Assembly: GCF_001463705.1 (NCBI RefSeq)
Contig: NZ_BBWH01000024.1
Location: 1 to 64,000, forward strand
Direction of reading: 5' to 3'
Length of the DNA: 64,000 nt
Origin: Aureimonas sp. AU12
GTDB lineage: Bacteria; Pseudomonadota; Alphaproteobacteria; Rhizobiales; Rhizobiaceae
Part shown: positions 1-64,000 of the stretch, in pieces
Layout of the letters: the number at the start of each line of letters is the position of its first letter
Numbering within the stretch: the first letter of the stretch is position 1
Notes under the pieces: generated by a model
What the model saw: only the letters and a program-made list of their open reading frames with translations
What the model was told of the DNA's origin: nothing
Database searches by the model: none
Translations under genes and position numbers: made by a program

Positions 1-93
1 GCGGCGGGAGGACACCACCGCCAGTTCCGACATCGCAAAGAAGCCATTGAGAACGATGAGAAGAACGACGATGAAGAGGTTTGCGATCAGCAT
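1..93 (-). CDS. CNNM/DUF21 (CorC/TlyC-like) membrane protein, N-terminus only
   Basis: The gene runs off the left edge, so only its first 31 codons are visible, from an ATG at 91-93. The peptide starts with a hydrophobic stretch (MLIANLFIVVLLIVLNGFF) followed by AMSELAVVSSRR. This is the usual beginning of the first membrane helix of the DUF21/CNNM domain of hemolysin-C/CorC-like proteins, which are linked to magnesium and cobalt transport or efflux. The CBS and CorC_HlyC domains expected downstream lie outside the window. A good promoter-like sequence sits about 48 bases upstream. The family is recognised from a short segment only. Confidence 0.6.
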   Translation of the reverse strand, partial: MLIANLFIVVLLIVLNGFFAMSELAVVSSRR

Positions 94-140
94 CCGGGGT
101 CCGTGAGGATTCTGCGATCCTCCGTGTTTCGATTGACCGC

Positions 141-170
141 AGTATAAGGGGCGGCCCCCCGGCGATCCAA
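141..170 (-). promoter_or_regulatory. Putative sigma-70-type promoter for the CNNM-like gene
   Basis: On the minus strand there is TTGGAT (165-170), an 18-base spacer, then TATACT (141-146). The spacing and the -10 match are good, and the -10 lies about 48 bases before the ATG at 93. No transcript data; inferred from sequence only. Confidence 0.4.
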
Positions 171-296
171 GGCCGTGACCGGATTCTTTTCGCAATTGCG
201 GTTTCAGAAGTTTCCCGAAGACGTCGGCAAACCCGTCGGCATCCCGAGACGAGGGGGCTCTCGAGCCTCGCCCGGCTCGCAACCGGTTCGAACCGC

Positions 297-1118
297 TCAG
301 GGTTTGGGCTGGCGGTGCCGGTCGAAGAGCGACAGCATCTCGCTGATGTAGTCTGCCTGCATCGTCTGGGCGGTGCCGATCATGCCGGTGAAGGGATCGG
401 TCGGCTTGGTTTCCGCCGGGGCGGCTCGCGGGGGTTCGGGGGGAGGCGCGGCGGGCGGCGCGAAGGCCGACATCATCGAGGTGAAGAACGCGAACGGGTC
501 GCCGCCCGGCATGGCGCCGCCGCGCATCGAGGGGGCCGGCATCCACGGCAGGCCGCCGCGCAGGGCTTCCGCAAACAGCGAGGACATCGGCGCAGCGGCG
601 CCCGCGCGCCCCCCGCCACCCGCGCCGGACGGACGGTTGAAGGCTTCCACCGCGTTGGCCGATCGCCGCAGCGCTTCCGCCATGCCCTGTCCGGCGCCGT
701 CGGTCGGATAGCTGCCGGGTCCGGCCGCCATCATCTGCAGCATCGACTGGAAGGTGAGAGCGCCGAGCGCCGGCATCATCTTCTCGATCACGTCGGGCGC
801 CTGGCCGGTCAGGAGCGAGGCCTGCCGGGCGATCGCCTGCAGGAGGTCGGCGCCGAACAGGCCGTTCATCACCGTGCGCCCGGCGCCGGGCGTCGGAAAC
901 GCCGCGCCGCCGACGGTCGCGGATTTCGTGAAGTCCGAGACGAGCGTCGTCCAAGCCGCGGGGTTGGCCATGGCGCGCTGCATGCCCAGCATGAAGGCCG
1001 GCACGAGCGCGTCGGTGGTGCGGCGCATTTCCTCGTGCGTCAGGCGGAACTGCGAGGCGATGCGCTCGGCGGCGGCGCCCGAATCGGCCGCGCTCAGCCA
1101 GTCGAAGAAATCGGTCAT
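297..1118 (-). CDS. DUF937-type protein of unknown function
   Basis: A 273-residue protein. I chose the ATG at 1118 because a strong GGAGGGG lies just before it and because the longer reading adds only basic, low-complexity residues. The N-terminal part (MTDFFDWL, then a helical segment with FRLTHEEMRRTTDALVPAF) resembles DUF937 proteins, which have no assigned function. The middle and C-terminal parts are rich in Gly, Ala, Pro and Met and probably disordered. It ends with a conserved-looking helix (GTAQTMQADYISEMLSLFDRH). There is no signal peptide or membrane helix. It lies 132 bases downstream of gshA on the same strand but shows no obvious link to glutathione synthesis. Confidence 0.6.
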   Translation of the reverse strand: MTDFFDWLSAADSGAAAERIASQFRLTHEEMRRTTDALVPAFMLGMQRAMANPAAWTTLVSDFTKSATVGGAAFPTPGAGRTVMNGLFGADLLQAIARQASLLTGQAPDVIEKMMPALGALTFQSMLQMMAAGPGSYPTDGAGQGMAEALRRSANAVEAFNRPSGAGGGGRAGAAAPMSSLFAEALRGGLPWMPAPSMRGGAMPGGDPFAFFTSMMSAFAPPAAPPPEPPRAAPAETKPTDPFTGMIGTAQTMQADYISEMLSLFDRHRQPKP

Positions 1119-1250
1119 CGCCCCTCCGGACCCGGACGGCCGCGGGAAGCGCGGCACCGTTCGGCGTCCGGCGAGAATGGCCCGCCCGTGCGGCGCTGCC
1201 AAGCCACCGCGTGACACAAAGATGTCGGCCGCTCGGGGCCGGTATTCGGG

Positions 1251-2624
1251 TCAGTAGGCGAGGTGATCGAAGAGCGGCTCGATCCGGCGGTTCCAAGGGC
1301 CCTCGTAGAGCCGCAGCAGTTCCTCGGCCGCGGTAATGCCGCGGGCCGCGACGTCCTCGAGCGGCTGGAGGAAGATCGTCTCGTCCTCGCCCTCCGCGTT
1401 GAGGCGTGCGCGCCGGGCGAGGCCGCCCTTCGAGATCTCCAGCGTCGCACGGGCGAGATCGAGCACCGTGCCGGCCCGGAACGGGGTGGCGAGGCCGAGC
1501 CGCGGCACGTCGCGCCTCAAAACCGAGATTTCGTCGAAGCCGAAGTCGCGCGTCAGCGCCTCGGCTTCGTCGAGCGCGGTCTCGTCGTAGAGAAGGCCCG
1601 TCCAGTAGGCCGGCAGGGCGCAGATACCGCGCCATGGGCCGCCGTCGGCGCCGCGCATCTCGAGGAAGCGCTTGAGGCGCACGTCTGGAAAGAGCGTCGA
1701 CAGGTGGTTCGCCCAGTCGCCCATCGTCGGCTCCGGGTCGGTCAGCTTGCCCTTGAGGGCACCGTCGAGGAACTGGCGGAAGGTGACGTCTGTGGCGTCG
1801 AAATAACGGCCCTCGCGCATGACGAAATACATGGGCACGTCGAGCGCCCATTCGACATAGTCGCGGTACCCGAAGCTCTCTTCGAAGGCGAAGGGCAGGA
1901 GGCCCGAGCGCTGGTTGTCGACGTCGGACCAGACGTCGGAACGCCAGGAGACGAGGCCGTTCGGCCGGCCTTCGGTGAAGGGCGAGTTGGCGAAGAAGGC
2001 CGAAGCCACGGCCTGCAGGCGCATGCCGATCTGCATCTTGCGGCGCATGTCGCGCTCGGACGAGAAGTCGAGATTGACCTGGATCGTCGAGGTGCGGAAC
2101 ATCATGTCGAGGCCGCGCGTGCCGACCTTCGGCATGTAGCGTGCCATGATCTCGTAGCGCGACTTCGGCATGACCGGCGTCTCGCCGAGGCGCCAGGTGG
2201 GGCTGGCGCCGATGCCGAGGAAGCGGATGCCGAGAGGGTCGGCGACGCGGCGCACGTCGGCCAGATGGGCGTTCGATTCGCGGCAGGTCTCGTGGATCGT
2301 CTCGAGCGGGGCGCCGGACAGTTCGAACTGGCCGCCGGGCTCCAGCGAGATCGCGCCCCCTCCGTGGGCGCCGGCCAGCCCGATGATGCGGCCGTCGTCA
2401 AGGATCTCCTCCCAGCCCGAGAGCGCCTGCATGCCGTCGAGCAGGGCGCGGATGCCGCGCTCCCCCTCGTAGGGCACGGGCGAGAGATCGGCGGCGTAGA
2501 AGCCGAACTTCTCGTGCTCGGTGCCGATGCGGAAGGCGTCCGCCGGCTTCTCGCCCTCGCCGATATGCTCCACCAGTTCGGCGACGCTGCGGATGGGTGT
2601 CAGGTCGGTCGTATCGCGCGCCAT
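1251..2624 (-). CDS. gshA: Glutamate-cysteine ligase, plant/alphaproteobacterial type
   Basis: Catalyses the ATP-dependent joining of L-glutamate and L-cysteine, the first and usually rate-limiting step of glutathione synthesis in the cytoplasm. At 457 residues it fits the GCS2 family of plants and alphaproteobacteria, not the enterobacterial GshA. Visible motifs are GTEHEKF (residues 34-40), which contributes to the ATP/metal site, and SLEPGGQFELSG (93-104), the most conserved block of the family. The ATG at 2624 is preceded by GGAG about 9 bases upstream. rsmE lies directly upstream on the same strand with a 126-base gap; the rsmE-gshA arrangement is common in alphaproteobacteria. gshB is not in the window. 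Confidence 0.95.
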   Translation of the reverse strand: MARDTTDLTPIRSVAELVEHIGEGEKPADAFRIGTEHEKFGFYAADLSPVPYEGERGIRALLDGMQALSGWEEILDDGRIIGLAGAHGGGAISLEPGGQFELSGAPLETIHETCRESNAHLADVRRVADPLGIRFLGIGASPTWRLGETPVMPKSRYEIMARYMPKVGTRGLDMMFRTSTIQVNLDFSSERDMRRKMQIGMRLQAVASAFFANSPFTEGRPNGLVSWRSDVWSDVDNQRSGLLPFAFEESFGYRDYVEWALDVPMYFVMREGRYFDATDVTFRQFLDGALKGKLTDPEPTMGDWANHLSTLFPDVRLKRFLEMRGADGGPWRGICALPAYWTGLLYDETALDEAEALTRDFGFDEISVLRRDVPRLGLATPFRAGTVLDLARATLEISKGGLARRARLNAEGEDETIFLQPLEDVAARGITAAEELLRLYEGPWNRRIEPLFDHLAY

Positions 2625-2750
2625 CGGGTGCTCCGGCCAGGATGCGGAAAACTGATCGCTCGCGCGGCCCGAGGGCGACGAAGCGCCCGGTGTCTGTCCG
2701 CTTTCAGGCGCGCGCGCAAGGGCTTTCGCGTGAACGGTGCGGTGCCGACC

Positions 2751-3497
2751 TCAAGCGCCAGTCCAGTCGCCAGCCGCCGCCTGCACGAGCGCCAGCGCGG
2801 CCACCGCCGCCGTGTCGGCGCGCAGGATGCGGGGCCCGAGCGACACCGCGCGCACGAAGGGAAGGCCGAGCAGGAGGGTGCGTTCGCTGGCCGCGAAGCC
2901 GCCTTCCGGGCCGATGAGCAGCGCCAGCGGGGCGCCGCGCAGCGGCGCGAGGACGGCGAGGGCGTCGCCGGCTCCCGCCCGTTCGTCGCAGAAGATCAAC
3001 GTGCGCGAGGCGTCCCAGCCGGCCAGCATCGGCTCCAGCTTCACGATGTCGCGGCATTCCGGCACGGCGAGAATGCCGCACTGCTCGGCCGCCTCCACAG
3101 CGTTGGCGCCGGCCCGTTCGCGGTTGAAGCGCGGCGCCTGCCCATGCTGCATCTGCACGGGCTGCAGGAGGCCGGCGCCCATTTCCACCGCTTTCTGAAC
3201 CATGTAGTCGAGCCGCGCCGATTTCAGCGGCGCGAAGCAGTAGTGGAGGTCGGGCAGCGGTGTCTGGTCGCGGGTTCGGCCCTGCGGCACGAGCCACAAG
3301 CGCTTGCGCCCCTCGCGGCGCAGCGCCGCGCGCCACTCGCCGTCGCGCCCGTTGAAGAGGAGGAGGCCGGCGCCCTCGTCCAGCCGCAGGACGTTGAGAA
3401 GATAGTTCGCCTGCGCCGGGCTCGCCTCGATCTCGGCGTTCGCCTCCAGCCGATGATCGAGGAAGAGCCGGGGTCCGGTGAAATCGTAGTCGGGCAT
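2751..3497 (-). CDS. rsmE: 16S rRNA m3U1498 methyltransferase RsmE
   Basis: Methylates N3 of U1498 in helix 44 of 16S rRNA using S-adenosylmethionine. The 248-residue protein starts at the ATG at 3497 (MPDYDFTGPRLF); the reading frame is open for another 44 codons upstream but that part is not protein-like. The C-terminal SPOUT knot is clear: LLIGPEGGF near residues 194-201 and LGPRILRADTA near 220-230. The N-terminal PUA-like part contains ANYLLNVLRL. It lies upstream of gshA in the same direction and may share transcription with it. Confidence 0.93.
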   Translation of the reverse strand: MPDYDFTGPRLFLDHRLEANAEIEASPAQANYLLNVLRLDEGAGLLLFNGRDGEWRAALRREGRKRLWLVPQGRTRDQTPLPDLHYCFAPLKSARLDYMVQKAVEMGAGLLQPVQMQHGQAPRFNRERAGANAVEAAEQCGILAVPECRDIVKLEPMLAGWDASRTLIFCDERAGAGDALAVLAPLRGAPLALLIGPEGGFAASERTLLLGLPFVRAVSLGPRILRADTAAVAALALVQAAAGDWTGA

Positions 3498-3595
3498 CGG
3501 TTTCGCGCGTCCTCGCGGGGGATCGGGGTCGAACCATCGGCGCGGCGACCTCATTGCGAGCAACGAAGAACCGGCGCCGAATGGTTCTAGCGAGA

Positions 3596-4639
3596 TCAAC
3601 CGCGGTTTCCAGCGGGATCGGTGGACCATGCTCCCGGCGGCTTGGTGCTGGCGGTCGAGACCTGGGCGCGGCGCATCGCGGTGACGATTTCGCGCGGTTC
3701 GTGTTCACCGATCAGGCGGGTCAGGCGGGTCGCCGTCCAGAGCGAAGCGACGAAGAAAGCCGCGCCGCCCGCGAGATCGAGGAGGTGATGGCCTCCGTGC
3801 AGCAGGATCGCCGGAAGCATCGCGGCATTGAGGAGAAGCAGCGGCCAGCGCAGCCAGCGGATCGGCCAGGCGAATCGGACGCAGATGCAGGCGAGCACCG
3901 TGTGGAACGAGGGAAAGCCGATGAGGCCCGTCATCGTCTCCGGCGAGATGACTTCGGGGCCGAGGGTCACGAGGCGCAGCAGCGCGGCGCCTTCTCGGCC
4001 GTCGACGACGAGAGCGGCGGCGCGTTGGGCGGTCTCCGGCAGGGACAGGAAGGGGGCGACCCCGATCGAGGGAAAGAGGCCCCAGAACGCCACGGTGGCC
4101 AGACCCGAGACGACGATCGTCGCGACCATTAGGTCCGCCACCGCGAAACGCCGCGTCACGGCGAGAGCCAGGAGCACGGCGAGAATCTGGAGGAGCGTCG
4201 AGCGATAGACGGACCCGAGTGCCGACGAGAGAAGCGGGTGGGACGCGGCCCAGTCCACGAAGGCGGTCCAGTCGTAGCCGAGCGCCGCGTTGGTCGACAG
4301 GAGCCAGGGATCGATGAGCGGAACCGCCACCGGGAGCAGCAGATAGTTGTAGGTCGACAGGACCAGCGAGAACGCCAGCAACAGTCCGGCGGCCATGGTG
4401 AAGGACGCCAGGAACTCGTCCCGCCGCCACCAGCGGGCAATGGCGCCGGTCGTCAGGAAGAGCACCACCGGCAAGGCCTTGCCGCCGTAGGAGGGCAAGT
4501 CGACCGGCGCCTGATGAACCACCGCCATGGCGGCCGACAGCGCGCTCGTCGCGAGGATGGCGACGGCCGCCAGGCACTCGCCGGGGCGCAGGAAGATGTG
4601 GGAGAGCGTCATCGCGACACTCTCGGGCCACAGGCTCAA
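3596..4639 (-). CDS. PAP2-superfamily integral membrane protein
   Basis: A 347-residue polytopic membrane protein with hydrophobic segments along most of its length. Near the C-terminal third it has SFHTVLA followed about 40 residues later by GGHHLLDLAGG. These correspond to the SxxHxxxA and SRxxxxxHxxxD-type blocks of the PAP2_3/inositolphosphotransferase-like branch of PAP2 enzymes, although the Arg of the third motif is not present. Such proteins hydrolyse or transfer lipid-linked phosphate. The substrate cannot be read from sequence. The start could be 4639 or the internal ATG at 4612. It is divergent from glcD across a 149-base gap. Confidence 0.7.
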   Translation of the reverse strand: MSLWPESVAMTLSHIFLRPGECLAAVAILATSALSAAMAVVHQAPVDLPSYGGKALPVVLFLTTGAIARWWRRDEFLASFTMAAGLLLAFSLVLSTYNYLLLPVAVPLIDPWLLSTNAALGYDWTAFVDWAASHPLLSSALGSVYRSTLLQILAVLLALAVTRRFAVADLMVATIVVSGLATVAFWGLFPSIGVAPFLSLPETAQRAAALVVDGREGAALLRLVTLGPEVISPETMTGLIGFPSFHTVLACICVRFAWPIRWLRWPLLLLNAAMLPAILLHGGHHLLDLAGGAAFFVASLWTATRLTRLIGEHEPREIVTAMRRAQVSTASTKPPGAWSTDPAGNRG

Positions 4640-4788
4640 TTTACCGTAAAGCCGCGGATCGATCGCGCCGCGTCGACGTCGGCCTCCCGATCGATCTCCT
4701 CGCAGGCAGGGCGTCTCGCCCGGCGATGCTTTCCATCGCCCGCCGGCTCGCGCTAGACTGATTCCAAGAACAAGAACGGGAGGCGGCC

Positions 4789-6282
4789 ATGGGCATTTCG
4801 ATGCCGAAGCCCAGTCGGGAGATTCTCGGTCGAAGGGCCGCGATCGTCGCGGCGCTGCGCGCGATCGTGCCGGGCGAGGGTGTGGTCGACGCGGTCAACG
4901 AGATGCGCGTCTTCGAGACCGATGCGCTGACGGCCTATCGCCAGCTGCCGCTCGTCGTGGTGCTGCCCGAGACGGTGCCGCAGGTCGCCGCGATCCTGCG
5001 CTACTGCCACGAGCACCGGGTGCCCGTGGTGCCGCGGGGGTCGGGCACCTCGCTGTCGGGCGGCTCGCTGCCGCTGGAGGACGGTGTCCTCCTCGTCCTC
5101 TCGCGCTTCAACCGCATTCTCGACGTCGATTTCGACAATCGCTGCGCCGTGGTGCAGCCGGGCGTCACCAATCTCGGCATCACCCGCGCCGTGGAACATG
5201 CCGGCTTCTACTATGCGCCCGATCCTTCCTCGCAGATCGCCTGCTCGATCGGCGGCAACATCGCCGAGAATTCCGGCGGCGTGCACTGCCTGAAATACGG
5301 CCTCACGACGAACAACGTTCTCGGCATCGAGTTCGTGACGATCGAGGGCGAGGTCATCCGCCTCGGCGGCAAGCATCTGGACGCGGAGGGCTACGACCTC
5401 CTCGGCCTGATGACGGGCTCCGAAGGGCTGCTCGGCGTCGTCACCGAGGTCACCGTGCGCATCCTCCAGGCCCCCGAGACGGCGCGCGCCGTGCTCATCG
5501 GCTTCCCGACCTCCGAACAGGCCGGCGAATGCGTCGCCGCGATCATCGCCAAGGGCATCATCCCCGGCGGCATGGAGATGATGGATCGGCCGGCGATCCA
5601 CGCGGCGGAGGCCTTCGTCCATGCCGGCTATCCGCTGGATGTCGAGGCGCTGCTCATCGTCGAGCTCGACGGGCCCAAAGCGGAGGTCGACCACCTCCTC
5701 TCCGAGGTCGAGGCCATCGCCACCGCCAACGGTGCCACCACGGCGCGCGTCTCGCAGTCGAACGAGGAGCGCATGTCCTTCTGGGCCGGGCGCAAGGCGG
5801 CGTTTCCGGCGGTCGGGCGCATCTCGCCGGACTATCTCTGCATGGACGGCACCATCCCGCGCAAGGAACTGCCGCGGGTGCTCGCCGGCATGAAGGCCCT
5901 GTCGGAAAAATACGGTCTCGGCGTCGCCAACGTCTTCCATGCCGGAGACGGCAACCTGCATCCGCTCATCCTCTACGACGCCTCGAAGGACGACGAGCTG
6001 CAGCGCGCCGAAGATTTCGGCGCCGACATTCTGCGGCTTTGCGTCGCCGTCGGCGGCGTGCTGACGGGCGAGCATGGCGTCGGCATCGAGAAGCGCGACC
6101 TGATGCCGGAAATGTTCTCCGAGGACGACCTGAAGCACCAGATCCGGGTCAAATGCGCCTTCGACGACCGGCATCTTCTCAACCCCGGCAAGGTCTTTCC
6201 GATGCTGCACCGCTGCGCCGAACTCGGCAAGCTGCATGTCCACCAAGGCAAGCTTCCCTTCCCCGAACTGCCGCGGTTCTGA
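4789..6282 (+). CDS. glcD: Glycolate oxidase subunit GlcD (FAD-linked)
   Basis: The catalytic FAD subunit of the three-part glycolate dehydrogenase GlcDEF, which oxidises glycolate to glyoxylate and feeds electrons to the respiratory chain. The 497-residue protein has an FAD_binding_4 domain with the PP-loop VPRGSGTSLSGG (about residues 81-92) and a FAD-oxidase C domain with FHAGDGNLHPLI (about 383-394) and TGEHGVGIEK (about 425-434). The start ATG is preceded by GGGAGG at the right distance. Its TGA overlaps the glcE ATG, so the two are probably translationally coupled. An IlvD-like or D-lactate role is less likely because glcE and glcF follow. Confidence 0.95.
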   Translation: MGISMPKPSREILGRRAAIVAALRAIVPGEGVVDAVNEMRVFETDALTAYRQLPLVVVLPETVPQVAAILRYCHEHRVPVVPRGSGTSLSGGSLPLEDGVLLVLSRFNRILDVDFDNRCAVVQPGVTNLGITRAVEHAGFYYAPDPSSQIACSIGGNIAENSGGVHCLKYGLTTNNVLGIEFVTIEGEVIRLGGKHLDAEGYDLLGLMTGSEGLLGVVTEVTVRILQAPETARAVLIGFPTSEQAGECVAAIIAKGIIPGGMEMMDRPAIHAAEAFVHAGYPLDVEALLIVELDGPKAEVDHLLSEVEAIATANGATTARVSQSNEERMSFWAGRKAAFPAVGRISPDYLCMDGTIPRKELPRVLAGMKALSEKYGLGVANVFHAGDGNLHPLILYDASKDDELQRAEDFGADILRLCVAVGGVLTGEHGVGIEKRDLMPEMFSEDDLKHQIRVKCAFDDRHLLNPGKVFPMLHRCAELGKLHVHQGKLPFPELPRF

Positions 6283-7514
6283 TGTCCGTTTCTCCCCTGC
6301 TCGCGCTCACCGACGCGGTGATGACCCCCGATACGCCGGAGGCCCTGCGCGCCATCGTCGCCGAGGCGGTCGCCACCGGCGAACCCCTGGCTGTCGAGGG
6401 ATCCGGCTCGAAGCGCGGCCTCGGCCGACCCGTGCAGGCGGCGCGCACCCTGTCGACAGCCGCGATGACCGGCGTCAACTTCTACGAGCCGGAGGAACTG
6501 GTGCTTTCGGCAAGGGCGGGCACGCCGATCGCCGAGATCGAAGCGTTGCTCGCGGCGCGCGGCCAGCGGCTCGACTTCGAGCCGATGGATTACGGGCCGT
6601 TGCACGGCCTGCCGGCGGGCCTCGGCACCATCGGCGGGGTGCTCTCCTGCAACCTTTCGGGCCCGCGCCGGCTGAAGCAGGGCGCGGCGCGAGACCATGT
6701 GCTGGGCCTCGCCGCCGTCTCGGGGCGGGCCGAGATCTTCAAAACCGGCGGGCGCGTGGTGAAGAACGTCACCGGCTACGACCTGTCGAAGGGACTGACC
6801 GGCGCCTACGGCACGCTCGCCGTCCTGACCGACGTCATCGTCAAGACCATGCCGCGCTCCGAGCGCGAGACGACGCTGGTGCTGCGCGGTCTCGACGACG
6901 CGGCCGCGGCCGGCGCGATGGCGGCGGCGATGGGCTCCTCGGCCGAGGTTTCGGGCGCGGCGCATCTGCCCTATGGCGTCGCGGCCCGGGTTGCCGAAGG
7001 CGCGCTCGGGCGCGAGGCGGCGACCGCGGTTCGCATCGACGGCTTCGGCCCCTCGGTCGAGGCACGCGCCGCTCATCTCGGCGGGGCGCTCGGCCGGGTC
7101 GCGCCGCTGGAGCGTCTGGAGGACGAGGCTTCCGCTGCATTGTGGCGCGACATTCGCGATGTTCGCCCCTTCGCGGACGGAACGGATCGTGCGGTCTGGC
7201 GCGTCTCGGTGGCGCCGACGCGGGGCCACGAGCTGGTCATGGCTTTGCGCATGCAGGCGGCGACCGATGCCTTCTACGACTGGCAGGGCGGCCTCGTCTG
7301 GCTGCGCATGGAAGGCGACCCCGAGGCCGACCTCGTCCGACGCCTCGTCGCCGCGCATGGCGGCGGCCACGCGACGCTGGTGCGCGCCGATCTCGCCACC
7401 CGCGCCGCGGTGTCGGTCTTCCACCCGCAGGCCCCGGCGCTCGCCGCGCTGGCCCGCCGCCTGAAGGACCAGTTCGACCCCAAGGGCATCCTCAACCCCG
7501 GGCGGATGGGATAG
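6282..7514 (+). CDS. glcE: Glycolate oxidase subunit GlcE (FAD-binding)
   Basis: A 410-residue FAD_binding_4 protein, shorter than GlcD. It is the second flavin-type subunit of glycolate dehydrogenase. I took the ATG at 6282, which shares its A with the glcD stop codon. Visible features are VEGSGSKRGLGRP near residue 40, LGTIGGVLSCNLSGPRR near residues 108-125, and GGRVVKNVTGYDLSKG, all typical of GlcE. The C-terminus ends with KGILNPGRMG, the family's common tail. The next gene downstream is not glcF but a small DUF433 gene starting 28 bases later. Confidence 0.94.
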   Translation: MSVSPLLALTDAVMTPDTPEALRAIVAEAVATGEPLAVEGSGSKRGLGRPVQAARTLSTAAMTGVNFYEPEELVLSARAGTPIAEIEALLAARGQRLDFEPMDYGPLHGLPAGLGTIGGVLSCNLSGPRRLKQGAARDHVLGLAAVSGRAEIFKTGGRVVKNVTGYDLSKGLTGAYGTLAVLTDVIVKTMPRSERETTLVLRGLDDAAAAGAMAAAMGSSAEVSGAAHLPYGVAARVAEGALGREAATAVRIDGFGPSVEARAAHLGGALGRVAPLERLEDEASAALWRDIRDVRPFADGTDRAVWRVSVAPTRGHELVMALRMQAATDAFYDWQGGLVWLRMEGDPEADLVRRLVAAHGGGHATLVRADLATRAAVSVFHPQAPALAALARRLKDQFDPKGILNPGRMG

Positions 7515-7542
7515 GATGACGTCTTTCCATGGAGGCAGTCCG

Positions 7543-7764
7543 ATGAGCATGAGCGAGGACGAACTCTTCGATCAGAACCCCGACGTCGTCAGCGGCGCGC
7601 TGGTGTTTCGCGGCACGCGCGTTCCCGTCGACGCCTTGTTCGAAAATCTCGCAGGGGGATCGTCCCTGGACGAGATCCTGGAAAACTTTCCCTCGATCGG
7701 ACGGGAGAGGGCGGAGGCCGCGATCCTGCTCGCGCGCCGCGGGTTGCGGTTGAAGGCTGCGTGA
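7543..7764 (+). CDS. DUF433 family protein, probable antitoxin
   Basis: A 73-residue protein starting at the ATG at 7543, which has GGAGG seven bases upstream; an upstream in-frame ATG at 7516 lacks such a site. Residues around SGALVFRGTRVPVDAL and LDEILENFPSIGRERAEAAI match the DUF433 family, small winged-helix-like proteins usually encoded beside a PIN-like DUF5615 protein and thought to be antitoxins. The stop codon overlaps the GTG start of the next gene (GTGA), as expected for a coupled toxin-antitoxin pair. The placement between glcE and glcF is odd. Function is inferred from family and context. Confidence 0.75.
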   Translation: MSMSEDELFDQNPDVVSGALVFRGTRVPVDALFENLAGGSSLDEILENFPSIGRERAEAAILLARRGLRLKAA

Positions 7765-8129
7765 CCCGAGCAATCCTCGATGAAGGCGTGCCGCGGATGC
7801 TGGCCGGTCTCCTGTCGAACCACGGCTCGGACGCCTCGCCTTTTCCGAACGAGTGGAAGCGGCTTTCGGATCGTGATGTGATCGCCGCGGCCGACATGAC
7901 CGGCTTCGACGTTCCGATCACCTGCGATCGAAACATGCCGTTCCCGTGTGCGCTTCGAGATCGACGGATCGCCGTTCTCGTTCTGCCCTTTTCCAGGCTG
8001 GACGCGGTGCTGGGCAGCGTCGAAGCGATCTCTTCCCGCCTGCTTGCGCTGGAGGCGGGGCGCTATGCCTTGCTCGGCCGTGAGGGAAGTCTTCCTCTGC
8101 ATCCACGCAAGCCTCTCGAAGGATCGTAA
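7761..8129 (+). CDS. DUF5615/PIN-like protein, probable toxin partner
   Basis: A 122-residue protein starting at GTG (7761), overlapping the upstream gene by four bases. The start AILDEGVPRMLAGLL and the later DVPITCDRNM match the two acidic motifs (LDE near residue 7 and TxDxxF-like near residue 55) of DUF5615, a PIN-like nuclease fold associated with DUF433. The second motif reads TCDRNM, so the usual phenylalanine is replaced. The C-terminal half (SRLDAVLGSVEAISSRLLALEAGRYALL) is helical. Its stop lies only 9 bases before glcF, so it is probably transcribed with the glycolate oxidase genes. RNase activity is untested and inferred. Confidence 0.65.
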   Translation: MTRAILDEGVPRMLAGLLSNHGSDASPFPNEWKRLSDRDVIAAADMTGFDVPITCDRNMPFPCALRDRRIAVLVLPFSRLDAVLGSVEAISSRLLALEAGRYALLGREGSLPLHPRKPLEGS

Positions 8130-8138
8130 GGACGTTTC

Positions 8139-9476
8139 ATGCAGACCGCCTTCAGCCCCGCCGCCCTTGCGAATGCCGACACGGCGCACACCGAGGGGAT
8201 CATCCGCAAATGCGTGCATTGCGGCTTCTGCACGGCGACTTGCCCGACCTACGTGACGCTCGGCAACGAGCTCGATAGTCCGCGGGGGCGGATCTATCTC
8301 GTCAAGGACATGCTGGAGAACGACCGGCCGGCCGACGAGAAGGTGGTCAAGCACATCGACCGCTGCCTCTCGTGCCTCGCCTGCATGACGACGTGCCCCT
8401 CTGGCGTCAATTACATGCACCTCGTCGACCACGCCCGCGCCCATATCGAGAAGACCTACAGGCGCCCTTTCGCCGACCGGATGATCCGCCAGGTCCTGGC
8501 GATGACGCTGCCCTATCCCGCGCGCTTCCGGGCCAGCCTCGTGCTGGCCAAGCTCGCGCGGCCCTTCGCCGGACTGCTGGCCGGCGTGGCGCCGCTGAAG
8601 CCCCTGGCCGCGATGCTGAAGCTGGCGCCCTTGAGCGTGCCGGCGCGCTCCACGATCGACGAACCGGCGGTGCATCCGGCCGCCGGGACGGCGCGCGGCC
8701 GCGTAGCGCTGCTGCGCGGCTGCGCCCAGTCGGTGCTCGACCCCGGCATCAACGAGGCCACCGTTCGGCTGCTGACGCGGCTCGGCGTCGAGGTCGTGGT
8801 GCCGGAAGGGGAGGGGTGCTGCGGGGCGCTGACCCACCATATGGGCCGCGAGGCTGAGGCGCTCGATTTCGCGCGGACCAATGTCGATGTCTGGACGCGG
8901 GCCGCCGAGAAGGGCGGGCTGGACGCCATCGTGATCACCGCGTCGGGCTGCGGCACGACGATCAAGGATTACGGCCACATGCTGCGGCTCGACCCCGCCT
9001 ATGCCGAGAAGGCGGCGCGGGTGTCCGCGCTGGCCAGGGACGTCACCGAGTTCCTCGCCGGCCTCGACCTGCCGCTGCCGGCGCATCCGGTGGATGCCGT
9101 GGTCGCCTATCACTCCGCCTGCTCGATGCAGCACGGGCAGAAGATCACGAAGGCGCCGAAGGTGCTGCTGGCGCAGGCCGGCTTCACGGTGCGCGACGTG
9201 CCCGAGGGGCACCTCTGCTGCGGCTCGGCGGGCACCTACAACATCCTGCAGCCCGAGATCTCCGCGCAGCTCCGCGATCGCAAGGTCAAGAACATTGAGA
9301 GCGTGGCGCCCGAGATCATCGCCACCGGCAATATCGGCTGCATGACGCAGATCGGCTCGGCGACGGGCATCCCCGTGGTCCACACGGTGGAACTTCTCGA
9401 CTGGGCCTTCGGCGGGAAGAAACCGGCGAAACTGGCGAACTTCGAGGCGCGCGCCCTGCCCGTGGCCGCCGAGTAG
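8139..9476 (+). CDS. glcF: Glycolate oxidase iron-sulfur subunit GlcF
   Basis: A 445-residue protein carrying two 4Fe-4S clusters that pass electrons from the GlcD/GlcE flavins towards the quinone pool. The first motif has Cys25, 28, 31 and 35 (CVHCGFCTATCP). The second has Cys76, 79, 82 and 86 (CLSCLACMTTCP). Two CCG domains follow (CCGALTHH and CCGSAGTY). The gene is separated from glcE by the DUF433/DUF5615 pair but keeps a very short 9-base spacing to it. A strong hairpin with a T run follows at 9496-9524. Confidence 0.95.
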   Translation: MQTAFSPAALANADTAHTEGIIRKCVHCGFCTATCPTYVTLGNELDSPRGRIYLVKDMLENDRPADEKVVKHIDRCLSCLACMTTCPSGVNYMHLVDHARAHIEKTYRRPFADRMIRQVLAMTLPYPARFRASLVLAKLARPFAGLLAGVAPLKPLAAMLKLAPLSVPARSTIDEPAVHPAAGTARGRVALLRGCAQSVLDPGINEATVRLLTRLGVEVVVPEGEGCCGALTHHMGREAEALDFARTNVDVWTRAAEKGGLDAIVITASGCGTTIKDYGHMLRLDPAYAEKAARVSALARDVTEFLAGLDLPLPAHPVDAVVAYHSACSMQHGQKITKAPKVLLAQAGFTVRDVPEGHLCCGSAGTYNILQPEISAQLRDRKVKNIESVAPEIIATGNIGCMTQIGSATGIPVVHTVELLDWAFGGKKPAKLANFEARALPVAAE

Positions 9477-9495
9477 GGCAGCCCCCGCGCCAACG

Positions 9496-9524
9496 AAAAA
9501 GGCCCGGCGCGAGCCGGGCCTTTT
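9496..9524. terminator. Bidirectional intrinsic terminator between glcF and the first L,D-transpeptidase gene
   Basis: A perfect 8-bp GGCCCGGC/GCCGGGCC stem (9501-9520) with a GCGA loop is flanked by five A on the left and four T on the right. It can therefore end transcription from both converging genes. The stem is the same as that of the groEL terminator at 20107-20130. Confidence 0.85.
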
Positions 9525-9547
9525 CATCAGCGGAGTTGAACGCGAGA

Positions 9548-10294
9548 TCAGCCGCCGAAGATCGCCGACAGGATGTTCGGGCGGTTCGAGGCCTGACGCA
9601 TCAGGCCGGTTTCGGCATAGACGGCGTCGCGGCTCTTGGCGCCCGGGCCGATGACGACGACCTTGGTGCCCGGCGTCACGCGCTCGTAGAGGTCGGTCAC
9701 GTCCTGGTTCATCATGCGGATGCAGCCCGACGACATGTTGAGGCCGATCGTCCAGGGCTGGTTGGTGCCGTGGATGCGGAACATCGAGTCGCGACCGTCG
9801 CGGTAGAGATACATGGCGCGTGCGCCGAGCGGGTTCTCGGGCCCACCCGCCATGTAGGCCGGCAGGATGCGGCCCTTGGCGCGCTCGCGGCGCACCATCT
9901 CGGCCGGCGGCGTCCAGCCCGGCCATTCGGCCTTGCGGCCGACCTTCATCGTGCCGCCCCAGGCGAAGCCTTCCTTGCCGACGCCGACGCCGTAGCGCGT
10001 CGCCGCGCCGTTCGCCTCGACGAAGTAGAGGAACTTGCGGTCGGTATCGATGATGATCGTGCCCGGCTTCTCCTTCGTGGAGATGCGGACGGGCTGACGC
10101 ATGAACTGCGGATCGACCTTGCGGGCGACCTGCGTCTGGCGCGTCATGCGCTGGGTCGACACGCTTGCCCGGTCGCTGCCGCTGACCCATTGGTTGCGGT
10201 TGTGGTCGTAGTACCGGGCCTCGGCGGAGGCCCCCTGCAGCGTCGTCATGCAGGCGAGGCCCGCGAGGAGCGCGAGGGTGAGATGCTGTCTCAT
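9548..10294 (-). CDS. L,D-transpeptidase (YkuD domain), exported
   Basis: A 248-residue protein with a signal peptide (MRQHLTLALLAGLACMTTLQGASA), so it acts in the periplasm. The YkuD domain starts near PGTIIIDTDRKFLYFV and contains the catalytic block HGTNQPW...SSGCIRM, with the active-site Cys in SGCIRM. Such enzymes make 3-3 peptidoglycan cross-links or attach proteins to peptidoglycan. Start at 10294 is preceded by AAGGATCT. It is a close relative of the next gene, which lies 131 bases upstream on the same strand. The C-terminal tail (ETGLMRQASNRPNILSAIFGG) has no recognised function. Confidence 0.9.
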   Translation of the reverse strand: MRQHLTLALLAGLACMTTLQGASAEARYYDHNRNQWVSGSDRASVSTQRMTRQTQVARKVDPQFMRQPVRISTKEKPGTIIIDTDRKFLYFVEANGAATRYGVGVGKEGFAWGGTMKVGRKAEWPGWTPPAEMVRRERAKGRILPAYMAGGPENPLGARAMYLYRDGRDSMFRIHGTNQPWTIGLNMSSGCIRMMNQDVTDLYERVTPGTKVVVIGPGAKSRDAVYAETGLMRQASNRPNILSAIFGG

Positions 10295-10425
10295 CGGGCG
10301 GAGATCCTTGATGAAATTCGCTTGGCGGAAAGGTGGCGAAAGCGCGGTGATGTTGGAGATGAAGATGGCGCAGGGCTTATCGCAAGGCGATGCGTCCGCG
10401 CGCGAAATGCAACCCGTTGTTGCAA

Positions 10426-11325
10426 TCACATCACAATGACGCGGGTGCCGACATCGGTGTGTTCGTAGAGGTCGACGACGTCCTCGTTGCGCATGCGGAT
10501 GCAGCCGGAGGAGACGGACTGGCCGATGGTCCAGGGCGCGTTGGTGCCGTGGATCCGGTAAAGCGTCGAGCCGAGATAGAGGGCACGCGCGCCGAGCGGG
10601 TTCTCGACGCCGCCGGGCATATGCGCCGGCAGGACGCGACCCTTGGCGCGCTCGCGGACCCGCATCTCGGCGGGCGGCGTCCAGCCCGGCCATTCCGCCT
10701 TGCGGGAGATCCTGTGGCTGCCGGTCCAGCCGAAGCCTTCCTTGCCGACGCCGACGCCGTAGCGCATGGCCTGGCCGTCGGCCTCGACGCGGTAGAGGAA
10801 CTTCGCCCGCGTATCGATGACGATCGTGCCCGGGGCATGCGCGCTGCGATAGGCCACCCGCTGCGGCAGGAACACCGGGTCCATCTCGTGGCGCGGCTGC
10901 GTGCTGCGAACGCCGGCGCGGGCGGCGGGCGCGGCCGGGGCGATGGCGGCTGAGGCAAATAGCGGCGTGCGGCGGGAGGCACGCGGACGCGGGGCGCGCT
11001 CGTCGCGTCGGCGCGGTTCACCGAAGAAGCCGAGGACCGGGCGCGGCTCCTCGCGATAGGAGCCGAGCGGCTCGATCGGCCCGCCATCGGCCGGCGCGAT
11101 GCCGACGGGCACGTTGCCGTCGAAGACGACGCGGCCGGGCGGGTAGGGCCGGGCCACACGCTGGCGGGCATAGCCCGGGACGACGCCGCTGCCGGGCGAA
11201 AGCTGTTCGACCCAGGGGGCGGCGATCTCGGCGGGAACGGAGAGCGGCTGGCGGTCGCGCGCCCCGGCAGGAGCGGCGGCGAGAAGCGCCAGCGTGACGA
11301 CTGTGAGCGGGAAGCGAAGACGCAT
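10426..11325 (-). CDS. L,D-transpeptidase (YkuD domain) with proline/arginine-rich linker
   Basis: A 299-residue exported YkuD protein. The signal peptide (MRLRFPLTVVTLALLAAAPAGA) is followed by about 120 residues rich in Pro, Arg and Ala that look disordered or wall-spanning. Then comes the catalytic domain: PGTIVIDTRAKFLYRVEADG, the PGWTPPAEM segment shared with its neighbour, and HGTNAPW...SSGCIRM. The catalytic domain is very similar to that of the gene at 9548-10294, so this is probably a tandem duplication in which only this copy carries the linker. Expected role: 3-3 cross-linking or anchoring of outer-membrane proteins to peptidoglycan. Confidence 0.9.
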   Translation of the reverse strand: MRLRFPLTVVTLALLAAAPAGARDRQPLSVPAEIAAPWVEQLSPGSGVVPGYARQRVARPYPPGRVVFDGNVPVGIAPADGGPIEPLGSYREEPRPVLGFFGEPRRRDERAPRPRASRRTPLFASAAIAPAAPAARAGVRSTQPRHEMDPVFLPQRVAYRSAHAPGTIVIDTRAKFLYRVEADGQAMRYGVGVGKEGFGWTGSHRISRKAEWPGWTPPAEMRVRERAKGRVLPAHMPGGVENPLGARALYLGSTLYRIHGTNAPWTIGQSVSSGCIRMRNEDVVDLYEHTDVGTRVIVM

Positions 11326-11528
11326 CGAGGAAGCAACCTTGGCCGATGGCGCTGGAAAGCGCCGATTGCGGCTAGAATGGGCGCGAAGTCCCTTCGATTG
11401 GTGAATCGCAGGGGCTGTAGCCGCCCACTCCGTTCAACCTTTCCGATCAGGGTGAACGAAGCGTTGGGAGAAATGGTGAAGACCGCGTCAACGCGCTGGC
11501 CGACGCCCCGGCCGGCCCGCCCGATCCG

Positions 11529-12290
11529 TCAGCGCAGCCGCAGGCGCCGCTTCGTCTCGGCAAGGATCTTCGGCAGCAGCGGCTCGGCGGCCTTGCGGCT
11601 CATGCCCGGCTCGAGGCGGCGATCGTAGAGCATGTTGAGGATCAGCCGGTCGTAGCCGCCGAAGCTGGTGAGGAGCGATGTGTCGTTGAAGACGCTCTGC
11701 GCGGCGTCCGCATCGTCGTTCAGCGGGCCCAGGCCCTGCAGGAGTTCCTCGACGAGGCAGCGACGGAACAGCGCCTCGCCCTCGTCGGAGACGAGGATCG
11801 CGTCGGACCGCGAGATGCCGCCGCGCCCGTAGACGGAGCGCACGATGCAGTTGCCGGGCACCCGGTAGAACGGGTTGCGATAGATCTCGCGCCCGACCTT
11901 CTGGTAGTCGGCGCGGTCGACGACATGCACCACGAAGTTGGCGCTCTCCTCGCGCCCGGCCATGCCAGTATCGAGATGGGCGATCTGGCGGCCCATCTGG
12001 CGCACGAAGGCCCGGATGGCAGGTGCACGGTCGAGCTTGGCCTTGGACTCGATGCGAAAGCGCACGGGGACGGCGAACCGCTTGAGATAGCTGTCGTCGC
12101 TGAACGTTCCGCGCAGCTCGGCGCCGAAGATCACCGTCTCGAAACCATCGAGGATCTCCGCATCCTTGGGCAGGCGCTGCGACAGGGCCGGGGTCGCGAA
12201 CAGGAGCGCGACGGCACTGAGGGCGCTTGCGACGGCGAGCCGGCGCGACCGATGCCCATGCGCTGGCCTTTCCGCTCCTGCGAATCGCAT
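11529..12290 (-). CDS. Secreted DUF2927-type protein
   Basis: A 253-residue protein with an N-terminal signal peptide after a basic stretch (LAVASALSAVALLFATPALSQ), so probably periplasmic. The rest (FETVIFGAEL, VRFRIES, NFVVHVVDRADY, CIVRSVYGRGGISRSDAILVSDEG, then CLVEELLQGLGPLNDD) resembles the DUF2927 family. That family has a metallopeptidase-like EE.LQ.LG pattern, but a complete HExxH motif is not visible here. No biochemical function is known to me. It is divergent from tag and lies near two L,D-transpeptidase genes, which may hint at a cell-envelope role; that is only a guess. Confidence 0.65.
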   Translation of the reverse strand: MRFAGAERPAHGHRSRRLAVASALSAVALLFATPALSQRLPKDAEILDGFETVIFGAELRGTFSDDSYLKRFAVPVRFRIESKAKLDRAPAIRAFVRQMGRQIAHLDTGMAGREESANFVVHVVDRADYQKVGREIYRNPFYRVPGNCIVRSVYGRGGISRSDAILVSDEGEALFRRCLVEELLQGLGPLNDDADAAQSVFNDTSLLTSFGGYDRLILNMLYDRRLEPGMSRKAAEPLLPKILAETKRRLRLR

Positions 12291-12430
12291 CCGCCCTCGA
12301 ACCCCTCATGCCGCAACGGCCGATTTTGTGCGGTGCTTTCAAGGCCGGTGGCAAGCTCGAAACCGCCGCACGGCCGCCGCAATCGGTGCGGGCGCTTGCA
12401 TCATGGCCTTTGCCGCGCGATCACGGATGC

Positions 12431-13078
12431 ATGAGCACGGAAACGACGACCGCAGGCCTGCGCGAAGGCGAGGACGGACGGCTGCGCTGCGCCTGGGCCG
12501 GCGCGGACGCCGAATATGCCCGCTATCACGACACCGAATGGGGCCGGCCGAGCGCCGACGACGATCGCCTGTTCGAGAAGCTCTGCCTCGAAGGTTTCCA
12601 GGCCGGCCTGTCCTGGATCACGATCCTGCGCAAGCGCGAGGCGTTCCGCCGGCAGTTCGCGGGCTTCCGTATCGAGGCGGTGGCGGCGATGGGGGAGGCC
12701 GACGTCGAGCGCATCGTCCTCGATCCCGCCATCGTGCGCCATCGCGGCAAGATCGTCTCGGCGATGAACAATGCCCGCCGCGTCCTCCAGCTGCGGGAGG
12801 AGACCGGCGCCTCCTTCGCCGCCTTTCTCTGGAGCTTCGAGCCGCCGCCGGGCGAGCGCCCCGAACGGATGACATCCGAGTGGCTGCGCGCCAACCCGGT
12901 GACGCCGGCCTCCGCACGCCTGTCGAAGGAGCTGCGGCGGCGCGGCTTCTCCTTCGTCGGGCCGACCACGATGTACGCGCTTCTCCAGTCGATGGGCTTC
13001 GTCAACGATCACATGGACGGATGCTGCGTGCGAGGCGACTGCGAGGCGGCGCGGGCGGGGTTCGAAAGGCCGCGTTGA
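12431..13078 (+). CDS. tag: DNA-3-methyladenine glycosylase I
   Basis: Removes 3-methyladenine from alkylated DNA, starting base-excision repair. The 215-residue protein starts at 12431. It carries the zinc-site residues typical of Tag: Cys20 (RCAW), His33 (YHDTEWG), His194 and Cys198 (DHMDGCC). The helix-hairpin-helix core is seen in FQAGLSWITILRKREAFR. The reading frame is open for 68 codons upstream, but that part overlaps the divergent DUF2927 gene and does not look like protein. It stands alone, 122 bases before hisS. Confidence 0.95.
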   Translation: MSTETTTAGLREGEDGRLRCAWAGADAEYARYHDTEWGRPSADDDRLFEKLCLEGFQAGLSWITILRKREAFRRQFAGFRIEAVAAMGEADVERIVLDPAIVRHRGKIVSAMNNARRVLQLREETGASFAAFLWSFEPPPGERPERMTSEWLRANPVTPASARLSKELRRRGFSFVGPTTMYALLQSMGFVNDHMDGCCVRGDCEAARAGFERPR

Positions 13079-13089
13079 CCGCGCCAAAC

Positions 13090-13118
13090 TTGCTGCCGAT
13101 GGGGTGATCGGCTAGGAC
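13090..13118 (+). promoter_or_regulatory. Putative promoter of hisS-hisZ-hisG
   Basis: TTGCTG (13090-13095) and TAGGAC (13113-13118) are separated by 17 bases. The -10 box is about 80 bases before the hisS ATG. The match is moderate. Confidence 0.3.
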
Positions 13119-13200
13119 GCGGGTCGAATTCCTTCCTTCGTCGAACGGCTCGCCGGCGCATCGCGCGGGTGGCTTCGACCTCGCAAACACAGGCAGTTCC

Positions 13201-14790
13201 ATGGCCCCGAAGAAGCCCTCCCGCGTCAAGGCGCGCCAGCCGCGCGGCTTCGTGGATCGCACCAGCGCCGACCTCGCCGCGCAGGAGCGCATGCTCGGGA
13301 TCATCCGCGGCGTCTACGAGCGCTACGGCTTCGAGCCGGTGGAGACGCCGCTGTTCGAATACACCGATGCGCTCGGCAAGTTCCTGCCCGACTCGGACCG
13401 CCCGAACGAGGGCGTCTTCTCGCTGCAGGACGACGACGAGGCGTGGCTGAGCCTTCGCTATGACCTGACCGCGCCGCTGGCGCGCTACGTGGCCGAGAAT
13501 TTCGAGGACCTGCCGAAGCCCTATCGCTCCTATCGCGCCGGCTACGTCTTCCGCAACGAGAAGCCGGGGCCGGGGCGCTTCCGCCAGTTCATGCAGTTCG
13601 ATGCCGACATCGTCGGCGCGCCCAACGTCTCCGCCGATGCCGAGATGGCGATGATGATGGCCGACACGATGGAGGCGCTCGGCATCCCGCGCGGCCAGTA
13701 CGTGATCCGCGTCAACAATCGCAAGGTGCTGGACGGCATCCTCGACGCGATCGGCCTCGAAGGCGACGCGCCGCGCCGCCTGACGGTGCTGCGCGCGCTC
13801 GACAAGTTCGACAAGTTCGGCGTCGACGGCGTCCGGCTGCTGCTCGGCAAGGGCCGGCTCGACGAGAGCGGCGGCAAGGGCGATTTCACCAAGGGCGCCG
13901 AACTCGCCGACGAGGCGATCGAGCGGGTCGTGCGGATCTTCGAGGGCGTCGGTACGGGATCGCGCTCGGGCGAGGCGAGTCTGGCCGGCGTCGCGGAGGC
14001 CTTCGGCGGTCACGCGACGATCGACGACGGGCTGGCCGAACTCGCGGACATCCGGGCATCCGCCGTCGCGGCCGGGTATGGCGACGACCGGATCCTGATC
14101 GATCCCTCCGTCGTGCGCGGCCTCGAATACTACACCGGCCCCGTCTTCGAGGCCGAACTGCTGTTCGACGTCGTCAACGAGAAGGGCCAGAAGGTTCAGT
14201 TCGGCTCGGTCGGCGGCGGCGGGCGCTACGACGGGCTCGTCTCGCGCTTCATGTCGACGCCGGTGCCGGCCACCGGCTTCTCGATCGGCGTCTCGCGCCT
14301 GCAGACGGCGCTGAAGAACCTCGGCCGCCTCGATGCCACCGAGCGCTCCGGTCCGGTGGTCGTCACCGTCATGGATCGCGACCGCATGGCCGACTACCAG
14401 CGCATGGCGAGCGTGCTGCGCGATGGCCTCAACCCGCGCGACGAGAGCGGCGCCTATCTCGGCCCCGCCATTCCCGTCGAGGTCTTCCAGGGCAACCCCA
14501 AGCAGTTCGGCAAGCAACTGCAATATGCCGACCGCCGCAACGCGCCCGTGGTCGTCATCCAGGGCGGCGACGAGAAGCAGGCCGGGAAGGTGCAGGTCAA
14601 GGATCTCGTCGAGGGCAAGCGCATCGCCGACGGGATCGAGGACAATGCCGAGTGGCGCGAGGCTCGTGCCGGGCAGGAACTCGTTGATGTTGTGGATGCC
14701 GATGGAAACGAGGACTTAGGAAATCTCGTCGGGGCCGTGCGCGCCATTCTCGCCCGCCACGCCGCTGAGCGGGAGACCGCCGGTCGATGA
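13201..14790 (+). CDS. hisS: Histidyl-tRNA synthetase, alphaproteobacterial type
   Basis: Charges tRNA-His. At 529 residues it is longer than the roughly 420-residue bacterial norm and matches the form found in Hyphomicrobiales. Class II motif 1 lies in [18 protein letters not shown] (about residues 33-50). Motif 2 lies around [16 protein letters not shown] (about 115-130). The HisA signature is [13 protein letters not shown] and motif 3 is near [10 protein letters not shown]. The motif 2 loop reads EKPGPGR where the common bacterial form has ERPQxGR, so the glutamine that contacts base G-1 of tRNA-His is missing. The stop overlaps the hisZ start (ATGA). Confidence 0.95.
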
Positions 14791-15935
14791 TCTCGCTCGA
14801 CACGGCTGAGGTCTCGCCGGTCGACGCCGCGCTGGCGCGCCTGTTCCGCGCGTCCGGGGCCGTCACCGTCTCGACCCCGATCCTGCAGCGCGCCGAGCCC
14901 TATCTCGACACGGCCGGGGAGGATCTGCGCCGCCGCATCTTCCTGACGCGGGGCGAGGCCGGCGAGACGCTGTGCCTGCGACCGGACTTCACCATCCCCG
15001 TCTGCCTCGCGCATATCGCGGGCGGCGAAGGCCTGCCGCGCCGTTACGCCTATAACGGGCTCGTCTTCCGCCAGCGCCGCGATGCGGCCGCCGAGTTTCA
15101 CCAGGCCGGTATCGAGAATCTCGGCGACACCGACCGCGCCGAGGCCGACGCCCGCACGCTGGCTGAGGCGCTGGACGGACTTGCCGCCTGCGGGCTCGGC
15201 GAGGACGTGCCGCTCGAGATCGTGCTCGGCGACCAGTCGCTGTTCGAGGCGTTTCTCGGCGCGATGGCGCTGCCCGCCGGCTGGCAGCGCCGGCTGGTGC
15301 GCACCTTCGGGCGCGACGACCTGCTGGACGCCGCGCTGCTGGCTTTGTCGCGCGAGGCCGAGGCGGATCGTCCGGGGGCAAGTGCCGAGGTGCAGGATCT
15401 CCTGCGCTCGGGCTCGGTCAACGCGCTGGCGAACCATGTCGAGGCGATGATGGAGACGGGCGGCCTGCCGCCGCATCGCGGCCGATCCCCGCGCGAGATC
15501 GCCGTGCGCCTGTTCGAGAAGGTGGAACTGGCGGAGACGCGGATGACGCCGGCCTCGCTGGCGCGCCTGCGCCGCTTCCTGGCGCTCGACTGTGCCTTGA
15601 GCGAGGCGCCTTCGGAACTTGCCGCCATCGAGGCCGATACCGGCATCGAGTTGGGCGACGCCCTCGACTTCTTCCGTGCCCGCAACGGCGCGCTGGCGGC
15701 AGCCGGCGTCGATCTCGCCCGGATCCGCTACCGCGCTGCCTTCGGGCGCGCCATCGACTATTACACCGGCCTCGTCTTCGAGGCGCGTCTGCCGGGCGCG
15801 GCGGAGCCGCTGGCGGGCGGCGGGCGTTATGACCGGCTGGTGGGCTATCTCGGCGCGGCCGCGCCGATCCCCGCCGTCGGCTTCTCGCTCTGGCTCGACC
15901 GGATCGCGGCCGCCGCTCGCGGAGACCCGGCATGA
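14787..15935 (+). CDS. hisZ: ATP phosphoribosyltransferase regulatory subunit HisZ
   Basis: A 382-residue HisRS paralogue that does not charge tRNA but assembles with short-form HisG and makes it active and histidine-sensitive. It keeps the class II fold ([29 protein letters not shown] near residues 55-95, and [14 protein letters not shown] plus [13 protein letters not shown] near the C-terminus). The anticodon-binding domain of HisS is absent. It overlaps hisS by four bases upstream and hisG by four bases downstream, so the three products are probably made together. Confidence 0.95.
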
Positions 15936-16621
15936 CCCTGACGCTCGCCATTCCCTCCAAGGGCCGCCTGAAGGACCAGTGCGTCGCCTCGCTGGCGCGC
16001 GCCGGCATCACAGTGATCCCCTCCGACGACGCGCGCTCGTATCGCACGCGCGTCGAGGGTGCGGACGGGCTGGAGGTGCTGCTCCTCTCGGCCTCCGAGA
16101 TCGCGCGGGAACTGCGCGACGGCGCCATCGACCTCGGCATCACCGGCGAGGATCTCCTGCGCGAGACCATGCCCGACTTCGACCGGCGCGCGCGCATCCT
16201 CGCCCGGCTCGGCTTCGGCCACGCCGACGTGGTGGTGGCGGTGCCCGACGCCTGGATCGACGTCGAGACGATGGAGGATCTCCACGACGTCGCCGCCGGC
16301 TTCCGGGCCGCCCATGGCCGGCGCCTGCGCATCGCCACCAAGTACTGGCGGCTGACGCAGGGGTTCTTCACCCGCGCGCATGGCATCCAGTCCTACCGCA
16401 TCGTCGAAAGCCTCGGCGCCACCGAGGGCGCGCCCGCGGCGGGCTCGGCCGACATCATCGTCGACATCACCTCGACCGGCTCGACGCTGACCGCCAACCA
16501 CCTGCGGATCCTCACCGACGGCACCATCCTGAAATCCGAGGCCTGCCTTGCGTTGGCTTTGAGCGACGAGCGCAGCGCCGCCGACGCCGCCGCGCTGGAG
16601 ACCATCGTCGCCCGATTCTAA
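15932..16621 (+). CDS. hisG: ATP phosphoribosyltransferase catalytic subunit, short form
   Basis: Catalyses the first step of histidine synthesis, joining ATP and PRPP. The 229-residue length and absence of the C-terminal ACT-like regulatory domain mark the short form, which needs HisZ. It starts with [13 protein letters not shown], the conserved substrate-binding start. The PRPP loop is [16 protein letters not shown] near residues 170-185. The start overlaps the hisZ stop by ATGA. A hairpin terminator follows 64 bases later. Confidence 0.95.
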
Positions 16622-16685
16622 CGGGACTTGCGGGCGCGCCGGCTGACAAGCCGGGCCCGGCTTGCGGAGATGGACCCTCCAACGA

Positions 16686-16713
16686 AAACGGCCGCCCCGA
16701 GAGGCGGCCGTTT
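16686..16713. terminator. Intrinsic terminator between hisG and the DoxX-like gene
   Basis: An 11-bp perfect inverted repeat, AAACGGCCGCC (16686-16696) and GGCGGCCGTTT (16703-16713), with a 6-base loop. The A and T ends make it suitable for termination in both directions between converging genes. Confidence 0.8.
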
Positions 16714-16737
16714 CGCGTTTTAGGGATGCGGTCGAAA

Positions 16738-17109
16738 TCAGCGCTTGCGGGCGTCCACCGAATAGGCACCGGCGCCGCCGGCGGCGAGCAGCAGGAAACC
16801 GCCGGCCAGGCCGAGGTTCTTCATCAGCTGGGTCGACTGGTCGGGGCCGAGATGGGCCACGAGGCCGGTGACGACGCAGAAGGCGGCCAGCGCGTAGCCG
16901 ACGATGCGGGTCTGGAAGCCGACGAGAACCGCCAGACCGCCGAGCAGCTCGAACAGGCCGACGAGATAGGCCATCGCGACGCCGCCGGGAATGCCGAGAT
17001 TGCCGAGATAGCCGGCAAAGCCCGCAGCGCCCATCAGCTTGCCGAAGCCGGCGACGATGAACAGGATAGCCAAAAGGATACGGGCGAGAAGGGTGACGGT
17101 CGGGTTCAC
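16738..17109 (-). CDS. DoxX family small membrane protein
   Basis: A 123-residue protein. I placed the start at the GTG at 17109 (VNPTVTLLARILLAILFIVAG) because GGAG lies upstream and the longer frame only adds basic residues. It has four hydrophobic segments, with GFGKLMGAAGFAGYL after the first and GLFELLGGLAVLVGF in the second, the normal DoxX pattern. DoxX proteins are poorly defined; some take part in redox or thiol-stress responses. It follows fumC on the same strand after a 173-base gap. Confidence 0.85.
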   Translation of the reverse strand: MNPTVTLLARILLAILFIVAGFGKLMGAAGFAGYLGNLGIPGGVAMAYLVGLFELLGGLAVLVGFQTRIVGYALAAFCVVTGLVAHLGPDQSTQLMKNLGLAGGFLLLAAGGAGAYSVDARKR

Positions 17110-17282
17110 TACGGGCTCCGGTCGAAAGAAGGCCGGGCCGTACCATACCGCCCGAGTTGTGCCGTGCAGAGATGACCGAAAGCGCGACGCAAAGACAGCC
17201 GCCCACCGGGCGACTGTTCGTTCACTCATTCAGTATCAATGGCGCGATTGGATCGTTTCCAAGTTCCAATCCGCCCAAGCGA

Positions 17283-18674
17283 TCAGCCCGGACGCGTCAT
17301 CGCGGCGGGATCGACGATCCGGTCGTAATCCTCGCCGGAGACGAGACCCGACGCGATTGCCTCGTCGCGCAGCGTCGTGCCCTTCTTGTGCGCGGTCTTG
17401 GCGATCGTCGCGGCGTTGTCGTAGCCGATGGTCGGCGCGAGCGCGGTGACGAGCATCAGCGACTGGCTCATGAGCGCTGCGATGCGCTCCTCGTTGGCCT
17501 TGATGCCCTCGACGCAATGCTCGCGAAAGCTGTCCATCGCATCGGCGAGCAGCCGGATCGAGGAGAGAACGGCATTGGCGATGACCGGCTTGAAGACGTT
17601 GAGCTCGAAATGACCCTGGCTCGCCGCGACCGTCACGGTGGTCTCGTGGCCGAAGACCTCGCAGGCGACCATGGTCAGCGCCTCGGCCTGCGTCGGGTTG
17701 ACCTTGCCGGGCATGATCGAGGAGCCCGGCTCGTTCTCGGGCAGCGACAGCTCGCCGAGGCCGGAACGCGGGCCGGAGCCGAGGAAGCGGATGTCGTTGG
17801 CGATCTTGAAGAGATCGGTCGCCAAGGCGTTGAGCGAGCCGTGGAAGAAGGCGAGCGCGCCGTGCGAGGCCAGCGCCTCGAACTTGTTGGTGGCGGTGCG
17901 GAAGGGCAGACCGGTCAGCGAGGCGATCTCGGCTGCGATCGCCTCGTCGAAGCCGACGGGCGCGTTGAGCCCGGTGCCGACGGCGGTGCCGCCCTGCGCC
18001 AGCGCATAGACGTCTTCGATCGCCTTGAGAATGCGCGCCTTGCCCAGCTCCAGCGCCGCGGCGTACCCGGAGAACTCCTGGCCGAGCGTGATCGGGGTCG
18101 CATCCTGGGTGTGGGTGCGCCCTATCTTGATGATCCCGCCGAACGCCTTGGCCTTGGCGTCGAGCGCGCCGTGCAGCGCGTCGATCGCCGGCAGGATGCG
18201 GTTCGTCGTCTCGATGGCCACCGCGACATGCATCGCCGTCGGGAACACGTCGTTCGACGACTGGCCCATGTTGACGTGGTCGTTGGGATGCACCGGCTTC
18301 TTCGAGCCCATCTCGCCGCCCATCGCCTCGATGGCGCGGTTGGAGATGACCTCGTTGACGTTCATGTTGGTCTGCGTGCCCGAGCCCGTCTGGTAGACGA
18401 CGAGCGGAAAGTGGTCGTCGAGCGCACCGGAGATCACCTCGTCGGCCGCCGAAACGATGGCGGCGGCCAGCTTGGCGTCGAGCTTGCCCATCGACGTGTT
18501 GACCTGCGCGGCGGCCTTCTTGACGGTGGCGAGCGCATGGATGAGGGAGATCGGCTGCTTGTCGGTGCCGATGCGGAAGTTGTTGAGGGACCGTTCGGTC
18601 TGGGCGCCCCAGTACCGGTCGGTGGCCACGTCGATCGCGCCGATCGAATCCGTCTCGCGTCTGGTGATGCTCAC
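17283..18674 (-). CDS. fumC: Fumarate hydratase class II
   Basis: Interconverts fumarate and L-malate in the TCA cycle. It is the iron-free, tetrameric class. Starting from the GTG at 18674 the protein has 463 residues, close to E. coli FumC; the frame is open for 38 more codons upstream but these look non-coding. The fumarase/aspartase signature [11 protein letters not shown] lies near residues 313-323, and [14 protein letters not shown] and [15 protein letters not shown] are also present. A weak GGATGGG precedes the start. Confidence 0.93.
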
Positions 18675-18791
18675 TGGTCGCCCATCCTGTCCCGTTGCGT
18701 CGCGCTGGACTGCTGCTGCGCGCGTTAGCATGGAGCGAAAGGGGCGGGAACCCTCGCGGGGGCCGCTGAACCGATTGAAGGCGTACAAACG

Positions 18792-18818
18792 AAAAAGGGC
18801 CGGCCTCGCGGCCGACCC
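18792..18818 (-). terminator. Intrinsic terminator downstream of the CsbD-like gene
   Basis: On the minus strand GGGTCGGC and GCCGGCCC pair (one G-T wobble) around a short loop and are followed by five T (18792-18796). It lies 23 bases after the stop of the CsbD-like gene and separates it from fumC. Confidence 0.75.
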
Positions 18819-18841
18819 TCCTCATCACACCAGTGTCGCGA

Positions 18842-19033
18842 TTAGCTCTTCGCGCCGACCTGATCCTTCACGGCGTCCTTGACCTTGCCGTAGTTCTTCT
18901 CGGTCTTGCCCTCGACCTGATCGGCGACGCCTTCGGCCTGCAGCTTCTCGTTGCCGACCAGCTTGCCGACGCCTTCCTTGATCTTGCCACCGAGTTCCTT
19001 GGCGCCGCCCGAGACTTCGTTCTTGTCGACCAC
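18842..19033 (-). CDS. CsbD family small stress-response protein
   Basis: A 63-residue hydrophilic protein with the CsbD pattern: SGGAKELGGKIKEGVGKLVGN, then KLQAEGVADQVEGKTEKNYGKVKDAVK. CsbD-like proteins are often induced by general stress but have no known activity. I chose the GTG at 19033 (VVDKNEVSGG) with GGAG 11 bases upstream; a TTG at 19066 is possible but adds atypical residues. It has its own terminator downstream, so it is probably a single-gene unit. Confidence 0.85.
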   Translation of the reverse strand: MVDKNEVSGGAKELGGKIKEGVGKLVGNEKLQAEGVADQVEGKTEKNYGKVKDAVKDQVGAKS

Positions 19034-19130
19034 GAGACTTCTCCGTTCGAATGTGCACCGGACCAAAGCGTCCGATTTCGAAGGGAAGAACCGCCCGGGC
19101 TCCAGTTCGGTTCCCGGCCAAGCATTACAT

Positions 19131-19901
19131 TTAGGAGAGGATCGAGACGATCTGCTGGATGCAGAGGCCGCAGATGAGCAACCCTACGATCCGCAGCAGC
19201 AGGCGCTCGGGGATTCTCTTCACGGCATAGCCGGCGAGCGGCGCGGCGAGGATGCCGCCGGCGATGAGGCCGAGCACCGACAGGGCGTGGGTCGAGAGAT
19301 CGCCGGCCTCCTCCCAGTGCCCGGTAAGGAGCGCCACGAGGAAGGAGATCGAGACCGACAGGGTGACGAGGAACTCGGCGGCGTTCACCGTGCCGATGAC
19401 GTAGCGTGGCTGGCCGCCGGCGCCCAGAAGGCCCGAGGTGACGATCGGCCCCCAGCCACCGCCGCCGATCGAATCGAGAAAGCCGCCGGCCGCGCCGAGC
19501 GGCGGCACGAGCGCCATGGGGGTCGGAGTGCGCGGGATCTTGCGGAAGGAGCGCACGGTCAGCAGCAGCCCGATGATGCCGAGATAGGCTGCCACATACG
19601 GCCGCAGGACGCTGCCGTCGATGCTGGTGAGGACGTAGGTTCCCAGGACGCCGCCGAGGATGCCGAAGGGCACGAGGCGCCAGAACAGCTTCCAGTCGAT
19701 GTTGCGGTTGGCGATATGGGCCGTGCCGGACGCGGCCGTGGTGAAGAGTTCGGCGGTGTGGACGGAAGCCGAGGCGACGGCCGGCGAGACGCCGAAGCTC
19801 ATCAGGACGGTGGAGGAGATGACGCCGTAGGCCATGCCGAGCGCACCGTCGACGAGCTGGGCGAGAGCCCCGACGAAGAAGAAGGTCGCGAACTCGATCA
19901 T
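19131..19901 (-). CDS. TauE/SafE family membrane transporter
   Basis: A 256-residue membrane protein with about eight hydrophobic segments. It starts with MIEFATFFFVGALAQLVDGALGMAYG, the first half of the duplicated TauE/SafE motif. The second half, AAGGFLDSIGGGGWGPIVTSGLLG (near residues 136-160), repeats the pattern. Members export or take up sulfite, sulfoacetate, taurine-derived anions or related organic anions. No sulfur-metabolism gene is adjacent, so the substrate is open. Confidence 0.88.
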   Translation of the reverse strand: MIEFATFFFVGALAQLVDGALGMAYGVISSTVLMSFGVSPAVASASVHTAELFTTAASGTAHIANRNIDWKLFWRLVPFGILGGVLGTYVLTSIDGSVLRPYVAAYLGIIGLLLTVRSFRKIPRTPTPMALVPPLGAAGGFLDSIGGGGWGPIVTSGLLGAGGQPRYVIGTVNAAEFLVTLSVSISFLVALLTGHWEEAGDLSTHALSVLGLIAGGILAAPLAGYAVKRIPERLLLRIVGLLICGLCIQQIVSILS

Positions 19902-20106
19902 GCGGCGTCGTTCATTGGGCGGTCCTCGTCCTCGGCACGAATCAGCGATGGCCGAATGGTCTGTCGGCCGTCGTGGACTTAGACGGGTTCGAAGGCCGAA
20001 GACGAGGCCGTGTCATCCCCGACAAACCCGATTGGCGCAAAAAAATCGTGATCTGACCAAGGCCCGGAGCATGGCGGATCGGGCCTACAGGCGGAGCCGC
20101 AACGAG

Positions 20107-20130
20107 AAAAGGCCCGGCTTGCGCCGGGCC
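20107..20130 (-). terminator. Intrinsic terminator of groESL
   Basis: An 8-bp perfect stem GGCCCGGC/GCCGGGCC with a 4-base loop (20111-20130). On the minus strand it is followed by TTTT (20107-20110). It lies about 65 bases after the groEL stop codon. Confidence 0.85.
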
Positions 20131-20195
20131 TCTCTCTAACGGTCGCATCCTCAGCGGATGGGCCGGTCGGTGATCTTCCGGAACCCTTGGGGTTC

Positions 20196-21923
<1,728 letters not shown>

Positions 21924-21930
21924 CTAGCCC

Positions 21931-22227
21931 TTAGCCGACGATCCCGAGGATGTCGGATTCCTTCATGATGAGCAGGTCTTCGCCGCCGAGCTTGATCTCG
22001 GTGCCCGACCACTTGCCGAACAGGATGCGGTCGCCGGCCTTCACCTCGAGCGGGTTGACCTTGCCGGTCTCGTCGCGCGCGCCCGCGCCGACGGCGATGA
22101 TCTCGCCTTCCTGCGGCTTCTCCTTGGCGGTGTCCGGGATGATGATGCCGCCGGCAGTCTTGCTCTCGGACTCGACGCGGCGCACGACGACGCGGTCATG
22201 AAGAGGGCGGAAGTTCACGTTGGCCAT
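21931..22227 (-). CDS. groES: Co-chaperonin GroES (Hsp10)
   Basis: A 98-residue lid subunit of the GroEL chaperonin. The first residues, [19 protein letters not shown], the mobile-loop region [19 protein letters not shown] (about residues 20-38), and [12 protein letters not shown]-like strand are typical. It is first in the operon. A CIRCE operator lies 62 bases upstream of the ATG and a TTGACA/CTATCT promoter lies beyond it, so both HrcA repression and heat-shock sigma factor control are likely. Confidence 0.97.
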
Positions 22228-22288
22228 CTGGATCGAACCTTCCTTGGCTGAACAGGGAACGGGCCCGTTGCGGCGCCCGCTCCAAAAT

Positions 22289-22315
22289 CTGGCACTCGTT
22301 TCTCTCGAGTGCTAA
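22289..22315 (-). promoter_or_regulatory. CIRCE operator (HrcA binding site) of groESL
   Basis: The inverted repeat CTGGCACTC-N9-GAGTGCTAA (plus-strand reading) matches the CIRCE consensus TTAGCACTC-N9-GAGTGCTAA at all positions of one arm and at seven of nine in the other. It lies between the predicted -10 box and groES, where HrcA binding would block transcription. hrcA is not in the window. Confidence 0.92.
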
Positions 22316-22324
22316 CGAGGCGGG

Positions 22325-22353
22325 AGATAGGCCCTGGGCCGTCCGCTTGTCAA
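22325..22353 (-). promoter_or_regulatory. groESL promoter, overlapping sigma-70 and sigma-32 type
   Basis: On the minus strand TTGACA (22348-22353) and CTATCT (22325-22330) are 17 bases apart. With its neighbours this reads CTTGACA...CCTATCT, which also fits the alphaproteobacterial RpoH (heat-shock) pattern. The -10 box ends about 10 bases before the CIRCE operator. Confidence 0.75.
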
Positions 22354-22692
22354 GCTCGGCGCCGGTTTCGCACAAGCTTCGATGCTGCGTCCGGGACGGG
22401 TCGACGACTGGTTGGAGTGCCGGTTTCGCAAGGGTCCGCTCTCGAAAATATCGACGTTTGTTCTCTCAGGACGGACGATCGGCCCATCTCCTCAGGGGAG
22501 GGTGACGGTCCCCAACGCGAACGGTGAGGCCGTCCTTTGCAACGCGGCGGTGTCCCGTTCGAGCCTTCCCATCACGCGCGGACACCTCTGACACGCGCTC
22601 CCGCGACCCGCTCCGCTTGACCCTGCGCCGCGCCCTCCGATATCGCGGAGCTAGGCCGGCAGCTTTCGCGCGGCGCGGCAAGGAGCCAACCC
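22354..22692. other. Intergenic region between the groESL promoter and the HAD hydrolase gene
   Basis: About 340 bases between divergently transcribed genes. I see no convincing open reading frame, tRNA, repeat or hairpin terminator. The last part holds the ribosome-binding site AAGGAG for the HAD gene and presumably its promoter, but no clear -35/-10 pair. Confidence 0.5.
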
Positions 22693-23535
22693 ATGACCGA
22701 CGGCGCACTCGAGGTGATCGCGAGGCTCGGCGACATCGCCGGCCGCTACGATGCGATCTTCTGCGACGTCTGGGGCGTCGTGCATGACGGCGTCGCCAAG
22801 AATCCGGACGCCGAAGTCGCGCTGATCGAGGCCCGCGCCAGCGGCCCGCGCGTCGTGCTCCTCACCAACTCTCCGCGTCCCGCTGCCGGAGTGCGCGACC
22901 AGCTCGACGCACTCGGCGTCTCGCACGACGCCTATGACGCGATCGTCACCTCGGGCGATGCGACCCGCGCGCTGATCTCCGCCGGCCCGCGGGCGATCTT
23001 CCACATCGGCGCGGCGCGCGACCGCGATCTGTTCGAGGGCCTCGACCTGGAATTCCGCGACGAGGCGAGCGCCGAGGTCGTGGTCGCGACCGGGCTCTTC
23101 CACGACGAGACGGAGACGCCCGACGACTATCGCGCGCTGCTCGCCGCGCTCGCGGCCCGCGGCCTGCCGATGATCTGCGCCAATCCCGACATCGTCGTGC
23201 ATCGCGGCGAGCGGCTGATCTACTGTGCCGGCGCCATCGCGACCGCTTATGGCGAGCTCGGGCAGGTGGTGCATCTTGCCGGCAAGCCGCATGCGCCGAT
23301 CTACGATGTCGCGAAGGCCCGCCTTCAGCGCACCGAGGCGAAGATCCTCTGCATCGGCGACGGGATGTTCACCGACGTGAAGGGTGCCAACGGCATCGCC
23401 GCCGACTGCCTCTTCATCGCCGACGGAATCCACCGCGACGAACTGGTCGTCGCCGGCGGCGACCCCGCACATCTCCTCGGCGAGCTGGCCGCGCGCGGGC
23501 TGACGGCGCGCTACGTCCAGCCAGCCCTGCGGTGA
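22693..23535 (+). CDS. HAD-superfamily class IIA hydrolase (TIGR01459-like)
   Basis: A 280-residue cytosolic phosphatase-like protein. HAD motif I reads FCDVWGVVHDG (Asp25 as nucleophile). The second position, normally Asp as acid/base, is Trp27. This DVWGV form is characteristic of the TIGR01459 alphaproteobacterial subfamily. Motif II lies in VVLLTNSPRP (near residue 58), and motif III/IV is ILCIGDGMFTDVKGAN (near 217-230). NagD-like sugar phosphatases are the nearest named relatives, but the substrate is unknown and the Trp change may alter activity. Its stop overlaps the ribF start, so they are coupled. AAGGAG precedes the ATG. Confidence 0.82.
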   Translation: MTDGALEVIARLGDIAGRYDAIFCDVWGVVHDGVAKNPDAEVALIEARASGPRVVLLTNSPRPAAGVRDQLDALGVSHDAYDAIVTSGDATRALISAGPRAIFHIGAARDRDLFEGLDLEFRDEASAEVVVATGLFHDETETPDDYRALLAALAARGLPMICANPDIVVHRGERLIYCAGAIATAYGELGQVVHLAGKPHAPIYDVAKARLQRTEAKILCIGDGMFTDVKGANGIAADCLFIADGIHRDELVVAGGDPAHLLGELAARGLTARYVQPALR

Positions 23536-24524
23536 GCGTGCCCGGCAGCACCATCCGGCGGATCGAGGGCGCGGCGGCACTGCCGGCCGAACTGCGCGGC
23601 GCGGCGGTCGCCATCGGCAATTTCGACGGCGTCCATCGCGGTCACCAGGCGGTGCTTGGCGCGGCCGCCGACATCGCGCACGCGGAAGGCCGGCCGCTCG
23701 TCTGTCTGACCTTCGAGCCTCATCCGCGCACCGTCTTCCGGCCCGCCCATCCGGTGCCGCGTCTGGCGCCCGCGCCGATGAAGGCGCGGCTTCTCGGCGC
23801 GCTCGGCTTCGACGCCGTGGTGGAGCAGCCCTTCGATCTCGAATTCGCCTCGCATCCGCCCGAGCATTTCGTCGCCGAGACGCTGGCGCGCGATCTCGGC
23901 GCCGGTCATGTCGTGGTCGGCTTCGACTTCCGTTTCGGTGCGCGCCGGCAGGGCGACACCGCTTTCCTGCAGGAGCGCGCGACGGCGCTCGGCATCGGCG
24001 TGACGCTGACGGGCGCCTTTGCCGACGAGGGCGGCAACATCGTCTCCTCCAGCCGCATCCGCGAGGACCTGATGAACGGCGATGCTGCAGGCGCCGCGGC
24101 GCTGCTCGGCTATCGCTGGACCTTCGAGGGTGCCATCGCGCACGGCGCCAAGCTCGGGCGCACGCTCGGCTATCCCACCGCCAATATGGCGCTCGGCGAG
24201 GACGGGCTGCTCGCCCACGGCATCTACGCGGTGCGCCTGCGCCGGGCCGACGGCACGCTACACGACGGCGTCGCGAGCTACGGCCGCCGCCCGACCTTCG
24301 ACAACGGCGCGGCGCTGTTCGAAACCTTCCTCTTCGACTTTTCCGGCGATCTCTACGGTGAGGCCGCCAGCGTCTCGCTCTTCGCCTACCTTCGCGGCGA
24401 GGAGCGGTTCGACGGGGTGGAGGCGCTCGTCCGGCAGATGGACCGCGACAGCGAGGAGGCGAGGGCGCTTCTGACCGGCGCCGCGCCGCTCTCGGCCCTC
24501 GACGCGCGGATCTGTTTCCCGTGA
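23532..24524 (+). CDS. ribF: Bifunctional riboflavin kinase/FAD synthetase
   Basis: Converts riboflavin to FMN and then FAD. The 330-residue protein starts at a GTG that overlaps the previous stop codon (GTGA). The N-terminal nucleotidyltransferase domain has AIGNFDGVHRGH (about residues 27-38, HxGH type) and SSSRIREDLMNGD near residue 175. The C-terminal kinase domain has LGRTLGYPTANM near residue 212. The pairing of a TIGR01459 HAD gene with ribF is seen in other alphaproteobacteria and hints at a flavin-nucleotide role for the HAD enzyme, which is an inference. Confidence 0.95.
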   Translation: MSVPGSTIRRIEGAAALPAELRGAAVAIGNFDGVHRGHQAVLGAAADIAHAEGRPLVCLTFEPHPRTVFRPAHPVPRLAPAPMKARLLGALGFDAVVEQPFDLEFASHPPEHFVAETLARDLGAGHVVVGFDFRFGARRQGDTAFLQERATALGIGVTLTGAFADEGGNIVSSSRIREDLMNGDAAGAAALLGYRWTFEGAIAHGAKLGRTLGYPTANMALGEDGLLAHGIYAVRLRRADGTLHDGVASYGRRPTFDNGAALFETFLFDFSGDLYGEAASVSLFAYLRGEERFDGVEALVRQMDRDSEEARALLTGAAPLSALDARICFP

Positions 24525-24546
24525 CCGGGATCCGGCGGAAAAGGCT

Positions 24547-24574
24547 TTGATCCGGCGGGCGGGGTTGGTAGAGA
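24547..24574 (+). promoter_or_regulatory. Putative ileS promoter
   Basis: TTGATC (24547-24552) and TAGAGA (24569-24574) are 16 bases apart, leaving a leader of about 210 bases before the ileS ATG. I saw no T-box or terminator-antiterminator structure in this leader. Confidence 0.28.
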
Positions 24575-24787
24575 AGCCGGTCATGGAACCTGAGGCCGCT
24601 TCTTCGTCCCGCACGGCACGAATTACCCGCCCGGCTTCGCCGGTCGCCCGCTCCTGAAGTGTGCGATCCGCGAAGGCCGGGATGCGCCGACGCGCCCTGT
24701 CCCGACACGGGCAAGGGTTCCCGCCTTTTTCGGACCCGAACGGGTTCGCGCCGCCCTCACGGGCCGCCCTTGCGACGAAGATCCGAG

Positions 24788-27700
24788 ATGACCCCCCCCG
24801 ATCAGACCACCCTCGACCAGACCACGGCTCCCACCGATTATTCCAAGACGCTGTTCCTGCCGGAGACGCAGTTTCCGATGCGCGCCGGCCTGCCGCAGGC
24901 CGAGCCCGCCTGGATCGCGCGTTGGGACGAGATGGACCTCTACGGCACGCTGCGCCGCGAGTCGGCCGGGCGTCCGAAATACGTCCTCCACGACGGCCCG
25001 CCCTATGCCAACGGCAACCTGCATATCGGCCACGCGCTGAACAAGGTGCTCAAGGACGTCATCACCCGCTCCTTCCAGATGCGCGGCTATGACGCCAACT
25101 ACGTGCCGGGCTGGGACTGCCACGGCCTGCCGATCGAGTGGAAGATCGAGGAGGCCTACCGCGCCAAGGGGCGCGACAAGGACGCCGTTCCGATCAACGA
25201 GTTCCGCGCCGAATGCCGCGAGTTCGCCGCGCACTGGGTCGGCGTGCAGTCCGCCGAGTTCCGCCGTCTCGGCGTCGAGGGCGACTTCAAGGACCCCTAT
25301 CTGACGATGAACTTCGGGGCCGAGTCGGTGATCGCCGGCGAGCTCCTGAAATTCGCCATGAGCGGCCAGCTCTATCGCGGCTCGAAGCCGATCATGTGGT
25401 CGGTGGTCGAGAAGACCGCGCTGGCCGAGGCCGAGGTCGAGTATCACGACCACGAGTCGGATACGGTGTGGGTGAAGTTTCCGGTTCAATCGAAATCGCC
25501 ATTGGTCTCCCGAGGACCCGCGACCGATCGCGTGGATGCCGGCCGCTCCAAGGCTGCTTACGACCTCCGTCGAACCTCTATCGTCATCTGGACGACGACC
25601 CCATGGACGATGCCGGGCAACCGCGCGATCGCCTTCTCCGATCGTGTCGCCTACGGCCTCTACGAGGTGACCGCGCCCGACGACGCCGAGGCGCCGCGTT
25701 GGGCCGCGCAGGGCGAACGCCTCATTCTTGCCGATAAGCTCGCCGCCGACGTCTTCGCCAAGGCCCGCGTGCCCGATGGCGGCTACGCCCGCGTTGCCGA
25801 CGTTTCGCCTGCCGACCTCGCCCATCTCACCGCGAACCACCCCCTCAAGGGCCTCGCCGGCGGCTACGAGTTCACCGTGCCGCTCCTCGCCGGCGACCAC
25901 GTCACCGACGACGCCGGCACCGGCTTCGTCCACACCGCGCCGAGCCACGGCCGCGAGGATTTCGACGTCTGGACGGCCTCGCGCCGCGATCTGGAAGCGC
26001 GCGGCATCGACACCGCCATCCCCTTCACCGTCGACGACGACGGCTTCTACACGAAAGACGTGCCGGGCTTCGGGCCGGGCGTGGAGGGCGGGCCGGCGCG
26101 CGTCATCGACGACAAGGGCAAGAAGGGCGACGCCAACGGGCGCGTCATCGCGGCGCTGATCGAACGCGGCAACCTTCTCGCCCGCGGCCGGCTGAAGCAC
26201 TCCTACCCGCATTCCTGGCGCTCGAAGAAGCCCGTTATCTTCCGCAACACGCCGCAATGGTTCGTCCACATGGACAAGGACCTCGCCGGCTACGGCCTTT
26301 CCGAGCGCGGCCTGACCGAGGGCGACGACACGCTGCGGGCCCGGGCGCTCAAGGCGATCGAGGACACGCGCTTCGTGCCGGCATCCGGCCAGAACCGCCT
26401 GCGCGGCATGATCGCCGATCGGCCCGACTGGGTTCTCTCGCGCCAGCGCGCCTGGGGCGTGCCGATCTGCGTCTTCGTCGACGAGGACGGTCGGATCCTG
26501 AAGGACGAGGCGGTGAACGCCCGGATCACGGACGCCTTTGCCCAGGAAGGCGCCGACGCCTGGTTCGCGGATGGCGCCAAGGAGGGGTTCCTCGGCAACG
26601 AGCACGACGGCGCGAAGTGGGCCATGGTCCGCGACATCCTCGACGTGTGGTTTGATTCAGGGAGCACCCACGCCTTCTGCCTGGAGAAGCGCCCCGACCT
26701 GAAATGGCCGGCCGATCTCTATCTCGAAGGCTCCGACCAGCATCGCGGCTGGTTCCACTCCTCGCTCCTGGAAAGCTGCGGCACGCGCGGTCGCGCGCCC
26801 TACGATGCGGTGCTGACGCACGGCTTCGTCATGGACGAGGAGGGGCGCAAGATGTCGAAGTCCCTCGGCAACGTCGTGACCCCGCAGGAGGTCATCAAGC
26901 AGTCCGGCGCCGACATCCTGCGCCTCTGGGTGGTGTCGTCAGACTATTCCGAGGATCTGCGCCTCGGTAAGACGATCCTGCAGACCAACATCGACAGTTA
27001 TCGCAAGCTGCGCAACACCGTGCGCTGGATGCTGGGCACGCTGGCGCACGACCGGGGGGACGAGGTGCCGCTCCACGAGATGCCCGAGCTTGAGAGGCTG
27101 ATGCTGCATCGCCTCGCCGAGATCGAGGAGGTGGTGCTGCGTGCCTACGACGCGTTCGACTTCAAGCGCATCGCCCGCACCCTGCTCGACTTCGCGGTGA
27201 CCGAGCTGTCGGCCTTCTACTTCGACATCCGCAAGGACGCGCTCTATTGCGACGCGCCGTCCTCGACCCGTCGCAAGGCGGCGCTGCAGGTGGTGCGCAT
27301 CCTGTTCGATCGTCTGGTGACGTGGCTGGCGCCGCTGCTGCCCTTCACCACCGAGGAGGCGTGGCTGTCGCGCCATCCCGAAGCGCGTTCGGTGCATGTC
27401 GAGCAGTTCCGCCCCTGCGACCCGGCGTGGCGCGACGAGGCGCTGGCCGCCAAGTGGGCGAAGATTCGCCAGGTGCGCCGCGTCGTCCTCGGCGCGCTGG
27501 AGGAGAAACGGCGCGAGAAGGTGATCGGCTCCTCGCTGGAGGCCGCGCCCACCGTCTATCTGGGCGCGAGCGAGGCCGCTCTCTTCGACGGTCTGGATGC
27601 CGCCGAGATCTTCATCACCTCGCAGGCCGCGATCGCGGCCGGCCCCGCATCGGGCGACGATCTCTTCCGCGACGAGGGCGCGACCGCCGAGGTCGCGGTG

Positions 27701-27844
27701 CGCTTCGCCAAGGCCAAGGGACGCAAGTGCGCCCGCTCCTGGAAGATCGATCCCGCCGTGGGGTCCGACGCCGAATTCCCGGACGTGACCCCGCGCGACG
27801 CCGAGGCGCTGCGCGAATTGCGCGCGCTCGGGCTGACCGCCTGA
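24788..27844 (+). CDS. ileS: Isoleucyl-tRNA synthetase
   Basis: Charges tRNA-Ile and edits mis-activated valine. The 1018-residue protein starts at the ATG at 24788; the open frame upstream of it does not look coding. HIGH is at residues 79-82, KMSKS at 688-692, and the editing-domain entry is [19 protein letters not shown]. The C-terminus keeps only KCARSWK of the zinc ribbon seen in E. coli. It is longer than most relatives, partly because of an insertion of roughly 20-30 residues (from about residue 234) just before the editing domain, whose codons are less GC-rich than those around it. Confidence 0.96.
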
Positions 27845-27858
27845 CGGCAACGGGTGCA

Positions 27859-27896
27859 AAGCGCGGCAGGGCTCCTGCAGGGGTCCCGCCGCGCTT
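27859..27896 (+). terminator. Possible hairpin terminator after ileS
   Basis: A perfect 9-bp inverted repeat, AAGCGCGGC (27859-27867) and GCCGCGCTT (27888-27896), with a 20-base loop, starts 14 bases after the ileS stop. There is no T run after it, so termination is uncertain. Confidence 0.35.
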
Positions 27897-28048
27897 CACG
27901 CGATCTTCACCTTTCTGGACAGGCGCGGGCATCTCGCCTAAGAGCTTGGCTCTCAAAATCGCCGGATTGTCGTGGGATGGCGCGAAATAAGACTGCGCTC
28001 CGCCGTGTCCAGGGATGGCGGGTCGAGCCACGAGGGGAATCGCCGAGC

Positions 28049-28717
28049 ATGACGTCTGAAATCATCCGCGTGGGCACGCGCGTCGCTCTTCTCGGCGTCT
28101 GCGGCTTCGCGCTCGCCGGCTGCATGGGGCCGACCTACGGCACCGGCAAGTCGCAGGGCGGTCAGCTCGTCAGCGATCTCGACAACATCGTCTCGCTCGG
28201 CTCCACCAACGGTCCGCGCCCCAGCTACGCGCCGCGTCCCGAACTGGTGAAGCCCAAGACGATCGGCGCCCTGCCGCCGCCGCGCGAGTCGGTGACCGCC
28301 GCCAACGACCCGAACTGGCCGGAATCGCCGGAAAATCGGCGCGGACGTCTGCGCGCCGCCGCGCCCGACGGCGACGAGCCGCTGCCGGTGGGCTTCATGA
28401 CCGCCGAGAAGGAAGGCATGAGCGTCGAGCGGACGTCCGGCGTCAACGCCGTTGGTCGTCGCACCGAGATGGAGAACAGCTGGCTCGACCCGAAGGCGAT
28501 GGTCGGCCAGCGGGTCGCCGCCAACGAACGCCAGCGCGCCACCCGTCAGGGCAGCCCCGACCAGCGCCGCTACCTTTCCGAGCCGCCGCTCGCCTATCGT
28601 GCCCCGGCCGCCACCGCGCCGGTCGGCGTCCAGGGCGACGACGAGGAGGTCAAGGAGCGCCGTGCCAAGGGCACGACGAGTGTCGGCTCGAAGCTGAAGA
28701 GCCTCTGGCCGTTCTGA
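28049..28717 (+). CDS. Lipoprotein of unknown function
   Basis: A 222-residue protein. It begins with a lipoprotein signal peptide: hydrophobic core VALLGVCGFALAGC, with the lipobox LAGC at residues 22-25, so Cys25 is probably lipidated. The mature part is rich in Pro, Arg and polar residues, looks largely disordered, and ends with TSVGSKLKSLWPF. I do not recognise a domain. GAGGGG precedes the ATG. Similar beta-barrel-associated or envelope lipoproteins follow ileS in some alphaproteobacteria (inference from memory). The next gene, tadA, is convergent. Confidence 0.7.
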   Translation: MTSEIIRVGTRVALLGVCGFALAGCMGPTYGTGKSQGGQLVSDLDNIVSLGSTNGPRPSYAPRPELVKPKTIGALPPPRESVTAANDPNWPESPENRRGRLRAAAPDGDEPLPVGFMTAEKEGMSVERTSGVNAVGRRTEMENSWLDPKAMVGQRVAANERQRATRQGSPDQRRYLSEPPLAYRAPAATAPVGVQGDDEEVKERRAKGTTSVGSKLKSLWPF

Positions 28718-28795
28718 CCGGCCGCCGGGTGCGATCGAGGTCTTCGATCTCGCCGCAGGATCGGGCGGAGAAGCGAGCAGGCTTCGCGGAATGGG

Positions 28796-29239
28796 CTACT
28801 CGTCGCGCCGGGCCTTGAAGAAGGCGCGCAGGAGATCGGCGGATTGGCGTTCGCCGATCCCCGAATAGACCTCTGGCGCATGATGGCAGGTGGGCTGGGC
28901 GTAGAAGCGGGAGCCATGCTCGACCGCGCCGCCCTTCTCGTCCGCGGCGCCGTAATAGAGCCGGCGGATGCGCGCGAAGGAGATCGTCGCCGCGCACATC
29001 GCGCAGGGCTCCAGCGTCACGTGGAGGTCGAAGCCGGGCAGGCGTTCGGATCCGACGGCCTGGCAGGCCCGCCGGATCGCCAGCACCTCCGCATGCGCGG
29101 TCGGATCGAAGAGCGCGCGGGTCTCGTTGCCGGCGCGGGCCACGATCCGGTCCTCGAACACCACCACAGCGCCGACCGGCGTCTCTCCGCGTTCCGCGGC
29201 AAGATGGGCCTCGATCAGCGCTTCACCCATGTAACTCAT
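28796..29239 (-). CDS. tadA: tRNA-specific adenosine deaminase
   Basis: Deaminates A34 to inosine in tRNA-Arg(ACG), needed to read CGN codons. The 147-residue protein has the zinc-deaminase motifs His49-Ala-Glu51 and Pro78-Cys79-Ala-Met-Cys82. It begins MSYMGEALIEA at 29239; an alternative ATG is at 29230. The frame stays open far upstream only because it reads antisense through the GC-rich rluB gene. It is divergent from rluB, an arrangement often seen in alphaproteobacteria. Confidence 0.94.
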   Translation of the reverse strand: MSYMGEALIEAHLAAERGETPVGAVVVFEDRIVARAGNETRALFDPTAHAEVLAIRRACQAVGSERLPGFDLHVTLEPCAMCAATISFARIRRLYYGAADEKGGAVEHGSRFYAQPTCHHAPEVYSGIGERQSADLLRAFFKARRDE

Positions 29240-29314
29240 GCGGGACACGCGGTTTCCCTCGTTTCGTCGACGGGTTTTTGATATGCGTCGCCCGAAACAA
29301 GGCATAGCGAAAAG

Positions 29315-31348
29315 ATGAGCGACAGCAACGACGGTGGCCGCAAGAGCGGCGGCGGCAAGGGCGGCCCCCGTGGCGGCGGTTTCGGCAAGGGTCCGCGTCC
29401 GGGCGGCGGCGGAGGCGGTGCGCCCGGCGGACGCTCTGGCGGCGGCGATCGTCCGCGCAGCGGCAAGCCCGGTGCGGGCGGGGCGAAATTCGGCGGCGAC
29501 CGCGCCGGCAAGCCGTTCCGGGCCCGCCCGGCCGCGGCCGACGGGGCGCCGCGCGGCGAGAGCACGGGCGGCGAGCGCAAGACGTTCCGCCCGCGCACCG
29601 AGCGTCCCGATGGCGATCGCAAGCCCTTCGTGAAGCGCGAAGGCGGCGGCGAGCGCGGCTCCTACCGCAGCACCGAGGGCGGCGAGCGCCCGGCACGCGG
29701 CGAGGGCGACAAGACCTTCACGCCGCGCTCGCGCGGCATGGTTTCGCATGGCGGCGCACCGAAGTCGGACGACGGGGGCGAGGCGCGTCCGCGTTCCTAT
29801 GGCCGTCTCCAGCATGGCGACGTCGCCGGCGAAAGCCGCCGTCCGCCGCGCGAATCGGGCGAGCGCACCGAGCGGCCGCGCCGCGAGCGCAGCGACGACG
29901 ATCGCGCGCCGCGACGCGACGCCGCCGAAAGCCCGGCCTCCGATGGCTCGATGCGGATCGCCAAGCGCCTGGCGCGGGCGGGCATCGCGTCCCGGCGCGA
30001 CGCGGAAGGCATGATCGCCGACGGCCGCATCACGCTGAACGGCAAGCGGCTGGAGACGCCCGCCATCGACGTGACGATGCGCGACCGCATCGAGGTCGAC
30101 GGCAAGCCCCTGCCGGCGATCGAGCGCACCCGCCTCTGGCTCTTCCACAAGCCGGCCGGGCTCGTCACCACCAATCGCGACCCGGAAGGGCGCACCACGG
30201 TGTTCGACCGCCTGCCGGAGGATATGCCGCGCGTCCTCTCGATCGGGCGCCTCGATATCAACACCGAGGGCCTGCTCCTCTTGACCAACGATGGCGGGCT
30301 GGCCCGTGTTCTCGAACTGCCGGCCACCGGCTGGCTGCGGCGCTACCGCGTGCGCGCCCGCGGCGAGGTCACGCAGGCCCAGCTCGACGAGCTGCGCCAA
30401 GGCGTCGCCGTCGACGGTGTGTTCTACGGCGCCATCGAGGCGACGCTCGACCGCGAGCAGGGTTCGAACGTCTGGATGACGCTTGGTCTTCGCGAAGGCA
30501 AGAACCGCGAGGTCAAGCGCGTGCTCGGCCATCTCGGGCTCGACGTGAACCGCCTGATCCGCCTGTCCTTCGGCCCGTTCCAGCTCGGCGATCTCGACGA
30601 GGGCGCGGTGCAGGAGGTGAAGGGCCGGATGCTGCGCGACCAGCTCGGCGAGCGCCTCATCGAGGAGGCCGGCGCCGATTTCGACGCGCCGATCGTCAAC
30701 GAGTTCTCGAACAAGCCGGTGGCCGCGCCCCGGCGCTCCGAGGTCAGTGAGGAGCGCTCGGAGCGCACTGAGCGTCCCGCCAAGCCGAAGAACGAATGGA
30801 TCAGCGCCAGCGAGACCGCGCCGAACCGCAAGAAGTTCGGCGAGCGCAAACGCGACGACGCGCTCGGTCGTCTCGACACGAAGGCGCCGCGCCCCGATCG
30901 CGGGGCCGGCGACCGGGGTGGTCGCACGTTCGAGAAGCGCGAGCGCCCCGCCTTCGGTGCCTCGCGTGACAAGCCGGCTTTTGGTGCGAGCCGCGACGGC
31001 GACAAGCCGCGCCGCTTCGGCGATCGCAAGGACACGGGCGGCGCCGACGAGCGTCCCGTGCGCAAGCCCGCGATGAACGAGCCGCGCCGCGCCGCCAATG
31101 TCTGGATGGCGCCCGGCGCCCGCGCCACCGGCGAGAAGAAGAAGGCCGAACGCGAGGATCGCGCCAAGCGCTTTCCGCGCACCGACGGTCCCCGGTCCGA
31201 CGGCCCGCGCCCGGGCGGCTTCAAGCCGCGTGACGGCGATCGTCCGCGCACCGGTGGCTCGGACCGCCCGCGCGGTGACCGGCCGAGCGGCGGCGGGCGC
31301 CCTGGTGGGGGCAGTGGGGGCGGCGGCGGTCGCGGCCCGAAGGGCTGA
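29315..31348 (+). CDS. rluB: RluB-type rRNA pseudouridine synthase with long Arg/Gly-rich tails
   Basis: The catalytic core resembles RluB/RsuA-type enzymes, which isomerise a uridine in 23S or 16S rRNA. An S4 domain (MRIAKRLARAGIASRRDAEGM, from about residue 212) is followed by the synthase domain with catalytic Asp in GRLDINTEGLLLLTNDG (near residue 313) and GREGKNREVKR-like RNA-binding part. The 677-residue length is more than twice a minimal RluB. About 210 N-terminal and 240 C-terminal residues are low-complexity, rich in Gly, Arg, Asp and Pro, with a small duplication (AFGASRDKPAFGASRDGDKP). Such tails are known in alphaproteobacterial RluB proteins and probably bind RNA. Confidence 0.88.
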   Translation: MSDSNDGGRKSGGGKGGPRGGGFGKGPRPGGGGGGAPGGRSGGGDRPRSGKPGAGGAKFGGDRAGKPFRARPAAADGAPRGESTGGERKTFRPRTERPDGDRKPFVKREGGGERGSYRSTEGGERPARGEGDKTFTPRSRGMVSHGGAPKSDDGGEARPRSYGRLQHGDVAGESRRPPRESGERTERPRRERSDDDRAPRRDAAESPASDGSMRIAKRLARAGIASRRDAEGMIADGRITLNGKRLETPAIDVTMRDRIEVDGKPLPAIERTRLWLFHKPAGLVTTNRDPEGRTTVFDRLPEDMPRVLSIGRLDINTEGLLLLTNDGGLARVLELPATGWLRRYRVRARGEVTQAQLDELRQGVAVDGVFYGAIEATLDREQGSNVWMTLGLREGKNREVKRVLGHLGLDVNRLIRLSFGPFQLGDLDEGAVQEVKGRMLRDQLGERLIEEAGADFDAPIVNEFSNKPVAAPRRSEVSEERSERTERPAKPKNEWISASETAPNRKKFGERKRDDALGRLDTKAPRPDRGAGDRGGRTFEKRERPAFGASRDKPAFGASRDGDKPRRFGDRKDTGGADERPVRKPAMNEPRRAANVWMAPGARATGEKKKAEREDRAKRFPRTDGPRSDGPRPGGFKPRDGDRPRTGGSDRPRGDRPSGGGRPGGGSGGGGGRGPKG

Positions 31349-31360
31349 CGACCGGTGGCC

Positions 31361-31921
31361 ATGCGCATCGTCGCGGGCAGTCTGAAGGGCCGCCCGCTCG
31401 CCACGCCGAAGGGTGAGGGCATCCGCCCCACGAGCGAGCGCCATCGCGGCGCTCTCTTCGACATTCTCGGTCACGGCTTCGGCTTCCGCTTCGAGGACGC
31501 GCGCGTCCTCGACCTCTTCGCCGGCACCGGGGCACTGGGGCTGGAGGCGATGTCGCGGGGCGCCCGCTACGGCGTCTTCGTCGAGGAAAGCGCGGAGGGG
31601 CGGGGGCTTATCCGCACCAATGTCGAGGCCTTCGGTCTCGGCGGCCACACCAAGATCCTGCGACGCGACGCGACGCGCCTCGGCCCGGCGGGCACGATCG
31701 AGCCCTTCGATCTGGTGCTCGCCGACCCGCCCTATGGGCGGCGTCTCGGCGAGGCGGCGCTCGCCGGCGCTCTTGGTGGCGGCTGGCTGAAGCCGGACGC
31801 GCTGATCGTGTTGGAAGAGGCGCTGGCCGCCCCGTTCGAGCCGATCTCCGGCCTCAGCGTCGAGGACGAACGCGAGATGGGCGAGACGCGCCTTCGCTTC
31901 CTGCGCCTCGCGCCAGCGTGA
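31361..31921 (+). CDS. rsmD: 16S rRNA m2G966 methyltransferase RsmD
   Basis: Methylates N2 of G966 in 16S rRNA. The 186-residue protein starts with MRIVAGSLKGRPLATP, the typical RsmD beginning; a GTG two codons upstream (31355) is an alternative. The SAM-binding motif is VLDLFAGTGALGLEAMSRGA (near residues 50-69) and the catalytic motif is LADPPYG. It follows rluB by 12 bases and is probably co-transcribed with it. Confidence 0.92.
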   Translation: MRIVAGSLKGRPLATPKGEGIRPTSERHRGALFDILGHGFGFRFEDARVLDLFAGTGALGLEAMSRGARYGVFVEESAEGRGLIRTNVEAFGLGGHTKILRRDATRLGPAGTIEPFDLVLADPPYGRRLGEAALAGALGGGWLKPDALIVLEEALAAPFEPISGLSVEDEREMGETRLRFLRLAPA

Positions 31922-32051
31922 GCGGCAAGGCCCTCGCGATTCCAAGCCCTTACAAAAACGTAATTGGTGCCTTTCCTCCCGGTCCTTCATACCGGGCGTG
32001 ACGAGCCCCGCGAAGCCGATCCAGAGCCCGATCCCGAGGAAACGCCCGACG

Positions 32052-33596
32052 ATGACCTCCCTATCCCGCCGCGCCGGCACCTCGCTCCTGGCGCTGGCGC
32101 TCAGTGCCACCGCCCTGTCGCCGGTCCTGGCCCAGACCGCCCCCGCACCGGCCGCGACCACCCAGAAGACGGTGGCGCCGGCCGCGCCCACGCCTGCCGC
32201 CCCGACGCCGGCCGCCGCTGCGGCCGAGGCCAAGCGCCCGGCGATCGAGAGCTTCACGCTCGACAACGGTCTGCAGGTCGTGGTGCTGCCCGACCACCGC
32301 GCGCCCATCGCCACGCAGATGATCTGGTATCGCGTCGGCTCGGCCGACGAGGAGCGAGGCCAGTCCGGTATCGCGCATTTCCTCGAGCACCTGATGTTCA
32401 AGGGCACGAAGACCCATCCGACCGGCGAGTTCTCGGCCGCCGTCGCCGCGATCGGCGGCGAGGAGAACGCCTTCACCTCCTACGACTACACCGCCTACTA
32501 CCAGCAGGTTCCCGTCGAAAGCCTGCGCCAGATGATGGCCTTCGAGGCCGACCGGATGGAGAACCTCGTTCTCTCCGACGAGGCCGTTTTGCCCGAGCGC
32601 GACGTGATCCTCGAAGAGCGCCGCATGCGCATCGACAACGAGCCAGGCGCGCAGCTCTCCGAGGCGGTGGACGCCGCGCTCTTCGCCAATAGCCCCTACG
32701 GCACGCCGGTGATCGGCTGGCGGCAGGAGATGGAAAAGCTGTCGCGCGATCAGGCGATCGCCTTCTACGACAAGTACTATACGCCGAACAACGCGACGCT
32801 GCTGGTCGCGGGCGACGTGACGCTCGATCAGGTGCGCGAGTATGCCGAGGCGACCTTCGGGCAGGTGAAGCGCCGGGCGGAGCCCGGCGAGCGCATGCGC
32901 CCGCAGGAGCCGATGCCGCTCGCCGCGCGCACCGTCTCGCTGTCGGATCCGCGCGTCACCCAGCCGAGCGTCCAGACCACCTATCTCGTCCCCTCCGAGA
33001 ACACCGGCAAGCCCGGCGAGGCCGAGGCACTCGACCTTCTGGCCGACATCCTCGGCGGTGGCACCACGAGCCGGCTCTACCGTGCCCTCGTGGTCGATCA
33101 GGGCCTCGCCGCTGGAACCGGCGCCTATTACCAGGGCACGGCGCTCGACGACGGCCAGTTCATGACCTACGGCACGCCGCGCGGTCAGGCGACGCTCGAA
33201 CAGGTCGAGACCGCCATCGACCGCGAGATCGCCAGGCTCATCGCGGACGGTGTTACCCCCGCCGAGCTGGAAGCGGCGAAGAACCGCGTGCGCAAGGCGC
33301 TGATCTATCAGCGCGACAACCAAACCTCGATGGCGCGGCGCTACGGCGCGGCGCTCTCGACCGGGCAGACGATCGCCGATGTCGAGAGCTGGCCGGACCG
33401 GATCGAGGCGGTGACGGTGGATCAGGTGAACGCCGCCGCGCGCACCTATCTCGACAAGAAGCGCTCGGTGACGGGCACCCTCCTGCCGGCCACCGCCGCG
33501 AGCGCCGCGGAGGCCAAGGCGCCCGCCGGCTCGCCCGCCGCGGCCGGTGCGGTGGACCCCGCGGCCGCGCCCGCCCCCGGCGACACGCGCTCCTGA
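32052..33596 (+). CDS. M16 family zinc peptidase, exported, catalytic member
   Basis: A 514-residue periplasmic protein with a signal peptide (SLLALALSATALSPVLAQ) and then an Ala/Pro/Thr-rich linker of about 35 residues. The inverted zinc motif HFLEH is at residues 109-113, with the downstream glutamate in VILEERR. The C-terminal M16 domain has TTSRLYRALV and QGLAAGTGAYYQG. It is the active half of a two-gene pair with the next gene, 18 bases downstream. Members degrade peptides or process exported proteins; the substrate is unknown. The tail is again Ala/Pro-rich. Confidence 0.9.
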   Translation: MTSLSRRAGTSLLALALSATALSPVLAQTAPAPAATTQKTVAPAAPTPAAPTPAAAAAEAKRPAIESFTLDNGLQVVVLPDHRAPIATQMIWYRVGSADEERGQSGIAHFLEHLMFKGTKTHPTGEFSAAVAAIGGEENAFTSYDYTAYYQQVPVESLRQMMAFEADRMENLVLSDEAVLPERDVILEERRMRIDNEPGAQLSEAVDAALFANSPYGTPVIGWRQEMEKLSRDQAIAFYDKYYTPNNATLLVAGDVTLDQVREYAEATFGQVKRRAEPGERMRPQEPMPLAARTVSLSDPRVTQPSVQTTYLVPSENTGKPGEAEALDLLADILGGGTTSRLYRALVVDQGLAAGTGAYYQGTALDDGQFMTYGTPRGQATLEQVETAIDREIARLIADGVTPAELEAAKNRVRKALIYQRDNQTSMARRYGAALSTGQTIADVESWPDRIEAVTVDQVNAAARTYLDKKRSVTGTLLPATAASAAEAKAPAGSPAAAGAVDPAAAPAPGDTRS

Positions 33597-33614
33597 CGGA
33601 TCGGACCTGAGATC

Positions 33615-34946
33615 ATGACCGCTTTCTTCCAGACCATCCGCCGCGCTTCGCTGGCGCTCGGCTTCACCGGCATCGCCTCGCTCGGCCTCGCGACGGCGGC
33701 CGAGGCCGTCGACATCCGCGAGGTGACGAGCCCCGGCGGCATCAAGGCGCTGCTCGTCGAGGACTACACCAACCCGTTGATCGCGATGCGCTTCGCGTTT
33801 GAGGGCGCCGGCTCGACGCAGGACAAGCCGGGGCGGGAAGGCACCGCCAATCTCCTGTCCGGCCTTCTCGACGAGGGCGCCGGCGAGATCGGCAGCCAGG
33901 CGTTCCAGGCCAAGCTCGACGAGCTCGGCATCAGCCTGTCCTACGATGCCGGCTACGACAATTTCTCCGGCAACTTCCGCACGATCGTCGAGAACGAGGA
34001 CGCCGCCTTCGACATGCTGCGGCTCTCGGTCAACGAGCCGCGCTTCGACGAGGAGCCGGTGGCGCGCATCCGCGGGCAGATCGCGGCCGGGATCGTGTCA
34101 CAGGAGAACGACCCCGGCACGCTGGCGAGCAAGGCGTTCCGCGCCACCGTCTTCCCGAACCATCCCTATTCGCGGCCCGTCGAGGGCACGGTCGAGACGC
34201 TGAACGCAGTGACCGCCGAGGACCTGCGCACCTTCCGCAGCACCGCCTTCGGCCGCGACAATCTCGTGGTCGGCGTCGTCGGGGCGATCGATGCACAGAC
34301 CCTCGGCCGCCGGCTCGACGAGGTCTTCGGTCCCTTGCGCGCCACGGCCGAGCTGACGCCGGTTCCCGACGTGCAGCCGGTGACCGGCAAGGTCGAGGCG
34401 GTGACGCTCGACGTGCCGCAGACGCAGATCCAGTTCGTGCTGCCAGGCGTCAAGCGCGATGCGCCGGACTTCTTCGCCGCCTACCTCGCCAACCACGTTC
34501 TCGGGGGCGGCTCCTTTACCTCGCGCCTCTATCAGGAGATCCGCGAGAAGCGGGGCCTCGCCTACGGCGCAGGATCCTCGCTCTCGAACTACGATCACGC
34601 CTCGCTTCTTGCCGGCTCGACGGCGACGCGCGCCGATAAGGCCACGGAAAGCGTCGGTATCATCCGCGAGCAGCTGAAGCGCCTCGCCGAGGAGGGCCCG
34701 ACCGCCGACGAACTCGCCAAGGCCAAGGCCTTCGTGAAGGGCTCCTACGCGGTACAGAACCTCTCCTCGTCGCTGTCGATCGCCTCCACACTCGTCGGCA
34801 TCCAGCTCGACGATCTCGGCATCGACTATATCGACCGCCGCCAGGGCCTCATCGATGCGGTGACGCTCGACGACGTGAAGGCGATCGCCAAGCGACTGCT
34901 CTCCGTCGAGCCGACGGTGATCACCGTCGGCCCTGCCGCCGCCTGA
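33615..34946 (+). CDS. M16 family peptidase-like protein lacking the zinc motif
   Basis: A 443-residue exported M16 protein with a signal peptide ending near ATAAEA. Where the active partner has HFLEH, this protein reads NLLSGLLDEG, so the zinc ligands are missing. It keeps the C-terminal substrate-contact segment REKRGLAYGAGSSLSNY. This split into an active and an inactive subunit is normal for bacterial M16B pairs, which form heterodimers. It is followed by a strong terminator at 35007-35044. Confidence 0.92.
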   Translation: MTAFFQTIRRASLALGFTGIASLGLATAAEAVDIREVTSPGGIKALLVEDYTNPLIAMRFAFEGAGSTQDKPGREGTANLLSGLLDEGAGEIGSQAFQAKLDELGISLSYDAGYDNFSGNFRTIVENEDAAFDMLRLSVNEPRFDEEPVARIRGQIAAGIVSQENDPGTLASKAFRATVFPNHPYSRPVEGTVETLNAVTAEDLRTFRSTAFGRDNLVVGVVGAIDAQTLGRRLDEVFGPLRATAELTPVPDVQPVTGKVEAVTLDVPQTQIQFVLPGVKRDAPDFFAAYLANHVLGGGSFTSRLYQEIREKRGLAYGAGSSLSNYDHASLLAGSTATRADKATESVGIIREQLKRLAEEGPTADELAKAKAFVKGSYAVQNLSSSLSIASTLVGIQLDDLGIDYIDRRQGLIDAVTLDDVKAIAKRLLSVEPTVITVGPAAA

Positions 34947-35006
34947 AATCTGCGCGGGGGAGGGTGCGAACCCGCTCGAACCCTCCCATCTTCAAATCAG
35001 GAAACG

Positions 35007-35044
35007 AACGCCTCTCGCGGCCGCGGCTTCGAGAGGCGTTTTTC
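35007..35044 (+). terminator. Intrinsic terminator after the M16 peptidase operon
   Basis: An 11-bp perfect stem, AACGCCTCTCG (35007-35017) and CGAGAGGCGTT (35030-35040), is followed by a T run. It separates the M16 pair from the patatin gene starting at 35068. Confidence 0.85.
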
Positions 35045-35067
35045 GTTCGAGAGGACCAAAGCGCCGG

Positions 35068-35988
35068 ATGAGCGAGATTGCGACCCCGAGTTCGAACCCG
35101 TCCGCCGCGCCCCGGATCGGCCTGGCGCTTGGTGGTGGCGGTGCCCGCGGCATCGCCCATATCCACGTGTTGCAGGCCTTCGACGATCTCGGCCTGAAGC
35201 CCGCCTCGATCGCCGGCACCTCGATCGGCGCGTTGATGGGCGCGGCCTATGCGGCGGGGCTTTCGGCGCGGGAGATCGCCGCCCACGTCTTCGAATCGCT
35301 GGCCAACCGACGGCTGGTGGTCGGCAAGCTCTGGCGAACGCGCCCGCCGAGCTTTGCCGAGTTCATCGCCGAAGGGGGCCTGCGCCTCGGCCAACTCAAC
35401 GCGGAGCGCGTCGTCGCGGCCTTCCTGCCGCCGCGGGTGCCACGGCGCTTCGAGGACCTCGCCATTCCGCTGACGGTGATCGCCACCAACTTCTTCGAGG
35501 GGGTGGAATGCGAGCTCACCACCGGCGACCTCGCCAGCGCCATCGGCGCCTCCGCCGCGATTCCCGCCGTGTTCCGCCCGGTGCGGCGCGAGGGCGTGGT
35601 GCTGATCGACGGCGGCATCTCCAACCCGCTGCCCTTCGACGTCGCGGCGCGCGGCACGGATTTCGTGGTCGCCTGCGACGTCACCGGCGGGCCCGTCGCC
35701 TCCGGCGCGATGCTGCTGCCGACGCCGGTCGAGGCGATGTTCGGCGCCTCGCAGCTGATGATGCAGGCGATCATCCGAGCCAAGCTCGCTTGCGTGAAGC
35801 CCGACATTCTCATCCAGCCGGCGGTCTCGGGCTACAAGGTGCTGGATTTCCTGCGCGCGCGGATCATCGTCGAGGAAACGGCGTCGGTACGCGAGGAGAC
35901 CAAGCGCGCCATCGAGGCGGCCTTCATCGCCCACCACTGGGCGCTCGGGCGCCCGTCGCCCGAAGAGATCGCGCGCACGGTGGCGTGA
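35068..35988 (+). CDS. Patatin-like phospholipase (RssA-type)
   Basis: A 306-residue serine hydrolase. It has the oxyanion-hole motif GGGGARG (residues 22-28), the nucleophile in GTSIG (Ser52) and the catalytic Asp in DGGISNP (near residue 181). These three are all that a patatin-type Ser-Asp dyad needs, so it should be active on lipid acyl esters. There is no signal peptide or membrane helix. The physiological lipid is unknown. It begins 24 bases after a terminator, so it probably has its own promoter. Confidence 0.92.
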   Translation: MSEIATPSSNPSAAPRIGLALGGGGARGIAHIHVLQAFDDLGLKPASIAGTSIGALMGAAYAAGLSAREIAAHVFESLANRRLVVGKLWRTRPPSFAEFIAEGGLRLGQLNAERVVAAFLPPRVPRRFEDLAIPLTVIATNFFEGVECELTTGDLASAIGASAAIPAVFRPVRREGVVLIDGGISNPLPFDVAARGTDFVVACDVTGGPVASGAMLLPTPVEAMFGASQLMMQAIIRAKLACVKPDILIQPAVSGYKVLDFLRARIIVEETASVREETKRAIEAAFIAHHWALGRPSPEEIARTVA

Positions 35989-35997
35989 GGCCTCGCC

Positions 35998-37035
35998 TCA
36001 GCTCGTCGCCGTCTCCTCCAGAAACCGCATCAGCCCGCTCTCCACCTTCGTCAGCCCGTCGCGCCCGCGCCCCTTCAGGATGTTGCGCGGCAGGCGCTCC
36101 TCCTCGAAGGCCGTGACGATCTCGGGATGGACGTAGGAAGCGCGCGCCACAGCCGGCGTGTTGCGCAGGACCTCGCTGACCGAGCGCATCGCCTTGGCCA
36201 CCGCGCGCTTGCGCTTGGCCTCGGTGTCCACCGCGGCGGGATCGACCTCCTCGACCAGGAACCGCAGAGCCTCGGCTGAGCCGTGGAAGGTGCGGAAGTC
36301 CTTGGCCGAGATGCGCTTGCCGGCGCTGTCGCGCAGGTATTCGTTCAGGCGGTTGGCGGTGAGGTCGTGTATCTTGCGGTCGTCGCCGCGGAAGTGGAAG
36401 AGCCGCTTGCCGCGACCTGCACGCATCTTCTCGAGCGAACGGACGAGGTTCTTATCCTCGATCTCGATGACGTTGAGCTTTTGCGACTTGCCGACGAACT
36501 TGAGGATCGCCCGGCTCTTGCGCAGCTTCAGATTGTCCTTGCGCAGCGAGGCGACGCCGCGCCCGCCATCCTCGGCATATTTCTCGTGGCCCGGGCGCAT
36601 GGCGGATACGTCGATGAGTTTGGCGGCGACGGCCGACGTGGTGCGCTGGTCGAGGGCAGGACGGCGCAGATCCTTCTCCACCCGTTTGCGCAAGGTGGGC
36701 AACGCCCGGCCGAAGCGCAGCAGGCGCTCGGTCTTCACGGCGTTGCGAACGTTCACCCAGTCGTCGTGGTAGCGATATTGCAGGCGGCCCTTCTCGTCGC
36801 GCCCGGTCGCCTGGATATGCCCGGCCTCGTCGACGCAGATCTTCACGTCGCTCCAGGCCGGCGGGATCACCAGCGCCTTGATGCGCGCCTTCAGAAGCTT
36901 GTCGGTGATCTTTTCGCCGCCGGAAAAGCAGATGCGGTGACTGGCGCCGTGCGGGCGACGCTCCAGCGTGAAGTCGGCGGGATCGACCATGAGAAGGCCG
37001 AAGCGCAGGGCATGGAACTCGAGACGCTTGTTCAT
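35998..37035 (-). CDS. DNA topoisomerase IB (poxvirus/eukaryotic type)
   Basis: Relaxes supercoils through a transient 3'-phosphotyrosyl nick. The 345-residue protein starts at 37035 (MNKRLEFHALRFGL). The catalytic region contains ISAKDFRTFHGSAEALRFLVEE and VLRNTPAVARASYVHP, with the nucleophile Tyr301 in SYVHP. The basic residues of the active site appear in the AMRPGHEKY and LRKDNLKLRKSRAILKF parts. The start is well supported because the longer frame is Arg/Pro-rich. It is divergent from the DUF2945 gene with a 164-base gap. Bacterial homologues of this enzyme are accessory to gyrase and Topo I. Confidence 0.93.
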   Translation of the reverse strand: MNKRLEFHALRFGLLMVDPADFTLERRPHGASHRICFSGGEKITDKLLKARIKALVIPPAWSDVKICVDEAGHIQATGRDEKGRLQYRYHDDWVNVRNAVKTERLLRFGRALPTLRKRVEKDLRRPALDQRTTSAVAAKLIDVSAMRPGHEKYAEDGGRGVASLRKDNLKLRKSRAILKFVGKSQKLNVIEIEDKNLVRSLEKMRAGRGKRLFHFRGDDRKIHDLTANRLNEYLRDSAGKRISAKDFRTFHGSAEALRFLVEEVDPAAVDTEAKRKRAVAKAMRSVSEVLRNTPAVARASYVHPEIVTAFEEERLPRNILKGRGRDGLTKVESGLMRFLEETATS

Positions 37036-37199
37036 CGGATATCGGGTACGCAGCTGATCGTTCGGGCCAACGGCATTTCGCGCTGCGTCGTTCCCGCTCC
37101 GACCCTGCGGCGTTCGGTCCTTCCGCGGTTTCGCCGGCCTGCGGAACGTCGGCCGGCGGCCCGGCATTCCCTCGTCCGAACACGAAACGGAGTTGGATC

Positions 37200-37418
37200 A
37201 TGGCCGGCATCTCGAAGGGCACCGAAGTCGAGTGGAAGTACGGGAAGGGCACCGCGACCGGCAAGGTCGAGGAGAAGTTCACCGAGAAGGTGACGAAGCA
37301 GATCAAGGGGAAGGAAATCACCCGCAACGCGACCGAGGATGAGCCCGCCTACCTCGTCAAGCAGGAAGACGGCGCCAAGGCGCTGAAGAAGGACAGCGAG
37401 GTCCACAAGGCCGATTGA
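37200..37418 (+). CDS. DUF2945 (HVA1/TUDOR-like) small protein
   Basis: A 72-residue basic, Lys/Glu-rich protein: GTEVEWKYGKGTATGKVEE and DEPAYLVKQEDGAKALKKDSEV are characteristic of DUF2945, a small beta-barrel domain named after a hypervirulence-associated fungal protein. Its molecular function is unknown. GGAG precedes the ATG. It is divergent from topoisomerase IB and convergent with the KefB-like antiporter gene. Confidence 0.85.
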   Translation: MAGISKGTEVEWKYGKGTATGKVEEKFTEKVTKQIKGKEITRNATEDEPAYLVKQEDGAKALKKDSEVHKAD

Positions 37419-37452
37419 GGCCTCGAACTCAACGTCGGGGCGATCGCCGCTT

Positions 37453-39336
37453 TCAGTCGGCGGTCGCCGCGTTGGCCGGTGTCTCCTCGGGACCGCGAAG
37501 GCTCCGCGGCTTCTGGCCGCGCGGCCGCCGGGCCTTCGATGGGCCGCCACCGTCGCCGCCGTCCTTGCCCGAGCGCGGCTTGACCAGCGGTTCCGGTGTT
37601 GCCTTGTTCGGTGCGAAGACGCTGCCGCCCGCTCCGAGGCCGCGCGCCTGCTGCAGGGCGAGGCGCTCGGCGTCTCGCTTGCGGACGTCCTCGACGATCT
37701 CGCGGACTTGCGCCGTCTCGAAGCCGAGTTCGCTCAAGGTTTCGCCGCCGAAGCGCAGCGCCGATTCCAGCGTCTCGCGGATCTCGAAGGCGACGCCCCG
37801 CTCGCGCAGCAGCAGCGAGTGGTTTCGATCGTAGGAGCGAACGAAGAGTTGCACGTTCGGGAACTCCGACCGCACCAGCTCGACGATCTGGTTCGTCACC
37901 TCCGGCTTGTTGGTGCAGACGGCGACGATCTTGGCCTGTCGGATACCGGCGGCCTCCAGCACCTCGCGCCGCAGCCCGGAGCCGAAATAGATGCGGAAGC
38001 CGAAGCGCCCGGCCGTCTTGATGCGCTCGGCCGAGGAATCGAGGATCGTCATCTCGAGACCGCTGGAGAGCAGCACCTGCGCCGCCATCTGGCCGAAGCG
38101 CGAGAAGCCGATCATCAGGATGTCGGATCCCGCGCCCTCGAAATCCTCCTCCAGCTGCTCGCCCTCGTCGTCCTCTTCCTCCGTCAGGCGGCGGCCGAGA
38201 TAGGCGGTGAGCGGCGTCAACGCCATCGAGAGCGTCACCACCGAGACGAGGAGCGAGCCGACGGCGCCGTCGAAGATCGCCGAGGCGCTGGCGGCCGAGA
38301 ACAGCACGAACGCGAACTCGCCGCCCTGCGGCAGCACGAGGCTGGTGCGCAGCGCGTTGGCGTGGGTCTCGCCGAACAGGCGGCATAGCGGATAGAGGAT
38401 CGCCGCCTTCACCGCCATCAGCGCGGGCGCGCCGAGAAGGATGATCCACCAGTTCGTGCGGATCACCTCGATGTCGAGCGACAGGCCGACCGCGATGAAG
38501 AACAGGCCGAGCAGCAGGCCGCGGAACGGGTCGATATTGGCTTCGAGCTCGTGGCGGTAGGAAGATTCGGCCAGGAGCACCCCGGCGATGAAGGAGCCCA
38601 TCGCCATCGAGAAGCCGGCCAGCCCCATGAGAAGCGCCGAGGCCAGCACGACGAAGAGCGCGGCCGCGATCATCACCTCGCGCGCGCCGGCATTGGCGAG
38701 CACCCGGAAAAACGGGTTGATCAGGTAGCGTCCGGCGAGGATGAGGAGCGCCAGCGCGCCGAAGGATTTGGCGACCTCCATCGGATCGATGCCGGTGGCA
38801 GCCTCTGCGCCCGCGCCCGGCGCCAGCAGTGGCAGCACCGCCAGCAGCGGCACGATGGCGAGATCCTGAAACAGCAGCACCGAGAAGGAGGCCTGGCCGA
38901 AGCGCGTGTTGAGGCTGCCCGATTCCTCGAGAAGCTGCAGCGCGAAGGCCGTCGACGACAGCGCCAGCCCGAAGCCGATGACGCTCGCAGCCCGCCAGCC
39001 GATCGGCAGCAGCATGAGGAGGCCGGCCAGCACCGCGCCGGTGAGCAGCACCTGCGCGAGGCCGAGGCCGAAGATCTGGCGCCGCAGCGCCCAGAGGCGC
39101 GAAAGCTTCAGTTCCAGTCCGATGATGAAGAGCAGGAAGACGACGCCGAGCTCGCCGATATGCAGGATCTCACCCTGTCCGCTGTCGATGACGCGGGTGA
39201 CGGGGCCGAGCACGATGCCCGCGAAGAGGTAGCCGAGAACCGTCCCGAGGCCGATCCGCTTGAACAGCGTGCCCGCCAGAATGCCGCCTCCCAGGATCAG
39301 GAGGATGTCGAGAAACAGGGGCGCGGTCTCTTCCAC
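37453..39336 (-). CDS. KefB/YbaL-type monovalent cation:proton antiporter with RCK domain
   Basis: A 627-residue membrane transporter starting from a GTG at 39336 that is preceded by GGAGG; no in-frame ATG sits nearby. About 12 hydrophobic segments form the Na/H-exchanger domain (GGGILAGTLFKRIGLGTVLGYLFAGIVLGP near the start). A TrkA-N (RCK) domain follows, beginning DILMIGFSRFGQMAAQVLL near residue 415, which senses a nucleotide or glutathione conjugate. The last 70 residues are low-complexity and basic. Glutathione-gated K+ efflux (KefB-like) is the likely role, though no KefF or KefG gene is adjacent and gshA lies 35 kb away. Confidence 0.88.
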   Translation of the reverse strand: MEETAPLFLDILLILGGGILAGTLFKRIGLGTVLGYLFAGIVLGPVTRVIDSGQGEILHIGELGVVFLLFIIGLELKLSRLWALRRQIFGLGLAQVLLTGAVLAGLLMLLPIGWRAASVIGFGLALSSTAFALQLLEESGSLNTRFGQASFSVLLFQDLAIVPLLAVLPLLAPGAGAEAATGIDPMEVAKSFGALALLILAGRYLINPFFRVLANAGAREVMIAAALFVVLASALLMGLAGFSMAMGSFIAGVLLAESSYRHELEANIDPFRGLLLGLFFIAVGLSLDIEVIRTNWWIILLGAPALMAVKAAILYPLCRLFGETHANALRTSLVLPQGGEFAFVLFSAASASAIFDGAVGSLLVSVVTLSMALTPLTAYLGRRLTEEEDDEGEQLEEDFEGAGSDILMIGFSRFGQMAAQVLLSSGLEMTILDSSAERIKTAGRFGFRIYFGSGLRREVLEAAGIRQAKIVAVCTNKPEVTNQIVELVRSEFPNVQLFVRSYDRNHSLLLRERGVAFEIRETLESALRFGGETLSELGFETAQVREIVEDVRKRDAERLALQQARGLGAGGSVFAPNKATPEPLVKPRSGKDGGDGGGPSKARRPRGQKPRSLRGPEETPANAATAD

Positions 39337-39444
39337 GAGAGTCCTCCAGGTCGATTCGCGCGGACGGCGGGCGATAGCGGCAGCTTGATTGGAACGAATC
39401 GCATAATAGATGGTGCGGATGCAAAAGGTTCGGCAGATTTCACC

Positions 39445-40782
39445 ATGAACGACGATATCCAGCGCCTCGCCGACCTCGGCGACCGGTTGATCGAGGCCGC
39501 GCGACGCCATGGCGCCGATGCGGCGGATGCGGCGGTGGTGCGCTCGCGCTCGCGCTCGGCGCAAGTGCGCCTCGGCGCGGTCGAGGAACTGGAGTCGTCG
39601 GAGAGCGATGACCTCTCGCTCCGCGTCTTTGTCGGGCGCCGCGTCGCCACCGTATCGGCCGACATCCGGGCCGATGCCGATCGCTTGGCCGAGCGGGCCG
39701 TGGCGATGGCGAAGGTCTCGCCGGAAGACCCCTATGCCGGGCTCGCCGATCCCGCGCTCCTTTCCACCGGCGATGTCGAGCTCGATCTGTTCGACGACAC
39801 CGAGATCGCCGGCGAGGCGCTGGTCGAGGCGGCGCAGGCGATGGAGGCGGCCGCGCGCGGGGTCGCCGGCGTCACCAATTCGGGCGGTGCCTCCGCCGGC
39901 ACCGGCGTCACCGGCCTCGTGCTCGTCACCTCCACCGGATTTCGCGGCTGGCGCATGCGCTCGGGCTTCTCGCGCTCGGTCAGCGTCATCGCCGGCGAGG
40001 GCACCGGCATGGAGCGCGACTACGACTTCGATTCGCGCATGCATGTCGGTGATCTCGACGCCGCCGAGGCGATTGGCCGGCGTGCCGGCGAGCGCGCGGT
40101 GCGCCGCCTGTCGCCGGCCAAGGTCGCGACCGGGCGCTACGCCATCGTGCTCGACCCCCGCGTCTCGCGCGGGCTGATCGGCAGCCTTCTCGGCGCGATC
40201 AACGGCGCCGGCATCGCGCGTGGCACGAGCTTCCTGAAGGATCGGATGGGCGAGCGGATCCTCCCCGAGGCCCTCAGCCTCGTCGACGATCCGCTTCTCG
40301 TGCGCCGACCGGGCTCGCGCCCCTTCGATGGCGAGGGCGTGCGCGGCCAGCCGCTGCATCTCGTGGAGAACGGCGTGCTGCGGCACTGGCTGCTCGACGG
40401 CGCGACGGCGCGCGAGCTGAAGCTCACGCCGAACGGGCGGGCCTCGCGCTCCTCCTCGGGCGTCTCGCCCTCCTCGACCAACGTCACCCTTACCTTCGGC
40501 GACCGCACGCCGACGGAGCTGATCCGCGACACGCACAAGGGCATCTACGTCACCGAGATGATCGGCCACGGCGCCAATCTCGTCACCGGCGACTATTCGC
40601 GCGGCGCTTCCGGCTTCATGATCGAGAACGGCCAGCTGACGCATCCGGTCTCGGAGTTCACGGTGGCGGGGCATCTGCGCGACATGCTGCTCGCCATCGA
40701 GCCGGCCAACGACGGCGACGAGCGCTTCTCGGTGAACACGCCGACGCTGCGGGTCGGCGAGATGACGGTGGCCGGAGCCTGA
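39445..40782 (+). CDS. pmbA: PmbA/TldE-type modulator of DNA gyrase, TldD-like protease subunit
   Basis: A 445-residue member of the TldD/PmbA family. TldD-TldE forms a protease that trims peptide antibiotics and CcdA-like antitoxins. No HExxxH zinc motif is present, so this is the TldE (PmbA) type. The family pattern GASAGTGVTGLVLVTSTGFRGWR lies near residues 149-172 and SRGASGFMIENGQLTHPVSEFTVAGHL near the C-terminus. It heads a block continuing into cysQ, DUF4170, DUF374, waaA and lpxK with short gaps. It is divergent from the KefB-like gene. Confidence 0.9.
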   Translation: MNDDIQRLADLGDRLIEAARRHGADAADAAVVRSRSRSAQVRLGAVEELESSESDDLSLRVFVGRRVATVSADIRADADRLAERAVAMAKVSPEDPYAGLADPALLSTGDVELDLFDDTEIAGEALVEAAQAMEAAARGVAGVTNSGGASAGTGVTGLVLVTSTGFRGWRMRSGFSRSVSVIAGEGTGMERDYDFDSRMHVGDLDAAEAIGRRAGERAVRRLSPAKVATGRYAIVLDPRVSRGLIGSLLGAINGAGIARGTSFLKDRMGERILPEALSLVDDPLLVRRPGSRPFDGEGVRGQPLHLVENGVLRHWLLDGATARELKLTPNGRASRSSSGVSPSSTNVTLTFGDRTPTELIRDTHKGIYVTEMIGHGANLVTGDYSRGASGFMIENGQLTHPVSEFTVAGHLRDMLLAIEPANDGDERFSVNTPTLRVGEMTVAGA

Positions 40783-40787
40783 GCGAG

Positions 40788-41570
40788 ATGGAGGACGCCG
40801 CCGCCGACCTGCAGCTTCTCACGGAGGCCGCCGCCGAGGCGGGGCGCATCGCGCTCGGCTTCTGGAAGCGCGACCCGGAGGTGTTCTGGAAGGGCTCCTC
40901 GCCGGTCTCGGAGGCCGACTTCGCCGTGGACGACCATCTGCGGCGCACGCTGCTCGGCGCGCGGCCCGACTATGGCTGGATCTCCGAGGAGACCGCGGCG
41001 CAGCCGGCAGGGGCGGGGGAGGAGCGGTTCTTCGTGGTCGATCCCATCGACGGCACGCGCTCGTTCCTGCGCGGCGAGGCCACGTGGTGCGTCTCGATCG
41101 CGGTGATCGCGCGCGGCCGGCCGGTCGCCGGCATCATCGACGCGCCGGCGCTCGAGGAGGTGCTGGGCGCCACCGCCGACGGTCCGGCCCAGCTGAACGG
41201 CGAGACGATCCGGGTTTCGCCGGAGCCCGAGGACGGGCGGCTGCGCCTGTCGATGCCCGACGGCATGCGCCGAAAGCTGGAAGGGCAGCACGGCGCCCGC
41301 ATCGACTTCGCCCCGGGCGTGCCCTCGCTGGCCTATCGCCTGGCGCTCGTCGCCAGCGGCCGGCTCGACGGCACGCTCATTCTGCCGCGCGCCAACGACT
41401 GGGACATCGCGGCCGGCGACCTCATCCTGGAGCGCGCCGGCGGGGCGCTCGCCCGGCTCGACGGCTCCCGCCACCTTTACAATCCGGCCCCGGAAAGGCA
41501 TGGCGTTCTCGTCGCCGGCGGCACCGACCGTCTCGCCCAGCTCCTCGCCTATGGCGGCGTCGCCGCCTGA
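40788..41570 (+). CDS. Inositol monophosphatase-family protein (CysQ-like)
   Basis: A 260-residue magnesium-dependent phosphatase fold. It carries the metal motifs: Glu67-Glu68 (ISEET), DPIDGT at 85-90, and NDWDIAAGDLIL near residue 203. Family members dephosphorylate 3'-phosphoadenosine 5'-phosphate (CysQ) or inositol/other phosphates; the exact substrate cannot be settled from sequence, though the GEATWCVSIAVI segment and length suit CysQ. It starts 5 bases after pmbA and is followed by the DUF4170 gene. Confidence 0.85.
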   Translation: MEDAAADLQLLTEAAAEAGRIALGFWKRDPEVFWKGSSPVSEADFAVDDHLRRTLLGARPDYGWISEETAAQPAGAGEERFFVVDPIDGTRSFLRGEATWCVSIAVIARGRPVAGIIDAPALEEVLGATADGPAQLNGETIRVSPEPEDGRLRLSMPDGMRRKLEGQHGARIDFAPGVPSLAYRLALVASGRLDGTLILPRANDWDIAAGDLILERAGGALARLDGSRHLYNPAPERHGVLVAGGTDRLAQLLAYGGVAA

Positions 41571-41622
41571 CGCGGCCCCGCCCGTCTCGCCTCCCAACCG
41601 TCTCACCCGGAGTTCACGCCTC

Positions 41623-41859
41623 ATGGTCACCGAAGAAGAGCCAAAGCAGCGCCTGCACCTCGTGTTCGGCGGCGAGCTGAAGGATCTCGGCGCCGTCGAC
41701 TTCCGCGACCTCTCGGCGCTCGACATCGTCGGCATCTTCCCCGACTACGCCTCGGCGCAGGCCGCATGGCGCGCCAAGGCGCAGGCGACGGTCGACCACG
41801 CCTCGATGCGCTACTTCATCGTCCACATGCACCGCCTTCTCGATCCCGAGACGGTTTGA
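41623..41859 (+). CDS. DUF4170 protein
   Basis: A 78-residue protein: QRLHLVFGGELKDLGAV, DIVGIFPDYASAQAAWRAKAQATVD and YFIVHMHRLLDPE are characteristic of DUF4170, a conserved alphaproteobacterial family of unknown function. The protein is small, cytosolic and has no cofactor motif that I can see. It begins 53 bases after cysQ and is consistently found next to DUF374 and waaA in related genomes (recalled, not checked here). GGAG lies upstream of the ATG. Confidence 0.8.
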   Translation: MVTEEEPKQRLHLVFGGELKDLGAVDFRDLSALDIVGIFPDYASAQAAWRAKAQATVDHASMRYFIVHMHRLLDPETV

Positions 41860-41880
41860 GCGCGGCGGGATCGCCCCCGC

Positions 41881-42684
41881 GTGGATGAGCATCCGCCCGC
41901 CGGCGGGCGTCAGGGGCGGCCGCGCAAGCGACTGCGGGTGCGCCTGCAGCGGCGCCTGAAGACGCTCTATCGCTCGCCCGTCGTCTCGCGGCTGGCGGGG
42001 CGGGCGATCTACGACGCGCTGCGCTTCGTGCGACGCACGCAGCGCCCCGCGCCCGGCTCCAGCGACTTCGATGCGCTGCTGGCGAGCCAGCATCCCGCGA
42101 TCGTGGCGCTCTGGCACGGGCAGCATCTGCTTGCCCCCTTCTTCCGCCCGGTGCGCCTGCCCTATGTGGCGCTGCTCTCGCGCAATGCCGATGCCGAGAT
42201 CAACGCCGCCGTGGTCGAGCGTTTCGGCATCGAGACGGTGCGCGGCTCGGGCGGGCGCGTCCGCGAAGCGGCTTCGCGCAAGGGCGGCGCGCGGGCGCTG
42301 ATCCAGCTAATGCGCAAGCTGCGCGAGGGCTTCGGCGTCTGCATGATCGCCGACGTGCCGAAGGGCGTGCCACGCGAGGCGGGCCTCGGCATCGTCACGC
42401 TTGCGCGACTTTCGGGCCGGCCGATCGTGCCGAGCGCGGCGGTGACGAGCCGGCGCCGGGTGCTCGAAAAAACCTGGGACCGGACCACCCTGCCGCTGCC
42501 CTTCGGCCGCATTGCCGTGGTCATGGAGGATCCGATCTTCGTTCCCGCCGACGCCGACGCGGCGGCGATGGAGGAGATCCGCGCGAGGCTGACCCTCGCG
42601 ATCGAACGGGCGAACCGAAGGGCGATCCTCCTGGCCGATGGCCGGGGCGACACCTTCGAACGGGAAGCGGAACGCAGGCAGTGA
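41881..42684 (+). CDS. DUF374 acyltransferase (lysophospholipid acyltransferase superfamily)
   Basis: A 267-residue protein beginning with GTG (41881); the N-terminus is very basic (GRPRKRLRVRLQRRLK). It carries the DUF374 block ALWHGQHLLAPFF (near residues 77-88), then LLSRNADAEINAAVVERFGIETVRGS and a KGVPREAGLGIVTLARLSGRPIVP segment. These suit acyl transfer to a lipid with a diphosphate or sugar head group. In epsilonproteobacteria a DUF374 protein (LpxJ) is a lipid A secondary acyltransferase. Here it is 13 bases upstream of waaA, which supports a similar job. The acyl donor and acceptor are not known. Confidence 0.88.
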   Translation: MDEHPPAGGRQGRPRKRLRVRLQRRLKTLYRSPVVSRLAGRAIYDALRFVRRTQRPAPGSSDFDALLASQHPAIVALWHGQHLLAPFFRPVRLPYVALLSRNADAEINAAVVERFGIETVRGSGGRVREAASRKGGARALIQLMRKLREGFGVCMIADVPKGVPREAGLGIVTLARLSGRPIVPSAAVTSRRRVLEKTWDRTTLPLPFGRIAVVMEDPIFVPADADAAAMEEIRARLTLAIERANRRAILLADGRGDTFEREAERRQ

Positions 42685-42697
42685 CGGGACAGCGACG

Positions 42698-44014
42698 TTG
42701 AGCGAAGGCTGGGCGAAGACGGCACTGACGGCCTACCGCATCGCGGGGTCGCTGGCCTATCCCGCGATCGGCCCTTATGTCGGCTGGCGCGCGGCGCGCG
42801 GCAAGGAAGAGCGCCACCGCCGGCGTGAGCGCTACGGCTATGCCGGCGAACCGCGCCCGGACGGCGTGCCGCTCGTCTGGGTCCACGCCGCCAGCGTCGG
42901 CGAAAGCTCGGCGGTCGCCTCGCTCGTCCAGGCCATCGCCGACGACGGCATCCGCGTGCTGATGACCACGGGCACGGTCACGTCGGCGGCGATGGTGCGC
43001 GACCGGCTGGGCGACACGGTGATCCACCAATACGTGCCGCTCGACCTTCGCCCCTTCGTGCGGCGCTTCCTCGACCATTGGCGACCGGATCTGGCGATCG
43101 TCGCCGAGAGCGAGATCTGGCCGATGACGATGCTCGAGCTCGCGCACCGCCGCGTGCCGCAGATCCTCGTCAACGCGCGCCTCTCCGACCGCTCCTTCAA
43201 GCGCTGGCGCTCGGCGCCGCGCCTCGCCGAGGCGCTGCTCGAGAACCTCGCCCACATCGTGGCGCAGTCGGATGTCGACGGCGAGCGCTACCATCTCCTC
43301 GGCGCGCGCGCCGTGACCGTTGCCGGCAATCTCAAGGCCGACGTGGAGGCGCCGCCGGTCAACCGCGAGGATCTCGCCGACGCGCGCCGGGTGCTCGGCC
43401 TTCGGCCCGTCTGGGCTGCGATCTCGACCCATGAGGGCGAGGAGGCGATGGCGGCCGAGATCCATCTGCGCCTGCGCGAGGACCGGCCGCGCCTGCTGAC
43501 GATCATCGTGCCGCGCCATGTCGAGCGCTCCGACGCGGTGGAGAAGGATCTGAAGGCGCGCGGTCTCGCGGTCGCCCGCTGGAGCCGGGGCGAGCTGCCC
43601 GATCCCACCACCGACGTGCTTCTCGGCGACACGATCGGCGACATGGGTTTCTATCTGCGGCTCACCGAGATCGCCTTCGTCGGCAAGTCGATCCATGGCG
43701 AGGGCGGACAGAACCCGCTGGAGGCTGCCATGCTCGGTGTTGCCATCCTGTCGGGGCGCTTCGTCCAGAACTTCCGCGAGGTGTACCAGCGGCTCATCGA
43801 CCGCGGCGGCGCGCGGATCGTCGAGGACGGCGCGGAACTTGGGCATGTCGTCGCGGACCTGTTCTCGCATCCCGAGACCCGGCGCGCGATGATCGCCGCG
43901 GCCAAGGACGGGGTCGACGACATGGGCGGAAGCCTGCGCCGCACGATGGGCGCGCTCGACCCGTTCCTGCTGCCGATGCGCCTGTCGCTGCATCGGCGCG
44001 ACGAGACGCGGTGA
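42698..44014 (+). CDS. waaA: 3-deoxy-D-manno-octulosonic acid (Kdo) transferase
   Basis: Transfers Kdo from CMP-Kdo to lipid IVA or a related acceptor on the cytosolic face of the inner membrane. With a TTG start at 42698 it has 438 residues and begins (M)SEGWAKTALTAYRI; an in-frame ATG at 42638 would overlap DUF374 by 47 bases. The key motif VWVHAASVGES (residues 60-70) contains the presumed catalytic glutamate. A C-terminal GT30 part includes GEGGQNPLEAAMLG. It shares one base with the lpxK start. Confidence 0.93.
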   Translation: MSEGWAKTALTAYRIAGSLAYPAIGPYVGWRAARGKEERHRRRERYGYAGEPRPDGVPLVWVHAASVGESSAVASLVQAIADDGIRVLMTTGTVTSAAMVRDRLGDTVIHQYVPLDLRPFVRRFLDHWRPDLAIVAESEIWPMTMLELAHRRVPQILVNARLSDRSFKRWRSAPRLAEALLENLAHIVAQSDVDGERYHLLGARAVTVAGNLKADVEAPPVNREDLADARRVLGLRPVWAAISTHEGEEAMAAEIHLRLREDRPRLLTIIVPRHVERSDAVEKDLKARGLAVARWSRGELPDPTTDVLLGDTIGDMGFYLRLTEIAFVGKSIHGEGGQNPLEAAMLGVAILSGRFVQNFREVYQRLIDRGGARIVEDGAELGHVVADLFSHPETRRAMIAAAKDGVDDMGGSLRRTMGALDPFLLPMRLSLHRRDETR

Positions 44015-45042
44015 TGCTGGCGCGCGCGCCCGCCTTCTGGTGGCACGAGGAGGCCGGCTGGCAGGCCCGCATCCTCGGGCCCGCCGCCGCGCTCTACGGC
44101 GCGGTGTCGGGGCGCCGTATGGCGCGAGGCGTCCGTGCCGAGGCCGGCCTTCCCGTCATCTGCGTCGGAAACTTCACGGTGGGCGGCGGCGGCAAGACGC
44201 CGACGGCGCTGGCGCTGGGGCGGGCCGCGCTGGCGCTCGGCCGCCGGCCCGGCTTCCTGACGCGCGGCCATGGCGGTCGCGGCGGCGCGGCCGTGCTCGC
44301 CGATCCCGCCCGCCACGATGCGGCGCGGGTCGGCGACGAGGCGATGCTGCTGGCGGCGCTCGCGCCGACCGCCGTCGCGGCGGACCGACTGGCGGGCGCG
44401 CGGCTTCTCGCGCAAGCCGGCTGCGATCTCGCCATCATGGACGACGGGTTCCAGAGCGCCCGGCTGCGCGCCGACCTGTCGCTGATCGTGGTCGATGCGG
44501 GGCGGGGCCTCGGCAATGGCCGCGTGCTGCCGGCAGGGCCGCTGCGCGCACCGCTCGGCCGCCAGCTCGCCGATGCCGACGCGCTTCTGGCGATCGGCGA
44601 GGGACGGGGCGCGGACCAAGCGGCCGATCTGGCGCAGAGGGCGGGCAAGCCGCTGCTGCGGGCGCGCTCGTTGGCGCCGAACGCGTCGGCTTTCGCCGGG
44701 CAGCGGGTGCTCGCCTTCTGCGGCATCGCCGACCCCAGCAAGTTCCACCGCTCGCTCGAAGATGCGGGCGCCGAGATCGTCGCCTCCACCGATTTTCCCG
44801 ATCATCACATGTTCACGCCGGACGAGGCCCGCGCGCTTTTGAGCGAAGCCGACAGTCTCGGGCTGATGCTGGCGACCACCGCCAAGGACCACGCGCGGTT
44901 GGGATCGGCCACAGGCGTCGGCGCGGCGCTCGGTGCGCGGGCAAGCGTTCTCGAACAGGTGCTACGCTTCGAGCATACCAGCGATGCGGGCGATCTGGTG
45001 ACGCAGGCGCTGCAGAGCTTCGCCAGACGATCGGCATCCTGA
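44014..45042 (+). CDS. lpxK: Tetraacyldisaccharide 4'-kinase
   Basis: Adds the 4'-phosphate in lipid A synthesis. The 342-residue membrane-bound kinase begins at the ATG overlapping the waaA stop codon (TGATG). The Walker A motif is VGNFTVGGGGKTP (residues 51-63), followed by MDDGFQS (near residues 140-146) and FPDHH near 265. A GTG one codon upstream is an alternative start. It ends 9 bases before the convergent DUF2093 gene. Confidence 0.94.
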   Translation: MLARAPAFWWHEEAGWQARILGPAAALYGAVSGRRMARGVRAEAGLPVICVGNFTVGGGGKTPTALALGRAALALGRRPGFLTRGHGGRGGAAVLADPARHDAARVGDEAMLLAALAPTAVAADRLAGARLLAQAGCDLAIMDDGFQSARLRADLSLIVVDAGRGLGNGRVLPAGPLRAPLGRQLADADALLAIGEGRGADQAADLAQRAGKPLLRARSLAPNASAFAGQRVLAFCGIADPSKFHRSLEDAGAEIVASTDFPDHHMFTPDEARALLSEADSLGLMLATTAKDHARLGSATGVGAALGARASVLEQVLRFEHTSDAGDLVTQALQSFARRSAS

Positions 45043-45051
45043 CGCGAGCGG

Positions 45052-45285
45052 TCAGCCCTTCGAGCGCTTGCGAAGGCCCGGGTCGATCTCGAGTTCGCGT
45101 GCCAGCGATGCGGCGGCGTCGCGATAGGGCTCCTGCCGCTGGACGCTCCAGTACTTGAGGAGATCCAGCGGGATCGCCTCGCCGGTGACGACACAGCGCA
45201 CGAAGGCGCCGGGCCGGATCACCTCGAAATCGGCGTCGAGGTAGCGAAGACGGGCTTCGCCGCCGCTGTCCATGCGGTTCATCAT
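45052..45285 (-). CDS. DUF2093 protein
   Basis: A small alphaproteobacterial protein, 77 residues from the MMNRMDSGG start (45285), or 98 from an ATG at 45348. The region EARLRYLDADFEVIRPGAFVRC, then VTGEAIPLDLLKYWSVQRQE, fits DUF2093, which has no known function. Cys and Asp/Glu residues are conserved in the family, but no domain can be named. It follows mutL on the same strand after about 117 bases, which is compatible with co-transcription. Confidence 0.75.
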   Translation of the reverse strand: MMNRMDSGGEARLRYLDADFEVIRPGAFVRCVVTGEAIPLDLLKYWSVQRQEPYRDAAASLARELEIDPGLRKRSKG

Positions 45286-45402
45286 CGGTGTCTCGACGCG
45301 CAGATCGGGCCTTGCGGGCGGGCGGCGGCGCGAGCGCTGCCCTTTCATCTCTCGCGTTGTTCCATCCTACGCGGCGCGAAGTCAACGGCTGGCGCGGCAG
45401 CG

Positions 45403-47271
45403 CTACCGCCGGCCGAACAGACGCTCGATGTCGACGAGCTTCAGCTCGATGAAGGTCGGGCGTCCGTGGTTGCAGGTGCCCGAACCGGGCGTCGCCTCCA
45501 TCTGGCGCAGAAGCGCGTTCATCTCCGCCGGGTTCAGCCGTCGCCCGGCGCGCACCGAACCATGGCAGGCCATCGTCGCAGCGACATGATCGACGCGCGC
45601 CTGGAGCCCCGCGCCGGTGCCGCTGTCGGCGAGTTCGTCGGCGAGATCGCGTACAAGCGCGCCCGCATCCACCTCGCCGAGCAGCGCCGGCGTCTCGCGC
45701 ACCATCACCGCGCCCGGCCCGAAGCGCTCGAGCCGCAGGCCGAAGCGCTCCAGCGTCGCGGCCGCTTCGCCCAGCCGGTCGGCGTCGGCTTCCGGCAGGT
45801 CGACGATTTCGGGCAGCAGCAGCATCTGTGAGGGGAGGGGGCTGGCGTGCAGCGATCCCTTCAGCGCCTCGTAGACGAGGCGCTCGTGCGCGGCATGCTG
45901 ATCGACGATCACCAGACTGTCGTGCGTCTCGGCGACGATGAAGGCCCGGTCGATCTGCGCGCGCGCAGCGCCGAGCGGAAACTCGTCTGCGCCGGACGCC
46001 GTCTCCGTCGGCGTGGCAGCGCGAGCCGAGGGCGTGAACCCCTCGAAGCGCGCGGACGCGGCGCGACGGGAGTGGGCGGACGGCTCCGCGGCCAGCGGCC
46101 GGAAGGGCGAGGCCGCCAGATCGTAGTCGCCGGCGTGGCGCTCGCCGAACCCGCCCCCGATGCCACGGGGCGCGGCAGCTGGTGCGATCTGCTGCTCCGC
46201 TCCCGCACCGCCTGTCGGGGCTGGCAAGACTCCGGGGCGAAACCGCGCCATCAGGCCACCCGCGCCCTCGGTCGAGCCGCGAAGCGCGATGTTCGCAAGC
46301 GTCGCGCGGATGGCGCCGACGATCAGACCGCGTATCAGGCCGGGATCGCGGAAGCGCACGTCGGCCTTGGCCGGATGGACGTTGACATCGACGTCGCGCG
46401 GATCGAGGTCGATGAAGAGGACGCAGACGGGATGGCGGTCGCGCGCCATCGCATCTGCATAGGCGCCGCGGATCGCCGAAAGGATCATCTTGTCGCGCAC
46501 CGGACGCCCGTTGACATAGGCGTATTGGTGCAGCGCGTTGCCGCGATGGAAGGTCGCCAGGCCGGCATGGCCGGTGAGGCGCACGCCTTCGCGCACCGCG
46601 TCGAGCGCAAAGGCATTCTCGGTGAAGTCGGTGCCGATCACCTGCGCGATCCGGTCGGTCTCACGCCCGGGCGCCACCGCCTCGAGGATCGTCTGCGTGC
46701 GGTCCTCGCCCGTCAGCTCGAAGCGCACGGCCGGAAAGGCAAGCGCGATGCGCCGCACCACCTCGGTGATCGCCGCCGACTCGGCGCGGTCGCTCTTGAG
46801 GAACTTCAGCCGTGCGGGAACGGCGTGGAAGAGGTCGCGCACCTCGATCACCGTACCGGCGCCGAGCGACGCGGGACGCGGCCCGTCCTGGCGCCCACCC
46901 TGGACGAGGATCTCGTGCGCGCCCGCCGCGCCGTTGGCGCGCGAGCGTAGCGACAGCCGCGCCACCGAGCCGATCGAGGGCAGCGCCTCGCCGCGAAAGC
47001 CGAGCGTGCTGATGGCATCGAGCCCGCCGCCGAGCTTCGAGGTGCAGTGGCGGCGCACCGCCAGCGGCAGTTCGGCGAGCGAGATGCCGTGGCCGTCGTC
47101 GGCAATGCGCAGCAGGCTTTTGCCGCCGCCCGCCGTGACGATCTCGATGCGGCTCGCGCCGGCGTCCAGGCTGTTTTCGAGCAGTTCCTTCACGACGCTC
47201 GCCGGCCGCTCGACCACCTCGCCGGCGGCGATCTGGTCGATCAGGGTCTCGGAGAGTTGCTCGATGGGCAT
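45403..47271 (-). CDS. mutL: DNA mismatch repair protein MutL
   Basis: Couples MutS mismatch recognition to strand removal. The 622-residue protein begins [23 protein letters not shown] (47271). The GHKL ATPase has [18 protein letters not shown]-like DDGHG, and [11 protein letters not shown]. The C-terminal domain has [12 protein letters not shown] (about residues 455-466), which fits the DQHAX2EX4E endonuclease signature, and [12 protein letters not shown] near the end, which fits the C-P/N-H-G-R-P metal motif. So this MutL is probably a nicking enzyme, as expected where MutH is absent. Confidence 0.94.
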
Positions 47272-47343
47272 GATGGGGCTTCCGGCACGGCGCGAGCCGC
47301 CAACATAGGCATTCCCGCCGCCGCTGAACACCGCCGGGGTGAC

Positions 47344-47359
47344 GGGCGCTTATGCGCCC
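47344..47359 (-). other. Hairpin downstream of glgX
   Basis: A perfect 6-bp inverted repeat GGGCGC/GCGCCC with a TTAT loop lies 18 bases after the glgX stop and before mutL. No T run follows on the minus strand, so it may be only a weak terminator or RNA-stability element. Confidence 0.3.
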
Positions 47360-47376
47360 GGTCAGTCCCGATGGGG

Positions 47377-49455
47377 CTAGTGCGCCGCCTCCACGGCCAC
47401 CTCCCGCACCACGAAGACGGCACGCGGCGTCACCGTCAGCGACGATGTCGGATCGAGCGGGCGGGGGGCGAGGTCCGGGCGGTCGGACTGGAGTTCGAGG
47501 CGATAGGCGAGACCCGCGCCGAGCGGCGGCAGCCGGACGGTGCGCGCCTGCCGGTCGGCGTTGAGATAGACGAGGACGGCAGGGGCGGGGCGGGCCTCGC
47601 CCCGATCACACGGCGTCTCGCTCGGTCCGCCCGCAAGGCGTGCCGCCAGCCAGCGCCGCTCGCCGTCCCGCCAGTCGCGCTCGTGCATCGGCCCGCCGTC
47701 CTCGCCGAGCCAGACGACGTCCGGGGTGCCTCCGCAATCGGCGCCGTTGAGGAAGCGGTCGGCGTGGAGCGCCGGTTCGGCCGCGCGCAGCGCCACGAGG
47801 CGCGCGGTGAAGTCGCAGAGGTCCTCGTCGGCGCCGGCCCAGTCGAGCCACAGCACCTCGTTGTCCTGCGCATACCCGTTGTTGTTGCCGCCTTGCGTTC
47901 GACCCATCTCGTCGCCCGCGACGATCATCGGCGTGCCGCGCGCCACCATCAGCGTCGCCAAGAGCGCCCGCACGTCGCGCCGGCGCGCCTCGATGATCGA
48001 AGGATCGCTCGTCGCGCCCTCGGTGCCGTTGTTCCAGGAATGGTTGTCGGCATGGCCGTCGCGGTTGTTCTCGCCATTGGCCTCGTTGTGGCGCTCGGCA
48101 TAGGCGACAAGATCGGCGAGCGAGAACCCGTCATGGGCGTCGATGAAATTGACGCCATCGTTCGGGGTGCGACCCTCGCCTGCGAAGAGATCGGGCGAGC
48201 CGGAGAGGCGCGTCGCGAGCGCGCCGACCATTCCGGCATCGCCGCGCCAGAAGCGGCGCACGTCGTCGCGGAACCGATCCTGCCATTCGAGGAAGGGGCG
48301 CGGGAAGCGCCCGACCTGATAGCCGCCCGGCCCGATGTCCCACGGCTCGGCGACGTGGAGGCGGCCCGCCAGCACCGGGTCGGCTGCCAGCATCCGGAAG
48401 AACGGGGCATCCGGTCGGAACCCTTCGGGCGTGCGGCCGAGAATGGGGGCGAGATCGTAGCGAAAGCCGTCGATGCCGGCGCGCGTCACCCAGGTGCGCA
48501 GCGCGTCCACCGCCATCTGCGCCACCGGCTCGCGCCAGAGCGCGAACGTGTTGCCGGTGCCGGTGTCGTTGACGAGCGTGTCGGGATCACCGGGCGCGGC
48601 GGCGTAATAGGTGCGGTTGTCGAGCCCGCGATAGGCGATCGTCGGGCCGAACCGGTCGCTCTCGCCGGAATGGTTGAGCACGACGTCGAGGAGGACGCGG
48701 ATGCCGCGCGCGTGCAGCGCTTCGACGGTCCGGCGGATCTCGGCCCAGCCGCCGGGCGAGAGGCGCGGGTCGGGCGCCATGTGCGTGATGGGATTGTAGC
48801 CCCAGGCGTTCGTCAGCCCGAGCGCCGAGAGATGTCGCTCGTCGAGGGCGGCAGCGAGCGGCATCAGTTCCACCGTCTCGACGCCGAGGCGCGTCAGGTG
48901 TTCGAGGACGGCCGGCTCGGCGAGCGCGGCGACGGTGCCGCGCAGGCGCTCTGGCACGAGCAGATGGCGCTGCGTGAAGGCGCGCACCAGAAGCTCGTAG
49001 GTGAAGCCCGGTCGGCGGAAGGGCAGGGGCTCGGCCGGACCCTCGGCTCCTTCCACCACGGCGCGCGGCACGAGCGGCGCGGTGTCGATGGCGCGAGACG
49101 GCGGTGCGGCGAGCGTCGGATGATAGAGGAAGGGCCGGTCGATCCGCGTCGCGTAGGGGTCGACCAGCAGTTTCGAGGCATCGAAGCGATGGCCGTTCGC
49201 GGGATTGAAGGGTCCGTGCGCGCGGTAGCCGTAGAGCGCGCCGACGCGAAGGCCCGGGACGAAGCCGAAGTGAACGCCCCCGTCGCCGCGCCGGGGCAGC
49301 GTCAGGCGCTGCGCTTCGACCGTGCCGGCTGCTTCGAAGAGGCAGAGCTCGATGCGCTCGGCATGGTCGGAGAAGACGGCGAACTGCACGCCATCGGCCT
49401 CCGGCGTCGCGCCGAGCGTTGCGGGGCGGCCGCGTTCCGCCGTGATCGTCTGCAT
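47377..49455 (-). CDS. glgX: Glycogen debranching enzyme GlgX (GH13)
   Basis: Hydrolyses alpha-1,6 branches of phosphorylase-limit glycogen. The 692-residue protein starts at 49455 and has an N-terminal carbohydrate-binding-like domain (VQFAVFSDHAERIELCLF) and a GH13 barrel. Visible parts are the four conserved regions: DVVLNHSGES, GFRYDLAP (nucleophile Asp), HVAEPWDIG (acid/base Glu) and FIDAHDGFSL (transition-state Asp). It lies at the downstream end of the glg cluster, separated from pgm by the DUF2585 gene. A GGGCGC/GCGCCC hairpin (47344-47359) lies after the stop. Confidence 0.93.
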   Translation of the reverse strand: MQTITAERGRPATLGATPEADGVQFAVFSDHAERIELCLFEAAGTVEAQRLTLPRRGDGGVHFGFVPGLRVGALYGYRAHGPFNPANGHRFDASKLLVDPYATRIDRPFLYHPTLAAPPSRAIDTAPLVPRAVVEGAEGPAEPLPFRRPGFTYELLVRAFTQRHLLVPERLRGTVAALAEPAVLEHLTRLGVETVELMPLAAALDERHLSALGLTNAWGYNPITHMAPDPRLSPGGWAEIRRTVEALHARGIRVLLDVVLNHSGESDRFGPTIAYRGLDNRTYYAAAPGDPDTLVNDTGTGNTFALWREPVAQMAVDALRTWVTRAGIDGFRYDLAPILGRTPEGFRPDAPFFRMLAADPVLAGRLHVAEPWDIGPGGYQVGRFPRPFLEWQDRFRDDVRRFWRGDAGMVGALATRLSGSPDLFAGEGRTPNDGVNFIDAHDGFSLADLVAYAERHNEANGENNRDGHADNHSWNNGTEGATSDPSIIEARRRDVRALLATLMVARGTPMIVAGDEMGRTQGGNNNGYAQDNEVLWLDWAGADEDLCDFTARLVALRAAEPALHADRFLNGADCGGTPDVVWLGEDGGPMHERDWRDGERRWLAARLAGGPSETPCDRGEARPAPAVLVYLNADRQARTVRLPPLGAGLAYRLELQSDRPDLAPRPLDPTSSLTVTPRAVFVVREVAVEAAH

Positions 49456-49578
49456 CGCCGCTTCCCTTCGAGCATTTCCGGACGAATCGGACACGCTTGG
49501 CCATACGTCAATGCGGATCAACAAAGACCTGAAGGGCCCGTCCGCCGAACCGGTGTTCGCGGACCCGTGCCCCAGCCT

Positions 49579-50160
49579 TTAGAGGCCGCCCTGCCAGGCG
49601 CGGACGGCATCGAGCGGATAGAGAAGCATGAGAACGTTGAGCGTCAGGTTATCGCGGATGAGAACGGCCGTCAGAATTTCGAGGCCGAGCGCCACCGCGA
49701 CGCTGACGAAGACCGGGAGGCGCGAGGCGAACGCGAAGCCCACCATCATGAACGCCACGTCGGACACCGAGTTGAGAACGCTGTCGCCGAAATAATCGAG
49801 CGCGATCGTCGCCTCGCGGTAGCGCTGGATCACCGCGTCCGTGTTTTCCGTCAGCTCCCAGATGGCCTCGATCAGCACCGCACCCACGAGACGCAGCCCC
49901 ATCGGATGGCGGCGCGCCAGCCACCAGAAGCCGGCGTAGAAGAGCAGCCCGTGGATGAAATGAGAGGGCGAATACCAGTCCGAGAGATGTTGCGAGTTTT
50001 CCGAACTCGCCACCGTGCCGTGCCACAGCTTGATCGTGCCGCAGGCGCAGATCGGCACCCGCCCCATGGCAAGCAGGATCGCCGCCATGACGGCGACGAT
50101 CGCGGCGCAGAGGACGAGATGCCAGAGTTTGACCCGGCGGTCGGTGCCGCCGGGCGACAC
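49579..50160 (-). CDS. DUF2585/UPF0314 membrane protein
   Basis: A 193-residue membrane protein starting with GTG at 50160 (after GGGAG). The first hydrophobic segment is LVLCAAIVAVMAAILLAMG; it then has ICACGTIKLWHG, a conserved SPSHFIHGLLFYAGFWWLA, and a LTENTDAVIQRYREATIALDYFGDSVLNSVSD block characteristic of DUF2585. Function is unknown. It lies between pgm and glgX in the glycogen cluster, 20 bases after pgm, so it is probably co-transcribed. A role linked to the cell envelope or to glycogen is a guess. Confidence 0.8.
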   Translation of the reverse strand: MSPGGTDRRVKLWHLVLCAAIVAVMAAILLAMGRVPICACGTIKLWHGTVASSENSQHLSDWYSPSHFIHGLLFYAGFWWLARRHPMGLRLVGAVLIEAIWELTENTDAVIQRYREATIALDYFGDSVLNSVSDVAFMMVGFAFASRLPVFVSVAVALGLEILTAVLIRDNLTLNVLMLLYPLDAVRAWQGGL

Positions 50161-50180
50161 GCGCTCCCGGTTGGGAGCGC

Positions 50181-53252
<3,072 letters not shown>

Positions 53253-53256
<4 letters not shown>

Positions 53257-54521
53257 CTATAGTTCAGCCGGTCGATCATCGGTTTCGTCACGAGGCAGAT
53301 GCCGCTCGCCGTGCGGCGGAAGCGCTGCGCGTCGAGATCGGGATCCTCGCCGATGACCAGTCCGTCGGGGATATGGACACCGCGGTCGAGCACCGCCTTC
53401 GTCACACGCGCCCCGCGTCCGATATGGCAGCCCGGCAGCACCACCGCGTGGTCGAGCTTCGAATAGGAGTTCTGCCGCACGCCGGTGAAGAGCAGCGAGC
53501 GATGCAGCGAGCCGCCGGAAATGATGCAGTCGCCCGAGACGAGCGAGGAGATCGCCGTGCCGCGGCGCCCCTCCTCGTCATGCACGAACTTCGCCGGCGG
53601 CGTCACGTCGGCATAGGTCCAGATCGGCCAGTCGCGGTCGTAGATGTCGAGCTGCGGCTGGATGTCGGTCAGGTCGATATTGGCCTGCCAATAGGCGTCC
53701 ACCGTGCCGACGTCGCGCCAGTAGGCGCCGTATTCGGCGGATGAGCGCACCACCGACGTGTTGAACGAATGCGACCAGGCCGTGCCGTGTCGCACGATGT
53801 GCGGCACGATGTCCTTGCCGAAGTCTCGGCTCGACATCGGATCGGCGGCGTCGCGGCGCAGTTGATCGGCGAGGAATTCGGTGTTGAAGACGTAGATGCC
53901 CATCGAGGCCAGCGCCGTGTCGGGACGGCCGGGGATCGACGGTGGGTCGGCCGGCTTCTCGATGAAGTCGGTGATGCGCCCCTTCTCGTCGACATGCATC
54001 ACGCCAAAGCCGACGGCCTCCATGCGCGGGACCTCGAGGCAGCCAACGGTGACGTCGGCCCCCGTGTCGACATGCTGCTGGAGCATGATCTCGTAGTCCA
54101 TCTTGTAGACGTGGTCGCCTGCCAGGATGACGATGTACTTCGGGGCGTAGGACTCGATGATGTCGATGTTCTGGTACACCGCGTCGGCCGTGCCCGCATA
54201 CCACTGGTCTTCCGAGACGCGCTGCGAGGCGGGAAGAACGTCGAAGCTCTCGTTCCGTCCTGGGCGCAGGAAGTTCCAGCCGCGATGCAGGTGGCGGATC
54301 AGCGAATGCGCCTTGTATTGCGTGGCGACGCCGATGCGGCGGATGCCCGAGTTCACCGCGTTCGACAGGGCGAAGTCGATGATGCGCGACTTGCCGCCGA
54401 AATAGACGGCGGGCTTGGCCCTGTCGTCGGTCAATTCCATCAGGCGGCTGCCGCGGCCGCCCGCCAGAACATAGGCCATCGTATCGCGCGAGATCGGCGC
54501 CACTCGGCGGCTGTCAGCCAT
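53253..54521 (-). CDS. glgC: Glucose-1-phosphate adenylyltransferase
   Basis: Makes ADP-glucose from ATP and glucose-1-phosphate, the committed step of glycogen synthesis. The 422-residue protein starts at 54521, after a good GGAGGAACGA. The nucleotide-binding motif is [21 protein letters not shown] (near residues 19-39), and the product-binding block is [21 protein letters not shown]. The beta-helix C-terminal domain carries allosteric control; alphaproteobacterial GlgC enzymes are typically activated by fructose-6-P and pyruvate. Upstream there is a 190-base gap to glgP, with no glgB. Confidence 0.95.
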
Positions 54522-54602
54522 TCGTCGTTCCTCCACGATACGCAACGCGGTCCGGTCTTGGCCCGTAAGCGCGGCCGGACGCTTCTTGTCGCAAGTCTTA
54601 TC

Positions 54603-54632
54603 ACTCCGGCACCATCAAGATAGCGCCGGAGT
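54603..54632. other. Inverted repeat in the glgP-glgC gap
   Basis: A perfect 8-bp inverted repeat ACTCCGGC (54603-54610) and GCCGGAGT (54625-54632) with a 14-base loop, located 81 bases upstream of the glgC ATG. It has no T run, so it is not a clear terminator; it could be an operator or processing site. Confidence 0.4.
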
Positions 54633-54711
54633 TTCCCGCTTCCACGACGCGAACCCGCCGCCCACAGGCTTTTTTTCTCGCCAGACGTGTCGTGCGTCCG
54701 GCGGGGCTTTC

Positions 54712-57210
<2,499 letters not shown>

Positions 57211-57215
57211 GGAGA

Positions 57216-58868
57216 TCAGGTCCTTAGGTCAGCGATGGCGGCGACGAGGCCGGCGGTGGAGGAATCACGGGAGGCGGCGGACTCGCGGCCCTGCACGACC
57301 GGCAGGAGCCCGGTGGCCAGTTCCTTGCCGAGTTCGACGCCCCATTGGTCGAAGGCGTTGATACCGAAGAGCTGGGCCTCGACGAAGACGCGGTGCTCGT
57401 AGAGCGCCACGAGGCGGCCGAACGCGAACGGGTCGAGCAGGCGATGGAGGATGGTGATCGAGGGGCGGTCGCCCGAGAACTCGCGATGTGGCGCGATGCG
57501 CTCGGCTTCGTCGGGTGAGCGGCCCGCGTCGAGGAGCTGCTGGCGCGCCTCTTCGAGCGTGCGGCCCTTCATCAGCGCCTCGCTCTGCGCGAGGCAGTTG
57601 GCGAGAAGCAGGTCCTGATGGACGCGCATCTGCGACCCCGCCTCGTGCGCATTGGCGCCGACGATGAACTCGACGGGGATGATGTCGGTGCCCTGGTGCA
57701 GCAGCTGGAAGAAGGCGTGCTGCCCGTTCGTGCCTGGTTCGCCCCAGACCACCGGACCGGTGATGGCGACGCGGCGGCCGTCGAGGCCGACATGCTTGCC
57801 GTTCGATTCCATGTCGAGCTGCTGGAGGTAGGCCGGCAGGCGGGACAGGCGCTGGTCGTAGGGAATTACGGCGCGGGTGGGATGACCCTGCGCGACGCGG
57901 TGCCACCAGCCGACGAGACCGAGCAGCATCGGCAGGTTGGCCGCGATCGGCGCGTCCTTGAAATGGCGGTCCATGTCGCGCGCGCCGGCCAGGAACTCGC
58001 GAAAACGCTCCGGCCCGATCGCCAGCATCAGCGGCAGGCCGATCGCCGACCAGACGGAATAGCGCCCGCCGACCCAGTCCCAGAAGCCGAAGGTGCGATC
58101 TTCGCCGATACCGAAGGCGCCGACCTTGTCGAGTGCGGTGGAGACGGCGCAGAAATGCGCGCCGACGGCGGCTTCGCCGAGCGCGTCGGCGACGAAGCGG
58201 CGCGCGGTGCCAGCGTTCGTCATCGTCTCGATCGTGGTGAAGGTCTTCGAGGCGACGATGAAGAGCGTGGTGGCCGGTGATACGAGTTTCAGCGTGTCCG
58301 CCATATGCGCGCCGTCGACATTCGACACGAAATGGGTGCGCGGGCCATCGTGATAGGGCGCCAGCGCCAGCGCCGCCATCACCGGTCCGAGGTCGGAGCC
58401 GCCGATGCCGATATTGACGATGTCGGTAATGCGCTCGCCGGTCGCGCCGGTGATGGTGCCGCCGCGAATGCCGTCGGCAAAGCGCGACATGGCCACGAGC
58501 ACCCGCTCGACATCCGCTCCCACGGCCTCGCCATCAGCGGTGAAGCCGTCCTCGGGCCGGCCGCGCAGCGCGACGTGGAGGACCGCACGTCCTTCGGTGG
58601 CGTTGATGCGGGCGCCCGCGAACATCGCGTCGCGCCGGGCCTCGACGCCCATCTTGCCCCCGAAGGCAATGAGCGCCGCGAGATCGTCGCGCGAGAGTGC
58701 GGTCTTCGAGAAGTCGAGGAGAAGATCGTCGTGATGCACGGAAAGCGCGTCGAAGCGACTCTTGTCCTCGGCGAACAGAGCGCGGATGCCGCGCTCCAGC
58801 GCGGCCTTGCCGCGGGCCGTCATGTCGTCGAGGCCGAGATCGTTCGAAACGGGTCTGTTCTCTTGCAC
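57216..58868 (-). CDS. pgi: Glucose-6-phosphate isomerase
   Basis: Interconverts glucose-6-P and fructose-6-P. Starting from a GTG at 58868 ([12 protein letters not shown]) the protein has 550 residues, normal for Pgi; the frame stays open upstream but looks non-coding. Signatures are [43 protein letters not shown] and [21 protein letters not shown], which contains a catalytic Glu and His. The C-terminus has [12 protein letters not shown]. It is the first gene of the pgi-glgP-glgC-glgA-pgm run. Confidence 0.96.
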
Positions 58869-58933
58869 GCGTCTTGATCCATCGCTCTGGAGCCGTTGCC
58901 GTCTGGCAGTCGGCTGGTCGCATCGGCGGTTAG

Positions 58934-58961
58934 AGATAGAACCATTTGGTGCAAAGCCAAA
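58934..58961 (-). promoter_or_regulatory. Putative pgi promoter
   Basis: On the minus strand TTTGGC (58956-58961) and CTATCT (58934-58939) are 16 bases apart, in an AT-richer stretch, with the -10 box about 65 bases upstream of the GTG at 58868. The match is weak to moderate. Confidence 0.3.
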
Positions 58962-59144
58962 CAATTCCGGTGGCGCGCGGCCCGGCGGCCCCGGATCGAG
59001 GCCGCATAGGCATTCCCCTGCACCGCGGTATCCCCTCCGAACGCCCGCGTCTGCGCTCAGCCTTAGCACCCCGATCGTTTCAATTTTATCATCACGCCGC
59101 CGTTATGTGCGGCATGGCAAGCCGCCGGTCGACGGCGGTCAAAC

Positions 59145-59177
59145 GAAAAAGCCGGTCGCCGCGATGGCGAACCGGCT
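59145..59177 (-). terminator. Intrinsic terminator of the small gene at 59214-59441
   Basis: AGCCGGTTCGCC and GGCGACCGGCT pair on the minus strand with one bulged base and a 5-base loop, followed by TTTTT (59145-59149). It lies 36 bases after the stop codon. Confidence 0.8.
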
Positions 59178-59213
59178 CGTCCGAGGTCTGGGTACGGGCT
59201 TAGGGCTTAGGGC

Positions 59214-59441
59214 TCAGGTGCCGAGGCCGGCGAGGCGCTCGATGGCAAGGTCCAGCGTGTGATCCATCGTGTCGATGCCGTCGGCACGGTTCTCTTTCGC
59301 GACGCGCCGCTTCCACTCTTCGAGGATCGAACGCTTCTGGCCATGGTCGAGCGAGGCATCCTCGACCACCGAATGCGGCGAGGCGAAGCTCGTGCCGTCC
59401 TCGCGATCAAACTTGGCGTGCTTGAGGGATTCTGTGCTCAT
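59214..59441 (-). CDS. Small conserved-looking alphaproteobacterial protein
   Basis: A 75-residue soluble, charged protein. The segment SFASPHSVVEDASLDHGQKRSILEEWKRRV has the pattern F-SP-xxVxx...L-xxxQKxxIL-xxW that I recall from small alphaproteobacterial proteins of unknown function. The last part (MDHTLDLAIERLAG) looks helical. Compact single-gene unit with its own terminator. It lies downstream of tamB, after a 114-base gap. Function unknown. Confidence 0.6.
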   Translation of the reverse strand: MSTESLKHAKFDREDGTSFASPHSVVEDASLDHGQKRSILEEWKRRVAKENRADGIDTMDHTLDLAIERLAGLGT

Positions 59442-59555
59442 CGGCGTGTCATCCTTGCGCTGTCGGCCGGATCTCTGGTTACGCTGTGAACCGTGCCGGA
59501 TGGTGCCGAGTACAACGATCGCAACCGCCGAACGTTTCCGTGCTCTCGCCGACCC

Positions 59556-62500
59556 TCAATATTCCTTTTCGTAGAAGATGCCGACCTCGCCGCCGCCGCC
59601 CGCCGTCACCGCGCCGCGCGCCTTGATGTTGGCGCCGAGATCGAGGTCGATCGCCACACGGCCGGTGGAATCGACGCCGACATAGGTGTTATCGTTGAGG
59701 TAGCGGCCGACGCCCACCGCCGTCTGGCCGTCGGCATTGGTGCGGATGTCGAGATCGTCGACGCCGAGCTGCGAGCGCAGGTTGTCGAGGAGGCTCGTGG
59801 AACCGCCAACGCCGGCCAGCTGCGCCGCTGCCGAAGCGAGCTGCGCGATCTGCAGCGGCGAGAGGTCCGCCGTTCCCTGGCCGAAGATCAGCCGCGCCAG
59901 CACCTCGTCCTGCGGCAGGGCGGGGGAGGAGGAGAAGCTGAAGGCCGGGTTTGTCGCCGGGCCGGTGATCGCGACGTTGACGGTGACCTCCCCGGTGTCC
60001 GACGTGGCCAGAAGGTCGAGTGTCGGCACAAGGTTGCCGTCGAAGGTCAGCGTCGCGCGGGCAAAGTCGAGCCGGCGCGACAGAAGCTGGAAGCGCCCGC
60101 GCTGCAACTCGAAGCCGCCCGCGATGCCGAGATTGGACACGGGGCCGGTGATACGGATCGTGCCGCCGAGTTCCAGATCAAGCCCGCGGCCGCGCACGAA
60201 GACGCGGTTCGGGGCGTTCAACGTCACATCCAGGCTTATGCCACCGCTCGTCGAGGTGCCGGCCTTGCCGCTGTTGGGGTCGATCTCGCGGATCTGCTGG
60301 AGCACCGGGGCCGGCGTGTTGCGCCGGTCGAGATCGATCCGGGCGAGCGAGGTCGGCAGGTTGTCGGGAACGAGGATGTTGATCTCGGAGGCATTGACCG
60401 TTCCCGCCAGCACGGCATTGCCGGTGAGCGGCCCGATCAGGGTCAGTCCGGCGTCGAGCCGCACCGAGACGAGCTCGCCGTCGGCATAGCGGCCCTGGTT
60501 GACCTGGATGCGCAGGTCCGCCGGGAAGCCGGCGCCGAGGCCGATCGTTCCCGAGGCCGACAGCGTGCCGCCGGCCGCGAACTCGGCGGTGACCCCCTGC
60601 AACGTCGCCGTGCTACCATTCAGGGCGATCGTGGCGTTGATATTGTTGAGGGCGAGATTGGCGCCGGTGTCGACGAAGCTGGCGCCGCTGGTCGAGATAC
60701 TGCCGACGATGTTGGGATTGGCCGGTGTCCCGGTGACGCTGGCATTGACGCGCACCGTGCCCTGAACCGACCGGCCGTTCTCGGCGAGGATGCGGTTGGC
60801 GATCGACAGCGGCGCCGTGCCGTCGAGGCGCAGATCGAAGGTGGGGGTGCCCGCAACGCCGATCGAGCCGTTCGCCGTGAAGGCGAGACCCGAACCCGAG
60901 AGGTTGGCGTCGAGCGTCACACGGTTGTCGGCAAAGGTGCCGTTCGCCGCGATGTCGAGCGGGCCGACGCCGGCATCGCGCGTCTGCTGCAGCGTCAGCG
61001 CGCCGACCCGCAGGTCGTACTGGACGTTCGGGTTGGCGAGCGTGCCGCCGGCGCGCACCGTGCCGTTCAACGTGCCGGTCGGCGCGATGCCGGGAGCGGC
61101 GGCGTTGGCGAGCGAGGCGGGGATGTTGTCGAGCGTCACGGCGAGATCGAGCCGTTCGCCGACCGTGCCGGTCGCCGTCACCGCGCCGGTGCCGAGATCG
61201 ACACGCGCCGTCTGCAGCGTCGCCGTCCCGTTCGCATAGGAACCGGTCGCCACGGCATCGATGTCCGGCGCGCCGGCGCTGCGGGTCTGAGCGAGCGATA
61301 CGCCGTCGGCCCTGAGGTCGAAGGTCGCCGCGGGATCGCTCAGCGAGCCGGTCGCCGATGCGGTGCCCGACAGCGTGCCGCGGGCGTCCAGATCGGGACG
61401 CACCGCATTGGCGAGCGCGACGGGGAAGCGTTCGAGCGTCAGGCGCAGGTCGAGGGCGCGGCCGAGCGTGCCCGTCGCCTCCAGCGTTCCCTCGCCGACC
61501 GCGAGGCGCGCCCGCTCGAAGCGCGCGGTGCCCTCGTTATAGGCACCGGCGATGTCGAGGGTTGCGGGCGCCAAGCCGGACTGGCGCAGCGGCGCGGCGG
61601 TGAGGCCGGTGCCGGCGAGCTGGAACGTGGCGTCGGGGTTGCTGATCGAGCCGGTGGCGCTTCCCGTGCCGTTGATCGTGCCGGCGGCGTCGAGGCCGGG
61701 CCGGATGCCGTTGGCAAGCGCCGCCGGCAGGTCGACGATGGCGAGCTTGAGGTCGAGATCGCGCCCGACGCTGCCGGTCGCTTCGATCCGCCCGGTGCCG
61801 ACCGTGACGCGCGCTGTTTCCAGCCGCGCGGTGCCGCCGCGATAGGCGCCCGACAGGTCGAGCGCCAGAGGGGCGACGCCGGCGCGCTTGATCTCCGCCG
61901 CCGTGATGCCGGCCCCTGCGAGGTCGAAGGTGACGGCGGGATTGGCCAGCGACCCCGAGGCATCTGCGGTGCCGTTGATCAGGCCCTCGGCGCCGAGCCC
62001 GTCGACGAAGCCGTTGGCAAGCGCCACGGGAATGTCGGTGAGGCGCAGCGCCAACGCCAAGCTCTCGCCGACGGTGCCGGTCGCGTCGATCGAGCCCTCG
62101 CCGAGATCGACGCGGGCGGTGCGCAGCGTCGCGGTGCCGTCGCGGTACTGGCCGGCGAGCGCCGCGTTGACCGCATCCAGGTTGGCGGCGCGAGTCTGCG
62201 AGGTCGCCAGCGCATCGGCGCGCAGGTCGAAATCGGCGTCGGGCGCATCGGTCGGGCCGCGCAGGGCCGCGGTGCCGCTGACCGTCCCCGCCGCATTCAG
62301 ATCGGCGACGAAGGGGTTGGCGATCGCTGCCGGGAACCGCTCGAGTTCGAGTGCCAGATCGTAGGTGTCGCCCAGCGTCCCGTTGACGGTGAGCGAGCCC
62401 TCGCCGACGTCGAGGCGGATGCGTCCGAGCGTCGTGCGTGGCGATCCCAGCGTGATCGTCGCGGGCTCGGCCAGCGAGAGTGCGGCCTCTGGAATGGCCG

Positions 62501-64000
62501 CGTCGAGCGTGCGCAGGTTGACCACGGTGCCGGCGTCGGTGACCGCTAGGTCGCCCGAGAGGCGCGTCGGTACGTCGTTGAGCCGCAGCGAGGCGTTGAC
62601 GGCGGTGGTGTCGTTGACGGTTTCCAGCGTCGCGTCGAGCCGCTCGACAGCCAGGGATCCGGCGCGAATGGCGGCCGCGCGGACGGTGCCGGCAGCGAGC
62701 GGACGGGCGAGGAAGTCGGTGAGGCGCAGGTCGATGCGGGCATCCGACAGCGAGTTCGTGCCGAGCGTCACGCTGCGCGCCGTCAGATCGATGTCGGCGA
62801 CCGGCGTTCCGCCGTTGCCGACCGCAAGGTTGACGGTGCCCGCGAGATCGCCCGAACCGTCCTGTCCGGCGAGCGCCAGAAGCGTCGCGGCATCGGGGAT
62901 CGCGATCTGCAGCGAGCCGAAGGGGCGGTCGTCGCCATCGAGTGCGAGTTCGCCCGCAATGCGGTTTTCGCCTTGGCGCACGAGCAAGTTGCGCAGGATG
63001 CGGCGGCCGCCTTCGGTCGCCAGATCCGCCGTCAGAGCAAGCGGCGCGCCGTTGTAGGTGCCGCCGACCGCGATCGTGCCGGCTGGCGCCTCGGGCGCGA
63101 ACGTGCCCTGGATGCGGGCGTTGAGGTCGTTGAGCGTGCGCCCCGCGACGATGAGATTGCCGGCGGTGGCGGTGAGGTCCACCACCGGGGCTTCGAGCGT
63201 GCCGGAGGCCTTGAGGTCGAAGCGCGCCTCGCCCTTCAACGCCGAATCGGCGATGGCGGCCTGGTTGAGCTGACCGGTGATCGCAGCGGTGATCTCGTCG
63301 CCCGTCAGGCTGGCCGAGCCCGCGATGTCGAGTGCATCGCCGTCCACCACGAGATTGTCGACGCCGAACGAGCCATCGGCGGCGCGGCGCGCGTTGCCTT
63401 CGATGCGAACGCGATCGCCGACATAGGGGACGGCATCGGCGGCGAGCGCAGCGGTCTCGAAGTCGCTGGCGATCTGCAGCTGAAACGTCGAAAAGTTCAG
63501 CGCCGCCTGGCCCGACAGCGCCAGCGAGGCCGCGCCGGTGGTGAGGTTGGCAGCCTGGAAGGTCAGCCCGTCCGCAGTGAGCGCGCCGTTGGCGTTGAGC
63601 GCGATCGGCCCTTCGAGAACCCGCGCGGCAATGGCCTGCGCCTGTCCCGTCGCGGTGTTGGCGACGCTGGCATTGCGGGCGCGGGCCTCGATCGTCAGCG
63701 GGCCGACGAGATTGTTGAGATCGAAGCCGGAGCTTGTCGCCTTCGCGGTCACTTCGTTGAGGACGTAGTCCTCGAAGCCCGCGGTGCGGGCGGTGGCCGA
63801 GAGATCGACCGCGGCCGCATTGAACGCACCCCGCAGGGCCGCGTCGAGCGAGGCGATCTCAAGCGCTGTCTGCGAGCCCACCGAGCCGAAGGTGAGCGCC
63901 ACCGGATTGCCCGCGTCGGTGCGCAGCGTGACCTTGAGGTCGTTGGCCGAGCCGCTGCGATCCAGCGTACCAGCGGCTGTTAGTTGCAGCCCGCCGGAGA
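59556..64000 (-). CDS. tamB: TamB (translocation and assembly module), 5'-truncated
   Basis: The inner-membrane-anchored, periplasm-spanning partner of TamA, needed for outer-membrane assembly or lipid transport. The reading frame stays open past the right edge, so the N-terminus is missing; about 1480 residues are visible. Almost all of it is Gly/Ala/Asp/Thr-rich beta-sheet, as expected for a TamB groove. The C-terminal DUF490 part has PDNLPTSLARIDLDRRNTPAP, VTGPATNPAFSFSSSPALPQDEVLARLIFGQGTADLSPLQIAQLAS and ends VGIFYEKEY. A five-unit repeat lies inside (60890-62390). tamA should be just outside the window, upstream. Confidence 0.92.
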   Translation of the reverse strand, partial: SGGLQLTAAGTLDRSGSANDLKVTLRTDAGNPVALTFGSVGSQTALEIASLDAALRGAFNAAAVDLSATARTAGFEDYVLNEVTAKATSSGFDLNNLVGPLTIEARARNASVANTATGQAQAIAARVLEGPIALNANGALTADGLTFQAANLTTGAASLALSGQAALNFSTFQLQIASDFETAALAADAVPYVGDRVRIEGNARRAADGSFGVDNLVVDGDALDIAGSASLTGDEITAAITGQLNQAAIADSALKGEARFDLKASGTLEAPVVDLTATAGNLIVAGRTLNDLNARIQGTFAPEAPAGTIAVGGTYNGAPLALTADLATEGGRRILRNLLVRQGENRIAGELALDGDDRPFGSLQIAIPDAATLLALAGQDGSGDLAGTVNLAVGNGGTPVADIDLTARSVTLGTNSLSDARIDLRLTDFLARPLAAGTVRAAAIRAGSLAVERLDATLETVNDTTAVNASLRLNDVPTRLSGDLAVTDAGTVVNLRTLDAAIPEAALSLAEPATITLGSPRTTLGRIRLDVGEGSLTVNGTLGDTYDLALELERFPAAIANPFVADLNAAGTVSGTAALRGPTDAPDADFDLRADALATSQTRAANLDAVNAALAGQYRDGTATLRTARVDLGEGSIDATGTVGESLALALRLTDIPVALANGFVDGLGAEGLINGTADASGSLANPAVTFDLAGAGITAAEIKRAGVAPLALDLSGAYRGGTARLETARVTVGTGRIEATGSVGRDLDLKLAIVDLPAALANGIRPGLDAAGTINGTGSATGSISNPDATFQLAGTGLTAAPLRQSGLAPATLDIAGAYNEGTARFERARLAVGEGTLEATGTLGRALDLRLTLERFPVALANAVRPDLDARGTLSGTASATGSLSDPAATFDLRADGVSLAQTRSAGAPDIDAVATGSYANGTATLQTARVDLGTGAVTATGTVGERLDLAVTLDNIPASLANAAAPGIAPTGTLNGTVRAGGTLANPNVQYDLRVGALTLQQTRDAGVGPLDIAANGTFADNRVTLDANLSGSGLAFTANGSIGVAGTPTFDLRLDGTAPLSIANRILAENGRSVQGTVRVNASVTGTPANPNIVGSISTSGASFVDTGANLALNNINATIALNGSTATLQGVTAEFAAGGTLSASGTIGLGAGFPADLRIQVNQGRYADGELVSVRLDAGLTLIGPLTGNAVLAGTVNASEINILVPDNLPTSLARIDLDRRNTPAPVLQQIREIDPNSGKAGTSTSGGISLDVTLNAPNRVFVRGRGLDLELGGTIRITGPVSNLGIAGGFELQRGRFQLLSRRLDFARATLTFDGNLVPTLDLLATSDTGEVTVNVAITGPATNPAFSFSSSPALPQDEVLARLIFGQGTADLSPLQIAQLASAAAQLAGVGGSTSLLDNLRSQLGVDDLDIRTNADGQTAVGVGRYLNDNTYVGVDSTGRVAIDLDLGANIKARGAVTAGGGGEVGIFYEKEY
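60890..62390 (-). repeat. Five tandem repeats of about 101 residues inside tamB
   Basis: Units begin at the element G-T/S-V/L-G-x, at about 62372, 62075, 61771, 61466 and 61162, so the period is about 300-305 bases. Each unit contains the sub-patterns LxLxLxxxPxALANxxxPxLDAxGxLxGT, ASGSLANPAxTFDL and GxYxxGTAxLxxARVxxGxG. The arms differ in sequence, so this looks like an old in-frame expansion. Positions are read from similar translated segments and are approximate. Confidence 0.85.

Follow-up and report, generated by a model that had tools for sequence, protein, structure and literature searches.

How does a cell branch its glycogen when the operon that encodes glycogen synthesis contains no branching enzyme? 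The question is raised by the window analyzed here, a 64,000-nucleotide stretch from Aureimonas sp. AU12 whose minus strand carries pgi, glgP, glgC, glgA, pgm, a gene for a DUF2585 protein, and glgX, in that order. The order is the same as in the alphaproteobacterial glgP-glgB-glgC-glgA-pgm operon, but there the branching enzyme gene, glgB, has its place between glgP and glgC (hereafter, the slot). The glucose-6-phosphate isomerase gene, pgi (open reading frame at 57216-59069; NF001211, 730 bits), has its true start inside the reading frame, the match running from residue 87, and is followed by glgP for glycogen phosphorylase (54712-57210; TIGR02093, 1134 bits). The ADP-glucose pyrophosphorylase gene, glgC (53253-54521; TIGR02091, 497 bits), opens with an ATG at 54521 that has GGAGG upstream. 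Glycogen synthase, encoded by glgA (51814-53256), is of the GT5 type (TIGR02095, 526 bits, cut-off 328), and a profile search with the actinobacterial type, TIGR02149, gave only 44 bits (cut-off 302). The phosphoglucomutase gene, pgm, spans about 50181-51809, its start placed according to a profile match that runs from residue 43 of the open reading frame at 50181-51935 (NF005737, 929 bits). The DUF2585 gene (49579-50160; PF10755, 266 bits) and the glycogen debranching enzyme gene, glgX (47377-49524; TIGR02100, 783 bits), complete the run.

Exactly 190 bases (54522-54711, minus strand) separate glgP from glgC at the place where most relatives hold glgB, as an earlier note on this DNA had observed. 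A tblastn search of this gap with seven GlgB proteins found no glgB remnant (best E value, 0.50). The genome is a draft of 4.67 Mb in 92 contigs (99.4% complete), and in such a draft a gene might have fallen out of the gap during assembly. We consider an artefact of this kind vanishingly improbable, since the gap lies inside a 215 kb contig (C24) and nine other aurantimonad-like genomes, Fulvimarina included, share the arrangement.

One full-length GH13 GlgB of 777 amino acids is encoded in the genome, on a different contig from the window (G000:C40:1393-3726). It scored above the curated cut-offs of NF003811 (1012 bits over residues 135-752; cut-off, 741) and TIGR01515 (936 bits; cut-off, 464), and its domains PF22019 (GlgB_N), PF02922 (CBM48), PF00128 (GH13 barrel), and PF02806 (C-terminal beta domain) were all over cut-off. 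In an alignment with the solved branching enzyme 1m7x (830 bits), LRVDAVASM at 432, AEEST at 487, and LSHDEV at 553, which we take to be the motifs of the GlgB catalytic triad, were intact. PF02806 had its single match in the whole genome in this protein, and four other genome matches to the GlgB protein were weak and partial (best, 81 bits). The GH13 family PF00128 gave 11 matches from eight genes, the other seven of which are not GlgB by best NCBIfam or Pfam match; one of these seven, on contig C23, was closest to the BglA/alpha-glucosidase type, just below the cut-off of that model. A second glgB may lie inside an assembly gap of the 92-contig draft.

The earlier note had entertained a cell that lacks branching and makes linear glucan. 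The operon without glgB would fit this, as would the result for GH57 branching enzymes, for which PF03065 had no match in the genome (9 of 14 control genomes were positive). The full GH13 GlgB on C40, its motifs intact, contradicts it at the gene level, and we give a linear product essentially no credence. The same note's other suggestion, that another enzyme does the branching, was in essence what we found, and of the three things that it proposed to look for across the genome, a GH13 enzyme and a GlgE-TreS route are present and a GH57 enzyme was not matched. The absence of glgB from the window's operon is real but local.

The GlgE pathway leads from trehalose through maltose-1-phosphate to alpha-glucan. 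On C40, glgE (7076-9190), a treS-maltokinase fusion (3663-7130), and, last, glgB run on the same strand (L013), and by gene content this is a predicted GlgE (maltose-1-phosphate) operon. The fusion protein matched both TIGR02456 and TIGR02457 above cut-off. GlgE had no match in NCBIfam at E values up to 1e-30, and its naming follows its Pfam (PF11896, 170 bits; PF21702, 57 bits) and PDB (solved GlgE 5vsj, 576 bits) matches. Aligned to 5vsj, it has RVDNPHTKP, AEAFTRP, and NTPDI, presumably the GlgE catalytic motifs. The treZ-malQ-treY genes are on contig C39. A complete glgB housed with evident partners (glgE - treS/maltokinase - glgB) is an outcome that the earlier note had itself named as refuting its case for missing branching.

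We examined how widespread this arrangement is in a sample of 61 genomes of the same family, including that of the window, each from another genus and none of the others from the window's genus. Full-length GlgB was present in 40 of them, a count that leaves out the weak, partial matches in G018, G034, and G039 (raw tally, 43). Thirty-nine genomes encoded glgC and 17 encoded GlgE. The slot was filled, with glgB beside glgP before glgC, in 28 of the 39 glgC genomes, counting G043, in which the run is interrupted by a contig end. It was empty in 10 (G000, G020, G022, G023, G027, G036, G037, G041, G042, and G052), and every one of these had one full GlgB, located within about 5 kb of GlgE.

GlgE also occurred in 5 of the 28 slot-filled genomes. 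Four of them (G009, G029, G032, and G047) had a second, GlgE-linked GlgB. G002 is the mirror image of the window: it has GlgE without an adjoining GlgB and retains glgB in the glgP-glgC slot. In its GlgE operon (L171), the 184 bases between treS and glgX held no glgB remnant at E values up to 0.01. Two further genomes, G024 and G049, had GlgE with GlgB and no glgC. Across the 41 family genomes with glgC or GlgE, either GlgB gene may thus be absent, and both were absent only in the doubtful G001; the other 20 genomes lacked glgC, GlgE, and full GlgB alike. G001, which we placed outside both the 28 and the 10, is the only family genome that had glgC and glgP and no GlgB match. Its GlgC and GlgP were 55% and 45% identical, the stretch that encodes them (C253, L176) has a G+C content of 43%, and the genome has 85% completeness and 5% contamination; the glgP-glgC stretch is probably on a contig of foreign origin.

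A scan of species genomes provided a second view, from the best 80 of at least 594 GlgC loci, which are the top of a list and not a random sample. Among these 80, glgB immediately preceded glgC in 61, from Rhizobium, Mesorhizobium, Devosia, and other taxa, and glgP adjoined glgC without an intact glgB in six: Fulvimarina (L077), Sphingomonas desiccabilis (L097), two Acidiphilium loci (L138 and L139), a metagenome-assembled genome (MAG; L144), and an acetobacterial MAG (L123). The remaining 13, seven of them from Bradyrhizobium or Microvirga, had neither glgP nor glgB before glgC; one of them, L141, starts inside glgC, and its slot is not visible. The record names of two loci do not seem to fit their gene content. 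L144, recorded as Brevibacterium sp. RM44_bin.014, has a glg operon that resembles the operons of Rhodobacteraceae loci, and it falls with G058 in the GlgC tree. L111, recorded as Rubrivivax, encodes a GlgC that shares 74% identity with that of the window.

Whole genomes were searched for 19 of the named loci, namely, all six with an empty slot, 10 of the 13 without glgP or glgB (all but L129, L132, and L141), and three slot-filled controls. GlgB was found in all 19 and GlgE in 12. Each of the six slot-empty genomes had one GlgB, which in five lay beside GlgE; in the sixth, an Acidiphilium MAG (G063), it lay beside glgX, and no GlgE was matched. Six of the 10 genomes without glgP or glgB before glgC had GlgB beside GlgE, and the other four (G071, G073, G075, and G076) had GlgB and no GlgE match, with further glucan genes (for instance, glgX, treY, malQ, or glgP) adjoining it in G071, G073, and G075. 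Linkage to GlgE is therefore not the sole alternative home of glgB, as G063 and these four genomes illustrate. The Devosia control had both kinds of GlgB.

Fulvimarina (Aurantimonadaceae) is the nearest named genome among the best 80 loci, with a GlgC 84% identical to that of the window, and it groups with the window genome and eight family members in both the GlgB and GlgC trees; from this we infer that the host is aurantimonad-like. The slot gene was lacking from every one of the 10 aurantimonad-like genomes in our sample (G000, G020, G022, G023, G027, G037, G041, G042, G052, and Fulvimarina L077), which comes close to the other refuting outcome named in the earlier note, universal absence of glgB among close relatives without a glycogen phenotype. 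In the nine besides the window's, the gaps measured 183 to 611 bases between tblastn matches. A search for glgB remnants in 17 glgP-glgC gaps, the window's and 16 others including the 611-base gap of G022, gave a clear result in L123 only; the best match elsewhere (E value of 0.018 over 11 residues) was taken as chance. Because the aurantimonad-like gaps contain no remnant, the choice between loss of the slot gene and its never having been present rests on the wider distribution.

Phylogeny bears on whether the slot gene was lost, moved, or replaced. A GlgB tree was built from 72 of the 141 loci with a match, many of the 141 being repeats or cut (quick IQ-TREE run, LG+G4, unrooted). A branch with SH-aLRT support of 97 placed 39 slot enzymes on one side and 28 GlgE-linked enzymes plus five others on the opposite side, and the GlgB of the window genome fell into one group with the GlgE-linked enzymes of nine other aurantimonad-like genomes (99). 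The earlier note had allowed that glgB moved, and the presence of the genome's one GlgB in the GlgE operon might suggest that it was relocated from the slot. The tree speaks against this, as it separates all 28 GlgE-linked GlgBs from the group formed by the 39 slot enzymes, and so does the coexistence of both kinds in four family genomes (G009, G029, G032, and G047). Relocation is accordingly a very unlikely account: the two kinds are separate, a simple move of the slot gene does not explain them, and the GlgB at work is one of separate ancestry.

The GlgC tree, also quick and with a simple model, contained 44 sequences, 35 from the 39 family glgC genomes (all but G001, G015, G043, and G045) and nine from the 19 named genomes. 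On it, the slot state requires five changes, three of which are forced by starred branches. GlgE-linked GlgB was found in 15 of 16 slot-empty rows versus 5 of 28 slot-filled rows of this set; the latter five are G009, G029, G032, G047, and Devosia, whereas the five slot-filled genomes with GlgE in the family sample include G002 and not Devosia. A sign test on independent pairs for an empty slot versus a GlgE-linked GlgB was not significant (median P value of 0.25). There are too few independent changes of the slot, and the association is thus consistent but not statistically proven.

A slot copy in the course of being lost might look like the one in L123, from the Acetobacteraceae MAG bin.6. 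At L123:6173-7000, N- and C-terminal parts of a slot glgB are present in different frames and the catalytic barrel is missing, and the genome retains an intact GlgB beside GlgE. This is one MAG only. Twelve of 29 other genomes of its family had weak, partial DNA matches to the remnant, with identities of 65 to 71% in the longer pieces and of as much as 93% in the short ones.

From these gene contents and trees, we conclude that the single GlgB of the GlgE operon on C40 is very probably the branching enzyme of the cell. The lineage retains a single GlgB, in the separate GlgE operon, and this would be why the GlgC-GlgA operon of the window does without a brancher. Under the most likely scheme, GlgA would lengthen linear alpha-1,4 chains from ADP-glucose; TreS would convert trehalose to maltose, which maltokinase would convert to maltose-1-phosphate; GlgE would lengthen chains from maltose-1-phosphate; and one GlgB would branch both the GlgA-made and the GlgE-made chains. 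We infer that, in this organism, GlgA-made glucan receives its branches from the C40 GlgB. Each of the two operons probably had a GlgB lineage of its own in the ancestors, the slot member of which would have been dropped as redundant; loss, as opposed to original absence, is the reading that we favor.

A different division of labor can be drawn from the same gene inventory, the difference being which chains GlgB meets. The glucan made by GlgC and GlgA might be largely linear and short, drained by TreY and TreZ to trehalose, and rebuilt in branched form by GlgE and GlgB; a brancher in the operon itself would then be unnecessary. The treZ-malQ-treY genes are at hand for this, and in Pseudomonas aeruginosa, according to the available part of one report (PMC8084333), GlgA-made glucan is quickly turned into trehalose and accumulates only if that conversion is blocked. 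Against it, glgA here is grouped with glgC, glgP, pgm, and glgX in a storage-type operon and not with treZ-malQ-treY as in P. aeruginosa, and no sequence feature that we saw bars GlgB from GlgA chains. We regard such cycling as unlikely, though worth keeping in mind. We also speculate, with still less confidence, that branching in aurantimonads could be conditional on the trehalose/GlgE operon and that the slot brancher was lost for this reason; GlgA glucan would then be linear and cycled via trehalose until the GlgE operon is on, and branching and accumulation would be under stress control and not under glgCA control.

A shared branching enzyme housed in a GlgE operon, as we propose for the window genome, is an arrangement of a kind already known. 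The available text of PMC8084333 describes a P. aeruginosa GlgB that is encoded with glgE and treS/pep2 and branches both GlgA- and GlgE-made chains, and the GlgE operon described there resembles the one found here in encoding GlgB with glgE and treS/maltokinase. The same source places P. aeruginosa apart in that it is without glgC and has glgA clustered with treZ, malQ, treY, and glgX, whereas here glgA is in a glgP-glgC-glgA-pgm-glgX operon. For Chlamydiae (Waddliaceae, Criblamydiaceae, and Parachlamydiaceae), the accessible portion of PMC7935935 reports a GlgB and a GlgE-operon GlgB2, one per pathway, that are differentially retained; the GlgC pathway is reported there as broken where GlgB2 is kept, but here both pathways look complete. 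Mycobacteria, as far as the available text of PMC4981310 goes, have one GlgB that branches glucan from two feeding routes. Both of those routes converge on maltose-1-phosphate, one of them via GlgA, whereas GlgA here is by profile the polymerizing GT5 type. A look for rhizobia or shared enzymes in the available part of the review PMC11046441 yielded nothing on a shared brancher, and titles and abstracts yielded no alphaproteobacterial description of a shared or replaced GlgB, which is weak evidence. A clear alphaproteobacterial case of replacement may be undescribed, a matter of modest interest.

These results indicate that the absence of a step from one operon is not safe evidence of its absence from the cell when another operon encodes a second glucan pathway. 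The alphaproteobacteria include genomes with the slot gene only, with both copies, with the GlgE-linked gene only, and, in one case, with a slot copy in decay, a series along which one can follow how a branching enzyme is replaced by another of separate ancestry. We predict that, in these bacteria, control of the GlgE operon determines glycogen branching.

The gap itself contains an inverted repeat at 54603-54632, which the earlier note had pointed out. The repeat exists, with perfect 8-base arms (54603-54610 and 54625-54632; 8 of 8 pairs, or 86% over 14-base arms), but it is barely above chance, since an 8-base arm also arose in 25 of 500 mononucleotide shuffles of the window gap. No matching repeat was seen by eye at the same place in an alignment of the relatives' gaps. 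We rejected the idea that the repeat is a scar of glgB excision, because it is near chance and has no such counterpart. Longer inverted repeats, with perfect arms of 10 to 12 bases, occurred in six of the eight other aurantimonad-like gaps of ≤301 bases (G020, G023, G037, G042, G052, and Fulvimarina L077), and at most 1 of 100 shuffles reached such arms; G027 and G041 lacked them, and G022 was left out of this comparison. These longer repeats may be terminators behind glgP.

The window's inverted repeat overlaps a CTATCT hexamer (54618-54623) that lies 96 nt from the start of glgC. Scanning 80 to 120 nt upstream of glgC, we matched this hexamer at five or six of its six places in 8 of the 10 aurantimonad-like gaps and at four in G022 and G023. 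The summed score over the 10 gaps was 52, versus a shuffled mean of 35.8, and none of 2,000 shuffles was as high, a figure that is optimistic because the motif was picked after the gap alignment had been viewed. An exact TTGAC stood upstream in G020, G023, G027, and Fulvimarina. A two-element score of our own (TTGAC and then CTATCT) exceeded the shuffles in 7 of 11 gaps, including the window's (≤6% of shuffles as high), and was no better than chance in those of G022, G036, G037, and G052. A standard scan of the window gap for a sigma-70 promoter or terminator found none. It is nonetheless plausible that the gap carries a glgC-glgA promoter, with the inverted repeat overlapping its putative -10 region.

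The distal end of the operon has two minor features of its own. The position of DUF2585 between pgm and glgX looks unusual, as no DUF2585 match of ≥80 bits was found in the 80 named loci (L077 to L156), many of which extend past pgm. A second glgX is present on contig C23 (L015:7057-9333) and scored 1038 bits against TIGR02100, versus 783 for the operon copy; the two glgX copies may differ in role.
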